From the NCBI GenBank assembly GCA_019358835.1, contig JAHHIH010000004.1, positions 62,001 through 126,000 on the forward strand: 64,000 nucleotides of DNA. The letters run 5' to 3'. Each line of letters begins with the position of its first letter. The stretch's first letter is position 1. Positions 1-64,000 of the stretch are shown in pieces. A model generated the notes under the pieces. The model did no database searches. It saw only the letters and a list, made by a program, of their open reading frames with translations, and was not told the DNA's origin. This DNA is from Tildeniella torsiva UHER 1998/13D (GTDB taxonomy: Bacteria; Cyanobacteriota; Cyanobacteriia; Phormidesmidales; Phormidesmidaceae). A program made the position numbers and the translations under genes.

Positions 1-169
1 TGATATCCACCGCTGGGGCAGCGGCTACGGCTTCGACTACGGGGGGCTGCTCGGCCCACTGGGGCCGGGCCAGCTCAAAGCTGAGGATGCCGTCGTCGGC
101 CCGTACGGCAGTGGGGCTAAACAGGGCCAACAGAGCACTGGCGGCTAGAAGAGTGGGATGTAGCTTCAT
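1..169 (-). CDS. Exported protein, N-terminal part only
   Basis: Only the first 56 codons lie in the window. An ATG at 169 opens a typical Sec signal peptide: MKLH, then a hydrophobic stretch rich in Leu and Ala, then a VRA-DD cleavage site near residue 26. The mature start is acidic and then Pro/Ala/Val-rich. No domain can be recognised from so little sequence. No clear ribosome binding site precedes the ATG. The reading frame is open to the window edge, so it is a partial gene and not a fragment. Export is well supported; function is unknown. Confidence 0.55.
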   Translation of the reverse strand, partial: MKLHPTLLAASALLALFSPTAVRADDGILSFELARPQWAEQPPVVEAVAAAPAVDI

Positions 170-244
170 GGGGCAGCGGGGGATAGATGGCCAAGAAGAT
201 TGGGGCTGAGGGGGAATTGGGATTCTGAAGCAGAAGGGGCTGGG

Positions 245-862
245 CTAGAACGGTAGGCGAGGGGGCGGACGATTCAGCGATCGCTCCAGTACGCGATCGG
301 AGGGCTCGACCATGGCCCAAGAGCCATCGGGCTGGCGTCGCAGAGTGGCAAAGTGAATGTAGCGCCCACGCCCCATGACGGTGCCTGCCTCCACCGACCC
401 CACGCGCGGTTGGCTAACGCCGCAGTAGCGAAATAGGTAGGCCGGTACCTCTGGGCTCGAAAAATAGATGCAGTTGAATCCCTTGGCAGCCAGTTCTACC
501 TGACCCGTAAACGGAGCGCGCAGCCGTGCCCCTTGGAGCCGTAGGGAAATATCGCCCAGGCTGCCGGTGACCAACTGCCCGGCCACGCGATCGCCCGATT
601 CGATTTCCCAGGCCTGCTTCAGCACGATCTGACGGGGTGCCATCGGAGTCAGCCTGCCACAGCCGCTTAGGGTAACCATCAGCAGGCCGAGGCCCAGACC
701 CAGGGCCAGTCGACCTAGGCTGTGGGGCAGTGTAGCCAAGCGCAGAAACTTAGGCTGAGACAACGGTCGTCTCGCCCACAGACTTGAACATCCCCAGCCA
801 AACTGACTCATCAACAGCAGGGCACTATTGAAACCGAAAGCGGTAGCCCGCGTACTCGTCAT
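245..862 (-). CDS. Cyanobacterial lipoprotein of unknown function
   Basis: The open frame is 205 codons, but the true start is probably well inside it. A lipoprotein signal (hydrophobic Leu/Gly run followed by the lipobox LSGC) places the acylated Cys at residue 68 of the longest frame, so a start near residues 35-50 (TTG or CTG codons exist) would give a normal signal length. The mature part has a compact, Gly-rich beta pattern with the motifs APFTG, CIYFSSPE, YLFRYCG and GRGRYIHFATLRRQ. This loosely recalls a degenerate M23/lysostaphin-like fold, but I do not see a complete metal-binding set and give no enzymatic call. The long frame overlaps the upstream gene by 38 bases, which also argues for a later start. 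Likely anchored in the cell envelope. Confidence 0.6.
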   Translation of the reverse strand: MTSTRATAFGFNSALLLMSQFGWGCSSLWARRPLSQPKFLRLATLPHSLGRLALGLGLGLLMVTLSGCGRLTPMAPRQIVLKQAWEIESGDRVAGQLVTGSLGDISLRLQGARLRAPFTGQVELAAKGFNCIYFSSPEVPAYLFRYCGVSQPRVGSVEAGTVMGRGRYIHFATLRRQPDGSWAMVEPSDRVLERSLNRPPPRLPF

Positions 863-1238
863 TTTCGTACAAAATTACTAGCTGCACGGTCGGATCCCAA
901 GCCATCGGGTAGGCTTCGCGCTCTGAGACCACCCCAGAGCGTACCTGGAGCTGAGGCAGAGCACAGTAGGGCTCGGCCACAATCTTGCGCACGTTTTCTT
1001 TAGGGTCTCGCTCGGGCACCACCAGGAGCTGAGCGAGCTGTTCACGGCTCAACTGGGCCGTACCCTGCACAATTTTTTCGCACCCTTCAGTGCTCTGTGG
1101 CCTGGCGGCCTGCAACCAGCCCCCGGCCCCCTGACCGTCGATGGCCAGTAGCCCTATGGCCAGCAAAATTCCCCCGGCGATAAAGGGCTTGGCGGTTGCC
1201 AGGGTGATTCTCTCCCCCTGCGGATGCATTGAAACCAT
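825..1238 (-). CDS. Small membrane-anchored hypothetical protein
   Basis: This 137-residue protein has one N-terminal membrane segment (about residues 18-35, FIAGGILLAIGLLAI) and a soluble C-terminal part with two Cys residues (in EGCEK and EPYCA) that could form a disulfide outside the membrane. It ends in an acidic then aromatic tail (YENDEYAGYRFRFQ). The start is well set: AAGGAG lies 7 bases before the ATG at 1238. It lies directly upstream of the lipoprotein gene on the same strand and its end overlaps that frame, so the two are probably co-transcribed and act together in the envelope. I recognise no known domain. Confidence 0.65.
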   Translation of the reverse strand: MVSMHPQGERITLATAKPFIAGGILLAIGLLAIDGQGAGGWLQAARPQSTEGCEKIVQGTAQLSREQLAQLLVVPERDPKENVRKIVAEPYCALPQLQVRSGVVSEREAYPMAWDPTVQLVILYENDEYAGYRFRFQ

Positions 1239-1282
1239 AAGCTGACTCCTTGAAACTCAGTGAAGAATGGAGCTACACCGCA

Positions 1283-2293
1283 CTAGAGTTGACCGCCCAC
1301 AACCAGCCCTAAAACCAATAAAAACACCCGAATGGCTGGGCCAAAGGCCAGCTTTGGGGCTAGGGTGGCTCGGTAGAGGGCATAGGCGGTGATGGCGGTA
1401 ATCGCGGCTACCGCTACCGACCAGAGGGCTGGAAAGGCGGCCAATAGAAGATTCAGCGCCAGGCGACCGATGACTCCACCCCCTAGCCACAGCACCCCAT
1501 CCACGAGGGAAAGAGACGCGCCCCTGGTCGAAGGCCCCAGCGAGCGACCAGGGGCAACCAGTGGCCTGGGTTGGCGAGGGGTGACGAATTGGGCGATCGC
1601 TAAACCGGTATCCCAGATGGTGCGACTCACCTGAGCGATTAGTTGAGAAGGCTCTTGGCCTAGGGCCAACAGGTCTGTGGCGAGGGCGCTCCACTGGCTT
1701 CGACCTCGGTTTCTAGGCGAGCCATAGGTGGTGCGCCGATGGCCAGCCGGTTCATCGGCAGGCATGGAGGGAGTTCGAGTCCCTAAAGGTGGGTTGGGGC
1801 GAGCGGCTCGAAAGGCCAGCACAATATTGCCCTGCTGATCCATTTCCGCCGAGGCCAGCACAGCCCGCTCGGTGTCGAGTTCTGGGGGCGCGATCGCCTG
1901 CCCTTGGAGATTGACGGTGGGATACAAACGGATCAAGCGAGCTTGAATCAGATTCATTTCGGCGATCGCCCGCTCTTGCTCTGACGACAGCTGGTTGATC
2001 CGTTGGGCCATGGCGTTCAGGCGTTTGAGATAGACTTCCGCAGGCGCTGAGCCAGCCGGCAAATCGGTTCCTGGCTCAGCGGATCCCTGTTCGGCTCGCC
2101 ATTGCAGGGCTTCAACGGCGGTAGAAAAATCGACGCCAGGGCGCGACGGCCCTCCAGGGCTGGCCTGGGAGCTTCTGACTGCTGACCCCAGCCGCGCCGG
2201 TTCCCCTGCCCAATCAACCTGTACGGCGGAGTCGCTTTGGCTCAGGGCGTTGACCGTATCAGTAAGTTTGGTTTGAATGCTTTGAAAATCCAT
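1283..2293 (-). CDS. Hypothetical protein with C-terminal membrane segments
   Basis: The protein has 336 residues in three parts. The N-terminal 110 residues are low complexity (Ser, Pro, Gly, Ala). Residues about 105-150 form a charged helical region with an RINQLSSEQERAIAEMN heptad-like pattern, followed by a segment with IRLYPTVNLQG. The last 75 residues carry two or three hydrophobic stretches (LALNLLLAAFPALWSVAVAA and a C-terminal VFLLVLGLVVGG). The layout suggests a membrane protein with a cytoplasmic coiled-coil domain. No family is recognised. The ATG at 2293 has no strong ribosome binding site. It runs in the same direction as the next two genes and is 44 bases from them, so one transcript is likely. 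Confidence 0.6.
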   Translation of the reverse strand: MDFQSIQTKLTDTVNALSQSDSAVQVDWAGEPARLGSAVRSSQASPGGPSRPGVDFSTAVEALQWRAEQGSAEPGTDLPAGSAPAEVYLKRLNAMAQRINQLSSEQERAIAEMNLIQARLIRLYPTVNLQGQAIAPPELDTERAVLASAEMDQQGNIVLAFRAARPNPPLGTRTPSMPADEPAGHRRTTYGSPRNRGRSQWSALATDLLALGQEPSQLIAQVSRTIWDTGLAIAQFVTPRQPRPLVAPGRSLGPSTRGASLSLVDGVLWLGGGVIGRLALNLLLAAFPALWSVAVAAITAITAYALYRATLAPKLAFGPAIRVFLLVLGLVVGGQL

Positions 2294-2869
2294 TGCCCAG
2301 TACCCGAGAAGAGAGCCGCCAAAAACTACGAACCCTACCCTTCGAGTCCTTTGACTGACGTAGAGTTGACCTCAGTCACCAAGAGGAATAGGGTTCCGAA
2401 AGGAAGATAATACAAGTGTACCATATCCCCTGAGATATGTACTAAAAATGTACTATCCTGCTTGACTTCTAGAAAAGGCGTAGCCAAGACAGCTGGACAT
2501 GGGCCAGGAGTAACTCGACCTGGAGCGACGGAAGTATTGGGATCCTTTCTGCCGGGCGGTTTTGCCTTGCCGTCAGCTCAGTAATGTGAAAACTATCCGC
2601 AGAAACGTCAGCAACCCAGGGCGACTCTGTAAATTGAAGTCACCCGAGTGACGATTTATCACAATTGCCTTTGATGACTCGTCTCTGCAGTGGCGACTGT
2701 ACTGGCTTGCAGCACGGTGTCAGCCGTTGTAAACACTTGGCTCTACCCTTGGGCAGGTGACATTTTTTTATCGCCCTGCTGTTGCAAGATAGATCCACGG
2801 AACTGTTCTGTTGGGGCACTCTGAGCTTAGTAATTTGCCTGTGCCCGATCTACCCTATGAGTTTTTGCC
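2294..2869. other. Intergenic region, no gene seen
   Basis: This 576-base gap separates divergent genes. It holds an A/T-richer block (about 2400-2460) that could carry the promoter of the minus-strand envelope genes. I found no convincing reading frame, terminator, RNA motif or repeat. Confidence 0.4.
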
Positions 2870-3736
2870 ATGGTTAAGGCCTACGACAAACCCCTGCGAC
2901 GTTCTCTCGCTCTGCCAGAGTTAACGAACTCAGGCTGTAGCCCCAGGCCTGACTCCCGGTCGGCAGTGGTGGTGCGGCCAAAATCCTGTCCTTATCACAT
3001 TGTGATGGCCTGCTTTTTGGGTGGTCAGGTGCTGATGCGCATTTTGCGATTTAGGGTTAATCGCCAACGCACCCTAGAGCAGATGGTTGCGGCGGGGCCG
3101 CTCACCCTCACCCCCGTGCTGCTAACGAATGTGTTTGCGGGCATGATTTTCACCATTCAAACCGCCCGAGAGCTAGAGCGCTTTGGGGCAATGCACGCCC
3201 TGGGCGGGGCTTTTGCCATGGCCTTTTGTCGGGAGCTGGCCCCCATTCTGACTGCGGCTATTATGGCTGGGCAGGTGGGCACCGCCTACGCTGCCGAAAT
3301 TGGCTGTATGAAGGTGACCGACCAGATTGACGCCCTTAAGGTGCTGCGCACAGACCCGATCGACTATCTGGTGGTGCCTCGGGTGGTGGCTTGCTGCGTC
3401 ATGCTGCCGGTGCTCACCGTATTAGGCCTGGTGCTGGGTATTGCGGGCGGCGCAGGGGTGGCTTTTTTATTCTATGAGATGCCGGTAGGGCAGTTTTTAG
3501 ACTCGGTGCGATCGCTGATGGTGCTCAACGACCTAATTGCTGTCTTAATTAAATCGGTTTTGTTTGGGGCGATCGTGGCTTTGGCGGGCTGCACCTGGGG
3601 CCTAACGACCACCTGTAGTCGATCGGTTGGCCGGGCAGCGACTTCAGCGGTGGTCACCACCTGGGTAGGGCTCTTTATGGTCGACTTTTTTCTGTCTCTG
3701 GTCTTGTTTGGGGGCATCGGGGCGGCGCTGCACTAG
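2870..3736 (+). CDS. MlaE/YrbE-family ABC lipid transporter permease
   Basis: The permease subunit of a lipid-trafficking ABC system at the inner membrane. The MlaE domain covers about residues 60-285: an amphipathic N-terminal helix region (RQRTLEQMVAAGP), then hydrophobic helices with the family signatures FTIQTARELERFGA, CRELAPILTAAIMAGQVG, AAEIGCMKVTDQIDAL and DPIDYLVVPRVVACC. Members normally work with an MlaF ATPase and an MlaD/MCE protein, which are not in this window; in cyanobacteria these genes are often scattered. The first 45 residues are an unusual Pro/Ser/Arg-rich extension, so the real start might be the Met near residue 46 or 55. It is close to Synechocystis Slr1045 as I remember it. 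Confidence 0.9.
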   Translation: MVKAYDKPLRRSLALPELTNSGCSPRPDSRSAVVVRPKSCPYHIVMACFLGGQVLMRILRFRVNRQRTLEQMVAAGPLTLTPVLLTNVFAGMIFTIQTARELERFGAMHALGGAFAMAFCRELAPILTAAIMAGQVGTAYAAEIGCMKVTDQIDALKVLRTDPIDYLVVPRVVACCVMLPVLTVLGLVLGIAGGAGVAFLFYEMPVGQFLDSVRSLMVLNDLIAVLIKSVLFGAIVALAGCTWGLTTTCSRSVGRAATSAVVTTWVGLFMVDFFLSLVLFGGIGAALH

Positions 3737-3806
3737 CGCGATCGCCCCCGTCGCCATACCCTTCCTGATAGCTGTCGATCAGCCGGAGACGAATCTCGTA
3801 GGCAAG

Positions 3807-4367
3807 CTAGTCTGCCCCGGCGGGCAGCATATCGAAGCGATAGTCTATGTAGGTGTTGTCGGGCATCATGGCCCCGATTAGATTGGCACCATCAAGATCG
3901 GTGTCAGTGAGATCAGCGTCGCGCAGGTCAGCTCCCTGGAGGTTGGCGTGGCTGAGGTTAGCGCCCCGCAAGTTGGCCCGCTTGAGGTTAGCCCCACGCA
4001 GGTCGCTACCGCTGAGAACGGTTTCCTTAAGCGTTGCCCCCTGAAAATTAGCGCCCGTCAGCTTGGCCCCTGACAGCAGCGCTCGGCTCATCTGAACGGC
4101 GGATAAGTCGGCCCGAAAAAAGTCGCTGCCAATTAGGTTGGCCCAGTTGAGTTTGCTTTTGCGAAACAAGCTGTGGGTAAACACGCCGCCAGGCATAAAC
4201 GCGCCCGATAGATTTAAGCCGGAGAGGTTGCAGTCAATAAATTCTACAAAGGGCAGCTTGATGCCCTCCAGCGAGACGTTTCGCAGATCGAGATGGTGAA
4301 ACTGAAGCTGGCCACGGCTGTAGTTCTGGGTGAGGAGGTCAAGGGAGTAGCGGGTGTAGGGATGCAT
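3807..4367 (-). CDS. Pentapeptide-repeat protein
   Basis: The 186-residue protein is mostly tandem A(D/N)LXX pentapeptides, clearest at residues 90-170 ([15 protein letters not shown] and [16 protein letters not shown]). These build a right-handed quadrilateral beta-helix. The N-terminal 35 residues are non-repeat, and the tail ([15 protein letters not shown]) is a capping segment. There is no signal peptide or membrane segment, so it is probably cytosolic. The molecular role of cyanobacterial pentapeptide proteins is mostly unknown, and I see nothing here pointing to the gyrase-protecting Qnr subgroup. It converges with the MlaE permease gene and has no operon partner. Confidence 0.85.
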
Positions 4368-4842
4368 GGGCAGGCCGTGGAGAGAAGGCTGGGATGGAGC
4401 GATCGCAGGTCGGCGATCGCCTGCGCAATTTAGATGACTGAAGCGCCTAACCAGTCGTTTGGAACCCTTGCCGTGACTGGCAGCTAGCGCATGACCCTTA
4501 CTGTCATCCTAGGTGGTTTTAAGGGGCGCGTACCTGACAGCCTCTTTAATATTTGTGTTCCCCTAAGGGGGCGGCGGATGGTTCCCTCGGAGCAGCGGGC
4601 TTTCTCAAGGGTTGGCAGGCCTGAAGCGGCCCCATGATTCTGGGTGCTCCGGGAATTGTAGCCGCAGCCTCTGCAAAAATGCTTAGCACTTTCAATTTGC
4701 TTGGCGCAACTTAATTTGACATTTTGTTACATTTGGTTTACATTGAGTTACATAAGCGAAATGCGTCAGCATTGACTGCGCAGCCGAGTTTGGTAAGCGG
4801 CGCGTTTTGCGACTGTCCCGATCTCGAACTGGAGGTTTACCT
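4368..4842. other. Intergenic region holding the psb35 promoter and long leader
   Basis: The first half (4440-4680) is GC-rich with several short complementary runs, for example CCCCTAAGGGGG near 4560, and could fold, but it matches no RNA family I know. The second half holds the HLR1-type promoter described separately, followed by an untranslated leader of roughly 90 bases before psb35. Confidence 0.4.
4716..4754 (+). promoter_or_regulatory. Core promoter overlapped by an HLR1 (RpaB) site
   Basis: TTGACA at 4716-4721 and TACATT at 4739-4744 are separated by 17 bases, a good sigma-70-type promoter. Over it lie three repeats of the RpaB-binding half-site: GTTACATT (4726-4733), TTTACATT (4737-4744) and GTTACATA (4747-4754). 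The last two have exactly the 2-base gap of the HLR1 consensus. Because the site overlaps the -10 box, RpaB should repress in low light and release in high light (inference from known HLR1 placement rules). Confidence 0.7.
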
Positions 4843-5076
4843 ATGACTGCTCTATTGATTTCTCTTTTTGTAGTTGGCTGGGTTGCCGCTGCTCTGATTG
4901 GTACCCAGGCCTACTTCCGGGGTGAGCAAACCAAGCCTATCCACGAGCGCAACTGGCGCTCTGACTCCTTTGACCAGCTGGCTCAGTCGGTAACTGGCCA
5001 AGCGACTGACTTCGGCGATCGGGTTCCCGCTTACAGCGGCGACGCCTTTTCCAGCAGCGTAATTTCTGGTCAATGA
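4843..5076 (+). CDS. psb35: Psb35-like photosystem II assembly protein
   Basis: A 77-residue, single-pass thylakoid protein. One membrane helix fills residues 3-22 (LLISLFVVGWVAAALIG). The conserved sequence TQAYFRGEQTKPIHERNWRS follows on the other side, then a variable Ser/Asp-rich tail. I recognise this as the Psb35 family (Synechocystis Ssl2148), which stabilises the CP47 assembly module together with high-light-inducible proteins. The start is firm: GGAGG at 4831-4835 lies 7 bases before the ATG at 4843; an upstream in-frame start at 4807 lacks such a site. The HLR1 promoter upstream and a strong terminator downstream make it a single-gene, light-regulated unit. Symbol assigned from memory of the family. 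Confidence 0.75.
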   Translation: MTALLISLFVVGWVAAALIGTQAYFRGEQTKPIHERNWRSDSFDQLAQSVTGQATDFGDRVPAYSGDAFSSSVISGQ

Positions 5077-5141
5077 TACAGAGCTGCCAATCGTTATTCT
5101 CTGACGGTACGCGTTATCCCCTGTAGGGCTCCTACCTCTAG

Positions 5142-5170
5142 AGCCGTCCCCAAGTTGGGGGCGGCTTTTT
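5142..5170 (+). terminator. Rho-independent terminator of psb35
   Basis: AGCCGTCCCC (5142-5151) pairs with GGGGGCGGCT (5157-5166) over 10 bp including one G-T pair, with a 5-base loop, followed by a run of T. It lies 66 bases past the psb35 stop. Confidence 0.9.
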
Positions 5171-5222
5171 GTTGGCGATGACCCCAGAAGTAAGGGCGAT
5201 CGCTTGCTGATGCTGGGGATGA

Positions 5223-7988
5223 TCAGCCGACCTCCCGCTCGACCACAATGACGTTTTCGGTTATCTGCTCAAAGGTGTCGTCGTGGCTAATCACAAATAG
5301 CTGCTGAAACGTTTTGATGCGGCCAATGGCCTCGGCGAGACCCTGGCGTCGGGTGCGATCCATATTGGTGGTAGGTTCGTCAAAGAAGGCGATATCGGCA
5401 TCGGCCAGTACCTTGAGCAGGGCTAGGCGTACCGCCAGGGCCGCACACATCTGCTCGCCCCCCGACAGGTTGACGAACCGCCGCTGATTGGGGCCATCCT
5501 GCACCACAATTTCGTAGTCCCGCGTCCACTGAAGGGCGACGTTGGGGCGGTTAAGCAGGTCTCGAAACAGGCGGTCGGCCTGCTGCGAAATGCTGCGCAC
5601 GTACTGCTCAGTGATTCGCGGCCCGGCTTCGTTGTAGGCCTTACGGGCAAAGTTGATAAAGCGCCTGGCCTTTTCCCGAGCCTGGAGCTGCTGTTTGGCG
5701 ATATCGCGCCGCTGGGCGATCGCCTCCAAACCGGCAATTTGCTGATCCAGGTCGGTCAATCGCTGGCGCTGCTGGGGCAAGCTCCCGGCCAGCTGGTCGG
5801 CCTCAGATTTGACGGTGCTGTAGGTGGTTTCTAGGGTGGCAGCAGCTTCGGGGTTGAACTCGGCTAGGGTGGCCTGGTAGGCCTGGTCAGCCTCGCGCTG
5901 CTGCTGCTGTACTAGGGAAAGGTCGGTCTGGGCTGCGGCCAGGTCGGTCTGTAGCTGGCTGTGCTGGTTGGCTAGCGATTGGTTTTGGAGATACAGCCCG
6001 TAGCCTGCCTGGTGTTGGGCGCGATCGCGCTGTACCTGGGCCAGGCGCTGGTCGAGGTCGGCGAAGGGCTCTAGCTGACTGCTCAGTGCCTTGAGCTGCT
6101 GGTCTAGCGCTTCTAGGGCGCTGGTTTGGGCGGCGGCAGCTTGCTCAACGCGGGCTTTGTCTTGCAGGGTGCGCCCGAGAATCTGGCTTTTTTCTCGCGG
6201 TCTGCCCAAGGCCTCCAGCTCTTTATTCAGGGCATCTAGGGTGGTCTGTCCCTGGACGTGCTGGGCGAGTTGCTGAGTTAGCTCCTCTGCCTCGGCAAGT
6301 AGCTCAGCCTGGGCCTGCTGAATTTGCTCCAGTTGAGTGATGATGCCCTTGAGCTGGTCGAGTTCGCCCCGCCAGCCGTAGCGCTGTTTGAGGTCGGTTT
6401 CTAAGGTTTGGAGCGTGGTCTTGAGAACTGCTTCATCGGTTTGATCGGCCAGGTCGCTGAGAATAGCGTCTAGGGCCGACAGCAGCGATCCGTGCAGGTC
6501 GGTGGCTCCCTGAAGAGACTGCTCCAGGCGTTCCAGGGTTGGGCCTGAGAGCAGCGGCAGGCTCTCGGCGATCGCGGCTAAATCTTTAAGGACGGCTTCA
6601 ATTGCGGCCTGTTGGACTTGGCCCTGGCGACGGCTATCTGCCACCAGGGCGCTAATCTCAGCCTCAAACTGGCGGGCGGCGGCCAGGCGGCTGAGCTGCT
6701 GCTGGAGGCGATCGCGCCGATCTTCTAAGGCTGTAATTTCATCAACCTGGGGCTGCAAAGCGAGCAGGCGATCGCGAGTTTGAATGGCCTGCTGCCGCTG
6801 CCGGTCGAGCTGGGCGCTCTGCAATTGGTTCTGCTGAAGCTGAAGCTGCGATCGCTGGGCCTGCTCTAGCTGCTGCATCAGATCTTGGCGCTGGGCCTCC
6901 AGCTGGGCCTGAACCGCTATTTGGGGCTCTAGCTGGGCCAGCTCGCGTTCTGTAGCCGCAAACGATTCGAGCTGGGTTTGCCACCGGGCTAGCTCGACCT
7001 GGGTTTTGCCCTGGGCGGTTTGCAGGGTTTGGGCCTCGCTTTGCAAGCGCTGGCGCTGCTGCTGGGCCTGACCGAGCGCCTCCAACGCTTGCTCGGCAGC
7101 TTGATAGTCTTTGTAGGCGGACTGATGGGCTTGGCACAGGGCGATCGCCTGCTCGGCCTGCTGCATGGATTGCTGGAGTCGGGCCAGGGTACTCTGCTTG
7201 ACCTCAAGCTGGTGCATCAGCCCCTGGCGCTGGGTGGTCAAGGTTTGCACCGCCTGAGCTTGGGCCTTGAGATCGTCCCGCTGGGTTTGCAGCGTGCGGA
7301 GCGTCTCTTGCAATGTTGTTAAGCGCTGCTCGCTGGTGCCAATGGCGGCAACTAGGCTCTGCTGCCGCTGGTGTAGGTCATCCCAACTGGTCAGCGCGTC
7401 TTCGTATTGGGCAATTTCTCGCTTAGTAGCCTCGGCCTGGTCTTCGGCATAGCGGCGCAGGGCATTCATCTGCTTAAAGGCCAGCTTGTAGTCTTCAACC
7501 TTAAGAATGGCGTCGAATACGGCCTTGCGCTGTTCGGCGGGCTGTAAAAAGTCGGCGGTAAAAGTGCCCTGGGGCACCCCCAGGGTGCGGGCAAACAGCT
7601 GAGGCAGGTTGGTGGTGGGGCCTAACCCCAAATGCTGCCGCAGCCAGGGCAGCACCTCATCTTTAATGCGGGTGTAGGGCAGGCGCTCGTTGAGCTGAGG
7701 GTCAAACAGAGCGTAGCCCCGCTGGGTGCAGCGCTGGGCGTGGTACGTGCGGCCATCGTAGTTGGAGGTAAAGGCTACGGTGACCTGGGCGCTGCCGCTG
7801 CCGTTGCGAATCAGGTCGTCTTTGCCGTAGTCGCCCTGGTAGTTGAAGAGCACCCAGGCGATCGCCTCTAAAATACTGGTCTTGCCCGCGCCATTTTCGC
7901 CGCAGATGGCGTTGGTGCCGGGCTGAAACTCAAAGTAGCGATCGCGGTGGGTCTTAAAGTTTTGCAGCGCCACCGACAAAATTTGCAT
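5223..7988 (-). CDS. SbcC/Rad50-like SMC-family ATPase
   Basis: A 921-residue DNA-repair ATPase of the Rad50/SbcC class. The N-terminal half of the ATPase head has the Walker A motif GENGAGKTS (about residues 31-39). Two very long Gln/Leu-rich coiled-coil arms follow (about 170-780). The C-terminal half has the ABC signature LSGGEQMCAALAVRLALL and Walker B IAFFDEPTTNMD, then the H-loop ISHDD. Partners are usually an Mre11/SbcD nuclease; none is in this window. No CxxC zinc hook is present at the apex: the central region (LGRPREKSQILGRTLQDK) contains no Cys at all. It lies 58 bases downstream of the caspase-STAND gene on the same strand, so the two may be co-transcribed. The class is certain; the gene name sbcC is not. 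Confidence 0.88.
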   Translation of the reverse strand: MQILSVALQNFKTHRDRYFEFQPGTNAICGENGAGKTSILEAIAWVLFNYQGDYGKDDLIRNGSGSAQVTVAFTSNYDGRTYHAQRCTQRGYALFDPQLNERLPYTRIKDEVLPWLRQHLGLGPTTNLPQLFARTLGVPQGTFTADFLQPAEQRKAVFDAILKVEDYKLAFKQMNALRRYAEDQAEATKREIAQYEDALTSWDDLHQRQQSLVAAIGTSEQRLTTLQETLRTLQTQRDDLKAQAQAVQTLTTQRQGLMHQLEVKQSTLARLQQSMQQAEQAIALCQAHQSAYKDYQAAEQALEALGQAQQQRQRLQSEAQTLQTAQGKTQVELARWQTQLESFAATERELAQLEPQIAVQAQLEAQRQDLMQQLEQAQRSQLQLQQNQLQSAQLDRQRQQAIQTRDRLLALQPQVDEITALEDRRDRLQQQLSRLAAARQFEAEISALVADSRRQGQVQQAAIEAVLKDLAAIAESLPLLSGPTLERLEQSLQGATDLHGSLLSALDAILSDLADQTDEAVLKTTLQTLETDLKQRYGWRGELDQLKGIITQLEQIQQAQAELLAEAEELTQQLAQHVQGQTTLDALNKELEALGRPREKSQILGRTLQDKARVEQAAAAQTSALEALDQQLKALSSQLEPFADLDQRLAQVQRDRAQHQAGYGLYLQNQSLANQHSQLQTDLAAAQTDLSLVQQQQREADQAYQATLAEFNPEAAATLETTYSTVKSEADQLAGSLPQQRQRLTDLDQQIAGLEAIAQRRDIAKQQLQAREKARRFINFARKAYNEAGPRITEQYVRSISQQADRLFRDLLNRPNVALQWTRDYEIVVQDGPNQRRFVNLSGGEQMCAALAVRLALLKVLADADIAFFDEPTTNMDRTRRQGLAEAIGRIKTFQQLFVISHDDTFEQITENVIVVEREVG

Positions 7989-8046
7989 TGCGTGCCCCGT
8001 TCTATCGCTTCAGCCACGAAGACTAGGATAGCTTTCTTTGCTGGGG

Positions 8047-10875
8047 CTAGGGCTGCCCCGGCAGGGTGCGGGCAGCAGTGGAGGTAAAACACACGGGTTC
8101 GGCCTCGGTGCGAGTGCACCAAATTTGAATCATCACCGATGGGTCGTCGGGCGAAACCCACCACGCCTCAAGCTGGACGACCTGGTTGGCTAGGGGTAAG
8201 TCGCTGCCCTGGTCAGAACTGGCTGGGGCAGCCGCAATGGCTGGGGCGCTTTCGCGATCAGCCGGTTGGTGAAGGAGCGGCTCTAACCCCTGGGCGGTTT
8301 TAGCCAGGGTAGCCTGAAGCTGTGGCGCGGTTCCCTGATAGGTCTGGGGCGGTGGACTGGGCCGCGACCGCGCTAGAGGCATGATGTCTGTGCGCACCAC
8401 GCCCGTCTGGGGCGACCCGAGATGGGGGGCGGCGGGAGCGGGCGACTCGGCAAGATTAAACGAAGGGGTAACCGCGCTGGCAGCAGGCGCTTTTGCCAGG
8501 CTAAAGCTGGCCTCTGACTGGGTCAGGTAGCTGTGGCCGTAGGCTGTGAGCATACCGGTAGCCATGCTGAGGGGAATCAACAGCCGTATTAGGTGGCGCT
8601 GGCGGTGGCAGCGCTTGGTGTAGCGATCGCAGGCCGCCAAATAGCTGCTGGCCAGCACCGAGAGCTGGTTAGGATGCACCTGCCGAAAGGTTTTGGCCTC
8701 GTTGAGGCGGGTTTTGGTCAAAAAATAGTCAGGATGGTTGGGCTGCTCCTGCTGCTGCCACTCCTGAGCGGCAACCTCAATGGCTCGCTGCTGCCTGACC
8801 TTGGGACCCTGGATCTGTAACCACTCCTGTAGCAGTGGCCAGTTGCGAATCAGGGCCTCGTGGGCAATGTCAAAGTAGGGGGCGCTGGCGGTGGGCGCTG
8901 TTTCAGCGATCAAGAGCTCGTTCGTGATCGCGGCTAAGCTACCGTCTGAATCTGTCGGTGTCCACCCTGGCACCGCAATGGCCGCAAGGTCACACCTGGC
9001 AGGCTGGGGTTGAGCGTGGGCGACCACTAGGCGGGCGGCCATGAGCCGGTCTGCCACGGCGGCGATGGCCGGCTCGGGCATGGCCGCCGTGATCAATTCG
9101 ACCAGCGACACTGGGCGACGAGTTAACGTGGCGCCATCCCCCAGGTCGCACAGGCTCAGAAAAATACGCTGGGCAATGGCTTGCTCAGTGTCGGTAAGAC
9201 TCTGGTACAGCTCGCTCGCCCGTTGGTTAAGCAGGTGGCGAATGCCTCCCATCTCCGCATAGGCCGTCAGGGTCAGATGGGGTGGGTCTGGGAGGTTTGG
9301 GGTGCTTTCTCGCCGCAGCCATAGCTCCTTTAAGATCAGCTGGAGCAGGGCCAGGTCGGCGGGAGCGCTGACAATATCGAGCAGCAGCGTGTAGACCAGG
9401 TTGGCATCGTAGCGCAGCCCTACCTTTTCGAGGGGGCCAACAATGGTGGCTTTGAGCTGGTTGTAGGTCATGGCCGGTACGGCCAGGCTGTGGGCGGCAA
9501 CCAAAGCCTGAAAGTCTGGAAATTCTGCCAGACCGTCAATCTGGTGGGCCCGCAGCCCCAGCACCAAGTGGAGCGGCAGATGGGCGTGCTGCACGGCGGC
9601 TGTCAAACAGTCGATCACCAGGTGGCGATCGCGATCGGGCATTGAACCAGCCGTCAGTAGGGCTTCCACCTGATCGACAACTAGCACCAGGCGGGCATCT
9701 GGGCCTTGTTCCCCCATTAGGGCCTGGATCAGCTGGCAAAATCCCTCAGCTCCCTGCTGTAAAAATGATTCAGCCCGGCGCAATTGCTCAGCGCGATGCA
9801 AACCCGCCGCGCCAGGGTCAACAAAGGCTTCTGCCAAACTGGCGAGGGGCGAGGGCCCCACGGCCAGATAGCGCAGAGTCCAAGCAGCGGTGCTTTCGCC
9901 TTTGGCTAGGCGGGGCAGTAGCCCGGCTCGCAGTAGAGAGGTTTTACCAATGCCCGATGCGCCCGTGACCACGCACAGCCGAGATGACTGCACCCGGTTG
10001 ACCAGGGTTTGCGTGATCTCGTCACGGCCAAAAAAGAACTCGCTGTGGGCAGCCTCGAAGGGGGCTATCCCTGGAAAGGGGCAAAAGCCGTAGCGCAGCT
10101 TTTGCAATCTCTCTAGCAAGGGGGGCGGCGTATCTCTGGCCGGAGAAAGCATGCCCGACATGCGGGTGAGCACAATTTCGCTGCCGGAGCTTTCAAACAG
10201 GGGTTGTTGCAGCTCACCCTTGAGCTCTCGATTGACGGCATCCGTGAGGGAGTGGCCGTTGACGATGCCGCCCTTGACCTTGTAAGGGTTGAGCCCTGAC
10301 AGAAGCGCCTGGGTGAAGACGCTGTGGTTACCGTCGAGCGATTCGTAGGCGGCTTCGTACTCTCGGGCCGCCGCCATAAAGAGGCGATCGGTACCGGCTC
10401 GGGCACCGGGGTCGGCCTCTAGCATGTTAAAAAACTCGCCGCTGTTGCAGCAGTCGAGCAAAATGACGCGCTGGCTCACCGGACTCTCTTGCAGCAGTCG
10501 CCGCAGCCAGTGTAGCGATAGGCCGTAGTGACCTGCGGCGGGGTTGGCGTCACTGGTGGCTAGGTAGCCTTCTTGAATACCGGCCTGGCGCTGTAACCCG
10601 TGGCCAGAATAGTAAAAAATAGCGGTTTGAGGAATAGTTTTGCCGGCGGGCTTAAAGAGTTTGATCAGCGCTTCTTCGAGCAGTGCTGTCGTTACCACAC
10701 CGCGCTGACTAATGGCCGGTTTTTGATGGGTAATGGCCTCTGGCAACCGCACCACGCGGCATTCGCCAAAGCTTTCTAAGCAGCGGGCTACCGATTCAGC
10801 GTCATGGGCTGGTGCCTGCAAACCTGGCAGGTGCTGATAGGTATTGATTCCGACAACAAGCGCATCCCTTGACAT
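8047..10875 (-). CDS. Caspase-domain STAND NTPase (orthocaspase-NLR type)
   Basis: A 942-residue multidomain protein. Residues 1-240 are a caspase/orthocaspase p20 domain with both catalytic motifs intact: YYSGHG (His92) and DCCNSG (Cys143). Residues about 262-720 are a STAND-type NTPase: the entry motif PFPGIAPFEAAHSEFFFGRD, Walker A TGASGIGKTS (Lys311), Walker B LVLVVDQVE (Asp401) and, late in the domain, IAHEALIRNWPLL. A membrane-spanning stretch follows at about 762-780, then a Pro/Ala-rich linker and a small C-terminal domain with two Cys. Many relatives end in WD40 or TPR sensor repeats; this one does not. Such proteins are suspected sensors that trigger cell suicide or anti-phage defence when the NTPase assembles. 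It is upstream of the Rad50-like gene. Confidence 0.85.
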   Translation of the reverse strand: MSRDALVVGINTYQHLPGLQAPAHDAESVARCLESFGECRVVRLPEAITHQKPAISQRGVVTTALLEEALIKLFKPAGKTIPQTAIFYYSGHGLQRQAGIQEGYLATSDANPAAGHYGLSLHWLRRLLQESPVSQRVILLDCCNSGEFFNMLEADPGARAGTDRLFMAAAREYEAAYESLDGNHSVFTQALLSGLNPYKVKGGIVNGHSLTDAVNRELKGELQQPLFESSGSEIVLTRMSGMLSPARDTPPPLLERLQKLRYGFCPFPGIAPFEAAHSEFFFGRDEITQTLVNRVQSSRLCVVTGASGIGKTSLLRAGLLPRLAKGESTAAWTLRYLAVGPSPLASLAEAFVDPGAAGLHRAEQLRRAESFLQQGAEGFCQLIQALMGEQGPDARLVLVVDQVEALLTAGSMPDRDRHLVIDCLTAAVQHAHLPLHLVLGLRAHQIDGLAEFPDFQALVAAHSLAVPAMTYNQLKATIVGPLEKVGLRYDANLVYTLLLDIVSAPADLALLQLILKELWLRRESTPNLPDPPHLTLTAYAEMGGIRHLLNQRASELYQSLTDTEQAIAQRIFLSLCDLGDGATLTRRPVSLVELITAAMPEPAIAAVADRLMAARLVVAHAQPQPARCDLAAIAVPGWTPTDSDGSLAAITNELLIAETAPTASAPYFDIAHEALIRNWPLLQEWLQIQGPKVRQQRAIEVAAQEWQQQEQPNHPDYFLTKTRLNEAKTFRQVHPNQLSVLASSYLAACDRYTKRCHRQRHLIRLLIPLSMATGMLTAYGHSYLTQSEASFSLAKAPAASAVTPSFNLAESPAPAAPHLGSPQTGVVRTDIMPLARSRPSPPPQTYQGTAPQLQATLAKTAQGLEPLLHQPADRESAPAIAAAPASSDQGSDLPLANQVVQLEAWWVSPDDPSVMIQIWCTRTEAEPVCFTSTAARTLPGQP

Positions 10876-11497
10876 TTTCCTCGCACCCTGATTTGGCGTT
10901 CTCTAAATCTGACTGACTGATGGATATAGGAGGGAACATGACAACTTTAGCCATTCTTCAGGTGAGATTTTCCATGACTCAAAGAGTTGAAAATTCTAGA
11001 AAACTAGATCTCAAACTGAGTGCTCACGCTTTGATAGGTTAAGTTTAGCTAAGGAGGCTACATCCTCTAAGAGGGGTTTCACCCCTAAAAGAAATATCCG
11101 GCAGCCTGAATTTTTTCGAAAGTAAAATTATTCCGTGAAATTACGTATAAATTTTATTATCGACCGCGCTATGTGTTGAATTGCAACAGAAAAAACCGAA
11201 AAAGGTGGTGCGTTGTTTTGACTTGCACTGTCAATTGACAACCAATTCCCGTAGTATTTCGGAAGTAATCTTGTACTTCCGTCATCTGGCCGAAGCACAT
11301 ATTGATGGCTTTGTTTTTAAACATTGGCCCAGAATTTCTCTGATTTGTGGCCTGGGTAGTTCGGTAGAATGAATGTCTAAAAGGCGTGGCTGGGCGTTGA
11401 GGATTGCCTGTTTGGGGGGCGATCGCCAGCGGCTTTAATATAATAGTGGCGCTACCGATAGTTTAATCCTGGCGGTAATGACTCTATATCTAGACCT
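10876..11497. other. A/T-rich intergenic region between divergent genes
   Basis: The 622 bases are clearly richer in A/T than the neighbouring genes. They hold a small inverted repeat TCTAG-AAAA-CTAGA at 10995-11008 and a hairpin AGGGGT-TTC-ACCCCT near 11071-11085, either of which could be an operator for the caspase-STAND gene (inference). A 63-codon open frame on the plus strand (11181-11372) has no ribosome binding site and unconvincing composition. I see no RNA gene. Confidence 0.4.
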
Positions 11498-11923
11498 ATG
11501 TTGGAACCGCAGCTCGGGGTATTGAAGATTAGGGTCTGCTGGGGGGTAGGCCGTACCCCTAGGCGAGGCGGTTTTGGGGTCAAGCTCGGCGCGCTGGGTC
11601 TGGGTTTTGCTCTGGGGGGCGGTGGTCTAATGCCGAGGGCCGGGGCTACACCTCCCGAGTGGGTGCAGGAGGGCGATCGCCTGACGACGGTCTGCCAATT
11701 TGCTGACTTTGCCGCCGCCGTCGCCTTTGTGGAGCGCCTCGTCGAGCCAGCGGATAGGCTGGGGCATCACCCTGACCTGGCGATCGCCTACAATCGAGTC
11801 GCGATCAACCTAACTACCCATGACGCCGGAGGGCTCACGGCCCTAGATTTTGCCCTAGCTGAAGAAATCTCTGCGCTGCACGACGGGCGCTGCCAACCGC
11901 CAACCCACTCACCCACCCCATGA
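11498..11923 (+). CDS. Pterin-4a-carbinolamine dehydratase-like protein
   Basis: Residues about 52-130 are a pterin carbinolamine dehydratase (PCD/DCoH) domain: FADFAAAVAFVERL, then HHPDLAIAYNRVAINLTTHD with the catalytic His set, then GGLTALDFALAEEI. The enzyme dehydrates 4a-hydroxytetrahydropterin to recycle pterin cofactors. The domain is normally about 95 residues and cytosolic. This copy has about 50 extra N-terminal residues that look like a signal peptide: Arg/Lys-rich start, a hydrophobic Gly/Leu run (LGALGLGFALGGGG), then PRAGA. Either it is exported or the true start is internal. Its stop overlaps the start of the next gene (ATGA), so the two are translationally coupled. Confidence 0.75.
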   Translation: MLEPQLGVLKIRVCWGVGRTPRRGGFGVKLGALGLGFALGGGGLMPRAGATPPEWVQEGDRLTTVCQFADFAAAVAFVERLVEPADRLGHHPDLAIAYNRVAINLTTHDAGGLTALDFALAEEISALHDGRCQPPTHSPTP

Positions 11924-12570
11924 CCTCAGATGCCACTGGCAATCAATGGGTTTCGGCCAGTCATGCCCTCGACTATCTGGCTCGGGCCGATGCCATCCCT
12001 CACCGCACTGAGGGGGAGGCTATGCTGCTAGATCTAGTGCCCCCAACCGCCCGCCGCATTCTAGATCTGGGCACAGGCGACGGGCGGCTGATGGGGCTGC
12101 TCAAAATTGACCGGCCTGGGGCTGACTATGTAGCGCTAGATTTTTCACCCACGATGCTGGCGGCAGTGCGCGATCGCTATGGCCCAGACCCCAACGTCAC
12201 CATCGTTAGCCATGACCTATCTCAGCCCTTGCCAGACCTGGGCACCTTTGACGCGGTGGTCTCAAGCTTTGCCATCCATCACCTCGACCACTCCCGCAAG
12301 GCAGCCCTTTACGGAGAAATCTACCAAATTCTTGCGCCAGGGGGCTGCTTTTGCAACCTTGAGCATGTGGCTTCCCCCACGGAGCGGCTGCACCACCAGT
12401 TCTTGAGGGCCATTGGCTACGCCCCCGAAAACGAAGACCCCTCTAACCAACTCTTAGATGTGGAGACTCAGCTGGGCTGGTTGCGAGACCTGGGGTTTGA
12501 CGATGTGGACTGCCACTGGAAGTGGCGAGAAATGGCGCTGCTGGCGGGCCTCAAACCGCTGGCAGGCTAG
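11920..12570 (+). CDS. Class I SAM-dependent methyltransferase
   Basis: A 216-residue Rossmann-fold methyltransferase. Motif I is ILDLGTGDGRLMGLL (about residues 47-61). The acidic end of beta-2 is DYVALDFS, motif post-II is VSHDLSQPLPDLGTFDAVVSSFAIHHL, and motif III is LAPGGCFCNLEHV. The HHL pattern after the fourth strand and the small size resemble Methyltransf_25/ubiE-like enzymes. The substrate cannot be told. It overlaps the pterin dehydratase gene by 4 bases and probably shares its transcript; whether they work together is unknown. It converges with the next gene with only 4 bases between the stops. Confidence 0.85.
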   Translation: MTSDATGNQWVSASHALDYLARADAIPHRTEGEAMLLDLVPPTARRILDLGTGDGRLMGLLKIDRPGADYVALDFSPTMLAAVRDRYGPDPNVTIVSHDLSQPLPDLGTFDAVVSSFAIHHLDHSRKAALYGEIYQILAPGGCFCNLEHVASPTERLHHQFLRAIGYAPENEDPSNQLLDVETQLGWLRDLGFDDVDCHWKWREMALLAGLKPLAG

Positions 12571-12574
12571 AGCC

Positions 12575-13417
12575 CTAGGCCCAGCTGCCTGGCCAGGTGG
12601 TGACTAAGAACACGATTAAGCTAATCAGGGCGAGAACGCCCTGCAAAATATTGCCGACTAGGGTGCCGACTACGATGGCCAGGCCTACCTTGGCCGACTG
12701 CTTAACCCGCTGGAGCAGTTTCAACTCACGGCGGTGCAAAAATTCGCCGATAAAGGCCCCTAGCACGGTGCCAACCAGCAGCCCGAGCAGGGGAATGCCC
12801 GTTGGCAACAGGGGCAGTAGCCCAAATAGGCCAAAGAACATGCCGACAAATGCCCCAATTTGGCCCCAGTTGCTGGCCCCAACCCGCTGTGCCCCCAGCA
12901 CCCCCGCCAGGTAGTCGATGGCAAAGCTGAGAATGAGCGCGGCGATCGCCACCCCCAGTGCCCATTTGAGCCCCACAAACCCCACCACCAGGCCCCAAAT
13001 CACGATCGCCCCGACAATCAGCGTAATCCCAGGTAGGGCCGGTACGACGGCGCCCACTACCCCCACCCCCATGACCAGCACCAGGAGCCAGTACAGGGCT
13101 AGGTGCCACGCCTCAGTGGTGTCGAGGGCCGTGGGTACCTGCACCTGGGCTGGCAAGCTGGCGACGCCGTGGCCAATCTGGATGAGCGCGTTGCTGAGGC
13201 CGTTGACTAGGCTGGACACCCACTGTGTCACCTGGTCGTAAAGCCCAGAACCCCCCTGGGGCAGGGGCGATGCAGTCGGGTCAAGGGCTAACAAATCAGG
13301 CATAGAAAACATCCTGGAGAAATGTTGTACGGCAGAGGGCTGGGCGATTGCCATGAGTCTAAAGCGGATCATAGCCAAAACTAGGGCGATCGCCAGGGCG
13401 GTTGCAGGTGCGGCCAT
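12575..13417 (-). CDS. DUF456 family membrane protein
   Basis: The C-terminal 180 residues form the DUF456 domain: closely packed helices with the family patterns VVGAVVPALPGITLIVGAI, IDYLAGVLGAQRVGASNWG, FGLLPLLPTGIPLLG and LGAFIGEFLHRRE, where many Gly and Pro residues interrupt the helices. About 100 residues before it are variable. Start choice is uncertain: the longest frame starts at 13417, but a Met cluster (MFSMPDLL) about 35 residues later at 13310 and 13301 fits better and would leave a normal leader. Function of DUF456 is not known; it sits in the inner or thylakoid membrane. It is transcribed alone. Confidence 0.8.
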   Translation of the reverse strand: MAAPATALAIALVLAMIRFRLMAIAQPSAVQHFSRMFSMPDLLALDPTASPLPQGGSGLYDQVTQWVSSLVNGLSNALIQIGHGVASLPAQVQVPTALDTTEAWHLALYWLLVLVMGVGVVGAVVPALPGITLIVGAIVIWGLVVGFVGLKWALGVAIAALILSFAIDYLAGVLGAQRVGASNWGQIGAFVGMFFGLFGLLPLLPTGIPLLGLLVGTVLGAFIGEFLHRRELKLLQRVKQSAKVGLAIVVGTLVGNILQGVLALISLIVFLVTTWPGSWA

Positions 13418-13463
13418 CCAGACATCTATATATAGCTATAGTCACCTGGGTCAGGATATCCAG

Positions 13464-13499
13464 AAACGGTTGAACGTTTTGGGGGAAATGTCTTAAGAC
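13464..13499. repeat. Dispersed intergenic repeat, copy 1
   Basis: Contains AGAAACGGTTGAACGTTTT followed by GGGGGAAATGTCT and AAGAC. The same blocks in the same order occur at 31611-31683, and part of the palindromic block occurs at 63103-63171. It lies between the divergent DUF456 and exporter genes. Confidence 0.5.
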
Positions 13500-13594
13500 T
13501 GGTTACGGCGAGATATTCACACTGGTTATGGCAGGGTATCGATGCCGTCGTTAGGTCTGATGGGGCGCAGGGCGCTAGAGTTGGAAGACTCTAT

Positions 13595-14509
13595 TTGACC
13601 CTACCGCTCCTGGAGCCCTGCCCTGTGCTGCCCAACTCTTGGCTACCCAAGCCTGTGCTGCCTGCGTTCAACCCCCCAGCGCCCATCTTGGTCATTGCCG
13701 CCATGGCCTCGACCCAGCTGGGCTCAACCCTGGCGAAAAGCCTGTTTGGCCAGGTTGGGCCGCTGGGTATGGTGCTGCTGCGGGTGGGGTTGTCGGCGCT
13801 GGTGCTGGTGGCCTGGTGCCGTCCTCGCTGGCGAGGTCATCGCCCGGCTGACTACCGGCTGCTGGTGACCTTTGGCCTCTCTCTGGCGGTGATGAATGCG
13901 CTGTTTTACTGTGCGATCGCCCGTATTCCCATCGGTGTTGCGGTAGCGCTAGAGTTCTCGGGGCCGCTGACTGTTGCGCTGCTGCACTCGCGCCGCTGGC
14001 TCGACGGGCTGTGGGTGGCGCTGGCGGCGGTGGGCATTGTGCTGCTGTCGCCCCTCAACACGCCATCGCTGGACAGCCTGGGAGTGGCAATGGCGCTGCT
14101 GGCTGGGGTGGCCTGGGGTGGCTATATTGTGCTGTCGGCCCGCATGGGGCAGGCCTTTCGCGGTGGGGAGGGGCTGGCGCTGTCGATGGCGGTGGGTGCA
14201 CTACTGCTGCTGCCCGTGGGGGTATGGGCAGAGGGCCGAGCCTTGCTATCCCCCCATGTTTTGCTGCTCGGGCTGGGGGTGGCGATGCTGGCCTCTACTC
14301 TGCCCTACTCGTTGGAGATGACGGCGCTGCGGCGTATGCCGGTGAATGTGTTTGGCGTGCTGATGAGCCTGGAGCCTGCGATCGCTACCGTGATCAGCTT
14401 TTTCTGGCTCGGTGAAACCCTGACCTTGACGATGATCGGGGCCATTGGCTTAGTGACGATCGCCGCTGCGGGCATTTCTCTATCTCAGCCCAACCCCAAG
14501 GTTGTTTGA
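13595..14509 (+). CDS. EamA/DMT-superfamily exporter (RhtA-like)
   Basis: A 304-residue, ten-helix drug/metabolite transporter with two EamA repeats. Signatures include TLAKSLFGQVGPLGMVLLRVG in helices 1-2, GVAVALEFSGPLTVAL at the end of repeat one, and MLASTLPYSLEMTALRRMP with SLEPAIATVISFFWLGE in repeat two. The last two match the RhtA branch, which exports threonine, homoserine and related amino acids. Substrate is therefore a guess at amino-acid level. The reading frame opens with TTG at 13595, with GGAAG upstream; the N-terminal 28 residues are Pro-rich. It stands alone and is followed by an empty 270-base stretch before the kinase gene. Confidence 0.85.
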   Translation: MTLPLLEPCPVLPNSWLPKPVLPAFNPPAPILVIAAMASTQLGSTLAKSLFGQVGPLGMVLLRVGLSALVLVAWCRPRWRGHRPADYRLLVTFGLSLAVMNALFYCAIARIPIGVAVALEFSGPLTVALLHSRRWLDGLWVALAAVGIVLLSPLNTPSLDSLGVAMALLAGVAWGGYIVLSARMGQAFRGGEGLALSMAVGALLLLPVGVWAEGRALLSPHVLLLGLGVAMLASTLPYSLEMTALRRMPVNVFGVLMSLEPAIATVISFFWLGETLTLTMIGAIGLVTIAAAGISLSQPNPKVV

Positions 14510-14779
14510 ATTAATCGGTTCCGCCAATGCGTGCCGTTCCCCTGAACTTAGGAAACCTGCGCCGCCTGCAACCCACCATGGCTTGATCCCATCTGCGGGA
14601 CTGCGATCGCCCATCGTCGGGGCGGGCTGTCTTGGCGGTTAGGGCTAGCGACAGGGGAGAATCGAAACCCTTAACTGTGGGGCAATTGACCAATTGCAAA
14701 GAAAGGCGGTTGCCTGGGTAAACCGCCAGCATTCCGTGGAACACTGTTGCTACACAGGGAATGCATTCTACCGTCGGCT

Positions 14780-16897
14780 ATGAGTCTTTGTATTAATCCA
14801 AGTTGCCGTCAGCCTAACCATCCCGATAACGGAGGCAGCTCTACCTGCGTGGCCTGTGGGTCGGCCCTAGTGCTCCAGGGACGCTACCGAGTCATGCGGT
14901 TGATTAGCAGCGACAGCGGCTTTGGCCGCGTGTATGAGGCCTACGAACGCAACGTCCCCAAAATTCTCAAGGTGCTCAAGGAGGGCTACAACACCAACGC
15001 TAAGGTGGTGGAGCTATTTCGCCGCGAGGCGCAGGTGCTGAGCCAGCTCAACCATCCGGGGGTGCCCAGGGTAGAGACCGAGGGCTATTTTCTCTACTAC
15101 CCAGCTGACGGGGGTGAACCCTCCCACTGCCTGGTCATGGAGAAAATAGAAGGCCCCAACCTGAGGCAGTGGATGGTGCAGCAGGGCAACCACCCGATCA
15201 GCGAAAAGCAGGCAATGCTCTGGCTCACCCAGCTCACCGACGTGCTTGATCTGGTGCACCAGCACAACTACTTTCACCGCGACATCAAACCCGAAAACAT
15301 TATGCTGCGTCCGTCGGGGCAGCTGGTGCTAGTTGACTTTGGGGCCGCCCGCGAGATGACCCAGACCTATATGGCCAACCTGGGCGACAGCGGCATTACG
15401 ACCGTGAGTTCGGCGGGCTACACCCCCCCCGAGCAGGAACAGGGCCAGGCGGTGCCCCAGTCTGACTTCTATGCCCTGGGCCGCACGCTGATTTACTTGA
15501 TGACCGCTAAGCTGCCCAATGACCCGGCCATCTATAACTCGCTCACCAATGGGTTTGCGTGGCGAGCTGTGGCGTCGCAGATTTCTGCCCCCCTGGCCGA
15601 TTTGATCGATGACCTGATTGCTCCGGCGGCGGGCAATCGCCCCCACAGCACGGAGGCGATTATGGAGCGACTGGCTCAGGTGCGATCGCGCCAGGTTTCC
15701 GGTCTGCCCCGCTCGGCCAGCGCCGCTGCACCAACCTGGCCCATGACCACCCTCAACCCCAACGAGGTTCAGACTCTCCCGGATCCGTCGCGCAGCTTTT
15801 TGCCCCCCTTGCTCGATCAGCGCCCCTGGCTGCTGGCGGGGTTGACTGGGCTGGCTCTGGCGGTGCCCCTGGGCTGGTACGCCTTGAGCCAGGGATCGCT
15901 GCCCTTGGCGTTTAGCGGCCCTCGGGTCACGGCACCGGCTCTTCAGAATTTGACCGTCAGCCCGGTGGCGGTTCTGACCGGGCACGAGAACGATATCTAC
16001 GATCTGCTGCTGCTGCGAGACGGCAAAACGCTGATTTCGGCCAGTGCCGACAGCACAGTCCGCATTTGGAATTTGGCGGACAATACTCTGCGCCACACCC
16101 TGGCCCATGCCAATGTGGTTCAAGCGATCGCCACTACCGTAGATCAGACCACCCTAGTTAGCACCGGGGATGATCGCACCATTCGCTTTTGGTCACTGCC
16201 CGATGGCCGTGCTCTAGGGCAGATTGACAATGCCCACGGCACCCCCATCCGCGCCCTAGAGGTGAGCCGCAATGGCCGAACCTTGGTGAGCGCTGACAGC
16301 GAGGGCACCATTAAGCTATGGCCCTTGACCGACAGCACGGGTGCCCTCAACCTAGCAGGGATGTCAGCCAGTGGCCCCAGCCACACCCTCCAGGCCGATG
16401 GTACTCTGAACGATCTGTTGTTTACCCGCGATAACACCATGCTGATCAGCGGCGGCAAAAGCCTCCAGCTTTGGGATCTGGCCAGTCTAGAGGAGGCCGC
16501 TGCGGGGGCGGTCAGCCCGCCCACCACCCTGGAGGGGCACACCAGCTTTGTCAACCGCATCGACATTACCGACGACGATCAAACCCTAGTCAGCGCCTCA
16601 GCCGATCAAAACGTGCTGCTTTGGGATATGGCGACAAAATCCCGAAGCGCGGCGCTGGAAGGTCACCAGGGCTACGTCAATACCCTGCGGCTAGAGGGGC
16701 CTCAGCTCTGGAGCGCCGATTCTGACAAAACCATTTTGGTGTGGGATTTGCAGAAAAAAGCCCCGATCCAGCGGATTACCGGCTTTGAAACCGATATCTG
16801 GCGCTTTACGGTGCAGCCCAACGGCCAAATTCTCACCATTGGCGGCACCCAGCCCTACATTCGGCTCTGGCGCTTAGATCAGTCTTCTGAGCCCTAG
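14780..16897 (+). CDS. Ser/Thr protein kinase with zinc-ribbon and WD40 repeats
   Basis: A cyanobacterial eukaryotic-type kinase. The first 27 residues have two Cys pairs (CINPSC and CVAC), a zinc ribbon common in this group. The kinase domain (about residues 35-300) has the glycine loop SGFGRVYEA, the catalytic loop FHRDIKPENIM and DFGAARE. A Pro-rich linker leads to one membrane helix (about 355-372). The C-terminal half has about seven WD40 repeats, e.g. GHENDIYDLLLL, TVRIWNL and GHQGYVNTLRL, placed on the far side of the membrane. It may sense an extracytoplasmic ligand and signal by phosphorylation. ATG at 14780 is chosen because the family begins MSLCINP; the frame could open earlier with TTG at 14747. 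Its stop overlaps that of cphB by 4 bases, tail to tail. Confidence 0.9.
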   Translation: MSLCINPSCRQPNHPDNGGSSTCVACGSALVLQGRYRVMRLISSDSGFGRVYEAYERNVPKILKVLKEGYNTNAKVVELFRREAQVLSQLNHPGVPRVETEGYFLYYPADGGEPSHCLVMEKIEGPNLRQWMVQQGNHPISEKQAMLWLTQLTDVLDLVHQHNYFHRDIKPENIMLRPSGQLVLVDFGAAREMTQTYMANLGDSGITTVSSAGYTPPEQEQGQAVPQSDFYALGRTLIYLMTAKLPNDPAIYNSLTNGFAWRAVASQISAPLADLIDDLIAPAAGNRPHSTEAIMERLAQVRSRQVSGLPRSASAAAPTWPMTTLNPNEVQTLPDPSRSFLPPLLDQRPWLLAGLTGLALAVPLGWYALSQGSLPLAFSGPRVTAPALQNLTVSPVAVLTGHENDIYDLLLLRDGKTLISASADSTVRIWNLADNTLRHTLAHANVVQAIATTVDQTTLVSTGDDRTIRFWSLPDGRALGQIDNAHGTPIRALEVSRNGRTLVSADSEGTIKLWPLTDSTGALNLAGMSASGPSHTLQADGTLNDLLFTRDNTMLISGGKSLQLWDLASLEEAAAGAVSPPTTLEGHTSFVNRIDITDDDQTLVSASADQNVLLWDMATKSRSAALEGHQGYVNTLRLEGPQLWSADSDKTILVWDLQKKAPIQRITGFETDIWRFTVQPNGQILTIGGTQPYIRLWRLDQSSEP

Positions 16898-17712
16898 CTT
16901 TTGGTTGTGGCCAAGACTTTGCGGTGGTTGATGTCGAAGCGATCGCCGTGGGCCAGCAGGTGCAGCCGCAGCCCGTGGATGCTGAGCGGGTCGGCGGCGC
17001 TAATATCGGGCTCGTTGGTATGGGTCATGGCGCTGGGGTCGACCACGGCAATCACCCCCTTGCCAATGACTTGAAAACTGCCGTCGCCCTCAAACAGAGC
17101 GCAGGTGTCTTCGTCAATGCCCAGGCCGAGACGGTTGGGCTGCATGGCCATAGCGCTCATCAGCCGAGCCATGCGGTTGCGGTTGTGGAAGTGCTGGTCA
17201 ACGATCACCTCGGGCACAAAGCCGAGGCCAATGGCCATATCTACCAAAGAGCGGTTGGGTGACTCGCCGCTGCCACCGCCAGCGATCATGTGGTGGCCCA
17301 TGACCGCCGCCCCGGCGCTGGTGCCGCCGAGGGTAATTTCGCCTAGCTGAGCCCGCTGGCGAACGATATCAATTAACGGGGTGTCGGCCAGCAGCCCGCA
17401 GAGGCGCACCTGGTCGCCGCCGGTAATAAATACGCCAGTGCAGGGTTCGACGATGGTTTTCCAGCTGGGGTCTTCCCCCTGGGCGCGATCGCGAATATCC
17501 ATCACCACCGTCTCGGGCACACCCATCTCGGCAAAAATCTGCTGGTAGCGGCCTGAAATCGCCTCTGGATCCCTCGACGCGCAGGGAATAATACCAATGC
17601 AGGCTGCCGTCCCCCCAGACCGCTCAAAAAAGGTGTGCAGAATCTCTTTACCGTGGACTTTATCTTCTGCGCCACCAATGGCCAGAATCGCATGGTGCTT
17701 GACGGGAGACAT
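16894..17712 (-). CDS. cphB: Cyanophycinase
   Basis: This serine-type exopeptidase cleaves the storage polymer cyanophycin (multi-L-arginyl-poly-L-aspartate) into beta-Asp-Arg dipeptides. The family motifs are clear: AILAIGGAEDKVHGKEIL at the N-terminus, FITGGDQVRL, the nucleophile elbow GGTSAGAAV, and DQHFHNRNRMARL. With the ATG at 17712 it has 272 residues, the normal length; the frame is open to a TTG at 17754. Cyanophycin synthetase (cphA) is often next to cphB but is absent here. The presence of cphB implies a nitrogen reserve, consistent with the nitrogen-scavenging genes elsewhere in the window. Confidence 0.93.
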   Translation of the reverse strand: MSPVKHHAILAIGGAEDKVHGKEILHTFFERSGGTAACIGIIPCASRDPEAISGRYQQIFAEMGVPETVVMDIRDRAQGEDPSWKTIVEPCTGVFITGGDQVRLCGLLADTPLIDIVRQRAQLGEITLGGTSAGAAVMGHHMIAGGGSGESPNRSLVDMAIGLGFVPEVIVDQHFHNRNRMARLMSAMAMQPNRLGLGIDEDTCALFEGDGSFQVIGKGVIAVVDPSAMTHTNEPDISAADPLSIHGLRLHLLAHGDRFDINHRKVLATTKS

Positions 17713-17889
17713 GGGCCGCTCAACAAAGGGACGAAAATTGCTACCTAGACTCAATTACTGCATGATAGAGAGCGTTATATCCCAAGTCCAGTTCAAGATC
17801 TGTAGTTTTCCTACCGATAGGGCTCCGCTTCTGGACTTGGATGACGTTTACTCAACCCATCAGGTCGTTAGGCCTCAGCAGTCTAGGCT

Positions 17890-18621
17890 ATGACAACTGG
17901 CATTTCGGGGGCTTCCCATCTGAGAGTAGATGTTGTCAGCCTGTTTCCAGACTTTTTTGCATCCCCCCTGGAGTCAGGGCTGATTGGTAAAGCCCTGGCC
18001 CGCCAAATTGCAGAAGTTTATCTTACCAATCCCAGGGACTTTACAACGGATAAGCACCACCGGGTCGATGACGAACCCTACGGCGGCGGTGTGGGCATGC
18101 TGATGAAGCCCGACCCCATCTTTGCGGCGGTAGAATCGCTGCCGGTGCTGCCCCGCCGCGAGGTGATTTTGCTCACCCCCCAGGGCGAGGCCATGACCCA
18201 GGATCTGTTTCGCCATCTCGTCACGCTGGATCAGCTGGTGCTGATTTGCGGCCACTACGAAGGGGTCGATGAGCGGGTCAGCCACCTGCTGACGCGGGAG
18301 GTTTCCCTAGGCGACTTTGTGCTCACCTGCGGCGAAATTCCGGCCCTGGCGCTGATCAACGGTGTGGTGCGGCTGCTGCCGGGCACCGTGGGCAAGACCG
18401 ACTCCCTGCGCTACGAGAGCTTTGAGACCCCGCTGCTGGATTATCCCCAGTACACCCGCCCGGCTACCTTTCGCGGCTGGGAGGTGCCGGAGGTGCTGCG
18501 ATCGGGCAATCACGAGGCGATCGCCCAGTGGCGCAGGCAGCAGCAGATCGAGCGCACGCGGCAGCGGCGACCCGATCTGTATGAGCGGTGGGTGGAGGAG
18601 TGTGGGGAAGTGGATGAGTAG
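17890..18621 (+). CDS. trmD: tRNA (guanine-37-N1)-methyltransferase
   Basis: TrmD methylates G37 of tRNAs that read CNN codons, preventing +1 frameshifting, and is essential in bacteria. The SPOUT knot region is intact: LICGHYEGVDERV, VSLGDFVLTCGEIPALALI and LLPGTVG, followed by the family linker LDYPQYTRPATFRGWEVPEVL and a basic C-terminal helix (RTRQRRPDLYERW). At 243 residues the length is typical. The ATG at 17890 gives about ten extra residues before the conserved RVDVVSLFP, so a slightly later start is possible. It is divergent from cphB and is followed after 98 bases by ispF. Confidence 0.95.
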   Translation: MTTGISGASHLRVDVVSLFPDFFASPLESGLIGKALARQIAEVYLTNPRDFTTDKHHRVDDEPYGGGVGMLMKPDPIFAAVESLPVLPRREVILLTPQGEAMTQDLFRHLVTLDQLVLICGHYEGVDERVSHLLTREVSLGDFVLTCGEIPALALINGVVRLLPGTVGKTDSLRYESFETPLLDYPQYTRPATFRGWEVPEVLRSGNHEAIAQWRRQQQIERTRQRRPDLYERWVEECGEVDE

Positions 18622-18648
18622 ATGGGTGGGTGGGTAGATGGGCCACGT

Positions 18649-18676
18649 AGGGTGCATCCGCGCAGCGATGCACCCT
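18649..18676. repeat. Palindromic intergenic repeat of the GTAGGGTGC type
   Basis: AGGGTGCATC (18649-18658) pairs perfectly with GATGCACCCT (18667-18676) around an 8-base loop. There is no T-run, so it is more likely a repeat element than a terminator. Its CACCCT/GTAGGGTG end is shared with the elements at 28599 and 30704. Confidence 0.6.
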
Positions 18677-18719
18677 CTCAAAAGTCTTGTCCTAAGGTCA
18701 TTTAAGCGTGGGGAAGAAC

Positions 18720-19202
18720 ATGGGGATCAGAATTGGTAACGGGTACGACATTCATCGGCTGGTGGAGGGGCGATCGCTGATTTTGGGCGGCGTCACCATT
18801 CCCCACAATCTGGGGCTGGATGGCCACAGCGATGCCGACGTACTCACCCACGCAATTATGGATGCGCTGCTAGGGGCGCTGAGTTTGGGGGATATTGGCC
18901 TGTACTTTCCCCCCGGTGACCCAGAGTGGGCGGGGGCCGACAGCCTCAAGCTGCTGGCCCAGGTGAATGCCATGGTGCAGGAGCGGGGTTGGCAGGTGAG
19001 TAACATTGACTCGGTGGTGGTGGCCGAGCAGCCGAAGCTGAAGCCCCATATTGAGGCGATGCGATCGCGCCTAGCCGAAACGCTGGGCCTCGCCCCTGAC
19101 CAGGTGGGGGTAAAAGCGACCACCAACGAAACCCTAGGCCCGGTAGGTCGCCAGGAGGGGATTGCGGCCTATGCCGTGGCACTCCTCACGACAGCCGATT
19201 AA
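18720..19202 (+). CDS. ispF: 2-C-methyl-D-erythritol 2,4-cyclodiphosphate synthase
   Basis: IspF makes the cyclic diphosphate in the MEP route to isoprenoids, needed for carotenoids, chlorophyll tails and quinones. The zinc ligand motif GNGYDIHRL opens the protein, followed by [26 protein letters not shown] and the C-terminal [25 protein letters not shown]. At 160 residues from the ATG at 18720 it has the normal length, with a purine-rich GGGGAAGAA just before the start; an in-frame GTG at 18708 is less likely. It lies downstream of trmD on the same strand with the palindromic repeat between them. Confidence 0.95.
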
Positions 19203-19558
19203 CCCCTTCGCCTGGATTGCCCCAGCCGCCAAAATTTGGCTCCCGCGACCTGGGAACCTTTTGAATCTCAACGGGTCAAACCACTTTGTAAAATCTTTAT
19301 GAGCCAGAGCCTCTGCGTATGTAGATTTGACCCAATTAACTCTCAGCAATGGTTGTAAAAGATACTTAATCTGTTCGAGAAACCCGTAAACTGACTTTAT
19401 AATATCTTCAAGATTGACCAGGGTTTAGAGCGGAATTTGCGGTAATCGCTGTGTATCTACTGCTGAGCTTCGATTAGGTCTTGTCTCAAGGCTAATCCGT
19501 AGAGGGTTCGCGGCTGTAGGTGCTGGTTTTTGTCCCAGAGACAAAGGGGTAGGCTCAG
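19203..19558 (+). promoter_or_regulatory. Long leader with a -10 box upstream of the BON gene
   Basis: The 356-base gap contains a perfect TATAAT at 19398-19403. The expected -35 region is poor (TTCGAG), so an activator or alternative sigma factor may be needed. That would leave an untranslated leader of about 150 bases before the BON-domain gene. No RNA family is recognised. Confidence 0.4.
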
Positions 19559-19945
19559 ATGACTAACGTCATGCAATCGCTGGTGGCAACGGGCCACACC
19601 ATTCGTGGAGTTTGTTACGCCAAATCCAGCTATGTGAACCAGGCGATCGCGGCGCTGTCGGCCATTCCCCCAGAGCGGGTCGGCCTCAACGGCGAATACG
19701 ACTACTACGGCCTGGCTAAGCGCATCAAGACGAGCTTTCACGGTCAGGTAGGGCGCGACGCCGTCAAGCAAATCACCGTTAAGCAGCGGGGCTCGGCCGT
19801 CATTCTCAGCGGCCAGGTAGACACCCTAAACTTGCTCGATCAGCTCGTTGACCTAGCGCTACACACCGAAGGCACAACCCACGTCGAGGTTCACGACGTG
19901 CAGGTCAATGTTCTAGAGCTAGCCCAGCCAGCGCGGGTAGCTTAA
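19559..19945 (+). CDS. BON-domain protein
   Basis: A 128-residue soluble protein whose second half matches a BON (OsmY/nodulation) fold: VKQITVKQRGSAVILSGQVDT, then helix LNLLDQLVDLALHTEGTTHVEVHDVQVNV. The conserved Gly after the second strand and the closing V-x-V strand are visible. BON domains bind phospholipid surfaces or act as ligand-binding add-ons. The N-terminal half (VGLNGEYDYYGLAKRIKTSF) is not part of the domain and is not recognised. There is no signal peptide, so it is probably cytosolic or membrane-peripheral. The first ATG (19559) is taken, though Met5 is equally possible. Standalone gene with its own promoter. Confidence 0.65.
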   Translation: MTNVMQSLVATGHTIRGVCYAKSSYVNQAIAALSAIPPERVGLNGEYDYYGLAKRIKTSFHGQVGRDAVKQITVKQRGSAVILSGQVDTLNLLDQLVDLALHTEGTTHVEVHDVQVNVLELAQPARVA

Positions 19946-20064
19946 GCAGGCTCCAACAAGCCTGGGCGTAAGGTTTAAGGTATACGGTTAAACGCAGGTC
20001 GTGAACCGGACGCCTTGAACCCACAATAGCCTGTCGTCCTCAGCTTGGCAGACTACTGAACTGC

Positions 20065-20991
20065 TTAGGCCATGGGTGTTGAGCCATCGTTGACGGCCAG
20101 GCGCAGGGCAGAAAGGGCGAGAATCACCAAGAACAGCCCCAGCCCGATTGTGCAGGCATAGCTAATTTCTAGCTTTTGAAAGGCCTGTTCGTAAATGTAG
20201 TAGACCACCGTTTTAGAGCTGTGGCGCGGCCCGCCCTGGGTCATGATGTAGACCTCTTCAAAGACTTTGGTGGCGGCGATCGCCGAAATCACCCCCACCA
20301 GTACCAGGTAGGGCCGCATCAGCGGCAGCGTAATATCCCAGTGGCGTCGCCAACCGTCGGAGCCATCCAGCGCCGCCGCCTCGTACAGGTCTTGAGGGAT
20401 ACTTTGGAGCCCCGCTAGGTAGATCACCATGTAGTAGCCCAGCCCCTTCCACACCGTCACCGCCATAACGCTAAACAGCGCCAGGGTTGGGCTAGTCAGC
20501 CAGGGAATACCGTTTTCGGTCAGCCCCAAAGATTTGAGCACCTGGTTAAACAACCCCGTCTCGGCGTAGAGCCATCGCCAGGCAATGCCCGCTACCACCA
20601 TCGACACCACCACGGGCGAATAGTAGGCCACCCTCAGCCAGTGAATGCCCCGCAGCTGCCGATTTACCAAAATCGCCAGGCCCAGGGGCGTAAAGGTTAA
20701 AATCGGCACCACCCCAGCTAAGTACACCAGGGTATTGCGCACCGTCTGCCAGAAGATCGGGTCGGTTCTCAACCGCTGTACATTGGCCCAGCCCACCCAG
20801 GTGGGAGCTGCTGTTAGGTCTACCCCAAAGGTAGTAAAGCTCAGATAAAACGCCCGCAGCGCGGGCCAAAACACCGAGATCCCCAGGGCCACCAGGGCAG
20901 GCAGCAAAAACAGGTAGGGAATTGCCCGCTGAGGAATTGTGAGGCTGAGGGGCCAAATTTTGCTGGGGGCATGGGGCGGGGAGGCGGTCAT
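20065..20991 (-). CDS. Sugar ABC transporter permease (MalF/UgpA type)
   Basis: A 308-residue inner-membrane permease with six predicted helices. The first helix region reads PYLFLLPALVALGISVFWPAL, and the ATPase-docking EAA loop is EAAALDGSDGWRRHWDITLPLMRP (about residues 205-228), typical of the carbohydrate uptake type 1 family. Normally a second permease, a binding protein and an ATPase form the complex; none is adjacent. In cyanobacteria such permeases are often encoded apart and share an ATPase. Substrate (sugar, glycerol phosphate or compatible solute) cannot be inferred from the sequence. It is transcribed alone. Confidence 0.88.
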   Translation of the reverse strand: MTASPPHAPSKIWPLSLTIPQRAIPYLFLLPALVALGISVFWPALRAFYLSFTTFGVDLTAAPTWVGWANVQRLRTDPIFWQTVRNTLVYLAGVVPILTFTPLGLAILVNRQLRGIHWLRVAYYSPVVVSMVVAGIAWRWLYAETGLFNQVLKSLGLTENGIPWLTSPTLALFSVMAVTVWKGLGYYMVIYLAGLQSIPQDLYEAAALDGSDGWRRHWDITLPLMRPYLVLVGVISAIAATKVFEEVYIMTQGGPRHSSKTVVYYIYEQAFQKLEISYACTIGLGLFLVILALSALRLAVNDGSTPMA

Positions 20992-21277
20992 AGATTGCCG
21001 ACAACTATGGACAACCTAGTCTACCTACAGAATCCCACAACCGCAGCAGCCGATCCCGTAATGGCAAAAACCTACTTGAAGAGTATATGAAGAAACAGTG
21101 TTTTTACGGATTTAGAACGCCCTGGAGATCTGAGTTAATGGATATGAGAGCGTTTTATGTAGCGACTACCTTGCCACGCCGAACGGCAATATAGCGCGAA
21201 ACGACACGTCAAGGCCTCATCTACAGCCCTACTAAGCGCCTCCATCGAGCCGCCTACTGTTGTGGTGGAGGACACCC

Positions 21278-22390
21278 ATGGCTAGCGATTTACAGGCCAA
21301 AAAGCGCTTAGTTGAGATTATCCGAGATTTATGCCTCGCCCCTAGCCTCGATATTCTCATGACCTTGGTGGGGGTCGCCGCCCGCGAACTCACCCATGCC
21401 GATGGGGCTACCTTTGTGCTTAAAGAAGGGGATCAGTGCTTCTATGCCCACGAAAACGCGGTTGCCCCTCTGTGGAAGGGGCAGCGGTTTCCGCTCTGTA
21501 GCTGTATCTGTGGCTGGGCCATCAACCATAAACAGGCCGCCATCATTGAAGACGTGTACAGCGATGCACGGATTCCAGTAGAGGCCTATGCCCCGACCTT
21601 TGTGAAAAGTCTGACTGTGGTGCCCATGCGCCAAAACAACCCGGTCGGCGTGATCGGCGTGTATTGGGCAGAACGCCATCAACCCCTAACCGAGGAAGTT
21701 GAGCTGCTGCAAGTCTTAGCTGACACTACTGCGACTGTACTCGATCGCCTGCTCGGTCAAGAAGTGCCAGAAGAGGCAGAGACGCGATCGCAGCTCGAAG
21801 CACTTGAGCACACCAATGCCAAACTGCGAGCCGAGGTCTTGCAGCGCCACACCACCGAAGCTGAACTAACGCGGCTTTCGCTCACCGATGGCTTGACTGG
21901 GTTGTACAACCGTCGCGGCTTTTTTCTGTTGGCCAATCCAAAACTCCTGCAGGCCCGTCGTCAGCAACAGTCGGTGACCGTCTTCTTTATTGATGTTGAC
22001 TATCTCAAGCCAGTGAACGACCACTACGGCCATAAAGCAGGCGACTGGCTGATTTTGGGTTCCGCCGCCAGTCTGCATCAGACCTTTCGCGAGGGCGATA
22101 TTTTGGCGCGGCTAGGGGGCGATGAGTTTGTTGTGCTAGCGATCAACTGTGCCGATGGCCAAGAGGTGGTCAACCGGCTCAAAGCCAATGCCGAGATCTT
22201 TGCCCAAGACAATGATCTCCCCTATCCCCTCTCGATGAGTGTGGGCCTAGCGGTGAGTCAGGGGGATGGTGCTAATCCAACATTGCATCAGATGGTCTCC
22301 CAGGCTGATGCCACCATGTATGCCCAAAAGCAGCGCAGACAGCAGCTCAACATCGCTGAGATCAAGGCCTCGCAGCGGTGGGGCGTTTGA
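21278..22390 (+). CDS. GAF-domain diguanylate cyclase
   Basis: Makes the second messenger c-di-GMP. Residues 15-160 form a GAF sensor domain (ARELTHADGATFVLKEGDQ, with several Cys at FPLCSCICGW that could hold a cofactor or be redox-active; that part is inference). A short coiled coil (about 165-200) joins it to a GGDEF domain with an intact active site GGDEF at 280-284 and substrate motif FIDVDYLKPVND. A product-inhibition I-site (REGD) lies five residues before the GGDEF. The ATG at 21278 is preceded by GGAGG at 21267-21271. The protein is cytosolic with no membrane segment. It is a single gene. Confidence 0.92.
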   Translation: MASDLQAKKRLVEIIRDLCLAPSLDILMTLVGVAARELTHADGATFVLKEGDQCFYAHENAVAPLWKGQRFPLCSCICGWAINHKQAAIIEDVYSDARIPVEAYAPTFVKSLTVVPMRQNNPVGVIGVYWAERHQPLTEEVELLQVLADTTATVLDRLLGQEVPEEAETRSQLEALEHTNAKLRAEVLQRHTTEAELTRLSLTDGLTGLYNRRGFFLLANPKLLQARRQQQSVTVFFIDVDYLKPVNDHYGHKAGDWLILGSAASLHQTFREGDILARLGGDEFVVLAINCADGQEVVNRLKANAEIFAQDNDLPYPLSMSVGLAVSQGDGANPTLHQMVSQADATMYAQKQRRQQLNIAEIKASQRWGV

Positions 22391-22424
22391 GCGTAGAGCA
22401 CAGGCTGAGCCCGGTTTTCGTTGA

Positions 22425-23915
22425 CTACCCCAACAGCGGCGTCAGATCCAGATGCTCGCCGACGGCCTCAGTGAGCTCATTGAGAATGGCCTCGCGCTGT
22501 TCGCGGTAGTTGGGAATGCCGGTGGGCAGCGACCCCAGACCCCGCTGCTGGCGCAGACGGTTGAGCCAGGCCCGCCGCCAGGGGCCGTTGTCAAAAATAC
22601 CGTGGAGGTAGGTGCCCCACAGCGACTGACTGGCATCGACTACTCCCAGGCTGCGGTCTTCAAACAAAAATTCAAACTTGGTGCCCTTTTCATCCAACCC
22701 GTCGGAGAGTAGGAGCTGGGTGCGACCCTGGTGCAGCTCGTAGCCCGACACCGGTAGCCCCTCCTGGGGAAATCGGGAGCTGACGGTGCGCTGGCGGGCG
22801 ATCTTTTGCTGGGTAATGACGGTTCTGAGCGGGAACAGATCGAGGCCGGGGAAGCGGCCCTCGTGGCCCTCAATGCCCTCGGGGTCGGCCAAAAACTGAC
22901 CCATCATCTGGAAGCCGCCGCAGACGCCCATCACTGTGCCCCCGGCAGCGACGTAGTTCTGGATTTCTTCGGCCATGCCGGTGCGCTGCAAAATCAGCAG
23001 GTCGGCAATGGTGGTCTTGGTGCCGGGGATGATCACCGCGTCGGGGTAGCTGAGCTTTTCTTTGGGGCTGAGGTAGACCACCCGCACGTTGGGCTCGGCC
23101 TCTAGGGGGTCGAAGTCGGTGAAGTTAGAAATGCGCGGCAGGCGAATAACGGCGATGGTGATATCGGCCTGTTTTTTGCTGCCGGGAGTGCGATCGAGCA
23201 GGCTGAGGGAGTCTTCGGCGGGCAGGGCGTTTTCAATCCAGGGCACCACGCCGAGGACGGGGATGCCGGTGCGCTCTTTGAGCCAGGCTAGGCCGGGCTC
23301 TAGCACCTCGCGCTGGCCGCGAAACTTGTTGATGATGATCCCTTTGACTAGGGCGCGCTCCTCAGGATCCATCAGCTCTAGGGTGCCGATGATATGGGCA
23401 AACACGCCGCCGCGATCGATGTCGGCCACCAGCACGGTGGGGGCGTTGAGGTGCTTGGCGATGCGCATGTTGGTGAGGTCGCGGTGCTTGAGGTTGACCT
23501 CTACCGGGCTACCGGCCCCTTCGCAAACCAAAAAATCGTAGTCTTGGCCGAGGCGGGTGAGGCTTTCTTGAATGGCCTGCCAGCCCTGATCAAAGAAGTT
23601 TTCGTAGTACTGCATGGCGGTGGTGCGCCCCACGGCTCTGCCCTTGAGAATCACCTGGGAGGTCATGTCGCCCTGGGGCTTGAGCAGAATGGGGTTCATC
23701 TCGACCTGGGGGGGCACGCCTGCGGCCCAGGCCTGTACCGCCTGGGCATAGCCCATTTCGCCACCGTTGGCGGTGACGTAGGAGTTGAGAGCCATGTTTT
23801 GCCCTTTGAAGGGGGCGACCCGCCAGCCCCGACGGCTGAGAATGCGGCAGAGGGCCGTGGTAATCAATGATTTGCCCACGTGGGAGGCTGTTCCCACTAC
23901 CATGATTGCTCTCAT
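22425..23915 (-). CDS. cobQ: Cobyric acid synthase
   Basis: CobQ amidates four side chains of adenosylcobyrinic acid a,c-diamide in B12 (pseudocobalamin) synthesis, using glutamine and ATP. The N-terminal dethiobiotin-synthetase-like domain has the P-loop TASHVGKSLITTAL and the substrate motifs PFKGQNMALNSYVT and EGAGSPVEVNL. The C-terminal triad glutaminase domain has VMGVCGGFQMMG (catalytic Cys) and YLHGIFDN (catalytic His). The ATG at 23915 (GGAG 8 bases upstream) gives 496 residues, the usual length; the frame is open further upstream to 23957 but without a ribosome binding site. I looked for a cobalamin riboswitch upstream and saw none. Confidence 0.95.
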   Translation of the reverse strand: MRAIMVVGTASHVGKSLITTALCRILSRRGWRVAPFKGQNMALNSYVTANGGEMGYAQAVQAWAAGVPPQVEMNPILLKPQGDMTSQVILKGRAVGRTTAMQYYENFFDQGWQAIQESLTRLGQDYDFLVCEGAGSPVEVNLKHRDLTNMRIAKHLNAPTVLVADIDRGGVFAHIIGTLELMDPEERALVKGIIINKFRGQREVLEPGLAWLKERTGIPVLGVVPWIENALPAEDSLSLLDRTPGSKKQADITIAVIRLPRISNFTDFDPLEAEPNVRVVYLSPKEKLSYPDAVIIPGTKTTIADLLILQRTGMAEEIQNYVAAGGTVMGVCGGFQMMGQFLADPEGIEGHEGRFPGLDLFPLRTVITQQKIARQRTVSSRFPQEGLPVSGYELHQGRTQLLLSDGLDEKGTKFEFLFEDRSLGVVDASQSLWGTYLHGIFDNGPWRRAWLNRLRQQRGLGSLPTGIPNYREQREAILNELTEAVGEHLDLTPLLG

Positions 23916-24129
23916 GGAGCGTCTCCAAAGTTGAATGAGTTCGACGGTAGGGTGCAAGCCTGGGCTTTGGTAAAAGGCTCGTCTTAAGGACGAAGGCCTG
24001 GCCCCAGCTACTCCCTATGCAGATTCTTCAGGAACAACACAACTCGTCAGGACGATGCTAGGCCAAATCAAGTCTAGACGGGGCTCACCACTGGCCTTGG
24101 CACCAGCTTGGCGAGGGCCTAAGACTATT

Positions 24130-24540
24130 TCAGTAGAGCCATCGCACCCACCGGCACCATGCATTATAGAGATGATCGACCGGGGTGGGGCGATACTGCC
24201 CTGGGCTGAGGGGAGACAAGCTCTCAAACACCTGGCGACCCATGGGGGTGAGGCGAAAGCTGTCGGTGAGCCCCTGGCCATCGACTTCGCGGCGCAAAAT
24301 GCCGACGGCGATCAGCCACATCATTTCGTTTTCGGCCTGGAGTTCGGCGAGGTTGCGACGGCTGTAGCGGCTTTTGACGCCCGCTGGGCCGCACACCTGG
24401 CGGATGGAGATGCTCTGCGATCGCATATCCCCCAGCAGATCGAGCCGAAACGACGAGCACCGAAAGGCGCGCTCGGCCCGTTTGAGCGATCGCCGGGGAT
24501 AGCGAAGGACAACGGCTTGATCAGACTCAACTGGGGCCAT
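24130..24540 (-). CDS. Npun_F0494 family protein
   Basis: A 136-residue cyanobacterium-specific protein. Recognised by YPRRSLKRAERAFRCSSF near the N-terminus, AELQAENEMMWLIAVGILRRE in the middle, GQGLTDSFRLTPMGRQ, and the C-terminal DHLYNAWCRWVRWL. The composition is that of a winged-helix-like fold with many Arg residues and Trp/Leu helices, so nucleic acid binding is possible but untested. There is no signal peptide or membrane span. It runs divergently from the riboswitch operon, sharing the 200 bases between them, and may have no functional link to it. Confidence 0.8.
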   Translation of the reverse strand: MAPVESDQAVVLRYPRRSLKRAERAFRCSSFRLDLLGDMRSQSISIRQVCGPAGVKSRYSRRNLAELQAENEMMWLIAVGILRREVDGQGLTDSFRLTPMGRQVFESLSPLSPGQYRPTPVDHLYNAWCRWVRWLY

Positions 24541-24740
24541 GGGTTTAGAAATGATGACTGCCCTAAATTGTAGGTTTAATCCACCAGTAAGCGGGCGATA
24601 AGCGGAGAAGAATTCCGAATAAAGGGAGGTTTAGTAGCAGCGGTTACTTTCCAATCGTTAAGCAATTGCTAAGCCTATTAGTGCATCAACCGTCAGCTCA
24701 AGTCACCAGTCACTCAACTAGTTTTATATAGACAAACGGT

Positions 24741-24873
24741 TTCTAGGGTTCCGGCTTTCCTCAGCCTTGGGAAGGCGTCTGGTCCGAGAGAAACCGCCAG
24801 AAAACCGTTAGCCCTGCATCAACAGCAGCGGCTAATGGCATCTGGTACACGGCGGGATAAAAGCCCGGGAGGA
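24741..24873 (+). promoter_or_regulatory. Guanidine-I (ykkC subtype 1) riboswitch aptamer
   Basis: The conserved ykkC blocks occur in order: TCTAGGGTTCCGG (24742-24754), CTGGTCCGAGAGAAA (24779-24793) and ACACGGCGGGATAAAAGCCC (24847-24866), ending in GGGAGG. Between the first two blocks lies a hairpin stem (GCCTT...AAGGC), and a longer variable arm separates the second and third blocks, as in known members. The third block has the form of the guanidine-sensing subtype, which usually activates transcription when guanidine is bound. It precedes the glnT-like ligase and transporter operon. Confidence 0.9.
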
Positions 24874-24915
24874 TAGCGAAGCAGCACTTCGTCATTCTCT
24901 CGGGCGCTGTTTTTT
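24862..24915 (+). terminator. Riboswitch-controlled transcription terminator
   Basis: GCCCGGGAG (24863-24871), which is part of the aptamer's last conserved block, can pair with CTCTCGGGC (24897-24905), with an inner 5-bp stem CGAAG/CTTCG, followed by six T at 24910-24915. Because the left arm is needed by the folded aptamer, ligand binding should prevent the terminator and turn the operon on. Confidence 0.85.
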
Positions 24916-24933
24916 GCGCCATTTCCCAAAACG

Positions 24934-25004
24934 ACAATAATTTCTCTCTCAAACCACCCACCTATCTACTCACTCATCCACCCACCCACCCACTCATCCA
25001 CCCC
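24934..25004 (+). other. Guanine-free C/T-rich leader before glnT-like gene
   Basis: All 71 bases between the riboswitch terminator region and the ATG lack G, and the second half is a run of CCCA/CTCA-like units. There is no Shine-Dalgarno sequence. Similar leaders precede three other genes in the window. Confidence 0.55.
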
Positions 25005-26366
25005 ATGCCCACCCCCCTCACTCCTGAAATCGAAGCACTCAAATCTTCCCTGGAGGCAAAGGGCGTTAAATACGCCCTAGCCAGCTACGTGGATATCCAC
25101 GGCATGGGCAAGGCCAAAATGGTGCCGCTCGCTCACCTGGGTCAGATGATGGCGGGTTCAGAGCTATTTACCGGTGCGGCACTGGATGGGGTGCCCCAGG
25201 AGATTAGCGATGAGGAAGTGGCGGCGATGCCCGACCCGGCCTCAGCTACGGTGCTGCCCTGGAAGCCTGAAGTCGCCTGGTTTGCCAGTGATCTCTACCT
25301 GAAGGGGCAACCCTTTGAGGCCTGTTGCCGCACCATTCTCAAGCAAATGCTGGCCAAGGCGGCGGCGATGGGATTCACCTTTAACCTGGGCATAGAGACC
25401 GAGTTCTTTATGCTCAAAGAGCACGCCGACGGTAGCTTTGGGCCGGTGAGCGATCGCGACCACTTGGCCAAACCCTGCTACGACCTGCCCAGCCTGCTCG
25501 ACAACGCCCCCTGGCTGAGCGAGCTGGTCGAGTACATGAACGATCTGGGCTGGGATGTCTATTCTTTTGACCACGAAGATGCCAACGGCCAGTTTGAAAC
25601 CGACTTTGCCTACAGCGATGCCCTGACCATGGCTGATCGCCTCACCTTCTTTCGGCTGATGGTCAAAGAAATCGCCCGCAAGCACGGCTACTTCGCCAGC
25701 TTTATGCCCAAGCCCTTTGGCGATCGCACCGGCAGCGGAGCCCACTACAACATGTCTCTGGCAGACATCGCAACCGGGCAAAACCTGTTTGAAGATGCGG
25801 ACGACCCACGCGGCTGCAAGCTATCGAAGCTGGGCTACCAGTTTATTGCCGGGGTGCTGCGCCATGCCAAGGCGATCTGCGCTGTCACCTGCCCTACGGT
25901 CAACAGCTATAAGCGACTGCTGCGCCAGGGCAGCATGTCGGGCTTTACCTGGGCTCCGGTCTATATTTGCTACGGCAACAACAACCGCACTAACATGCTG
26001 CGAATTCCCCTGGCGGGGGGCCGGGTCGAGTGCCGTGCCGCCGATATTGCCACTAACCCTTACCTTGGGGCGGCGATGATTTTGGCTGCGGGGCTAGAGG
26101 GCATTGCCGAGGGGCTCGACCCTGGTGCGCCCCACACCGAGAACATGTACAACTATTCCCTGAGTGACCTGAAGACGATGGGTATCGACATGCTGCCCCG
26201 CACGCTGCAAGAGGCGATCGACGCCTTTGAGGTCGATTCTCTGAGTCAGGCAGTGATGGGGCCGCTGATGTACCAGACCTACATCGACTTTCGCCGCCAG
26301 GAATGGGAGGAGTACCATACCCACATTTCTGACTGGGAAATTAAGCGCTATCTGAAGTTTTTCTAG
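25005..26366 (+). CDS. glnT: Type III glutamine-synthetase-like ligase (GlnT family)
   Basis: A 453-residue member of the glutamine synthetase superfamily, which joins glutamate to an amine through a gamma-glutamyl phosphate. The core motifs are present: SYVDIHGMGKAK (N-terminal beta-grasp), LGIETEFFML (metal-binding Glu131 and Glu133), SFDHEDANGQFE, GDRTGSGAHYNMSL (His247), NSYKRLL, NNNRTNMLRIP and VECRAADIATNPYL. It groups by sequence pattern with the GlnT/type III enzymes and not with the housekeeping GlnA. Several relatives use amines other than ammonia (for example methylamine, making gamma-glutamylmethylamide). As first gene behind a guanidine-I riboswitch and next to a transporter, guanidine or a guanidino amine is a plausible substrate; this is inference. 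Confidence 0.88.
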   Translation: MPTPLTPEIEALKSSLEAKGVKYALASYVDIHGMGKAKMVPLAHLGQMMAGSELFTGAALDGVPQEISDEEVAAMPDPASATVLPWKPEVAWFASDLYLKGQPFEACCRTILKQMLAKAAAMGFTFNLGIETEFFMLKEHADGSFGPVSDRDHLAKPCYDLPSLLDNAPWLSELVEYMNDLGWDVYSFDHEDANGQFETDFAYSDALTMADRLTFFRLMVKEIARKHGYFASFMPKPFGDRTGSGAHYNMSLADIATGQNLFEDADDPRGCKLSKLGYQFIAGVLRHAKAICAVTCPTVNSYKRLLRQGSMSGFTWAPVYICYGNNNRTNMLRIPLAGGRVECRAADIATNPYLGAAMILAAGLEGIAEGLDPGAPHTENMYNYSLSDLKTMGIDMLPRTLQEAIDAFEVDSLSQAVMGPLMYQTYIDFRRQEWEEYHTHISDWEIKRYLKFF

Positions 26367-26446
26367 CGGCGCGGCCTTCGCCCCAGCGGCGTCCAAATTT
26401 CCCCACAGCTTTCCCTGTAGTTTTTGAGTCTTAAATATCCATTGCC

Positions 26447-27490
26447 ATGAAACGACGTACCTTTCTACCCACGCTTTTTGCTTTCTTTTGCAGTCTGTTG
26501 ATTACCGTTAGCTGCGCCCAAACTACCCCCCAGGCCGACACCCCCGCCGATGTGCCCGCGACCGCGACTACCGGTGAACCCGTGAAGCTCGGCTACAGCA
26601 GCTGGGCGGGTTGGTGGCCTTGGGCGATCGCCGCCGAAGAGGGCCTATTCGAGAAAAATGGAGCCAACGTCGAGCTGATCTGGTTTGACGGCTACCTGGA
26701 GTCGATGCAGGCTCTGGCCGCCGGACAGCTCGACGCCAACAGCCAAACCCTCAACGACACCATCTCCTTCGCCGGGGATGCGGTTAACGGCATGGTGGCG
26801 GTGCTGGTCAACGACAACTCCGCCGGTAACGACAAGGTGATTGTGGCCGAGGGCATCGACACCGCCGCCGATCTGGCGGGCAAAAGCGTCGCCCTCGAAG
26901 AAGGCGTGGTGGGCGACTTTTTGCTCACCCTGGCATTGAAAGATGCTGGATTAAGCCGCTCTGATGTAGAAATTAAGAACCTGGAAACCGGGGCCGCCGC
27001 CACCGCCTTTGCCGCCGGACAGGTAGACGGCTTTGCGGGCTGGGTACCCTTCTGGGAAACGGCGCTCTCCCGCGAGGGCAGCAAGGAACTGGTGACCTCG
27101 GCAGAATATCCCGGCGCGATTCCTGACCTGCTGGTGGTCAGCCAAAAGCTGATTGACAGCCGCCCTGACCAAGTGCAGGCCCTGGTGAATACCTGGTTCG
27201 ACATTTTGGCCTTTATCGAAACCAACCCCGATCGGGCCAACGAAATTATGGCGAAGCGAGCCAGCGTCAGCGACGCCGAGTTTGATAAGTACACCAAGGG
27301 CACCAAAATTTTCACCATTGAAGAGAACCTGGAAGCCTTTAGCGCTGGGGGCGACGACATGAAGTACATGCCCTACGCCGCCCAGCAAATGGCCGACTTT
27401 ATGGTGGAGACTGAGTTCATCCCCGAAGCGCCTGACCTGGAGGCCATTCTTGATGACCAGTTCGTCAAGGCCTACTCCGCCGAGAAGTAG
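26447..27490 (+). CDS. NitT/TauT-type ABC substrate-binding lipoprotein
   Basis: A 347-residue periplasmic binding protein. A signal peptide with lipobox ITVSC anchors it to the membrane through Cys at about residue 24. An Ala/Thr/Pro linker follows, then the NMT1/SsuA-like fold beginning VKLGYSSWAGWWPWAIAAEEGLF and the domain-closing AAFAAGQVDGFAGWVPFWE. Family members bind sulfonates, nitrate, bicarbonate, thiamine precursors or, in some riboswitch-linked systems such as the Synechocystis Sll1080-1082 importer, guanidine. The many Trp and acidic residues near the cleft (SSWAGWWPW, IWFDGYLES) would suit a small cation, which is inference. It follows glnT by 80 bases in the same direction. 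Confidence 0.9.
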   Translation: MKRRTFLPTLFAFFCSLLITVSCAQTTPQADTPADVPATATTGEPVKLGYSSWAGWWPWAIAAEEGLFEKNGANVELIWFDGYLESMQALAAGQLDANSQTLNDTISFAGDAVNGMVAVLVNDNSAGNDKVIVAEGIDTAADLAGKSVALEEGVVGDFLLTLALKDAGLSRSDVEIKNLETGAAATAFAAGQVDGFAGWVPFWETALSREGSKELVTSAEYPGAIPDLLVVSQKLIDSRPDQVQALVNTWFDILAFIETNPDRANEIMAKRASVSDAEFDKYTKGTKIFTIEENLEAFSAGGDDMKYMPYAAQQMADFMVETEFIPEAPDLEAILDDQFVKAYSAEK

Positions 27491-27574
27491 CCGTTGATGC
27501 ATGCCCCCATCGCCATTCTGTGGATGATGGGGGTGACTGCTTAGTAGGTTTGTTGTACGTTTGGGCTAACCCCT

Positions 27575-28417
27575 GTGACTCCTGCCTCCCCATCGTTTTC
27601 CACCGCGCCCCGGTCTACCCAAGGCATGAAACCCAGCGTCTTTTGGCGACTGGCCGATGACATTCCCAAGCCGATGAGCACCGCGCTGATGGTGCTCTCC
27701 ATCGCGGTGCCCTTTGCCCTCTGGTGGCTCGTGGCCAGCCTAGATCTGGTGAATGACAAGTTTTTGCCGTCACCATTGCAGGTGGCCCAGGCATTGGGGC
27801 GGCTGTGGACAGATGGTTTTTTGGTGGGCGATACCGCCGCTAGCATTATGCGGGTGACGGTGGGCTTTGCGCTGGCGGCCCTGGTGTCGGTGCCCATTGG
27901 TATTGCCATGGGAGCCTTTGCTAGCGTGCGATCGCTGCTCGAGCCGATCATCGGTGTGGTGCGCTATATGCCGCCCCCGGCCTTCATTCCTCTGCTGGTG
28001 ATCTACCTAGGTTTGGGGGAAGCGCCCAAAATCGCCCTGATCTTTATGGGCACGGTGTTCTTCAACATCCTGATGATCATGGATGCGGTGAAGTTTGTAC
28101 CCAAAGCTCTGCTCGAAACCACTTACACCCTGGGCGGACAGCGGCGACAGGCGCTGTTTCAGGTGATTACCCCCTACGTGGTACCCAACATTATCGACAC
28201 CTTTCGTATCAACATTGCTACCTCTTGGAGCCTGGTAGTGGTGGCGGAGCTGGTGGCGGCAGAAAATGGTTTAGGAAAACGAATCGTGCTGGCCCAAAAG
28301 TTTTTTAACACCGACGAAATCTTTGCCTGCCTAATCATCCTCGGCGTAATCGGCTTTGCTCTGGATCTATCGCTGCGGGGGTTGATGAAAGCCACCTGTA
28401 AATGGGCGGTAGATTGA
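27575..28417 (+). CDS. NitT/TauT-type ABC transporter permease
   Basis: Inner-membrane permease of the importer, 280 residues from a GTG at 27575 or 263 from the ATG at 27626. Six helices are visible. The family patterns are LASLDLVNDKFLPSPLQV (start of the periplasmic loop), VRYMPPPAFIPLLVIYLGLGE and the EAA loop (TTYTLGGQRRQALFQVITPYVVPNI), with TSWSLVVVAELVAAENGLG near the end. It follows the binding protein by 84 bases, and the ATPase gene comes 270 bases later, an unusually large gap that holds a palindromic repeat. Confidence 0.92.
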   Translation: MTPASPSFSTAPRSTQGMKPSVFWRLADDIPKPMSTALMVLSIAVPFALWWLVASLDLVNDKFLPSPLQVAQALGRLWTDGFLVGDTAASIMRVTVGFALAALVSVPIGIAMGAFASVRSLLEPIIGVVRYMPPPAFIPLLVIYLGLGEAPKIALIFMGTVFFNILMIMDAVKFVPKALLETTYTLGGQRRQALFQVITPYVVPNIIDTFRINIATSWSLVVVAELVAAENGLGKRIVLAQKFFNTDEIFACLIILGVIGFALDLSLRGLMKATCKWAVD

Positions 28418-28598
28418 GCGATCGCCTTTCCCCAGTTTGTGAGGTGCGCGATTTCCAGATATATCTCTCCAGATGCTTGCGTTCTCAGTTTCACCCTATT
28501 AATAACCCCCTTAAAAAGTGGGGCAGGGGGGATCAAAGCAGGGTATCCCACCCCATCAAACTTTCTCTGTTTATCCTGAATCCGCCTCAATCCAGCTT

Positions 28599-28620
28599 TG
28601 GTGGGCACTGCCCACCCTAC
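28599..28620. repeat. Palindromic intergenic repeat of the CACCCTAC type
   Basis: TGGTGGGCACTGCCCACCCT then AC. A nearly identical copy, with one base changed in the centre, lies at 30704-30725. It separates the permease and ATPase genes. Confidence 0.7.
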
Positions 28621-28687
28621 GGTTCACCCCATCAGCCATCTACCCCATCACTCCCTAACCCATCCACCCCCTACCCCTCTCCCCACC

Positions 28688-29461
28688 ATGCACTTAGAAA
28701 TCAACAATCTCAGCAAGCAGTTCGACACTTCCCAAGGGTCGGTGCTGGCGCTCGATGACATCAACATGCACGTTGAGACCGGCGAATTTGTCTGTGCTGT
28801 GGGAGCCTCAGGCTCCGGCAAATCGACGCTGCTGCGGCTAGTGGCGGGGTTAGATATGCCCACGACGGGGGAGATTACGGTGGATGGTCAGGCGGTGACT
28901 GGGCCAGGATCCGATCGCGGCATGATCTTCCAAAGCTACACCCTGTATCCCTGGATGTCGGTGCAGAAAAACGTGGAGTTTGGCCTCAAGCTCCAGGGCG
29001 TGGGGCCAAAGGAGCGGCGGGAAATGGCCTCCTACTATTTAGATGTGGTGGGGCTGACCAAATTTGCGCGATCGCTGCCCAAGCAGCTCTCTGGCGGCAT
29101 GAAACAGCGGGTGGCGATCGCCCGCACCCTGGCCTCACGACCCAAAATTATGCTGATGGATGAGCCCTTTGGCGCGCTAGATGTGCAGACCAAAGAAACC
29201 ATGCAGCAGTTCATGCTCGACCTGTGGAACCGCACCGGGGTCAGCATTTTGATGATTACCCACGATGTCGATGAGGCAGTGTTTCTCTCCCAGCGCATCT
29301 ATGTGCTGACGGCTCACCCCGGCACTATTCAGCGAGAGGTGTTTGTGGATTTGCCCAGCGATCGCGATTACACGATTCGTCGCGATCGCGCTTTCCAAGA
29401 CACCCGCGAAGGCATCATGGATCTGCTGCGGGGAAAGACGGCTCCGGCGTTGGTGAGCTGA
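28688..29461 (+). CDS. NitT/TauT-type ABC transporter ATP-binding subunit
   Basis: A 257-residue ATPase of the SsuB/TauB class that powers the importer. Walker A is VGASGSGKSTLLRLVAGLD (about residues 38-56), the Q-loop is IFQSYTLYPWMSV, the ABC signature is LSGGMKQRVAIARTLA, Walker B is IMLMDEPFGALD, and the H-loop is ITHDVDEAV. The ATG at 28688 (MHLEINNLSKQF) is the natural family start, although the open frame extends back 30 codons through a C/T-rich leader. The stop is 16 bases before the Rieske oxygenase start, so these two are surely co-transcribed. Confidence 0.93.
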   Translation: MHLEINNLSKQFDTSQGSVLALDDINMHVETGEFVCAVGASGSGKSTLLRLVAGLDMPTTGEITVDGQAVTGPGSDRGMIFQSYTLYPWMSVQKNVEFGLKLQGVGPKERREMASYYLDVVGLTKFARSLPKQLSGGMKQRVAIARTLASRPKIMLMDEPFGALDVQTKETMQQFMLDLWNRTGVSILMITHDVDEAVFLSQRIYVLTAHPGTIQREVFVDLPSDRDYTIRRDRAFQDTREGIMDLLRGKTAPALVS

Positions 29462-29477
29462 TGGGGAGTGAAAGCTG

Positions 29478-30629
29478 ATGGTTTCTAGTCTGCCGCTGCT
29501 ATGGTCAACGACCGACCCTCAGGGGTTATCGCCAGCTCCCCCCGATGCCCACGGGCTACCGGAGCGGTTTTTGCTCACCGCCGACCACTACACCAATCCT
29601 GTATGGATCCCGATTGAGCAGCGGGCGATCTTTCGCCGCACCTGGCTCTACGTGGGTGATGGCGAACTCCTCCAGCCGGGGATGGTGTGGGCCAGGTCGG
29701 TGGCGGGCGCTCCTCTGCTGATCGTGCGCGACAACGAGGGCGAGCTGCGGGCCTTTTACAACCTCTGTCCCCATCGGGCGGCAATTTTGTCGCCTCAAGC
29801 AGGTATTCACCCTTGCCAAAAGCTGGTGTGCCCTTACCACGCCTGGGTTTATGACCTCTCAGGGAATTTGGTTGGGGTGCCTTCTCAGAATCAGTTTTCA
29901 GAGTCGTTTGAGAAGCAGGAGTTTGCTCTGCGATCGCTGCGGCTAGAGACCTGGTCGGGCTTTATGTTTGTCTGCTTTGACGACAGTGCGCCGCCACTGG
30001 TGGAGTTTCTGGGCAGCATCCCCCAGCACCTGGGGCAGCACCGCACCGCTGCTACCCAACCGCTAGGGGCCAAGCAGTACACCGTCGCCTGCAACTGGAA
30101 GAACTACCACGACAACACCCTGTGCGACTACCACGTGGCGATCGCCCACCGCACCACCCTCAACCAGGTGCAAGGCCCCATTCGTCACTACCAGCACCAG
30201 CTTGAGCGCTTCGTCAACCTGCTCTATACCCCCACCACCGCCGACTGGCAGGCCGAAAACCCCATCTTGCCCACCCTCAAAGGCCGCAGCCGCGAGGGAT
30301 TTTTTACCTATGGTATCTACCCCAACCTGCACCTGCTGGGGCTGCCCAACGGCCTACTGGCCTGGCTGCACATCGAGCCGCTCACCGTCGAGTCTTGCCA
30401 GGTTTCGCTTGACCTCTACGGCGACCCCGAATTTTGCCCACCTACTGAAACCCTGCTGGCCGAATTTGAAGCCTTTATGCAGGAAGACATGGTGCTCACC
30501 GAAAGCGTGCAGCAGGGCTACGCCAGCGGTGCCTACACCCCCGGCCCCGTGAATGGTCTAGAAGCGCGAATCATTCACCAACAAAAACTGATCTGGGACG
30601 CGCTTGCAGCCGAAGGTGCGGCTGATTAG
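29478..30629 (+). CDS. Rieske-type non-heme iron oxygenase, alpha subunit
   Basis: A 383-residue oxygenase. The Rieske [2Fe-2S] site is CPHR (Cys97, His99) and CPYHAW (Cys118, His121). The mononuclear iron site lies in NWKNYHDNTLCDYHVAIAH (His219, His224); the third ligand should come from the C-terminal part. The family includes glycine-betaine, choline and carnitine oxygenases and aryl dioxygenases, and the C-terminal TESVQQGYASGAY pattern is like the small-amine branch. One oddity: the acidic residue that normally sits three residues before the first iron His is replaced by Cys216, with Asp217 next to it. No reductase gene is adjacent. Position in the riboswitch operon suggests it oxidises a guanidino compound or its gamma-glutamyl derivative (inference). 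Confidence 0.9.
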   Translation: MVSSLPLLWSTTDPQGLSPAPPDAHGLPERFLLTADHYTNPVWIPIEQRAIFRRTWLYVGDGELLQPGMVWARSVAGAPLLIVRDNEGELRAFYNLCPHRAAILSPQAGIHPCQKLVCPYHAWVYDLSGNLVGVPSQNQFSESFEKQEFALRSLRLETWSGFMFVCFDDSAPPLVEFLGSIPQHLGQHRTAATQPLGAKQYTVACNWKNYHDNTLCDYHVAIAHRTTLNQVQGPIRHYQHQLERFVNLLYTPTTADWQAENPILPTLKGRSREGFFTYGIYPNLHLLGLPNGLLAWLHIEPLTVESCQVSLDLYGDPEFCPPTETLLAEFEAFMQEDMVLTESVQQGYASGAYTPGPVNGLEARIIHQQKLIWDALAAEGAAD

Positions 30630-30646
30630 CGGCATGAATGGGTGCT

Positions 30647-30725
30647 GGGCAAACCACCGTTTGCCCCTACGAGGAAACCTGGTTAATAGCCCTGGGGTAA
30701 CGCTGGTGGGCAGTGCCCACCCTAC
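30647..30725. repeat. Two adjacent palindromic intergenic repeats
   Basis: First, GGGCAAAC-CACC-GTTTGCCC (30647-30666), followed by CTAC. Second, TGGTGGGCAGTGCCCACCCT plus AC (30704-30725), matching 28599-28620 except at the central base. Both end in CCCTAC or CCCCTAC, a form I know from repeat elements in many filamentous cyanobacteria. Confidence 0.65.
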
Positions 30726-30843
30726 ATCTCTAGCTAATCCTAAATGTTGAATTCTAAATTTTGAATTGATCGGGCACATTCAAAACTCAAAACTCTCTTC
30801 CCTCCTCACCTTCCTCATCCTCCTTACCTCCTCTCCCTCCCCC

Positions 30844-31557
30844 ATGGCCTCCAACCCTTTCCTCGGCGTCTGGCAACGCCGCTCCATCCAGTTCGACCAA
30901 GGCCCCGTCGAAACCGGCCAATCGGTTCTGTGGATTCAGGCTGAAACCGACTTTGCCGACGTGCGTAGCGCTCCCTTTGCGGGACGGCTGACGCCGGAGC
31001 GGTACCGGGGGATGGACTGGCGATCGCGCTTTGACGCCGATCTGCTGGGCTTTGCTGGCACCTTTAGCTGGTCTGAGATCCCTCCGACCTGTACCTGGCA
31101 CCATTGCCTGGCCCTCACCCCCCGCCAGTGGCCCGACACCAGCAATTATCACTGGCTGGGATCAGACGAATTCTTAGAACAGGGCACCTGTGAGGATGAT
31201 GAGGGTGGTCTTCACCCCTTTGTTGAGCACTGGTATCGCCTGCACCCCGACCCGGCGCAGGTGTGGCGGCTGGATCGGGGCGAACACCAGGGGCAGGCCC
31301 TGAGGATGGGCAACTGGGCCGTCTTGGTGCATCAATGGCATGATTCCCTAACGGCTGCCCCTTTGGATGGGGAGACCTTTCGCGCGTTTTCTGCTACGGC
31401 CTGGGAGTATCGGCAGGGCACCTGGCAGGCTCTATTTGGGACGGAGGCCAACTTGGGCATCCCGCCGCAGTGGACGCCGCTTGACTTGGATGACCCATTA
31501 GGCCCGTGGCGGCTGGACTGCTCGGTGCCAGCGAACCGGAGCCTGGAGCTTAACTAA
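30844..31557 (+). CDS. Hypothetical protein, possible lipocalin-like barrel
   Basis: A 237-residue soluble protein with a high Trp content and repeated beta patterns: GVWQRRSIQFD, TGQSVLWIQAETDFADVR, GFAGTFSWSEIPPTCTWHH, VWRLDRGEHQGQALRMGNW and FRAFSATAWEYRQG. The opening W-x-R-x-S-I and the D-V-R motif resemble the HRI1/lipocalin-like barrel family, which I cannot confirm. No signal peptide. The ATG at 30844 is chosen over the longer frame because the upstream part encodes a low-complexity stretch over a G-free leader. It runs in the same direction as the Rieske gene, 214 bases further on past two repeats, so it may or may not be part of the guanidine-responsive operon. Confidence 0.65.
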   Translation: MASNPFLGVWQRRSIQFDQGPVETGQSVLWIQAETDFADVRSAPFAGRLTPERYRGMDWRSRFDADLLGFAGTFSWSEIPPTCTWHHCLALTPRQWPDTSNYHWLGSDEFLEQGTCEDDEGGLHPFVEHWYRLHPDPAQVWRLDRGEHQGQALRMGNWAVLVHQWHDSLTAAPLDGETFRAFSATAWEYRQGTWQALFGTEANLGIPPQWTPLDLDDPLGPWRLDCSVPANRSLELN

Positions 31558-31610
31558 GTATTGAGCCTGGGCATCTGGCAAACTCTCGGTGATAAGGTAA
31601 AGCCTTACGT

Positions 31611-31683
31611 TCTGTAGAAACGTTCAAACGTTTGACCGTCTCTAGGGGAAATGTCTCAATCAGACAGGCTCCAGCTATAAACC
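31611..31683. repeat. Dispersed intergenic repeat, copy 2
   Basis: Contains AGAAACGTTCAAACGTTTGA, then AGGGGAAATGTCTCAATCAG and AC, then AGCTATAAACC. The first two blocks match 13464-13499; the ATCAGAC and AGCTATAAACC blocks match 63103-63171. It lies just upstream of glgX. Confidence 0.55.
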
Positions 31684-31723
31684 AACGCAGAGATATTTCA
31701 GCATTCAGCACACAGGTCGCGCT

Positions 31724-33793
31724 ATGAGTCCAAAAGTTCTCCCTGGCCAAAGCTTTCCCCTGGGGGCCACCGTCTACGCCGTGGGAGTGAATTTTTGTCT
31801 GTACTCTAAACATGCTACTGGTATCGATCTGCTGCTGTTTGAGGCCGATGATCTGACCCAGCCCAGTCAGGTGATTACTTTAGATCCGATTCGGAACCGC
31901 ACCTTTTACTACTGGCACCTGTTTGTGTCGGGGCTAAAAAGTGGGCAAGTCTATGCCTACCGCGTCCACGGCCCCTTTGACCCGGCCAACGGCCACCGCT
32001 TTGACGCCACTAAGGTGCTGCTCGACCCCTACGCCCGCGCCATTGTCGGGGATGACACCTACGATCGCAGCCACGCCATTGGCCCCGGCGACAACTGCGC
32101 CACCGCTATCAAAGGGGTGGTGGTGGATACCCGCAACTACGACTGGGGGGGCGATCGCCCCCTGCACATACCCTACTCCAGCAGCGTCATCTACGAGATG
32201 CACGTGGGCGGCTTTACCCGCCACCCCTCCTCCGGTCTGCCCGATGAGCAGCGGGGCACCTACGCGGGGCTGATTGAAAAAATTCCCTACCTGCAAGCGC
32301 TGGGCATCACAGCCGTAGAGCTGCTGCCGATTCACCAGTTCGATGCCCAAGATGCCATGCCGGGGAGAGAGAACTACTGGGGCTACAGCACCCTGGGCTT
32401 TTTCGCTCCCCACCGCGCCTACAGTTCCTCTAAGGACCCGCTGGGGCCGGTGAACGAGTTTCGCGACATGGTCAAGGCCCTGCACCGGGCCGGCATTGAA
32501 GTGATTCTCGATGTGGTGTTTAACCACTCCGCCGAGGGCAACCACGAAGGCCCCACCCTGAGCTTTAAGGGTATCGACAACGAAACCTACTACATGCTCG
32601 AAGACAACCCGATCTACTACTCCAACTACAGCGGCTGCGGCAATACGCTGTCGCCCAACCACGCCGTTGTAGGGCGGATGATTCTCGACAGCCTGCGCTA
32701 CTGGGTGTCGGAAATGCATGTGGATGGCTTTCGCTTTGACCTAGCTTCGGTGATGTCGCGCGATATGGCGGGCAACCCCCTCGAAGATCCGCCGATTCTG
32801 TGGAACATTGAGTCAGAGCCAGTTTTAGCGGGCACCAAGATCATCGCCGAGGCCTGGGATGCGGCAGGGCTGTACCAGGTGGGCAGCTTTATCGGCGATC
32901 GCTTTGCCGAATGGAATGGCCCCTACCGCGACCACGTGCGCCAGTTCCTCAAGGGCGATGCTAACTGCGTGCCCGACCTAGCCTCGCGCATTCTGGGCAG
33001 CCCCGACATCTACCAAAAGCCCAACCGCGAACCCAACCGCAGCATTCACTTTGTCACCTGCCACGACGGGTTTACCCTCAATGACCTGGTGTCGTACACC
33101 CAAAAGTACAACGAGGCCAACGGCGAGCATAACCGCGACGGCACCGACGCCAACTACAGCTGGAACTGCGGCGTCGAGGGTCTCTCGGCCCCGCCCGAGG
33201 TAGATCTGCTGCGCCAGCGACAGATCAAAAACTTTCTCACCCTGCTGTTTATGGCCCAGGGCACCCCCATGCTGCTGATGGGCGACGAGGTGCGCCGCAC
33301 CCAGCGGGGCAACAACAACGCCTACTGCCAAGACAACGACGTTAGCTGGTTCAACTGGGATGCGGTGGAGAAAGAACAGCCGCTGCTGCGCTTTACCCAG
33401 GGGTTGATTCACTTTATTCAAAACCTGAAGGTGTTTCAGCTAGAGCACCTGCTGCGGGTGACCACCACCTGGCACTACGAACCCCACATTGTCTGGCACG
33501 GCACTACCCTCGACCAGCCCGACTGGTCTGAGCAATCGCGCACCCTGGCCTTTACCCTGCGCTACCCCGACGCCAAGGAGCAGATTCACGTCATGTTCAA
33601 CGCCTACTGGGAGGCGCTGATGTTTGATCTGCCGGGGCTTGGCCCCCACGATCGCTGGCACCGCATCGTCGATACTGCCGTGCCGCCGCCCCGCGACTTT
33701 TGCTACCCCGAGGAAGCCCCGGTGTTTGAGAGCTATCTCTACCCGGTGGGGCCGCGATCGACCGTAGTGCTGATGAGCCGAGGGCAGATTTAG
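31724..33793 (+). CDS. glgX: Glycogen debranching enzyme (isoamylase type)
   Basis: A 689-residue GH13 enzyme that hydrolyses alpha-1,6 branches of glycogen, releasing short maltooligosaccharides. An N-terminal CBM48 domain (residues about 8-100: GQSFPLGATVYAVGVNFCLYS, YRVHGPF) precedes the catalytic barrel. Catalytic residues are visible: nucleophile Asp339 in GFRFDLAS, acid/base Glu376 in IAEAWDA, and Asp448 in TCHDGFTLND; region I is DVVFNHSAEG. Length and layout are typical of cyanobacterial GlgX. The gene is preceded by a dispersed repeat and followed after 83 bases by recF. Confidence 0.95.
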   Translation: MSPKVLPGQSFPLGATVYAVGVNFCLYSKHATGIDLLLFEADDLTQPSQVITLDPIRNRTFYYWHLFVSGLKSGQVYAYRVHGPFDPANGHRFDATKVLLDPYARAIVGDDTYDRSHAIGPGDNCATAIKGVVVDTRNYDWGGDRPLHIPYSSSVIYEMHVGGFTRHPSSGLPDEQRGTYAGLIEKIPYLQALGITAVELLPIHQFDAQDAMPGRENYWGYSTLGFFAPHRAYSSSKDPLGPVNEFRDMVKALHRAGIEVILDVVFNHSAEGNHEGPTLSFKGIDNETYYMLEDNPIYYSNYSGCGNTLSPNHAVVGRMILDSLRYWVSEMHVDGFRFDLASVMSRDMAGNPLEDPPILWNIESEPVLAGTKIIAEAWDAAGLYQVGSFIGDRFAEWNGPYRDHVRQFLKGDANCVPDLASRILGSPDIYQKPNREPNRSIHFVTCHDGFTLNDLVSYTQKYNEANGEHNRDGTDANYSWNCGVEGLSAPPEVDLLRQRQIKNFLTLLFMAQGTPMLLMGDEVRRTQRGNNNAYCQDNDVSWFNWDAVEKEQPLLRFTQGLIHFIQNLKVFQLEHLLRVTTTWHYEPHIVWHGTTLDQPDWSEQSRTLAFTLRYPDAKEQIHVMFNAYWEALMFDLPGLGPHDRWHRIVDTAVPPPRDFCYPEEAPVFESYLYPVGPRSTVVLMSRGQI

Positions 33794-33876
33794 CTCCCCT
33801 TAGGTCTGCGAGCCTGGCTCCAAGATTGGCTACGCTGTCCTGTATCCTAAACCCAGAACAGCCCTGGCTTTGACCC

Positions 33877-35010
33877 TTGTACCTCACCCATCTAGCGCTC
33901 AGGCACTTTCGCAATTACGGCGAGCAGCAGATCGACTTTGCCGCTCCCAAGACCATTTTGGTGGGGGAAAATGCCCAGGGTAAGTCGAATCTGCTGGAGG
34001 CGGTGGAGCTGTTGGCGACGCTGAAGTCGCACCGGACCAGCCGCGATCGCGATCTCGTCCAGCAAGATCAGCCCGTGGCCCAAATCACTGCCTCGGTGCA
34101 GCGAGATCTGGGCATGGCCGATCTCGCCCTGGTGCTGCGTCAGGCGGGGCGACGCACGGCCATTCTCAACGGCGAAAAGCTCAGGCGACAGCTCGACTTT
34201 CTTGGGGCGCTCAATGCGGTGCAGTTCTCTAGCCTCGATCTTGACCTGGTGCGAGGCGGGCCGGGGGGGCGGCGCGACTGGCTCGATACGCTGCTGATTC
34301 AGCTAGAGCCGGTCTATGCCCACATTCTCAGCCAGTACAACCAAGTGCTCAAGCAGCGCAACGCCCTGATCAAAAAATCCTTTGGTGACGACGATGAGTC
34401 CTCTGCCGCCGCCATTGATGCCACCGAGTTTGCCCTGTGGGATGCCCAGCTGGCTGCCCTAGGTACGCGGGTGATTCGGCGGCGGGCCAGGGCGATCGAT
34501 CGCCTCGCCCCGATCGCCCACCAGTGGCACCAAGCCATCAGCGGCCAGCGCGAAGACTTGCGCATTCACTACCAGCCCAATGTGTCCATGGTGGAGGATG
34601 ACCCGCAGGTGATCCAGGACAGCTTTTTGGAGAAGATTAAGCAGCGGGCGATCGCAGAACAGCATCAGCGTACTAGCCTGGTTGGCCCCCACCGCGACGA
34701 CATCGAGTTTGCCATCAACGACACCCCCAGCCGCCAGTACGGCTCCCAGGGGCAGCAGCGCACCCTGGTGCTGGCGCTCAAGCTGGCGGAGCTGCACCTG
34801 ATCGATGAGGTGGTGGGTGAACCTCCCCTGCTACTGCTCGATGACGTGCTGGCCGAGCTAGATTTGAACCGCCAAAATCAGCTTTTAGACGCCATTCAAG
34901 ACCGCTTTCAAACCATCATTACCACCACGCACCTGGGGGCCTTTGGTAGTCAGTGGATGGCCTCATCGCAGATCTTGACGGTGAAGGCGGGGCGGATTGA
35001 GGGCCGCTAA
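33877..35010 (+). CDS. recF: DNA replication and repair protein RecF
   Basis: RecF loads RecA at single-strand gaps with RecO and RecR. The start is a TTG giving [14 protein letters not shown], the normal family N-terminus. Walker A is [15 protein letters not shown] (Lys36), followed by the conserved [16 protein letters not shown]. The ABC signature is [17 protein letters not shown], and Walker B is [12 protein letters not shown] near residue 317, then the H-loop TTTHLG. At 377 residues the length is typical. In cyanobacteria recF is usually not in a dnaN-gyrB operon, as here, where it follows glgX. Confidence 0.95.
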
Positions 35011-35102
35011 ACTGCTTTAGTTAAGTACAGCCGGACGATGAAGCATCCTCTACCAGGAGCAAAGGCGATCGCAAAGCGTGACACCTGGCCCTAGTAATTG
35101 GT

Positions 35103-35447
35103 TTATCTTATGTCGTCTGGGTCTAATTCACCGAGGGGACGCTTCGCTGCGTGACGAATATGGAGAATACGCACGGTGGGGACTTCCACGTCTTCAAGAA
35201 TGGTGAAAAGCACTCGATATTTACTGCCTCCCTTGCCATAGAGCAGTTGACGAATCTCTTGACTAAACGCGTCATTCTCCCGTGCTAGTGGGCAGCGTTT
35301 GGGCATGGTGGCCAAGGATGCGATCGCCTGGAGCAAACCCTGATACCATTGCCGAGCAGCAGGTTGAGAAGTTCGCTGAGCCATCCACAGAAAAGCTTGA
35401 TCGGCTTCGGCCTCTGCTATGCTGGCAATCTCAATGCGGTAAGTCAT
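35103..35447 (-). CDS. RelE/ParE-family toxin
   Basis: A 114-residue basic protein. It begins MTYRIEIASIAEAEADQAFLW, the usual ParE helix, followed by AARQWYQGLLQAIASLATMPKRCPLA and the core strands RQLLYGKGGSKYRVLFTI and VRILHIRHAAKRPL. ParE relatives poison gyrase and RelE relatives cut mRNA on the ribosome; the His/Arg-rich last strand is compatible with either. It is second in a two-gene operon, overlapping the antitoxin stop by 4 bases. Length is a little above the family mean owing to a C-terminal tail. Confidence 0.85.
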   Translation of the reverse strand: MTYRIEIASIAEAEADQAFLWMAQRTSQPAARQWYQGLLQAIASLATMPKRCPLARENDAFSQEIRQLLYGKGGSKYRVLFTILEDVEVPTVRILHIRHAAKRPLGELDPDDIR

Positions 35448-35698
35448 GGATTGTGAGGCAGGTCATACTTACGCCTTTGTTCGGCAGCAAAGTCGTCAAA
35501 GTTGCGAAAATGACCTGCTTCAAAGTCGTTGAACCCTTGCTGAATGGCCTGAATTGCTGCTTGGGTGTCAGTATCTTCCCAGGTCAGAATATCAATCAGG
35601 AGTTCGGCAGCGACAATGGCTACATCCTGCCCCTGGCGCTGTGCTCTAGCCTGAAGTTTGGCTTCAAGTTCAGGCGGCAGAGAGACAATGATAGTCAT
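35444..35698 (-). CDS. Antitoxin of the RelE/ParE pair
   Basis: An 84-residue protein. The N-terminal MTIIVSLPPELEAKLQARAQRQGQD pattern is that of a ribbon-helix-helix-like DNA-binding antitoxin. The C-terminal acidic/aromatic segment (GFNDFEAGHFRNFDDFAAEQR) would wrap the toxin. It is the first gene of the operon and should also repress its own promoter. The start ATG at 35698 has only a weak upstream purine tract. The pair sits just downstream of the adenine deaminase gene. Confidence 0.8.
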   Translation of the reverse strand: MTIIVSLPPELEAKLQARAQRQGQDVAIVAAELLIDILTWEDTDTQAAIQAIQQGFNDFEAGHFRNFDDFAAEQRRKYDLPHNP

Positions 35699-35817
35699 AG
35701 AGCCCTAGATCCTGAGAAGGATAATTGTCAGCTAATTTTAGCCTGTTCTGTTGGTTGCAGAATTTGCCGAAAGCTTAGACGGCCATAATGCAGACTCTCC
35801 TGTGGTGTAACAGCTCC

Positions 35818-36837
<1,020 letters not shown>

Positions 36838-36883
36838 TCAGCGCCTTTTTGGGGTCATTATGCCGCAGCTGCCTGGGCTTTGC

Positions 36884-37900
36884 CTAAGGCGATCGCCGGT
36901 TGTCCAAGGAGATAGGCATCGTTTGCCTCAGCCTTTCGGAGAGCGATCGCCCTGTGCCCCCGCGCCGTACCATAATGAGTTCAGCGCCAATGCTAACGGC
37001 AATTTCCTCCGGCGTTAGTGCACCAATATCCAATCCAATGGGGCCGTGGATGGTGGCCAGCTTTTCACGGGGAATTCCTGCCTGCGCGATCGCCCCATAG
37101 ACCTGTCGCACCCGCTTTTCGCTGCCGATCATGCCGATGTACTGGCAGGGGATAGAACGTTGCAGCAGATGCTGAAGAGCTGCGAGGTCGTAGGTGTAGC
37201 TGCGTGTGACCAAGGCTGCGTAGAGGTTTTGGTGGTGGGTGAGGGATGCGATCGCCTTGTCCACGGGTGCCGTCAAAATCTGGCTGGCCTGGGGGTAGTG
37301 GTCGGCATTGGCCCATTCGCGGCGATCGTCCTGCACCACAATTTGAAAGCCGATTAGGTGAGCGACTTTAGCCAGTTGAATGCCCACATGACCGGCACCA
37401 ATGATCAGCAGCGTCGGCGGGGGCTGTAGGGTTTGGACGAAGGCGATCGCCGCGTCAATCTCAACAGCATTCTCTGTCAGGTAAGGATCGCTAGCGCCAT
37501 CCAAGGGCGTTACCAGCGTCACCGCCTGCCCCTGCTGAAGCCGCTGCAAGATTACATCCACTAAGGATTTCGCCGCCTCACCCTGCCAGCGCTCTAGCCA
37601 CACCCGCATGTGACCGCCGCAAATGCCCTGAGTTTGCCGCTGGGGTGCCCCAGACAGGTCAATTTCGACAAACTGCTTTTCCCCGGTTTGCAGCACTTCC
37701 TGGGCATGACGCAGCACCTTGGCTTCCCCAGCACCGCCGCCGATGGTGTTGAAGGTTTGACCGTTGGCATCAACAACTAACCTAGCCCCTACCTCACGCG
37801 GAACAGACCCCTGAATGCTGGTGACAGTAGCGAGAACAGCGGGGCCAACATCAAGAGCCTGGGCCAGTTGCTGAAAACAGTTCCCCAAAGCAGTTCCCAA
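36884..37900 (-). CDS. xdhC: XdhC/CoxI family molybdenum-cofactor maturation protein
   Basis: XdhC binds molybdenum cofactor, helps exchange its oxo for a sulfido ligand and inserts it into xanthine dehydrogenase. The N-terminal domain has SIQGSVPREVGARLVV, TIGGGAGEAKVLR and GICGGHMRVWLE. The C-terminal Rossmann domain has LLIIGAGHVGIQLAKVA and PIGLDIGALTPEEIAVSIGAE. The open frame starts with TTG at 37900; nearby TTG and GTG codons make the exact start uncertain by a few residues. It is between adenine deaminase (downstream) and the pentapeptide/ATPase pair (upstream), all on the minus strand. Confidence 0.92.
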   Translation of the reverse strand: MGTALGNCFQQLAQALDVGPAVLATVTSIQGSVPREVGARLVVDANGQTFNTIGGGAGEAKVLRHAQEVLQTGEKQFVEIDLSGAPQRQTQGICGGHMRVWLERWQGEAAKSLVDVILQRLQQGQAVTLVTPLDGASDPYLTENAVEIDAAIAFVQTLQPPPTLLIIGAGHVGIQLAKVAHLIGFQIVVQDDRREWANADHYPQASQILTAPVDKAIASLTHHQNLYAALVTRSYTYDLAALQHLLQRSIPCQYIGMIGSEKRVRQVYGAIAQAGIPREKLATIHGPIGLDIGALTPEEIAVSIGAELIMVRRGGTGRSLSERLRQTMPISLDNRRSP

Positions 37901-38051
37901 AGCAGTTCACCAGCGACTACAAAGATCTAAAAAAGTTAAGGTCACAACCTATAGCGGCATAACAATGTTGGTTGAGTAGAGATTGTTTGAAATTTACGCT
38001 GTGGAATAACCCAAAGTTAGAACGCGAAATTACGGGAAAATTTGCAGTTCA

Positions 38052-38864
38052 CTACAGCTGGTTTACCCAGTACTCTACTGCTTGGTGCTCCACACTCCCG
38101 TCAGGCATAGTGGTGCGGCTAAGTTTAGCGCCATTCAGCTCCATGCCCTGTAGTTCAGCCCACTTGAGTTCAGCCTCTTCAAGATTGGCTCCCAAAAACT
38201 TAGCTTTCCAAAGTTCTGCCCCCCGCAAATTTGCGCCCTGTAAATCTGCATCTTGTAGATCAGCGCCTGTGAGATCGGCATTGCGCAAATTTGCCCTCTG
38301 GAGCTGGGCTCCGCGTAAATTAACGCCCCGCAAATCAGCATTTTGCAAATTAGCTCCCTGGAGCAATGCCTCTGCTAAATTGGCACCCTGTAGGTTGGCC
38401 TCTCGCAAATCAGCGTCCTGAAGATTGGCTTCGACCAGGTGTGCTTGGCTCAATTGAATTTTGACTAAATTAGCCCCCTGGGCCTCTAGCAGTCGCAGCG
38501 GTACGCCATCGTTGTGCAAATCCTCTAGGGCGCGAATGCGGGCATAGCTAGTAGAGAGTTTGGTGGCCGCAGCGTTATCAATGACGCGCCAGGCTTCGTA
38601 GTGTTTTTGAGCTTTGCGATCGGGTGCGCCCTTAAAATATAAAATTACGGCAGCGACAATAGCAAACGACTCTGCATTCTCGAAAAAGACTTTTAGGGTT
38701 TCTCGCTGGAGCAAATCTGATGGGGAATTAATGGCTACATCTTCGTGCACCCATATAGCAACCGTTGCCAACACCAGCACAGATACCAGCACCGCTAGCC
38801 AAGTTGGGACTTTCTGAGTGCATCTTTCTAGTCGTCGAACTAGCTTTGACGAATTCCCATGCAT
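38052..38864 (-). CDS. Membrane-anchored pentapeptide-repeat protein
   Basis: A 270-residue protein with two membrane helices near the N-terminus (about residues 20-38 and 66-82) separated by an external loop, a helical linker, and then about 25 pentapeptide repeats (residues 130-250; EANLQGANLAEALLQGANL and similar) forming a cytoplasmic beta-helix. A short tail (MPDGSVEHQAVEYWV) caps it. This two-helix plus pentapeptide form is common in cyanobacteria, with no proven role. It follows the Sll1717-type ATPase by 81 bases in the same direction. Its sequence is poorer in G+C than the xdh genes, consistent with a shared, later-acquired unit. Confidence 0.85.
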   Translation of the reverse strand: MHGNSSKLVRRLERCTQKVPTWLAVLVSVLVLATVAIWVHEDVAINSPSDLLQRETLKVFFENAESFAIVAAVILYFKGAPDRKAQKHYEAWRVIDNAAATKLSTSYARIRALEDLHNDGVPLRLLEAQGANLVKIQLSQAHLVEANLQDADLREANLQGANLAEALLQGANLQNADLRGVNLRGAQLQRANLRNADLTGADLQDADLQGANLRGAELWKAKFLGANLEEAELKWAELQGMELNGAKLSRTTMPDGSVEHQAVEYWVNQL

Positions 38865-38945
38865 AGATAAAACTCGGTAGATTATAAAACCCTCAGGCCA
38901 AACTCAAAAAACAGGGTACAACTTCAAACTTTCTGACTAAGTTGT

Positions 38946-40406
38946 CTAGCCATCTTTTAAGCTCAAAAAACTATGGAAAGCGGGGTGTACGCAAAAATAA
39001 TCAATGTTTTCTAGATTGATAGTCGGCAGCTCGTAGTGACCCAAATAGGCCCCGTGGGACGTGGAAGTGTTTCTCATCTTTTGGGGCACTTTGGCTTTGA
39101 GAAAGCCGATCTGCCAGAGCAGCTTCTTGAGTTCTAAATAATCTACATCTAACACCCAGTTTGCGGCCTGATCGACATCGAGTTCGCCACAGACAATGGC
39201 CAGCAAAAGGTATTCAAGATCAGCTTTCTCAAAAATATCTTTGCGACCTCGAAATACCTCAAACAGATCGAGTAGGCAGGGATACTTGAAGCGGTATTCA
39301 GAAGCTAAGTCTTTGGTTTTTTGTTCGGAGTAGACCTCTTCTGCCGCAAAAATGGAGGATTCCTCAACACGTTTGCCCTCGGAATAATAATCTAGACAAA
39401 GTTTGCAAAACTGTAGCAACTCACGGGGCCGATGCTGAGTACGATCAATGATGTAGTCGATGGAGTTTGAGCCTTGAGCACTAATCACTGAGGTGAATAC
39501 TGAATTCCAGCGACGTTGTCCGTTTTGCTGAAGTAGCTCTGGAAAGCAGTGGGCGATGCGTAAGCCGATTAACTCTAAAAGTTCAGCTTTTCCCCAGCGA
39601 ATGACTTCAACGTCTTCTCGTATCTTTTGGGCATCCTCATAAATTTGAGGGATGTTGTCAAACAGCTCTTGGCGAATGGAAATATAGACTCTGAGGTTGG
39701 GGCTAATGCGATTGAGCTTTTGGGAGGCTTGAAATAAGCCTGCCAAAAAATACTTAGCGTCTTCTGAGTTGTCCCAGCCCTTGTCTAACTCGTCAACAAA
39801 GATTTTGATTCGGGTTTTTCTGAGAATTGCTTCTAAGCTAGGCTGTAGATCCTTGATTTCTTCTAAACTATACAGCGCCTGAAGTTCACGGGATTTTTGA
39901 AAACTCTCGTGATTGCCTACTTTAATTTGCTCTAGCCGCTTTAAATATTCAAATAAAATGCCAATAGAGTTCAGGTCTTGGCTATTGAGATTATTGACAA
40001 CATAGGTGTAAATATCTTTTTGGCCACCCAGCAATAGACCACGCTTTTCTTCAGAAATCTTCTTGAAAATCAGGCTGTAGAGAAGGTATTGCCAGGCTAC
40101 TGAATAGGAGCTTTGCTTGCCCCAAGACCCCTCCTGCTCGCTGCGCAAGTACTGTGATAACAGTTCGTAGGAATATTCTTCTGGTGAAAGCTCAATCACC
40201 AAATGGCCTTTGCGGGCTTCTGCCGCTGCCATATATTTGAAAATGGCGCTTTTCCCTGAGCCTCGACTGCCAACCAAAATCGTTTTGTCGCTATTGAAAA
40301 ACTTTTGGTAGGTTGAGTTTTGGTAAAAATATTCAGACAGACCAACAGTGATATCGCGTTCTGCCGAGTCTGATCCCAGGTTAAGCAGGCGAATATCTAG
40401 GGGCAT
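38946..40406 (-). CDS. Sll1717-type P-loop ATPase
   Basis: A 486-residue ATPase. The P-loop is ILVGSRGSGKSAIFKYM (Lys52), and Walker B is IFVDELDKGWDNSED. The arginine-rich region after (YISIRQELFDN) and the helical C-terminal half containing HRPRELLQFCKLCLDYY are those of the KAP/STAND-like group; NCBI names this form the Sll1717 family. The N-terminal 40 residues (SDSAERDITVGLSEYFYQN) are typical of it. No nuclease or other effector domain is fused, so the adjacent membrane pentapeptide protein could be the partner. Function is not established; many relatives lie in defence islands. Codon and base composition are visibly more A/T-rich than in xdhC and xdhB on either side. Confidence 0.8.
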   Translation of the reverse strand: MPLDIRLLNLGSDSAERDITVGLSEYFYQNSTYQKFFNSDKTILVGSRGSGKSAIFKYMAAAEARKGHLVIELSPEEYSYELLSQYLRSEQEGSWGKQSSYSVAWQYLLYSLIFKKISEEKRGLLLGGQKDIYTYVVNNLNSQDLNSIGILFEYLKRLEQIKVGNHESFQKSRELQALYSLEEIKDLQPSLEAILRKTRIKIFVDELDKGWDNSEDAKYFLAGLFQASQKLNRISPNLRVYISIRQELFDNIPQIYEDAQKIREDVEVIRWGKAELLELIGLRIAHCFPELLQQNGQRRWNSVFTSVISAQGSNSIDYIIDRTQHRPRELLQFCKLCLDYYSEGKRVEESSIFAAEEVYSEQKTKDLASEYRFKYPCLLDLFEVFRGRKDIFEKADLEYLLLAIVCGELDVDQAANWVLDVDYLELKKLLWQIGFLKAKVPQKMRNTSTSHGAYLGHYELPTINLENIDYFCVHPAFHSFLSLKDG

Positions 40407-40665
40407 AGGTAGGTTTAACTGTTACGAGACAAGCGGGTAATGTCTTGCTCCTAGTTTAGGGTTGGAGACTGTTTTGTCATAGTACACTGCTGGGTAATAC
40501 CCCTCAAAGCCTGACATTCCCCATCGGAGGCCTCTGTTAGGAAAAAGTGAGCGGCTCTATACGGACTGACGAGAACCCGGTGGGTGGGTGGTTAAGGGGT
40601 TGGCGATGGTCAAAGACCGGCCTTGAGGGCCAACGCCCCCACACCCCCCGTCTCAACTCAGCAAA

Positions 40666-42996
40666 TTACGACACAACTTCCACAGGTTGTCCTTTCCCCA
40701 CCGCTGCTTTAACCGCCTCGATCGCCCACAAAGTTGCCTCCGGTGTCGCCGGTAGCGCCAGCGGCACATAGTTGGCATTGCCGAAGGCTGCAACAGCGGC
40801 GCGAATCGCCTCCCGAACGGCGATCGCCAGCATAAACGGGGGTTCGCCTACGGCTTTGCTGCCGTAGATCACGCCATCCTGGGCGGCGCGCTCCAGCAGG
40901 TGCACGGTAAACCGCTCCGGCACTTCACTGATGGTGGGGATTTTGTAGGTGCTGGGGGCGAAGGTGCGCAGGCGGCCTTCCCCATCCCACACCAGTTCTT
41001 CCATGGTTAGCCAGCCCATGCCCTGCACAAAGGCACCTTCCACCTGGCCCTTATCCACCAGGGGATTCAGGGATTCGCCCACATCGTGGACGATATCGAC
41101 CTGGCGCAGCTTAAAGGTGCCGGTGAAGCCATCGACCTCGACTTCGCAGACCGCCGCACCGTAGGCGAAGTAGTAAAAGGGACGACCCTTTCCCAATTTA
41201 GGATCCCAAAAGATGTTGGGGGTGCGGTAGAAGCCGGTGGTGGAGAGGCTGATGCGTTCGCTGTAGGCCTGCTTAACGACTTCCTCGAAGGCGATGCGGG
41301 CGCTGGGGTAGGTGCGGCAGTAGATCCAGTCGTCTGCGAAGACCATGTCTTCGGGGGCATCGAGGTTCAGCATGCGCACGGCGACGGCGGCGAGGCGATC
41401 GCGCAAGATCTCGCAGGCATTTTTCATCGCCTGGCCGTTGAGGTCTGAGCCGCTGGAGGCGGCGGTGGCCGAGGTATTGGGCACCTTGTCGGTGCTGGTG
41501 GGCATCAGGCGCAGGCGATCGATCTTAACGCCCAGGGCGTTGGCGGCGACCTGCATCATTTTGGTGTGCAGGCCCTGGCCCATTTCGGTGCCGCCGTGGT
41601 TGAGCTGAATGCTGCCGTCGGTGTAGATCAGCACCAGCGCCCCAGCCTGGTTGTACATCACGTTGTTGAAGGAGATGCCGAATTTGACCGGGGTGATGGC
41701 CAGACCGCGCTTTTTGTAGGGGCTGGTGTTGTTAAAGGCCGTGATTTCTGTCTGTCGCGCCCCGTAGTTTGCATTGGCCTTGGCCTCTTGCCAGACGCGG
41801 GCGATGCGGTTATCGACGATGTCTTGGTCGTAGTGGGTGCGGTTGGTTTCGCCATCGCCGTGGTAAAAGTTGCGCTCGCGCACGAGATCGGGCGGCAGGT
41901 TGAGGGTGCGGGCGATCCTATCCACGACTTCCTCAATCACAATCATCCCCTGGGGGCCACCAAAGCCGCGATAGGCGGTGTTCGACACCCGATTGGTCTT
42001 GGCGATGCGCCCTTCCACCACCAGGTTGGGCACGTAGTAGGCGTTGTCGATATGCAGCATTGCTCGCCCTAGCACCGGGGAAGACAGATCCAAACTCCAC
42101 CCCCCGTCAGCGGTCAGCACTGCCTTCATTGCGGTGATGGTGCCGTCGCTGTTGAAGCCCACCTCGTACTGACCCAAAAATCCGTGGCGCTTGCCGGTAA
42201 TCAGCATGTCGTGGTGGCGGCGCAGGCGGCAGCGGGCGGGCCGCCCCGTCTTGTAGGTGGCTAGGGCCGCCGCTGAGGCAAAGGGGTTGGCCTGAGATTC
42301 TTTGCCGCCAAAGCCGCCACCCATGCGAATGCAGGTGCAAACCACCCGGTTTTTGGATAGACCCAGAATGCGGGCGATAATCTCCTGGGTTTCGGTAGGG
42401 TGCTGGGTGGAGGTATAGAGCTGGAGGTTGCCTTCCCCATCGGGCAGTGCCCAGCTCGTCTGGGTTTCTAGATAGAAGTGGTCTTGTCCGCCGATCTCGA
42501 CTTCGCCCGTGAAGCGGTGTTCAGACTGGGCCAGCACCGCGTCGGGGTCGCCCCGGCGAATGAATTGGGGGGTGTTGTGGTAGAAATTGGCGGCGATCGC
42601 CTCCTTTACTGTCTTTATCGCAGGCAGTGGCTCATACTCCACTACTATCTTGGCCGCACCTTCCCTAGCCGCCGCCTCAGTCTCTCCCACTGCCCAGGCC
42701 ACCACCTGGCCGTAGTAGCTCACCTCATCGGTGGGCAGCAGCACCTCATCGTGGACGATCGCCCCAGTATTGTTTTCCCCCGGTACATCGGCGGCGGTGA
42801 GCACCGTGACGCAGCCTGCTACCGTCAGCGCTGGGACTACATCCAGCTTGGTAATTGTGGCTCTGGCGTGGGGCGAAAGGACAGGATACAAGGAGAGCAT
42901 CCCCGCCGGTTCGCGCTGGTCGTCGGTGTAGACCGCCGTGCCGCTGACGTGGGCCACGGCGCTTTCGTGACTTCTCTGCTTACCGACTGGGCTCAT
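40666..42996 (-). CDS. xdhB: Xanthine dehydrogenase molybdenum-binding subunit
   Basis: The large molybdopterin subunit, 776 residues from the ATG at 42996 (GAGG six bases upstream); the open frame continues 40 codons further but without a start signal. It oxidises hypoxanthine to xanthine and xanthine to urate. Family motifs: SHESAVAHVSGTAVYTDD at the N-terminus, GGQDHFYLETQTSWA, MGGGFGGKESQANPFA, AYRGFGGPQG and the moco-binding GGTEMGQGLHTKM, with the catalytic Glu expected in GSKAVGEPPFMLA near the C-terminus. XdhA lies 103 bases upstream; XdhC is encoded after the ATPase/pentapeptide pair. The complex is cytosolic. Confidence 0.95.
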   Translation of the reverse strand: MSPVGKQRSHESAVAHVSGTAVYTDDQREPAGMLSLYPVLSPHARATITKLDVVPALTVAGCVTVLTAADVPGENNTGAIVHDEVLLPTDEVSYYGQVVAWAVGETEAAAREGAAKIVVEYEPLPAIKTVKEAIAANFYHNTPQFIRRGDPDAVLAQSEHRFTGEVEIGGQDHFYLETQTSWALPDGEGNLQLYTSTQHPTETQEIIARILGLSKNRVVCTCIRMGGGFGGKESQANPFASAAALATYKTGRPARCRLRRHHDMLITGKRHGFLGQYEVGFNSDGTITAMKAVLTADGGWSLDLSSPVLGRAMLHIDNAYYVPNLVVEGRIAKTNRVSNTAYRGFGGPQGMIVIEEVVDRIARTLNLPPDLVRERNFYHGDGETNRTHYDQDIVDNRIARVWQEAKANANYGARQTEITAFNNTSPYKKRGLAITPVKFGISFNNVMYNQAGALVLIYTDGSIQLNHGGTEMGQGLHTKMMQVAANALGVKIDRLRLMPTSTDKVPNTSATAASSGSDLNGQAMKNACEILRDRLAAVAVRMLNLDAPEDMVFADDWIYCRTYPSARIAFEEVVKQAYSERISLSTTGFYRTPNIFWDPKLGKGRPFYYFAYGAAVCEVEVDGFTGTFKLRQVDIVHDVGESLNPLVDKGQVEGAFVQGMGWLTMEELVWDGEGRLRTFAPSTYKIPTISEVPERFTVHLLERAAQDGVIYGSKAVGEPPFMLAIAVREAIRAAVAAFGNANYVPLALPATPEATLWAIEAVKAAVGKGQPVEVVS

Positions 42997-43099
42997 GGGG
43001 CACCTCAATGGGGATTTTGAATTGGCGATTTTGGATTTTGGTTCGGCTCCCCTCGCCTCCCTGGGAGAGGGGCTGGGGGAGAGGGCTTCGGGATCTACG

Positions 43100-44560
43100 C
43101 TACGGAAATTCCACAAAGAACTTCTCGAACAAATTCACCACCAAACGTTTGCGGTATTCAGCACTGCCCCGCAGATCCGTCAGCGGTGTAAACGCCTCTT
43201 GAAGAATTGGCTTCACGGCTTGGATAGTCTCCATTGTCCAGGGTTTGCCCACTAGGAATTCTTCCACTGCGATCGCCCTTGCCGGAGTCGCCGCTACCCC
43301 TCCATAACCCAACCTGGCGTGAAGAATCTGATTGCTGCCATCCACATCCACCACAAAGGCCGCCGCCACAATGCTGATGTCGTCGGTGCCGCGCTTGCCA
43401 ATTTTGTAGGCTTGGCTCAACCGCCGAGCCGTCCCCGGTGCAGGCGTTTTGGGAATTTGCACCGAGACAATCACCTCACCGGGCTGCAACTCGGTCTGGC
43501 GATAGCCGGTAAAGAAGTTAGCCAGGGGCAGCATGCGATCGCCCCCCGGCCCCGCCAGCTTCAGTACCGCATCCAGCGACAGGAGCACCGGGGGCAGGTC
43601 GCCAATGGGGGAAGCCGTGCCGATGTTGCCGCCCAGGGTGGCCCGGTTGCGCACCTGCCGCGCGGCGAACCAGTGAATCATCTCATCCAGGCTAGGGAAA
43701 AGGCCGTGGAGAGTAGTTTCAATGTGGCTAAGGGGCACCGCCGCGCCGATTTCCACCAGTTCATCGGTCTGGTGAATCTGCCTTAGCTCTCCCACCGCCT
43801 CTAGGGAAATTAGCATTGGATAGCGCTGTCGATGCCAGCTCATCTCCAGCCCCAAATCCGTTGCCCCGGCAACTAGAGTAGCGTCGGGATGCTGTTGTAA
43901 AAGATCCAGCACCTCTGAAAGCTGAGTGGGGCGATGGAATTGCTCACTCTGGCCGTTGTTTTGTGTGGTGTAGGCTAACGGTGAAAGCTGGGTGGAAGCG
44001 GAGAGCAGCCGTTCGGAAAACTGATCCTGAACCGTGGCCTCCGCCACCATCTGGGCGGCGCGGCGAATGGGGATGTAGCCGGTGCAGCGACAGAGGTTGC
44101 CTTCGACCGAGAGGTCGTCGGGGGTGCCGTCGTAGTAGGCGGCAAACAAACTCATAATGAAGCCGGGGGTGCAGTAGCCGCACTGAGAGCCGCCCGTTTC
44201 TACCATCGCTGCCTGCACGGGGTGGAGTTGGTCGGCGGTGACGGGTTCTTTGACAAAGGCATCTTTGGGAATGTGGCACTGGGTAATGCCGTCGGCGGTT
44301 AACACCTGCCGCCCCGCCACCGCCCCCAGGGGAATCAGACAGCTGTTCACTGCCTGGTAGTGGGGTTGGCCACCGGCCCCTGCGCCAATCAGAGCTACGG
44401 TACAGGCACCGCAGTCGCCGTCGCCGCAGCCTTCCTTAGTGGCCGATCGCCCGCTGAGGCGCAGGTACTCCAGCAAAGTCATGGCTGGCGAGACATCCTT
44501 GACGGAGACCGATTCGCCGTTGAGGGTGAAGCTGAGTTGACTGTCGAGTGGTTGAGTCAC
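43100..44560 (-). CDS. xdhA: Xanthine dehydrogenase FeS/FAD subunit
   Basis: The small subunit, 486 residues. The N-terminal plant-type [2Fe-2S] domain uses Cys45, Cys50, Cys53 and Cys74 (in EGCGDGDCGAC). A second, alpha-helical [2Fe-2S] domain uses Cys127 and Cys130 (QCGYCTPGF) and Cys157 and Cys159 (NLCRCTGY). The FAD domain of the CO dehydrogenase type fills residues 200-480 (ATLVAGATDLGLEMSW, NRATLGGNIGTASPIGDLPP, FTGYRQTELQPGEVIVSVQI). Electrons pass from the molybdenum site of XdhB to NAD+ through these centres. It heads the purine block and is divergent from the gene at 44750. Confidence 0.95.
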   Translation of the reverse strand: MTQPLDSQLSFTLNGESVSVKDVSPAMTLLEYLRLSGRSATKEGCGDGDCGACTVALIGAGAGGQPHYQAVNSCLIPLGAVAGRQVLTADGITQCHIPKDAFVKEPVTADQLHPVQAAMVETGGSQCGYCTPGFIMSLFAAYYDGTPDDLSVEGNLCRCTGYIPIRRAAQMVAEATVQDQFSERLLSASTQLSPLAYTTQNNGQSEQFHRPTQLSEVLDLLQQHPDATLVAGATDLGLEMSWHRQRYPMLISLEAVGELRQIHQTDELVEIGAAVPLSHIETTLHGLFPSLDEMIHWFAARQVRNRATLGGNIGTASPIGDLPPVLLSLDAVLKLAGPGGDRMLPLANFFTGYRQTELQPGEVIVSVQIPKTPAPGTARRLSQAYKIGKRGTDDISIVAAAFVVDVDGSNQILHARLGYGGVAATPARAIAVEEFLVGKPWTMETIQAVKPILQEAFTPLTDLRGSAEYRKRLVVNLFEKFFVEFP

Positions 44561-44749
44561 AGGAGCGGTATGGCGGCTAAAAAAACGTACCCACGGGCCA
44601 TGAGATTAGTGTTCAACTTAGCGGTAATTTAGTAGGCCCGATGACAAATTGACTAAATTTAATTTGAGTTTAGAAAATTGGCTTTGGCCTAAGCTAAGCA
44701 ATGTATCGCCAGGATGGTTTGAGAAAAACTTGCCGAAAGGTAATCAACC

Positions 44750-45241
44750 ATGACCCCCCTCTTCAAAAAACTGAATTTAAAGGCCCAGACTGAAATTTTG
44801 GTGGTCAATGCTCCGGCTAGCTTTGAATCCGAGCTAGCGGCTTTAGAAGGCGTTGCTGTTCAGCGATCGCCCGCTGCTCCCGAGGTCATTACCTTTGCCC
44901 TGGCCTTTGTCACCCAGCAGAGCGAGGTAGATGGCTTGGCGACCGCGATCGCCCCCCAAGCCCCTGGCGATGCCATACTGTGGTTCGCCTATCCCAAGGC
45001 CAGCTCTAAAAACTACGCCTGCGAGTTCAACCGCGACACGGGTTGGGCCGGGCTAGGCGATCTGGGTTTTGAGCCGGTGCGCCAGGTGGCGATTCGCGGA
45101 GCGATCCGTCCCGGAATCGATGCCGACTGGTCGGCCCTGCGGTTTCGGCGGGTAGAGTTTATCAAGTCGATGACCCGCAAGACGACGATGGCGATCAGCC
45201 AAGCGGGAAAGTCTCGTTCAGCCAAAGGGACGGATGCTTGA
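44750..45241 (+). CDS. Conserved hypothetical protein, possible DUF3052-like fold
   Basis: A 163-residue soluble protein. Recognisable blocks are LNLKAQTEILVVNAPASFE, VITFALAFVTQQSEVDGLA, AILWFAYPKASSK, EFNRDTGWAGLGDLGFEPVRQVAI and DWSALRFRRVEFIK. This alternating strand/helix pattern is known from small bacterial proteins sometimes grouped with DUF3052; no activity is known. It has no signal peptide or membrane segment. A purine tract (GAAAGG) lies about 8 bases before the ATG. It lies 81 bases upstream of the HD-domain gene in the same direction. Confidence 0.65.
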   Translation: MTPLFKKLNLKAQTEILVVNAPASFESELAALEGVAVQRSPAAPEVITFALAFVTQQSEVDGLATAIAPQAPGDAILWFAYPKASSKNYACEFNRDTGWAGLGDLGFEPVRQVAIRGAIRPGIDADWSALRFRRVEFIKSMTRKTTMAISQAGKSRSAKGTDA

Positions 45242-45322
45242 GCAAGGTTGCAGCCATCCGAACCCATGCAATTACGCGGCTCGATCGGTCATGCTGAACA
45301 AAAGCGCTTTCTCTATAGAACC

Positions 45323-45886
45323 ATGACTCTACCTGCTCTAGCTTCACCCATAGCCACGACTGCTTTGCTAGAGGCGCTGCACTTTGCGGCGACCAAACAC
45401 CGCGACCAGCGCCGCAAAGATAAGGAAGCCTCGCCCTATATCAACCATCCCATTCGGGTGGCGCAGCTGCTGGCTAGCGAGGGTGGGGTAACAGACCTGG
45501 TGACGCTCCAAGCGGCCATTCTCCACGACACCGTAGAAGATACCGAGACCACGCCCGAGGAGCTAGAGCGTCTCTTTGGCCCAGCGGTGCAGCAGCTCGT
45601 AGCTGAGGTCACCGACGATAAGAGCCTGCCTAAGGCAGAGCGCAAGCGCCTGCAAATTGAGCATTCTCCCCACCTGTCGCCCCAGGCCAAGCAGCTTAAA
45701 ATCGCCGACAAAACCGCCAATGTGCAAGATATTACTGCTTCGCCCCCTGCCAGCTGGTCCCTAGAGCGACGGCGCGAGTACTTAGACTGGGCCGATCGCG
45801 TGGTGTCCGGCTGCCGAGGCCACAACCCTGCGCTGGAGGCGGTCTATGACGAGGCGATCGCCGCTGGTCGAAAAGCGCTGACCTAA
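45323..45886 (+). CDS. HD-domain hydrolase of the MESH1/SpoT-like group
   Basis: A 188-residue single-domain HD phosphohydrolase. Metal-binding motifs are visible: [12 protein letters not shown] (first His), [20 protein letters not shown] (the HD pair and ED), and [13 protein letters not shown] (final Asp). This is the arrangement of metazoan MESH1 and the hydrolase half of SpoT, so it may hydrolyse (p)ppGpp or NADPH, but no synthetase domain is present. The ATG at 45323 is taken because the family begins shortly before [15 protein letters not shown]; the open frame extends back to 45248. The stop overlaps the next convergent gene by 4 bases. Confidence 0.75.
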
Positions 45887-47679
45887 AGACCGTACAACCC
45901 AGCAATCAGCAGAGGGGTGAGCACCGTCAAAATTAGGTTGAGGGGCAGACCCACGCGGGTAAAGTCAAAAAACTTGTACCCCCCAGGGCCGTAGACCATG
46001 GTGTTGGTCTGGTAGCCAATGGGGGTGAGGTAGCTATTTGAGGCCGCAAAGGTAACCGCAAAAATAAAGGCCATGGGGTTAAGGCCCAGGGTTTTAGCGA
46101 CTCCAGCGGCGATCGGAATCATTAAAATGACCGCCGCATTGTTGGAGAGAATTTCTGTCAGCAGATTGGTCACCAAATAAAAAATCATTAGCAGTAGAAT
46201 CCCTGAAGTGCCGCTGCCCAGATTCGCTAAATTCTCAGCCATCCAAGCCGTAGTTCCAGAGTTTTCCATCGCCGTCCCCAACGGGATCAGTCCGGCGAGT
46301 AAGAAAATCACATCCCAACGCACAGCGCCGTAGATTTCTCCCGGCTTTAAGCAGCCCGTTATGATCATCGCTAAAACCCCGATCAATGCGGTCACCAAAA
46401 TAGGAGCCCAGTCAAAGGCTGCTACTACAATCACGCCTAGGATAATGGCGATCGCAATCCAGGCTTTATCGAGGCGCAGACTTTCGGCCTCGCGCTGTTC
46501 TAAAACCAGCAGTTCTCGGGTGGTTTGCAAGCCGGTAAAACTGTCTCGCGGCCCCTGAACTAGCAGCAGATCGCCAAACTGAAGCGGAATTTTACCCAGT
46601 CGGGCGCGCACCAGCTCCTCGCCGCGACGCAGGGCTAGCACCGTAGCATTGTAGCGCTGGCGAAAGCGCATTTCTTTGAGGGTCGAACCCACCAGTCGAG
46701 AATTCGATAAAATCAAGACCTCGGCAATTTGTTCTTCTCCGGTTGTGAGCTGGTCGATGAGGGCCTGACCAAATTTTACGTCGGGCAAAATATCCAGCCC
46801 TCGCTGATCTCGTAGGGTCAGCAGTTCTTCTCGCCCTCCGCGAATGAGCAGCACGTCGCCAGCCTGCAACCGTTTGTCGGCCAGGGGCTGAGCAAACTGC
46901 GTACCATCGCGAATAATTTCCAATACGTCAATATCAAATTTGCGCTGAATCTCGCTGTCTTTCAGGGTTTGGCCAATCAGCGTTGAACGGGGATTGATCA
47001 CCACCTCACTGACATAGTCTTTGAGGTCATAGCCGGTTAGACCTGCCGCTGGGGCCTTGCGATTGGGCAAGAGTATGGGTGCCACAAAGGTGAGATATAC
47101 CAGCCCTACCGCAAAGGTAATTAACCCCAGCGTTGTAAACTCAAATAAACCAAACTCGCCATACCCCAAATCTTTTGATACCCCACTGGCCAAAATATTT
47201 GTTGACGTGCCGATAACGGTAATCATGCCGCCTAAAACGGTAGCGTAGGAGAGCGGTATTAACAGCTTTGAGGGCGAAATATTTTTCTTTTTGCACCAGT
47301 CTTCAACGATGGGTAAAAATACTGCTACAACAGCCGTATTGTTGATAAAGGCTGTGATGGGGCCAACCAAAATCCCCATCACAAAAATTTGTTGAGAAGG
47401 CTTGTTCCCACCCCATTTTATGAGCCAGTTGCGGGCAATCTGAATGATGCCAGTTTTGGCAATGCCTGCACTCAAGATAAACATCAGCATGACGGTAATG
47501 GTCGCTGCGTTACCGAAGCCAGCAATGCCCTCTTCTGGGGTAACCAACCCTAGGACAATTAATACGGTGGCGATCGCAATAGCCGTGATATCTACCGGCA
47601 GCCATTCAGCTACAAAGGCGATCAGCGAGCAAATTAAGACCAGCAGCGTTAGGAAAATAGGGTCTTGGATGAAACTCAT
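45883..47679 (-). CDS. SLC13/DASS transporter with RCK_C domains
   Basis: A 598-residue anion symporter. The membrane part comes in two halves (about residues 1-185 and 405-598), with the family motifs [18 protein letters not shown] and [13 protein letters not shown] in each half. Between them lie two TrkA-C (RCK_C) domains ([21 protein letters not shown] and [20 protein letters not shown]), typical of bacterial sulfate/sodium or dicarboxylate carriers such as Synechocystis Sll0640. The likely substrate is sulfate, which is inference. It is divergent from a sulfotransferase gene 425 bases away. Confidence 0.88.
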
Positions 47680-48104
47680 GGACGAGTGGGGTTGAATGAG
47701 TTTCTGATTTTTGCATAATCTATGGCTAAACTCTGGGGCCTGGGCCTTGAATCCGCTGCTCGGAGACCAATCAGGGCAGTGGCCCTAGGCCTGAAAGCCA
47801 GGATCTACGGTGTTGGCCTGCGCTGACCAGAGCGTCTACCCCTGGCCCTCCAGCTACAAGCGCTACCCCATAGGCCCCACTGGCTTGGGGGAGGCCGATG
47901 TAGCCAGAGTGGCGATCGCCAAGCCAGCGAAAAGTAAGCCAAAGACTGCATTGGAGCCATCGGTCAAATTTATCTATTTTTCTCCGAGTTCTGCCTAAAT
48001 CAGCAAAATTTTATTTTTTTCGGAAACCTCGAGTGTCGGCGTGTAGCTATTCAAGCTGTGTAAGGCTAACCCGCCGACCCATTGAGTAGAAGGAGTCCGA
48101 CCGA
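47680..48104. other. Intergenic region between divergent transporter and sulfotransferase genes
   Basis: This 425-base region should carry both promoters. An A/T-rich run at about 47960-48030 lies close to the sulfotransferase gene. A plus-strand open frame at 47810-47998 has low-complexity composition and no start signal; I do not take it as a gene. No repeat or RNA motif seen. Confidence 0.35.
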
Positions 48105-49058
48105 ATGACCTCAGCCATTGTGAAACCTGCGCCATCTTTCGCTACCGACAGCGAGGGGATGCAGTACCCCCAAAAAACCCGCGAACTGCATAGCCACCAC
48201 TTCGACTCCACCATTTGGAATGACTTTCAGTTTCGCGACGACGACATTATTATTGCCACCTACGGTAAATCTGGCACCACCTGGATGCAGCAGATTGTTG
48301 CCCAGCTGATTTTTGACGGCCAAGAGGGGCTGAGCGTTGGCGATATGTCGCCCTGGATGGATTTGCGGGTGCCGCCCGCGCCGGAGAAAATGGCCGCTGT
48401 GGAAGCGCAAACCCACCGCCGCTTTCTCAAGACCCATTTGCCGGTGGATGCGCTGGTCTTTTCTCCCAAGGCAAAATATATCTACATTGGCCGCGATGGC
48501 CGCGATGTGCTGTGGAGCCTTTACAACCATCATGCCAACGCCAACGACTTGTTCTACGACCTGGTGAACAACACGCCGGGCCTGGTGGGGCCGCCCCTTG
48601 AGCCGCCGACTAGCTCGATTCGGCAGTACTTTCACGACTGGTTGCAGGGCGACGGCTACCCCTTCTGGTCGCTGTGGGACAACATGCGATCGTGGTGGGA
48701 GGTGCGCCACCTGCCCAACGTACTGATGGTGCACTACGCCCAGCTCAAGCAAGATCTGCCCGGTCAAATGCGTCGCATTGCCGAATTTCTTGAGATTCCT
48801 ATCGACGAGACTCAGTGGAACACAGTAGTAGAGCGCTGCACCTTTGACTATATGAAGCGCAACGCTGAGCAGGTCGCGCCTCTGGGTGGCCAGATCTTTG
48901 CGGGCGGGGCCAAAACCTTTATTAACAAAGGCACCAATGGTCGCTGGCGCGACACCCTGACTGAGGACGATATTAGCTGGTACGAGGAGGTCGCCCAGGC
49001 TCAACTCGGTGAAGACTGTGCCTACTGGCTGGCCAATGGTGAAATGCCCGCCGTGTAA
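48105..49058 (+). CDS. Sulfotransferase family protein
   Basis: A 317-residue cytosolic-type sulfotransferase that would transfer sulfate from PAPS to an alcohol or amine. The PAPS 5'-phosphosulfate loop is YGKSGTTWMQ (residues 53-62), the 3'-phosphate loop is YIGRDGRDVLWSLYNHH, and the C-terminal loop is FINKGTNGRWRDTLT, which corresponds to the conserved RKGxxGDWKN region of the family. The substrate is unknown. AGAAGGAG lies 8 bases before the start. The perfect hairpin at 49091-49126 ends the transcript. It sits divergently from the SLC13 carrier, which could supply sulfate. Confidence 0.88.
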   Translation: MTSAIVKPAPSFATDSEGMQYPQKTRELHSHHFDSTIWNDFQFRDDDIIIATYGKSGTTWMQQIVAQLIFDGQEGLSVGDMSPWMDLRVPPAPEKMAAVEAQTHRRFLKTHLPVDALVFSPKAKYIYIGRDGRDVLWSLYNHHANANDLFYDLVNNTPGLVGPPLEPPTSSIRQYFHDWLQGDGYPFWSLWDNMRSWWEVRHLPNVLMVHYAQLKQDLPGQMRRIAEFLEIPIDETQWNTVVERCTFDYMKRNAEQVAPLGGQIFAGGAKTFINKGTNGRWRDTLTEDDISWYEEVAQAQLGEDCAYWLANGEMPAV

Positions 49059-49090
49059 GCCCCTTTCCTAGCAGCTCAGTCATTGAGGTT

Positions 49091-49126
49091 AAAGCCACCC
49101 CAGCCGCCTGCGGCTGGGGTGGCTTT
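49091..49126 (+). terminator. Strong hairpin terminator after the sulfotransferase gene
   Basis: AAAGCCACCCCAGCCGC at 49091-49107 is perfectly complementary to GCGGCTGGGGTGGCTTT at 49110-49126. The 16-17 bp stem has a tiny loop and a short T tail, and the A tract on the left could serve the opposite strand. Confidence 0.88.
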
Positions 49127-49354
49127 GCTGCGGGGGGATGGGCAGCATATTTGGTGCAATAAAGCCGCAATTGTCAACGTTGCGATCGAACAATTCGAAT
49201 TACTTTAAGCTGGGCAATTTAGCGCCAAGGAGTCTTAGTTACGGGCATTATGAACGGTATAACGAGTATCTGTTATGGCACTAGCACCCCTCGGCTGGAC
49301 TCGATGTAAACGCTAACGGCCTTTGGCTGTCAGCATTCCCTCGGCTCGATTGGC

Positions 49355-52300
49355 ATGGCTGAAACGCTTGACCGTAGACCCCCGCGATCGCTCAACAACG
49401 ACGATTTGCTTGCCCTAGAGGTCTGCAATCCCTATCCGATTCGCTTCATCCAAAACATTCAGCCCCACGGCCTGGTGCTCTCCCTGAGCTACCCAGACCT
49501 GACGATCTTGCAGGTGAGCGCTAATGTCGAAACGCTGCTGCACCAGCCCCCCGCTGCGCTGATTGGGCAGCCTTTAACCGTGGTCTTTGCCGCCGCCGAT
49601 GTTGAGCTGCTGCGCCACTGCCTCGATCAAACCCAGGCGTCGGCCTACCTCACCCTGACCCACCCGACAACCGAGCAGTCCTTTGCGGTCAGCCTGCACT
49701 GGCAGCAAGAGACTTTGCTGATGGAGCTAGAGCCGCACACCCCCGATGAACCTACGTCGGAGGAGCTGTGCTGCCAAATCAACACGGCGATCGCCGCCTT
49801 TGGCACCGCCTCAGACTTGCAGGCGCTGGTCGATATTTTTGCCCGTGAAATTCAGCGGTTGACGGGGTTTGATCGGGTGATGGTGTATCGCTTTCAGCCC
49901 GACCAGAGCGGAGTGGTGGTGGCGGAAGCTAACCGCAGCGACCACGAGAGCTATCTGGGGTTACACTACCCGGCCACCGATATTCCCCGCGAGGCGCGAT
50001 CGCTGTTCTATGCAAACCCGCTCCGGTTTATTCCCGAGCTCGACTATGTGCCCGTGCCGCTGGTGCCGGAGGAGCAGCCCCTCACCCAAGGCCCCCTCGA
50101 TCTGGGTGCCGCCGAACTGCGGGGGGTATCGCCACCCCACATCGACTATTTACACCGCATGGGCGTCAGCACCTCCATGACCTTTTCGCTCACCGACGAT
50201 CAGCGGTTGTGGGGGTTGGTAGCCTGCCATCACTACCGGCCCAAGCTGGTGCCCAAGATTACCCGCATGGCGTTTACGATGCTGGTCAAGGTGGCCAGCC
50301 TAGAGCTGATGCGTCATCAAGAGCGAGAGCGCAGCTGTTACCAGGCCCAAAACAAAACCCTGCTGGAGCAACTCGGCGTCGCCATCAACGAAACCGAAGA
50401 CGCGGTGCTAAAAACCCTCACCACCAACGCCAACCTGCTGCTGGATATGTTTGAGGCCGAGGGGGTCGCTCTGGTTTTAGATCAGGACTATGCTCTGGTG
50501 GGGTCTACTCCGGCCCAGACCGATATCAAAGCTTTGATTGACTGGCTGGCCGAGCAGGGCGAAGACCAGGTGTTTGCCACCCAGTCGCTGGCGCAGGCGT
50601 ACCCCCCCAGCCAGCAGTGGTCGGTGAGACCGGCTGGGGTACTGGCGATCTCGATCTTTTTGCAGCAGCCCCGGCCGGTGTCGTACCACATATTGCTGTT
50701 TCGCCCCGAGCAGCTCGAAACGGTGCACTGGGCGGGCGATCTGAGCGCCAGCGTCACCGTCGATGAGGCCGGGGAACCCAGGCTCTGTCCCCGCCATTCT
50801 TTTCACCTGTGGAAAGAGTTGGTGCGAGAGCGATCGGCGGTCTGGTCGCCCCGGCAGCTCGAAGCGGCAGCCGACTTGCGCAGCACCCTGATGCTGGCCG
50901 TGCTGAACTTTGCGAATGTGGCCCTAGAGCAGGCGGCAGAGCGCGCCGAGGTAGCGAACCGGGCCAAGAGCGAGTTTTTGGCCAACATGAGCCATGAGAT
51001 TCGCACGCCGATGAATGCCGTGCTGGGGTTTACCGATCTGCTGCAAACCATCATTCAAAACCCGGTGGCGCTCGACTACCTAGAGGCGATTTCCTCCAGC
51101 GGCAAGACTCTGATGTCGCTGATTAACGACATTCTTGACCTGTCCAAAATTGAGGCGGGCCAGATGGATGTCAAGCTGGAGCCAACGGATATTGCGCTGT
51201 TGATCCAAGATATTCAGCACATTTTTCAGCAAAAGGCAGCGCAGAAGGGCATCCGGCTGCGGATGATTTTGGGCACGGGGCTGCCCAAAACGCTGTGGCT
51301 GGACGAGGTGCGGCTGCGGCAAATTTTGTTTAATTTAGTCGGCAATGCGCTGAAATTTACTGAGCAGGGCCACATTGACATTGAGGTGTCCTGTACGGGG
51401 CTGCCGACGGTGCAGGGCGAAGCCCTGGTCAATCTCAAGATTTCTGTGGCCGATACGGGCATTGGCATTGCCACAGCCGATCAGCAGCGGATTTTTAATG
51501 CCTTTACCCAGAGCTACGGCCAGAGCGATCGCAAGTTTGGCGGCACGGGGCTGGGGCTGGCGATCACCTATCGGCTCACCCAGCTGATGGGTGGCACCAT
51601 TGGTGTTGAGAGCCAGCTGGGGCAGGGCAGTACGTTTACCTGTGAGTTTAATCGGGTGGCGATCGCCCCTGAGAGCAGCCCGCAGCCGACGGCGATTGAG
51701 GCCGAAACCGACTTAAACCAGTGGACACCGCTCAAAATCTTGGTGGTAGACGATGCCCAGTCAAACCAAGAGTTGATCGCGGGCTACTTTCGCAACACCC
51801 ACCATCGCCTGCTGTTTGCCGGGAACGGGCTGGAGGGGGTGCAGATGGCGCAGACCCACCTACCCGACCTAATTTTGCTCGATCTGCGCATGCCCCTGAT
51901 GGATGGCCATACGGCGGCTCTGGCCCTAAAGCAGCATGAGCCAACCCGCTCGATTCCGATTATTTTGATCACGGCTTCACTCAGCTACGAGGGCGAAACC
52001 ATTCTTGCTAGCGACCTGTACGACGGCCTGCTGCACAAGCCGGTCAAGCGCCAGCAGCTCTTAGAGTTGATGCAGCGCGTGGTGGGTGGCTTGCCCCCCG
52101 CGTTAGATCGACTCTCGATCGCCGAGGCAGCGGCCGACCCCGGTGCAGTGGCCCTGGCCACCCTGACCCCAGAACGGCTGCTGGCGTTGCACACCCAGCT
52201 CCAGGCGATCGCCCGCGACTGCTGGCAACCGCTGCGGCAAACCCTGGAGACGCAATCGCTCGAAACTTTTGTGGAACGGCTGCAAGGGGCGAACGCGGCC

Positions 52301-52462
52301 TATCCCTACCCACCGCTGTCTGACTACCTGACCACCCTGACCATGCAGCTAGAACTGTTTGATTGGGAACATTTACCTCATACCGTGAATACGTTTGCGC
52401 CCCTGCTAGAGACGCTGACTCAGGAGGTCGCGGCTTTAGGTGAGGCTCCCTCTGATGATTAA
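49355..52462 (+). CDS. Bacteriophytochrome hybrid histidine kinase
   Basis: A 1035-residue red/far-red photoreceptor. The order is PAS (about 20-125), GAF (145-320), PHY (330-515), HisKA with phosphorylatable His547 (MSHEIRTP), HATPase (GTGLGLAIT) and a C-terminal receiver (Asp843 in LILLDLRMP). The chromophore site is of the biliverdin type: Cys24 lies in [17 protein letters not shown] at the N-terminus, and the Cys used by phycocyanobilin phytochromes is replaced by Pro ([12 protein letters not shown], with His262). The GAF Asp motif is PATDIP (Asp209) and the PHY tongue carries PRHSF. The next gene overlaps by 8 bases and encodes the likely downstream regulator. Confidence 0.94.
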
Positions 52463-53927
52463 ACCCCCGGCGTTTGATCCCGCTCAGTGCCTGATTATGG
52501 CCGTTGACGACGTGCCCGCCAATCTCAAAGTTTTGCAGGAGCTGCTCGGTGCGGCGGGCTATCGCACCACCTTTGCCACTCGCGGTCAGCAGGTGTTAGA
52601 CCGGCTCAACGATGTCAAACCCGACCTGATTTTGCTCGATTTGATGATGCCAGAGATGAGCGGCATCGACGTGTGCACCCGGCTCCAGCAGAATCTGACG
52701 ACGGCGCATATTCCCATTATTTTCTTGACGGCCAGCCACGAAATTGAGCATTTGGCCCAGGCCTTTGAGTGCGGCGCGGTTGACTACGTCACCAAGCCCT
52801 TCAACGCAGTCGAGCTACTGGCCCGCATTCGCACCCATTTAGAGCTGAGCCAGCTGCGCAAACGGGCTCAGTTTCAGGCTCAGTGGGAGGCGATTTCTCG
52901 GCAGATCGTCCAAGACATTCACGCCTCTATCAATCTGCAAGACATTCTCAACAGCAGCGTCAAGGCCATTCAGCAATTGCTGACGGCGCGTCGGGTGATG
53001 GTTTACCGCTCCTGCGACCCCCAGGGCTGTCAGTTGCTGGCGCTCTCTGGTGACGGTTTGGCCTCAGAGATCTGCGTTCAAGGGTTGGGCTGCCCCTATC
53101 TAGAACAGCATTCTTCGGGGATGCCGACGCTCAACGAGCAGCAGATTTGTCTGATCGAAGCGGCCCCACTTCCCCCAGCTGGCGGGGCATCTGCCTGCCG
53201 GGCCAACGTTCCCCAAGAGCTGTGCTTACCCATTTACCAACGGGGCCAGCTGTGGGGTGGCTTGGTGGTGCAAAATGACCCCTGCGCCCGCTCCTGGGCC
53301 CAGCAAGAGGTCGAAACCCTGACCCTGATTGTGCAGCAGCTCGAAATTTCGATTCAGCATGCCGAGCTGCATCAGCGCTTGAGTGCGGCTAACCAAGAGC
53401 TAGAGCGCATCTCAAATACCGATAGCCTGACGCAAATTGCCAATCGACGCTGCTTTGATCGGCAGCTAGCGCGGGAATGGCGACGCTTGCAGCGGGAACA
53501 GCAACCTCTAGCGCTCATTCTGTGCGATATCGATTATTTTAAGCAGTTCAATGACACCTATGGCCACCCCAGCGGCGACACCTGCCTGGTGGCGGTGGCC
53601 CAGGCCCTCAAGCAATGCCTGAAACGCCCCGCCGATCTGGTGGCGCGCTATGGGGGCGAAGAGTTTGTGGTGCTCTTACCCAATACTGAACTGGCGGGGG
53701 CGATTGAGGTGGTTGAGCAGATGCAAGGGGCGATTGCTGCCCTGGCGATCGCCGATGCCCCCACCCACCGACTCACCCTGAGCTGCGGCATCTATGCGGC
53801 GGTTCCCCAGCAGTCTACCAAGGCTACTACCGCCCTCGCCCTGGCCGATCAGGCGATGTATGCCGCCAAACAAGCCGGGCGCAATCAATACGTAATCTCC
53901 CCGGATATAGCCGTCGTCAACCTCTAA
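52455..53927 (+). CDS. Response regulator diguanylate cyclase (REC-GAF-GGDEF)
   Basis: A 490-residue protein from the ATG at 52455, which lies within the last codons of the phytochrome gene. The receiver domain (residues 11-130) has its phosphorylatable Asp62 in LILLDLMMP and the Lys in [11 protein letters not shown]-like domain (about 145-305) with several Cys follows, and then a GGDEF domain with active GGEEF at 400-404, [11 protein letters not shown] and a product-inhibition I-site RPAD at 391-394. It should make c-di-GMP when phosphorylated by the phytochrome kinase. The 8-base overlap implies translational coupling. Confidence 0.94.
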
Positions 53928-54027
53928 ATGTTCAAGCGTTTTTAGAGATGCCCAATGTCCTCATTACCGAAGGAGAAATGCTGCCACCCCCTACCCCTGG
54001 CCGTCAATGGGATTGTGCTACTGGCGC

Positions 54028-55221
54028 TTACTGCGCCGCCAGCAGATCTCGCAGGGGCTTGGTCATCCAGTTCAGCCCGACGCGCACCTGGTGAGAGAAG
54101 GTGGGCATGCGGTAGAGGTAGGCCAGGCGGCGAGCGACGTGGGCCAGCTCGCCGTCGAGTTGCACGCCCAGCCCGGTGAGGGTGGCGCGGCTGGTGCCGA
54201 GGGTGAGCATTTCGCCCAGGTGGCGGTAGCGGAAGGGAAGTTGAGGGCGATCGCTAATCCCAGCCCAGATATTCCACCCGACAAAGTCGGCCTGTTGTAG
54301 GGCGACCTGGGCGGTGGTGGGTACCTGCTGACCGTCGGCATCGCGGCAGTCGGCCACATCGCCAAGGGCGTAGACGCCGGGGGCATCGATCGCCTCTAGG
54401 GTGGGCTGCACCACCACCTGCTGGCGATCGTTGTGCTTGAGGGGCAGGTCGGCGACGATGGAGTTCACTTTGGTACCCACCGTCCACAGCACCAGATCGA
54501 CGGGCAAAATATCGGTCTGCTCGCGGAAGGTGAGGCTGATGGTGTCGGCGGTGACGTTGTCTACGGAGGTTTCGAGATCGATCCACACCCCCAGGTCAGA
54601 AAGCACCTTTTGGGCCACCTCACGGTTGTATTCAGGCGAGGTGCGGAGGATCGTGTCGGTGCTTTCGATCAGGCGCACCCGGCCCCGTTCCCCTAGATGT
54701 TCTGCTACTTTGCAGGCTAGCTCGACACCGCTGTAGCCGCCGCCCACCACCGCCACGCGAATTTTCTCGGCGTTGGAGGCTTCTAGCAGGCGCAGACGTT
54801 CCTTCAAATGGTAGGCATCTTCTAGGGTGCGGAAGGCATGGGCGTGCTCGGCCACGCCGGGGGCCATATGCATCGGGGTGGTGCCGCCCAGGGCCAGAAC
54901 CAGGCGATCGTAGGTGAGCATCGTGCCATCGCTGAGGCTGACCCGGTGCTGGTCGAGGTCGATGCCGGTGACCTCTGCCTGGCGAAACTGAACGGCAGTC
55001 CCGGCTAGCAGCTCGGCGTAGGGCGGAGCGACTTCCCAGGTTTGCAGCTCGTCGGTGACCAGTTCGTAGAGCAGCGGGAGGAAGAGGAAGCGATCGCGGT
55101 GGTCAACCAGCGTGATCGTTGGCGGGGTGCCCTCCCACGGCAGATTGCTGAGGCGCAGGGCGGTGTAGAGGCCGCCAAAGCCACCGCCGAGAATACAAAT
55201 TTGTTGGGGAGCGTCTGCCAT
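54028..55221 (-). CDS. Type 2 NADH dehydrogenase / NdbB-like quinone reductase
   Basis: A 397-residue FAD enzyme that reduces a membrane quinone with NAD(P)H. FAD-binding ICILGGGFGGLYTALRL at the N-terminus, the NAD(P)-binding VAVVGGGYSGVELACKVAEHL in the middle, and the second FAD motif VYALGDVADC are all present, with the amphipathic C-terminal helix (VRVGLNWMTKPLRDLLAAQ) that attaches it to the membrane. Its pattern resembles cyanobacterial NdbB (Synechocystis Slr1743), the demethylphylloquinone reductase of vitamin K1 synthesis, but I cannot separate that from other NDH-2 enzymes by eye. The start at 55221 is chosen over a TTG six bases earlier. Confidence 0.85.
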   Translation of the reverse strand: MADAPQQICILGGGFGGLYTALRLSNLPWEGTPPTITLVDHRDRFLFLPLLYELVTDELQTWEVAPPYAELLAGTAVQFRQAEVTGIDLDQHRVSLSDGTMLTYDRLVLALGGTTPMHMAPGVAEHAHAFRTLEDAYHLKERLRLLEASNAEKIRVAVVGGGYSGVELACKVAEHLGERGRVRLIESTDTILRTSPEYNREVAQKVLSDLGVWIDLETSVDNVTADTISLTFREQTDILPVDLVLWTVGTKVNSIVADLPLKHNDRQQVVVQPTLEAIDAPGVYALGDVADCRDADGQQVPTTAQVALQQADFVGWNIWAGISDRPQLPFRYRHLGEMLTLGTSRATLTGLGVQLDGELAHVARRLAYLYRMPTFSHQVRVGLNWMTKPLRDLLAAQ

Positions 55222-55281
55222 AGTCAAAAGCCGTGATACCTCTTCTACCTTCTAACTCAAAATGGAAGGAGTCATCCTGCT

Positions 55282-56010
55282 TTGCGGAGATTTCTTTTGG
55301 CTAAAGCGTCAGACTTTGAGGTGCGATCGCCCCGTCAGGAGGCGCTGGCCGGGGCGCGAGACATCATTCCCCTAGTGGTGGGAGCGATTCCCTTTGGGAT
55401 TATTTTTGGCACCCTGGCCCAGGGCAGTGGCCTATCCTTTGGGGCGACGATCGGCATGTCGGCTTTTGTGTTCGCCGGGTCGTCGCAGTTCATCGCGTTG
55501 GGATTGCTGGCGGCGGGCAGTACTTTGCCCCTGATTGTGCTCACCACGGTGGTCGTCAACCTGCGCCACATGCTCTACGCCGCCAGCCTGCTGCCCTACG
55601 TGCAGGGGGCCTCCCAGCGGTGGAAAGCGGTGATTGGCTTTTTTTTGACGGATGAGGCCTTTGCGATCGCCATTCGCCGCTACCTACAGCCCGACCCTAG
55701 CCCCCACAAGCACTGGTACTACCTGGGCGCGGGGGTCGCCATGTACGGCAACTGGATTCTCTGCACCTGGCTGGGGCTGACGGTGGGCCAGCTAATCCCC
55801 AACGCGGCCGCCTGGGGGCTAGATTTTGCCATGGTGGCCACGTTCATTGGCATGATCGTTCCCTACGCGACCACCCGACCGATGGTGGGGGCCATCCTAA
55901 TTGCAGGACTTGTGGCTGTCTTAGCGAATGGACTGCCGCATAAGCTGGGATTGATGGTGGCGGCGATCGCAGGCGTCACCACCGGCTACTGGCTCGAAAC
56001 CCGACCCTAA
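55282..56010 (+). CDS. azlC: AzlC-family branched-chain amino acid exporter subunit
   Basis: The large subunit of the AzlCD exporter, 242 residues and about six or seven helices. Signatures: AGARDIIPLVVGAIPFGIIFG, FGATIGMSAFVFAGSSQFIALGLL, VVVNLRHMLYAASLLPY and FFLTDEAFAIAIRRY. Exports branched-chain amino acids or their analogues in characterised bacteria. The start is a TTG at 55282 with AAGGAG ten bases upstream. azlD follows after 63 bases in the same direction. Confidence 0.9.
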   Translation: MRRFLLAKASDFEVRSPRQEALAGARDIIPLVVGAIPFGIIFGTLAQGSGLSFGATIGMSAFVFAGSSQFIALGLLAAGSTLPLIVLTTVVVNLRHMLYAASLLPYVQGASQRWKAVIGFFLTDEAFAIAIRRYLQPDPSPHKHWYYLGAGVAMYGNWILCTWLGLTVGQLIPNAAAWGLDFAMVATFIGMIVPYATTRPMVGAILIAGLVAVLANGLPHKLGLMVAAIAGVTTGYWLETRP

Positions 56011-56073
56011 AGGACGAAAGGTATACCCAATTGATCCACCCCCCACTCCTTACCCCCTACCCCCCACATCCTC

Positions 56074-56394
56074 ATGAATGACTGGCTTCTCGTTGCCGCC
56101 ATGGCCCTGGTAACCTTCACCATTCGCTACGTGCTGCTGGCTTTTAGCGGGCGCATTCAGCTGTCGCCGACGCTGGTACGGGCGCTGGGCTACGTGCCTC
56201 CGGTGGTGCTGACGGCGATCGTTGTGCCCGCCGTGGTCTTTCCCGATGGCGAGACCCTGTGGCTGGGGTGGCAGAATGCGCGGCTGGTAGGAGCGATTGC
56301 CTGCGTCATCCTCGCCCTGGGTTACAAAAACCTGCTGCTCACCATCGCGGGTGGCATGGCCGCATTTTGGGGCTGGCAGTGGCTCGTGAGCTGA
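56074..56394 (+). CDS. azlD: AzlD-family exporter subunit
   Basis: The small subunit of the AzlCD pair, 106 residues with about four helices: WLLVAAMALVTFTIRYVLLAF, ALGYVPPVVLTAIVVPAVVF, LVGAIACVILALGYKNLLLTI and the C-terminal MAAFWGWQWL. The conserved R-Y in the first helix and GYVPP are typical. It has a C/T-rich, guanine-free leader in place of a ribosome binding site. Length is normal for the family. Confidence 0.9.
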   Translation: MNDWLLVAAMALVTFTIRYVLLAFSGRIQLSPTLVRALGYVPPVVLTAIVVPAVVFPDGETLWLGWQNARLVGAIACVILALGYKNLLLTIAGGMAAFWGWQWLVS

Positions 56395-56431
56395 GTTGGC
56401 CTAGCACGTTGCTATAAACCGCCAGCTACCA

Positions 56432-56474
56432 TCAACCCCCGGCATCTCCAATAGTGAGGGATGCCGGGGGTTGA
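56432..56474. terminator. Hairpin between convergent genes
   Basis: TCAACCCCCGGCATC (56432-56446) is perfectly complementary to GATGCCGGGGGTTGA (56460-56474), a 15-bp stem with a 13-base loop. T-runs are short on both sides. It lies between the azlD end and the end of the minus-strand gene, so a shared two-way terminator is likely. Confidence 0.65.
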
Positions 56475-56502
56475 GAGTTTCCTGAATGGGGAAAGAAATC
56501 TG

Positions 56503-56967
56503 CTAACGACGGCGGCGAGTAAAGCCAAGCCAGGCCAGCGCTCCACCAACCGAAAACACCAGCGGCAAAAACGCGGCGGCGGCGCGGTAGTGCACATCCT
56601 CAGTCGAGTCGAGGCTGATGCCGTCGTAGATGATGCCCTTGTCGCCCACGGGCACTGTCCAATAGTCGGCGTGGCTCTGGGTGTCGTCTTCAATCGAGAC
56701 TTCCCAATCGCCCGGAATCGACTCGTCGGGCAAAAATGCAAATCGGCCCTCGCGATCGGTGGTGGTCGTCATCCAGGGCTCATCGGGGTTGTTGGGGGCG
56801 TAGATGTTAACTGTTGCCCCCACAAAGGGTTCGCCCGAGCTAAACAGCGACTGAAACTCTAGCTGGTTGTCGAGGGTGTAGAAGGTTTCAACTTGGTGAG
56901 CGCTTGCCTGGGCCGGAAACCCCACCAGCGCCAAACACATCACCAGAGCAACAAGCAACCGTTTCAT
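56503..56967 (-). CDS. Exported protein with beta-sandwich domain and C-terminal anchor
   Basis: A 154-residue protein. A Sec signal peptide (MKRLLVALVMCLALVGFPAQASA) is followed by a beta-sandwich resembling carboxypeptidase-regulatory or metal-transport accessory domains (TVNIYAPNNPDEPWMTTTTDREGRFAFLPDE, GDWEVSIEDDTQSHADYW). One C-terminal membrane helix ends in RRRR (FLPLVFSVGGALAWLGF), so it is anchored with the domain outside. Related genes sit beside nickel/cobalt uptake systems in some bacteria; none is adjacent here, so no function is claimed. It converges with azlD. Confidence 0.7.
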   Translation of the reverse strand: MKRLLVALVMCLALVGFPAQASAHQVETFYTLDNQLEFQSLFSSGEPFVGATVNIYAPNNPDEPWMTTTTDREGRFAFLPDESIPGDWEVSIEDDTQSHADYWTVPVGDKGIIYDGISLDSTEDVHYRAAAAFLPLVFSVGGALAWLGFTRRRR

Positions 56968-57175
56968 AGCACAAGCATTCCGTAATTCGTGTGGCCTTTA
57001 TTGTAGCGAGACTTATGGAGAGCTGAGGGCTAAACGCCCAAGTTAGCTCGCCTAGGAGCCAGGGAGGCAATTCACGCTATGGACTTGCTTACCGAGCTAC
57101 AGCACTATCTAGACGACCAGCATCGACTGAAAGAATAGCCTTGTCGCTGCTGGTTTACATAACCTACTTTTCTCT

Positions 57176-58531
57176 ATGGCGAAACCTGAGCTAACCGAAT
57201 GGGACGAATATTTAAACTGGACACCCCAGCAGCGACGCGATCGCATTCTTGCCATCGACCACTTTCTATCTAGCGATCGCCACTCACCAGATGCAATTAG
57301 CTACCTGCGCTTTCAGCAAGGCAACGTTTACCTTGCTGATCAACAATTTGAAGGGGCGATCGCCTGCTATGACGCCGCCCTTGCTGTTCAACCTGACGAT
57401 CCCGACGCGCTCCACAACAAAGGGGTAGCGCTGGATGACTTGGGCCGCTACGAGGCAGCGATCGCCAGCTATGACGGTGCTCTAGCCATTCAGCCTGACA
57501 AACACCAATCGCTCTACAACAAAGGGCTGGCGCTAAGTAACTTAGGCCGCTACGAGGCAGCGATCGCCAGCTATGACGGTGCCCTAGCGATTCAACCCGA
57601 CCTTAGCGAAGCGCTCTACAGCAAAGGGGTCATGCTGAGTAACCTGGGCCACTACGAGGCGGCGATCGCCTGCTATGACGCCGCTCTAGCAATCCAACCC
57701 GACTATTCCGACGCGCTCAATAACAAAGGAGTCGCGCTGAGTAACTTAGGCCGCTATGAGGCGGCAATCGTCTGCCATGATGCTGCTCTAACCTTCAGCC
57801 CCGACAATCATCAAGCGCTTTACAATAAGGGGCTGGCGCTGGGTAATTTAGGCCGCTACGAGGCAGCGATCACCTGCTATGACGCCGCCCTAGCGTTTAA
57901 CCCCAACTATTACGAAGCGCCCAACAACACAGGGAATGCACTGCTTAAGTTGGGCCGTAATGAGGAGGCAGTTGCCAGCTATGATGCTTCCTTGGCAATT
58001 AGACCCGACTATCTCAACGCGCTTTACAACAAAGGGGTGGCGCTGCTTAACTTGGGCCGCTATGAGGCGGCGATCGCCTGCTGTGACGCCGCTCTGGCAA
58101 TCCAACCCAACCATCCTGATGCACTCAACAGCACAGGGATTGCGCTGGATAGCTTAGGCCACAAGCTACAAAAAGAAGGCCGCGATGAGGAGGCGTTAGT
58201 GCAACTATCCAAAGGAATTGCCTGCTATGACGCCGCTCTAGCAATCAACCCTGACATGCACGAAGCGTTTTACAACAAAGGGAATACGCTGCTTAGGTTA
58301 AACCGCTATGAAGAGGCGGTTGCCAGCTATGATGTTGCCTTGGCACTTAAACCCGACAAATATGAAGCGTTTTACAACAAAGGAATTGCGCTAGATGTTT
58401 TAGGACACTATGAGGAGGCTATCGCTTGCTATGACGCCGCGCTAGCCATTCAGCCTGATCTTCAGGTAGCAATAAATAACAAGAAAGCGGCTCTACAAAA
58501 ACGAGACTCTTCAAGACCTTGGTCAACTTAA
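57176..58531 (+). CDS. Tetratricopeptide-repeat protein
   Basis: A 451-residue protein made almost entirely of about eleven 34-residue TPR units with the consensus ALYNKGVALSNLGRYEAAIA followed by CYDAALAIQPD. Several adjacent units are nearly identical also at the DNA level (for example 57421-57650), which suggests recent expansion by unequal recombination. One unit near 58150-58250 has an insert (HKLQKEGRDEEALVQLSKG). The N-terminal 45 residues (ELTEWDEYLNWTPQQRRDR) are non-repeat. No signal peptide. TPR proteins are scaffolds; no specific partner can be named. A 220-base gap follows, then a two-way terminator. Confidence 0.9.
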   Translation: MAKPELTEWDEYLNWTPQQRRDRILAIDHFLSSDRHSPDAISYLRFQQGNVYLADQQFEGAIACYDAALAVQPDDPDALHNKGVALDDLGRYEAAIASYDGALAIQPDKHQSLYNKGLALSNLGRYEAAIASYDGALAIQPDLSEALYSKGVMLSNLGHYEAAIACYDAALAIQPDYSDALNNKGVALSNLGRYEAAIVCHDAALTFSPDNHQALYNKGLALGNLGRYEAAITCYDAALAFNPNYYEAPNNTGNALLKLGRNEEAVASYDASLAIRPDYLNALYNKGVALLNLGRYEAAIACCDAALAIQPNHPDALNSTGIALDSLGHKLQKEGRDEEALVQLSKGIACYDAALAINPDMHEAFYNKGNTLLRLNRYEEAVASYDVALALKPDKYEAFYNKGIALDVLGHYEEAIACYDAALAIQPDLQVAINNKKAALQKRDSSRPWST

Positions 58532-58749
58532 TTGCGTCGCGCTCTGGGTCAAATGTTAAGACAGTTATTCACAACAAAGCTGCCATAACTATGAGTATGC
58601 AGAGTACAAATCATCCTAGAGTTTCTCATTCAAGCGGTGACCTCCCTTGACCTCCATGCCAGAAGCTCAGCCGATCGACTACAGGCAAAAGTCTGGGGGC
58701 AAACGCTCCAAACATTAGGCTCTAGAGCATTAGCACCTATTTCCTCAAG

Positions 58750-58785
58750 AAAACCGCCCGTAGAGCGTCTCTACAGGCGGTTTTT
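58750..58785. terminator. Two-way terminator
   Basis: AAAACCGCC (58750-58758) and GTAGAG (58760-58765) pair with CTCTAC (58769-58774) and GGCGGTTTT (58776-58784) around the loop CGT, with one mismatch. T-runs follow on both strands. It ends the amidase gene on the minus strand and any read-through from the TPR gene on the plus strand. Confidence 0.85.
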
Positions 58786-58854
58786 AATAGCGGGGGTGAA
58801 GCTTGGGCTCAGGCATCTCTCGTCGATGACACTTGGGCTTGGTGTCGCTCACCT

Positions 58855-60198
58855 TTAGGCCTCGGGCAGCACCGCCTTTTTGATTACGCCGTGGACGCCC
58901 CAGTTGCCATCGACAATTTGGGTGACGCCAAAGTCAGTCGCCACCGACATCAGGCTGATCGCTTCGTCTTCGCCCATGCCCTGGGTGGTCATGAGAAAGT
59001 GGCGCATTTTGTGAAAGGCGTCGCGCATGGCCTTGTCAATGGATGACTGGCCAAAAATATCCTGTTGAGCTGTATCGCCCAGTTCTTCGAGGTAGTTGGC
59101 GTAGCTAAAGCCATGGACCACGTACTCTTCGTCGTTCTCAAGCAGTGGGTAGTAGAGGTCTTCGAGGATGGTGCCCGCCAGGTCGCTCTGCTTGTGCACC
59201 GTGACCTGAATTTTGCCGGTGAGGGAGGTTTCGATCGCCGTGCCCGACAGCTCAGAGTCGCCCTGGGCGGCGTGGGGATCGCCCAGCGACAGCAGCGCCC
59301 CTTCGACGGCAATGGGGTAATACATGGTGGCCCCTTCGCCGATGCGCCAGTTGTCGATGTTGCCGCCAAAGTAGCTGGGGGGCACCGAGTCGACAAAGTC
59401 GGCCTCGCGGGGGGCCAGACCAATCAGGCCAAAGTGGGGGCGAACCGGTACCTTGACGCCCTCTAATACCTCGTAGTTTTTGTCGATGGTGGCGGGGTCA
59501 ACAGGCACGCCGGGGTAGTCGATGGTCTCGTGGACGACGCCAAAGGGGTCGGTTTGGGGCGTCCAGCGGAAGTTGTAGAGGGCGGTGGCGTAGTCTTCGG
59601 TTTCGGTGGCGTCTAGCTCATAGATTGTGATCACTTCGCGGGGTTTAGGGTCTTCGATCAGGTCCTTGTAATGGAAGCCCCACCAGGCGGCGGCGTTGCT
59701 GCCAAAGGTGCGCCCCTGGTATTCGGGGTTGCCGCTGGGGCGCGGAGCAACGTCTAGGATTTTGACTTCTAGCACATCGCCGGGTTCGGCTCCGTTGATG
59801 TAAATTGGCCCAGTTAGCACGTGTACGCCCGCCCCTTCGCCTGCGCCCGTGGTGTAGACCTCGGGGTCGATGGATCCTGCGCCGCGCCGATCGACGCCTT
59901 TGCCTTCAGGAGTCCAGGCGAAGACGCTTTCGGCACCGGGGTCGCCCATGACCATAAGGGAGGCATCGTCGTTGGCGTGGTGGGTAAGGGTTTCGACGGT
60001 GACAATGTCGCCGGAGTTGACGGTGAGCTTAGGCTCTAAAGATTGACTGAAATAGCCCCAGTGCACGGTATCGGCATTGGCGGCGAGGTAATGCTCTTGG
60101 GGGGTCTGGGCGATCGCCCGATTGATCATCAGCCCACCCAGGCCGAGAACCACTGCCAGGCCCAGCCCTAGCAGGCCAAAACGCCATTGTCTAATCAT
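58855..60198 (-). CDS. Exported acetamidase/formamidase family protein
   Basis: A 447-residue amidase of the FmdA/AmdA family, which hydrolyses formamide, acetamide or similar amides to ammonia. It opens with a Sec signal peptide (RFGLLGLGLAVVLGLGGLM, then NRAIAQ), so it acts outside the cytoplasmic membrane, unlike the best-known cytosolic enzymes. Family blocks: HYLAANADTVHWGYFSQSL, VTVETLTHHANDDASL, VLTGPIYINGAEPGDVLEV, VRPHFGLIGLAP, GGNIDNWRIGEGATMYYPI and SLGDPHAAQGDSELSGTAIE. The conserved His and Asp residues of these blocks bind metal in this family. It is divergent from an APC-type permease gene 268 bases away. Confidence 0.9.
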   Translation of the reverse strand: MIRQWRFGLLGLGLAVVLGLGGLMINRAIAQTPQEHYLAANADTVHWGYFSQSLEPKLTVNSGDIVTVETLTHHANDDASLMVMGDPGAESVFAWTPEGKGVDRRGAGSIDPEVYTTGAGEGAGVHVLTGPIYINGAEPGDVLEVKILDVAPRPSGNPEYQGRTFGSNAAAWWGFHYKDLIEDPKPREVITIYELDATETEDYATALYNFRWTPQTDPFGVVHETIDYPGVPVDPATIDKNYEVLEGVKVPVRPHFGLIGLAPREADFVDSVPPSYFGGNIDNWRIGEGATMYYPIAVEGALLSLGDPHAAQGDSELSGTAIETSLTGKIQVTVHKQSDLAGTILEDLYYPLLENDEEYVVHGFSYANYLEELGDTAQQDIFGQSSIDKAMRDAFHKMRHFLMTTQGMGEDEAISLMSVATDFGVTQIVDGNWGVHGVIKKAVLPEA

Positions 60199-60466
60199 TC
60201 CAAAAACTCCTCAATGCTGACCAGGAACGACTTAATCGATGTCGCTACGATGCTACGGGGGGGGATAGGTGAGGGTTGTAGTCTAGGGAACATTCCAAAG
60301 GAAACAATTGGGGCGGCGGGCGGCATTGAGGGGCGATCGCTACTCAGGTTGCCTACGTGCTCTGGCGGCGATCGCTACAACTGTAAAGTTCAATACAGTT
60401 GATTGAGGGTGACAATAAGCGGTTGACTAATGAATGTAGTGCCCCTATCCCGCAGGAATCCCATAG

Positions 60467-62395
60467 ATGGTTAGACGAGTGAGGCCATCGGTTAAATACC
60501 GCAGACGGTTGCTGCACTGGTTGGTGGAGGCCGATCGGCCCGGCAAGGGAGGCCACGCGGTGCAGCACCCATGGTGGCAGGTGATGTGCCTGACCGGGGT
60601 TGATTACTTCTCCACCCTGGGCTATCAGCCCGGTATTGCGGCCCTGGCTGCCGGGGCGCTGTCGCCCATTGCGACGCTGATTCTTGTTTTGCTAACCCTG
60701 TTTGGGGCGCTGCCGATCTATCGTCGAGTGGCTTCCATGAGCCCCCACGGCGAGGGGTCGATCGCCATGCTGGAGCATTTGCTGCCCTGGTGGCAGGGCA
60801 AGTTTTTTGTGCTGTGCCTGCTGGGGTTTGTGGCGACCGACTTTATCATCACCATTACCCTCTCCGCCGCCGACGCCACGGCCCATATTGTCGAAAATCC
60901 CTTTGCCCAGGGTTTTCTGCACGGGCACGAAGTGCTGCTGACCCTGGGCCTGATCACGTTTCTGGCTGCCGTCTTTTTGAAGGGGTTTCGAGAAGCCATT
61001 GGGCTAGCGGTTTTTTTGGTGGCGGTGTATCTGCTGCTGAATCTTGTGATTATTTGCGTGGGTGGGTATCAGATTCTCGTCCATCCCACGGCCATTGCCG
61101 ACTGGTGGGGCCTGCTCTTCGCCAACCACGGCAATCCGCTGCTGCTGGTTGCCTTTGCCGCGCTGGTGTTTCCTAAGCTGGCCCTGGGATTGTCTGGGTT
61201 TGAAACGGGGGTAGCGGTGATGCCGCTGGTCAAAGGCGATCGCAGCGACACCGAAGCGACACCGACCGGGCGGATTCGCAACACCTACAGGCTGCTGACC
61301 ACCGCTGCGGTGATCATGAGCTTTTTCCTAATTACCAGCAGTTTGGTGACAACGCTGCTGATTCCACCGCAGGAATTTGAGGCGGGAGGCGCAGCCTATG
61401 GTCGTGCCCTCGCCTATCTGGCCCATTACTACCTAGGGGATGGGTTTGGCACGCTCTACGATCTGAGCACGATCTCAATTCTGTGGTTTGCCGGGGCCTC
61501 GGCCATGGCCGGATTGCTCAGCATTGTGCCCCGCTACCTGCCCCGCTATGGCATGGCCCCCAGCTGGACCTTGGCCGCCCGACCGCTGGTGCTGATTTTT
61601 ACGGTGATTGCCTTTGCGGTCACGATTATTTTTCGCGCCAGCGTTGAGGCCCAGGGCGGGGCCTACGCCACGGGGGTGCTGGTGCTGATGAGTTCGGCGT
61701 CGTTTGCGGTGACGTTGGCGGCTCGACAGGCGCGATCGCAGCGGGGCACCCTCGTCTTTGGCACGATAACCCTGGTGTTTTTCTACACCACCATTGTCAA
61801 TATCTTTGAGCGGCCCGACGGGGTCAAAATTGCCGCCTTCTTTATTGGCGCAATTGTTTTCACCTCGCTGATCTCCCGCGTGTGGCGCTCCACAGAGCTG
61901 CGGGTTGAGCAGATTGAAATAGACCCCACCGCGCGGCGGTTCATTTTAGAAGAAAGCGAACATACTATTCGCATTATTGCTAACCGCAAGCAGGCCGGGG
62001 ATGAGCAGGAATATTCCCTAAAAGAAACCGAGGTGAGGGAAGACAATCACATCCCCCCAACCGATCCGATTCTGTTCTTAGAGATCGAGGTCTCAGACGC
62101 CTCAGACTTTACGGAAAAGGTATACATACAGGGTGTGCAGGTGGGCAATTACCGCATTCTGAGAGCACAGGGGTCTGCGGTGCCCAATACGATTGCCGCG
62201 ATTTTGCTCCATATGCGCAATGAAACCGGCAAATTGCCCCACGCCTACTTCGGCTGGATTGAGGGCAACCCGATTCAGTACCTGCTGCGCTTTATTTTAT
62301 TTGGAGAAGGCGATATTGCCGTGGTCACGCGGGAGGTGCTGCGCAAAGCCGAAAAATCGCCCAGGCGACGTCCGGTCATTCACGTGGGGGGTTAG
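60467..62395 (+). CDS. APC-superfamily permease with soluble C-terminal domain
   Basis: A 642-residue membrane transporter. About twelve helices fill residues 40-470, starting with [21 protein letters not shown], the substrate-helix pattern of the APC superfamily (amino acids or potassium). The last 160 residues form a soluble domain ([44 protein letters not shown]) ending in a basic tail. This form is common in cyanobacteria and annotated as amino acid transporter; substrate is unproven. The start ATG has no strong ribosome binding site; a Met further down is unlikely because the basic N-terminus is typical. Confidence 0.85.
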
Positions 62396-62459
62396 GGGTT
62401 TAGCTCGCGGGTGGAAGAGCCTATTCGCGTTAGGAGTTAGGGCTAGTGTTAGCTGGCAA

Positions 62460-63023
62460 CTAGGGCACTACCACAGGCGCGTCGTCTAACAGCTCGACTT
62501 TGTAAAACAAAGAACTCGATTGAGACGGACAGCAGAGCGCATCCTCCGAGGTGTAGCGGTTAAACGAGGCGCTTAGATAGCCCTCTTGGTAGAGATTGAC
62601 CGTGACCAAACTGCCATCGGTGCGGGCATCCATGGGGGTGGGCGACAGCGTGCCAGAGAAGGTGCCATCGGTAAACACAAACACCTGGTAGGCGGTGGGG
62701 CGACACATGCCGTCGGCATTGGCCATACCGGTCACGATCGTAGTATCGCCAAAGATGTGGGCGGCTCCGGTCAGCGTCCAACCTGCCGCTTCGACCAGGG
62801 CGTCTTCATAGAGGGCTCCTTGACGGGCGTTATCCAAACAGTTGGGCAGATTGCCGTCCCCTTCAAACACAGGAGTCTGGGGGATGGCCGCGTTGGGCGA
62901 GTTCCAGTTGGTATCGCTGTCGAGCCAGACGCCGTTGGGCTCGGGTTGGGCGATCGCCAGAGGAGCCAGCAGCATTGACCCCACCACCAGAGAACTCGAC
63001 GCTAAAAAAGCAAAAAATCGCAT
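62460..63023 (-). CDS. Exported hypothetical protein
   Basis: A 187-residue protein with a clear Sec signal peptide (FLASSSLVVGSMLLAPLAIAQ, cleaved near residue 25). The mature part is acidic with four Cys (LPNCLDNARQ, DGMCRPTAY, DALCCPSQSS) that may form disulfides, and many short beta-strand patterns (AHIFGDTTIVTGMAN, QVFVFTDGTFSG). It is probably periplasmic or secreted. I recognise no family; the layout is like small cyanobacterial exoproteins. It converges with the APC permease gene, with 64 bases between the stops. Confidence 0.7.
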   Translation of the reverse strand: MRFFAFLASSSLVVGSMLLAPLAIAQPEPNGVWLDSDTNWNSPNAAIPQTPVFEGDGNLPNCLDNARQGALYEDALVEAAGWTLTGAAHIFGDTTIVTGMANADGMCRPTAYQVFVFTDGTFSGTLSPTPMDARTDGSLVTVNLYQEGYLSASFNRYTSEDALCCPSQSSSLFYKVELLDDAPVVVP

Positions 63024-63102
63024 AGTTAATCACCCTCAACCCACAAAAATGATTGTCTGTGGTCTGGCTTGGGGTGGCAATCGCTGTTGATGTTTCTTAG
63101 CT

Positions 63103-63171
63103 CAAAGCGTTGCAGCGTTTGAACGTTTGAACGTTGCAACGCTTTGAATCAGACGCCTATAGCTATAAACC
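63103..63171. repeat. Dispersed intergenic repeat, copy 3, with long palindrome
   Basis: CAAAGCGTTGCA (63103-63114) is repeated inverted as TGCAACGCTTTG (63135-63146), with GTTTGAAC repeated inside. ATCAGAC and AGCTATAAACC follow, matching copy 2 at 31611-31683. It lies between the exported hypothetical gene and the ynfA remnant. Confidence 0.6.
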
Positions 63172-63179
63172 ATCTACTT

Positions 63180-63495
63180 CTAGGATCGAGGAGCGTACAT
63201 CATGACCAAAACGCCGAGCAGCACCACCCAGCCGCCTAGCAGATCAAAGCGATCGGGTTTCACCTGGTCAACCAGCCAGCCCCACCCAATGGAAAGCACA
63301 ATAAACACGCCACCGTAGGCGGCATAGGCGCGGCCAAAATGGGTGGGTTGCTGCGCCATAAATTCCCAGAATGGCCACCCCCAGCACCGCCAGCCATAGG
63401 CTTTTGCCCTCCCGCAGCGCCAGCCACACCAGGTAGCCCCCGCCAATTTCGCACAGGCCCGCGAGGATAAAAAACAATAGAGATTTCACCATCAT
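63180..63495 (-). pseudogene. ynfA: Frameshifted YnfA/UPF0060 small membrane protein
   Basis: Two overlapping frames together make one YnfA-type, four-helix membrane protein of about 105 residues. The first frame starts at 63495 and supplies [20 protein letters not shown] and [21 protein letters not shown]. The second, one base out of step, supplies [38 protein letters not shown] and the usual ending YAPR. The switch must occur near 63340-63365 (minus strand), where the first frame leaves the family pattern. A lost or added base, a sequencing error or programmed frameshifting could explain it; I see no slippery run. It begins 8 bases after the P450 gene, in the same direction. Confidence 0.75.
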
Positions 63496-63503
63496 GGTTG
63501 GCG

Positions 63504-64000
63504 CTACCCAGGCTGGACGGCAGCAGTCTGCGTTGGAGCGGGGGCACGTTTTTTGAACACAACCTTCAGCCCCGATCGCGGCCTCAGCGTTGGAATCGGC
63601 GTCATCTCTAGATTCTGGTCGGGCACCAGCTCCCAGGTGTAGTGGCGCAGCAGGTGGGCTGCCACCAGCTTGATTTCGAGCTGGGCAAAGGCCAGCCCCA
63701 GGCAGATGCGGGAGCCACCGCCAAAGCCCACCAGGCTAAAGTCGGCGCACTTGTGCTCGGCGCGCTCGGGGCTAAAGCGATCGGGATCAAAGCGGTTGGG
63801 GTCGGTGTAGAGGGTGCGATCGCGGTGGGCAGCATCAATTCTATACAGCGCCATCCACCCAGCGGGCACATGGTAGCCGTTAAACTCAAAGTCTTTGACC
63901 ACGCCGCGAAAGCCCCCGGCCACGGGTGGGTACAGCCGCTCAATCTCTTTGACAATCTGATCGAGGTAGGGCATCTGCCGAATTTGCTCTAGGGTGACAG
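63504..64000 (-). CDS. Cytochrome P450, C-terminal part
   Basis: The frame is open through the window edge, so only the last 165 residues are seen. The K-helix ExxR lies in [10 protein letters not shown], the PERF-like region is [13 protein letters not shown], and the haem-binding loop is [19 protein letters not shown] with its axial Cys. These fit the CYP120 group of cyanobacteria (Synechocystis CYP120A1 hydroxylates retinoids); assignment to CYP120 is moderate only. The C-terminal tail ([13 protein letters not shown]) is free of domain. The frameshifted ynfA follows after 8 bases. Confidence 0.88.

Follow-up and report, generated by a model that had tools for sequence, protein, structure and literature searches.

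The 64,000-nucleotide stretch of DNA analysed here (the window) carries one half of a split guanidine regulon, the gdmH half of which lies on another contig of the same genome. The half in the window is headed by a guanidine-I riboswitch and encodes a GlnT-type ligase, an ABC importer, a Rieske oxygenase and an HRI1-like protein (Table 1). We propose, with a probability of about 0.65, that the regulon scavenges both guanidine and methylguanidine, the latter after demethylation by the Rieske oxygenase and a lyase. This proposal builds on direct computation of the riboswitch, the gene families, the split itself, the GdmH and urease encoded elsewhere in the genome, the homology of the HRI1-like protein to MgdL, a changed substrate pocket in the ligase and a link between ligase and riboswitch.

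Table 1. Features of the riboswitch-led cluster in the window
Feature	Positions	Strand	Evidence
Guanidine-I (ykkC) riboswitch aptamer	24732..24873	+	Rfam RF00442; covariation, 30 aligned homologues
Putative intrinsic terminator	24863..24915	+	5' arm shared with aptamer 3' segment; sequence and fold
GlnT/GmaS-like gamma-glutamyl amide ligase, altered amine pocket S187, D200	25005..26366	+	TIGR03105, 591 bits
Substrate-binding protein of NitT/TauT-type ABC importer, SsuA family	26447..27490	+	TIGR01728, 276 bits (cut-off 163.5)
ABC importer permease	about 27626..28417	+	PF00528
ABC importer ATPase	28688..29461	+	PF00005
Rieske oxygenase, proposed methylguanidine (N-alkylguanidine) N-demethylase	29478..30629	+	PF00355 and PF00848
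HRI1-like beta-barrel protein, proposed N-(hydroxymethyl)guanidine lyase (MgdL family)	30844..31557	+	PF16815

When the whole window was scanned with cmscan, the guanidine-I aptamer was the sole match above any gathering score (score 83.8 bits, threshold 63, E 1.8e-13). Across 30 aligned guanidine-I elements from the source and related genomes, the core columns were invariant and the consensus pairs covaried, with 96.9% of cells paired and 15 pairs changed on both sides; none of 500 shuffles reached as high, and sliding the 3' partners by 1-3 columns gave at most 55%. The RNA model R1 was partly built from elements that were then found with it, and Rfam had found all of these first. The 3' segment of the aptamer (24863-24874) can pair as the 5' arm of a long hairpin reaching to 24905, which is followed by TTTTTT at 24910-24915 and has a fold z of -5.96; a simple consensus scan gave this terminator no score, and a promoter scan upstream gave no match. 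The overlap of aptamer and terminator is the layout expected of an ON switch, which we regard as putative.

An earlier sequence-only reading had placed a guanidine-I riboswitch ahead of a GlnT-type ligase, a NitT/TauT-type importer and a Rieske gene, and the Rfam and domain matches bear this out; the distance of 16 bases between the ATPase and Rieske genes was reproduced as well. The cluster is longer at both ends than had been described: the riboswitch match begins nine positions before the earlier start at 24741, and the earlier end at the Rieske gene leaves out the HRI1-like gene, which follows on the same strand after 214 bases that may hold a promoter of its own. By sequence, the solved structures matched by the importer's binding protein were sulphonate, nitrate and taurine binders and one unnamed exported protein, and in relatives its homologues stand after gdmH-hypAB. 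The suggestion of a guanidine-responsive cluster with an importer is supported.

The same reading held that the operon has no known guanidine-degrading enzyme. The absence holds for the window cluster, in which the gene and domain listing contained no gdmH-hypA-hypB, but not for the genome. A second guanidine-I riboswitch (C40:9494-9599, 85.7 bits) stands ahead of gdmH-hypA-hypB; the GdmH matches 7esr and 7oi1, which we take to be the Synechocystis guanidinase, over 382 residues (E 3.8e-249; the entries are annotated 'probable agmatinase 2'), and a urease alpha gene is also present. The second riboswitch, GdmH and urease rule out an organism that lacks guanidine degradation. A guanidine-carboxylase pair was likewise rejected for this genome, in which the one DUF1989 match lies inside a 636-aa frame on contig C44.

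The window layout is repeated in five genomes of the same genus (L111-L115). In the relatives L123 and L124, gdmH-hypA-glnT-hypB-importer-Rieske form a single operon; at L116-L121 this order occurs without the Rieske gene (L116 has two extra ORFs), and at L171, L176-L178 and L188 gdmH-hypAB-importer-Rieske occur without glnT. A riboswitch was not detectable at two full operons (G002, G027). We also sampled 291 genomes of the class, in which GdmH or a cgdA/cgdB-type DUF1989 pair (at least two DUF1989 matches, best E below about 1e-55, function assigned by match only) was found in 171. By comparison, it was found in 62 of the 65 ligase-bearing genomes and in 32 of the 33 Rieske-bearing genomes, in tests that ignore shared ancestry. 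A genome was placed in the ligase set if its match reached about 58% identity, which admits G250 and G028, where a contig end cuts the gene, and in the Rieske set if its best match had E 1.1e-50 or better; the gene lists were compiled by hand.

The window Rieske protein is the sole PF00848 match in the source genome. Residues C97, H99, C118, H121, D217 and D337 are invariant in 20 aligned relatives, and H219 and H224 are nearly so (at least 90% of the 20 sequences); from the family, we infer that these residues are the Rieske cluster ligands and the ligands of the mononuclear iron. A hand tally of the 33 genomes gives 25 with gdmH, a DUF1989 pair or a riboswitch no more than about 10 kb from the Rieske gene; in four of the other eight that gene lies at contig ends (G056, G070, G250, G273) and in four elsewhere (G103, G145, G171, G214). 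In L173-L175 it adjoins DUF1989 genes. Occurrence with guanidinase and guanidine-carboxylase genomes alike is expected if the enzyme feeds guanidine. In the available part of PMC10119275, most marine Synechococcus and Cyanobium gdmH-hypAB-importer clusters have a Rieske gene downstream, for which iron as a cofactor, with a link to iron limitation, is the sole suggestion there.

The HRI1-like protein passes the PF16815 cut-off narrowly (28 bits, cut-off 27), and none of four relatives tested against Pfam HRI1 reached E 0.1. It is homologous to the HRI1-like proteins of L305 and L307 in both hhalign (probability 97.5%, E 5.7e-12) and BLASTP (28% identity, E 4e-11). D39-x-R41 of the window protein aligns with D49-x-R51 of these proteins, and two Glu and three Trp are also kept. 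In L305 and L307, the gene order is permease-ATPase-cgdA-cgdB-guanidine-II riboswitch-gca-2-oxoglutarate dioxygenase-HRI1-like, followed in L307 by allophanate hydrolase; this layout agrees with mgdH-mgdL as described in PMC12508155. MgdL, published in 2025, is an N-(hydroxymethyl)guanidine lyase with the catalytic residues Asp49 and Arg51 (PMC12508155). From operon layout and residue numbers rather than accession, the L305 and L307 proteins are almost certainly MgdL, and we propose that the window protein is an MgdL-type lyase, as predicted from homology. A sequence comparison of the HRI1-like protein with solved structures gave no useful match; the nearest fold to its model (pLDDT 74.5, moderate confidence) was yeast YLR301w (3rby, E 5.4e-6). 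A search of plasmids for HRI1-like proteins found none. The nearest folds of the Rieske enzyme are N-demethylases, and we propose that N-demethylation together with a lyase of the MgdL type accounts for it better than hydroxylation of a glutamyl product.

For regulation and for the transported substrates we infer the following scheme. Guanidine-bound riboswitch would hold the aptamer 3' segment out of the terminator hairpin, and the resulting ON state would allow expression of glnT, the importer, the Rieske gene and probably the HRI1-like gene; gdmH-hypA-hypB would be switched on by the second riboswitch on the other contig. Both guanidine and N-methylguanidine would enter through the importer. 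Hydroxylation of the N-methyl group would fall to the Rieske oxygenase, taking the part of the dioxygenase MgdH, and the MgdL-type lyase would convert the hemiaminal to guanidine and formaldehyde; both reactions probably take place. GdmH, a nickel enzyme loaded by HypA and HypB, would then convert guanidine to urea and ammonia, with urease completing the pathway, and the released guanidine would also hold both riboswitches on. GlnT would glutamylate a small cationic amine of the pathway rather than ammonia. According to the available part of PMC11410670, comammox guanidinase forms no urea from methylguanidine, a result described there as consistent with findings for the cyanobacterial enzyme, and the guanidine-I aptamer of Vreelandella boliviensis did not bind methylguanidine (PMC12508155). 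From these two results, a cell with GdmH should gain nothing from methylguanidine before its methyl group is removed.

The ligase exceeds the TIGR03105 cut-off of 469.6 bits, and its nearest solved relative by sequence is the glutamate-methylamine ligase 9qur (E 1.4e-128), with the GmaS structure 7cql also near. At the ammonia-site positions, as named in the available part of PMC7948447, Asp50' is replaced by Thr56 and the Glu of the Glu-flap by Trp316; these residues rule out an ammonia glutamine synthetase, in agreement with the earlier interpretation. The catalytic Asp177, Glu186 and Arg312 of GmaS are kept as D189, E198 and R328, while in the amine pocket Gln175 and Asn188 of GmaS correspond to the Ser and Asp given in Table 1. 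Every one of the 62 aligned cyanobacterial orthologues has the Ser/Asp pocket. Gln/Asn was found instead in all 12 of the paralogues and GmaS references compared, in the source genome's own second GlnT, and at 39 of the 40 control loci (the pattern did not match the fortieth). Having gained a carboxylate, the pocket makes a guanidinium-type substrate plausible.

A guanidine-I element was present at 32 of 60 cyanobacterial ligase loci compared with 0 of 40 loci of Gln/Asn-type cyanobacterial paralogues, relatedness being ignored; a guanidine riboswitch was absent at the other 28 ligase loci. The control loci were 40 of the first 50 paralogues listed, and the guanidine-I model was the only one applied to them. 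Ten paralogues were passed over, seven in loci already taken and three left out (G003, G134, G284); among those seven loci only L126 has an element, about 11 kb off and beyond a Ser/Asp gene. The riboswitch hits in L149 and two of those in L126 were weak. The subfamily also stands behind guanidine riboswitches in proteobacteria and one planctomycete. The cross-phylum DNA pattern used GC-rich codons and included the Asp, so that the 32 loci it found do not amount to a census and are informative on Ser alone; Ser was present in all 32 proteins, and 25 of these loci, each at most 8 kb long, had no guanidine riboswitch.

That the ligase glutamylates guanidine or methylguanidine is our best guess, at somewhat less than even odds. 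It is a little more tentative still that the GlnT subfamily with the SFD...TDF pattern is the first gamma-glutamylguanidine, or gamma-glutamyl-methylguanidine, synthetase. Such an enzyme would activate guanidine by acylation, comparable to carboxylation by guanidine carboxylase, and the acylguanidine could then be broken down by a creatininase-family, alpha/beta-hydrolase or isochorismatase-like amidohydrolase. Amidohydrolase genes of these three kinds lie near the ligase in many relatives; the creatininase-family genes of the source genome share just 26-32% identity with the member that accompanies GlnT in other genomes. No role was assigned to the subfamily in the literature searched, outside which lie the gene tables of Nelson 2017 and Funck 2022, and a term search of the 2025 review PMC12186494 found no 'glutamine synthetase', 'Rieske' or 'glutamyl'.

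The sequence-only reading had proposed that the ligase makes gamma-glutamylguanidine, which the Rieske enzyme hydroxylates to release nitrogen, in place of GdmH or guanidine carboxylase. The two genes do share one riboswitch-led cluster, the extra Asp of the pocket could hold a guanidinium, the same ligase occurs with other Rieske genes in L127, L129, L131-L134, L141 and L145, and a glutamine-synthetase-like ligase and a Rieske oxygenase are used together on aniline. However, such a coupled route needs both enzymes together, and it is not supported by their separate occurrence: 15 of the 33 Rieske genomes have no ligase (among them the glnT-free operons and L173-L175 above) and 47 of the 65 ligase genomes have no Rieske orthologue. 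As each occurs without the other, one obligate route is ruled out. Replacement of known guanidine degradation also conflicts with the GdmH and urease of the source genome, and the commoner occurrence of GdmH or DUF1989 pairs in ligase genomes is the opposite of what it predicts. Altogether, we regard this route as improbable.

Other readings keep parts of the proposed demethylation. The Rieske enzyme could instead N-dealkylate a larger guanidino compound (guanidinoacetate, creatine, guanidinobutyrate or agmatine) and still feed guanidine to GdmH. The co-location with guanidine genes would be the same, plant homoarginine-6-hydroxylases produce guanidine (available part of PMC11018352), and, judging by structure titles, carboxylated methylamines are substrates of the solved fold relatives; we nevertheless think it unlikely, given the narrow specificity for N-(hydroxymethyl)guanidine reported for MgdL (PMC12508155), and given that no genes for the aldehyde acids left over from such dealkylation were seen in the window cluster. 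Somewhat less likely again is that the HRI1-like gene has no functional connection with its neighbours and that the Rieske enzyme acts alone, with the hemiaminal decaying on its own. Slow spontaneous decay has been reported (PMC12508155), and an HRI1-like gene is near the Rieske gene at 10 of 26 Rieske loci (the window and 25 others) and not at the other 16; against this, it adjoins the Rieske gene in the window genus, L125, L160 and L171 (there broken by a stop or frameshift), another Rieske gene in L316, and 2-oxoglutarate dioxygenases in or near guanidine-carboxylase operons. For the ligase, an ordinary gamma-glutamylmethylamide synthetase that traps methylamine would fit the nearest solved relatives, the GmaS-like loss of ammonia-site residues and the several amines taken by GmaS (available part of PMC7948447). 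We doubt this, as the altered pocket is invariant in the orthologues while the genome's second GlnT keeps Gln/Asn, as Ser recurs in the pattern-found proteins (Asp being fixed by the pattern), and as the proposed pathway has no methylamine source.

If demethylation by the Rieske and lyase pair is correct, methylated-guanidine use, shown in Vreelandella, would extend to cyanobacteria, where an iron-sulphur oxygenase for this step could draw electrons from photosynthesis. It would also provide a testable function for HRI1-like proteins and for the marine Synechococcus Rieske gene, the position of which downstream of gdmH-hypAB-importer is already in print (available part of PMC10119275). The analysis also singles out a subfamily of ligases in which the altered pocket does not vary and which is associated with guanidine riboswitches in three phyla; an acylguanidine branch, if true, would be common to cyanobacteria, proteobacteria, planctomycetes and perhaps mycobacteria.

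The window Rieske protein resembles its nearest folds, CntA (6y8j) and stachydrine demethylase (4quq), with the presumed metal ligands intact; it differs in genomic setting, in identity of only about 23-27% over the fold alignment, and in Asp217, which aligns with Glu in CntA. The ligase shares with GmaS (RhGmaS 7cql, available part of PMC7948447; 9qur) the family, the lost Asp50' and Glu-flap and the kept catalytic Asp, Glu and Arg, but differs from it in the pocket and in being encoded in guanidine regulons. In common with MgdH/MgdL of V. boliviensis (PMC12508155), the cluster has a guanidine riboswitch, an importer and an oxygenase followed by an HRI1-like protein with Asp-x-Arg; here, however, the oxygenase is a Rieske enzyme and not a 2-oxoglutarate/Fe(II) dioxygenase, and guanidinase takes the place of guanidine carboxylase. 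A term search of the main text of that paper found neither 'Rieske' nor 'glutamine synthetase'. Finally, the cyanobacterial GdmH operon, i.e. sll1077, hypA, hypB and sll1080/81/82 of Synechocystis PCC 6803 and the marine eCAG in the available part of PMC10119275, likewise has a guanidine-I riboswitch, the same importer type and an orthologue of the GdmH found here on the other contig. By contrast, the regulon described here is divided between two riboswitch-led loci, and the half in the window has glnT, Rieske and HRI1-like genes, none of which is named for the Synechocystis operon in the available part of PMC8390497.

A cmscan search of the 64-kb window identified the guanidine-I riboswitch as the sole RNA family match above the gathering score. 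Its aptamer structure is backed by covariation in an alignment of 30 riboswitches of this genome and its relatives, and by sequence and fold the last segment of the aptamer could instead pair in a long hairpin, which is followed by six T. The riboswitch-led cluster proposed in the sequence-only reading was confirmed, with the riboswitch start and the right-hand boundary, which now takes in an HRI1-like gene, corrected as listed.

Features of the window and of two other contigs of the genome (gap, bases from the preceding feature)
Feature	Location	Position	Strand	Gap
Guanidine-I riboswitch	window	24732-24873	+	
GlnT-type ligase	window	25005-26366	+	131
Substrate-binding protein	window		+	80
Permease	window		+	135
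ATPase	window		+	270
Rieske oxygenase	window	29478-30629	+	16
HRI1-like gene	window	30844-31557	+	214
Two small adjoining genes resembling a RelE/ParE-type toxin-antitoxin pair (by eye)	window	35103-35698	-	
Guanidine-I match	C40	9494-9599		
L013, locus with GlnT paralogue	C7	60000-78000		

The claim that no known guanidine-degrading enzyme is present holds for the window cluster but not for the genome (5.84 Mb, 48 contigs), in which a gdmH-type gene lies behind the one further guanidine-I match, on contig C40. Downstream of this element, a gene for a 398-aa ureohydrolase is followed by hypA and hypB. Over 382 residues, this ureohydrolase aligns (E 3.8e-249) with the solved structures 7esr/7oi1 ("probable agmatinase 2"), which we take to be the Synechocystis guanidinase. 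Because urease alpha is also encoded, the route from guanidine via urea to ammonia is complete on paper.

The nearest solved relatives of the window ligase are methylamine ligases. In an alignment with RhGmaS, for which the ammonia-site, catalytic and amine-pocket residues have been described (PMC7948447), the window ligase retains the catalytic Asp, Glu and Arg, while the ammonia-site Asp and Glu are replaced by Thr56 and Trp316, and Gln175 and Asn188 of the pocket by Ser187 and Asp200. Ser/Asp was present in 62/62 aligned orthologues and Gln/Asn in 12/12 paralogues and references in the same alignment; moreover, Gln/Asn was detected by pattern in 39/40 control loci with the Gln/Asn paralogue, one being unmatched by the pattern. 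A DNA pattern for the ligase motif, which contained the Asp and not the Ser, identified 32 loci, of which 29 are proteobacterial and the others come from a planctomycete, a mycobacterium and a Cyanobium; the Ser was present in all 32 ligases, which are 62-71% identical to the window protein. In the genome of the window, L013 carries a Gln/Asn GlnT paralogue with a class-I glutamine amidotransferase (Pfam) and, by eye, an apparent iron alcohol dehydrogenase and an aldehyde dehydrogenase, and is perhaps a catabolic set for a gamma-glutamylated amine.

We called genes in 60 loci (L-numbers) around the Ser/Asp ligase and 20 further loci from 291 genomes of the class. A guanidine-I element was present in 32/60 ligase loci vs 0/40 control loci (Fisher p 1.2e-9, loci treated as independent of relatedness), and was directly upstream in the same gene run for 22/63 ligase genes by script and in L112 by eye. 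Among the pattern-found loci (each at most 8 kb), 25/32 had no guanidine riboswitch; six had guanidine-I elements, with the ligase downstream in the same direction in L216, L218 and L219, and with the element heading importer genes divergent from the ligase in L199, L207 and L221. The planctomycete locus L195 had two guanidine-II elements, one just upstream of the ligase. Because elements of two riboswitch classes occur at its loci in three phyla, the subfamily appears to belong, in part, to guanidine regulons. GdmH or the DUF1989 pair, i.e. known route or marker genes, were present in 62/65 genomes with the ligase; thus, the ligase adds to known guanidine degradation rather than replacing it. 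The boldest reading, of rather low probability, is that the ligase is a gamma-glutamylguanidine (or gamma-glutamyl-methylguanidine) synthetase.

The ligase has varied partners. Among them are creatininase-family genes, which share 64-87% identity with the L126 gene where cyanobacterial loci carry one and about 73% in L197, L201, L217 and L218, and which are more distant in L195 and L214; other partners are DUF1989 genes (L201, L202), an alpha/beta hydrolase and, in L136, an isochorismatase-like hydrolase. The creatininase-family gene (PF02633 in the scanned L126 and L218 proteins, others by similarity) and the ligase gene share a cluster in L126, L127, L129, L133-L137, L139, L142, L143, L197, L201, L217 and L218, several of which have a guanidine-I riboswitch and a distinct NitT/TauT-type importer ahead of them. 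Proteobacterial MAGs carry the pair too, the genes being about 73% identical. A second type of cluster (L127, L129, L131-L134, L141 and L145) couples the same GlnT to other Rieske oxygenases (~30% identity to that of the window) and in several cases also includes a creatininase-family gene and an SDR; guanidine-I elements were not detected in clusters of this type. The alpha/beta hydrolase (PF00561 in the L123, L160, L194 and L207 proteins, others by similarity or eye) recurs beside Rieske or GlnT genes in L123, L124, L125, L160, L194, L207, L221, L275 and L276, spanning cyanobacteria and gammaproteobacteria, and could serve to remove a glutamyl group.

The Rieske oxygenase is the single match to its catalytic-domain family in the genome, and in its predicted structure (pLDDT 88.8) the nearest folds are carnitine monooxygenase CntA and stachydrine demethylase. 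Orthologues (best match E 1.1e-50 or better) were present in 33 of the 291 genomes; 32/33 have GdmH or the DUF1989 pair, and 15/33 lack the window-type ligase. The orthologue has gdmH, a DUF1989 pair or a riboswitch no more than about 10 kb away in 25/33, lies elsewhere in four and is at contig ends in the remaining four. It is immediately upstream of a riboswitch-led DUF1989 pair in L173-L175, followed in L173 by a gene for a biotin-dependent enzyme of urea/guanidine-carboxylase type, and adjoins a riboswitch and DUF1989 pair in L125 and L160. Because it accompanies guanidine metabolism of both kinds, in guanidinase operons as well as DUF1989-pair loci, the Rieske oxygenase most likely supplies guanidine to the degradation pathways. 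The comammox guanidinase forms no urea from methylguanidine, which its authors describe as consistent with its cyanobacterial counterpart (PMC11410670, where the running text has "methylguanine" and the methods section methylguanidine); therefore, a demethylase would add usable substrate.

In Vreelandella boliviensis, the 2-oxoglutarate dioxygenase MgdH and the hypothetical protein MgdL, a modelled beta-barrel requiring Asp49 and Arg51, convert methylguanidine to guanidine (PMC12508155). A profile built on the HRI1-like protein of the window matched 20/390 genomes of the order of one gammaproteobacterium. Two of the loci, L305 and L307, have the order permease-ATPase-cgdA-cgdB-gca-dioxygenase-HRI1-like gene; a guanidine-II riboswitch precedes gca, and in L307 an allophanate hydrolase gene comes last. 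Their HRI1-like proteins have the Asp/Arg motif exactly at residues 49 and 51, and layout and motif agree with the published mgdH-mgdL operon. In L311 and L312, a 2-oxoglutarate dioxygenase precedes the HRI1-like match, near gca/cgd genes and guanidine-I riboswitches. The window protein is homologous to those of L305 and L307, and its Asp39-x-Arg41 is invariant; we conclude that its gene encodes a member of the MgdL family. The Rieske oxygenase and the MgdL-like protein would then form a methylguanidine demethylase in which the Rieske enzyme substitutes for MgdH; against this, the HRI1-like gene is nearby in only 10/26 Rieske loci examined and is interrupted in L171. Proteobacterial clusters L274-L277, L302 and L303 join an MgdL-like gene, an importer and SDR-like genes, 5/6 also with a gene ~28-33% identical to the creatininase-family one (BLAST), and L274-L276 also with GlnT.

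A Rieske gene beside the marine gdmH cluster has been published, with no reaction given (PMC10119275). Searches of open-access literature on guanidine or methylguanidine and Rieske enzymes gave no report of a Rieske-based methylguanidine demethylase, nor did those on the guanidine-I/ykkC riboswitch, glutamine synthetase, glutamylguanidine and creatininase give one of a ligase-guanidine link, weakly suggesting that both are new.

The fullest layout, gdmH-hypA-glnT-hypB-importer-Rieske, occurs in L123 and L124 (genomes G002 and G027), complete operons in which a guanidine-I riboswitch was, yet, not detected. L116-L121 are similar without the Rieske gene, L171, L176-L178 and L188 without glnT; in L167 and L168, glnT follows hypB. 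In the genus of the window, the window layout is found in L111-L115 and gdmH-hypA-hypB at other loci (L003, L190). In the simplest reading, the window cluster and gdmH-hypA-hypB are one operon that has since split, with a riboswitch on each part. The gene sets of this genome, which agree with published ones of Synechocystis and of marine Synechococcus, point to a cyanobacterium.
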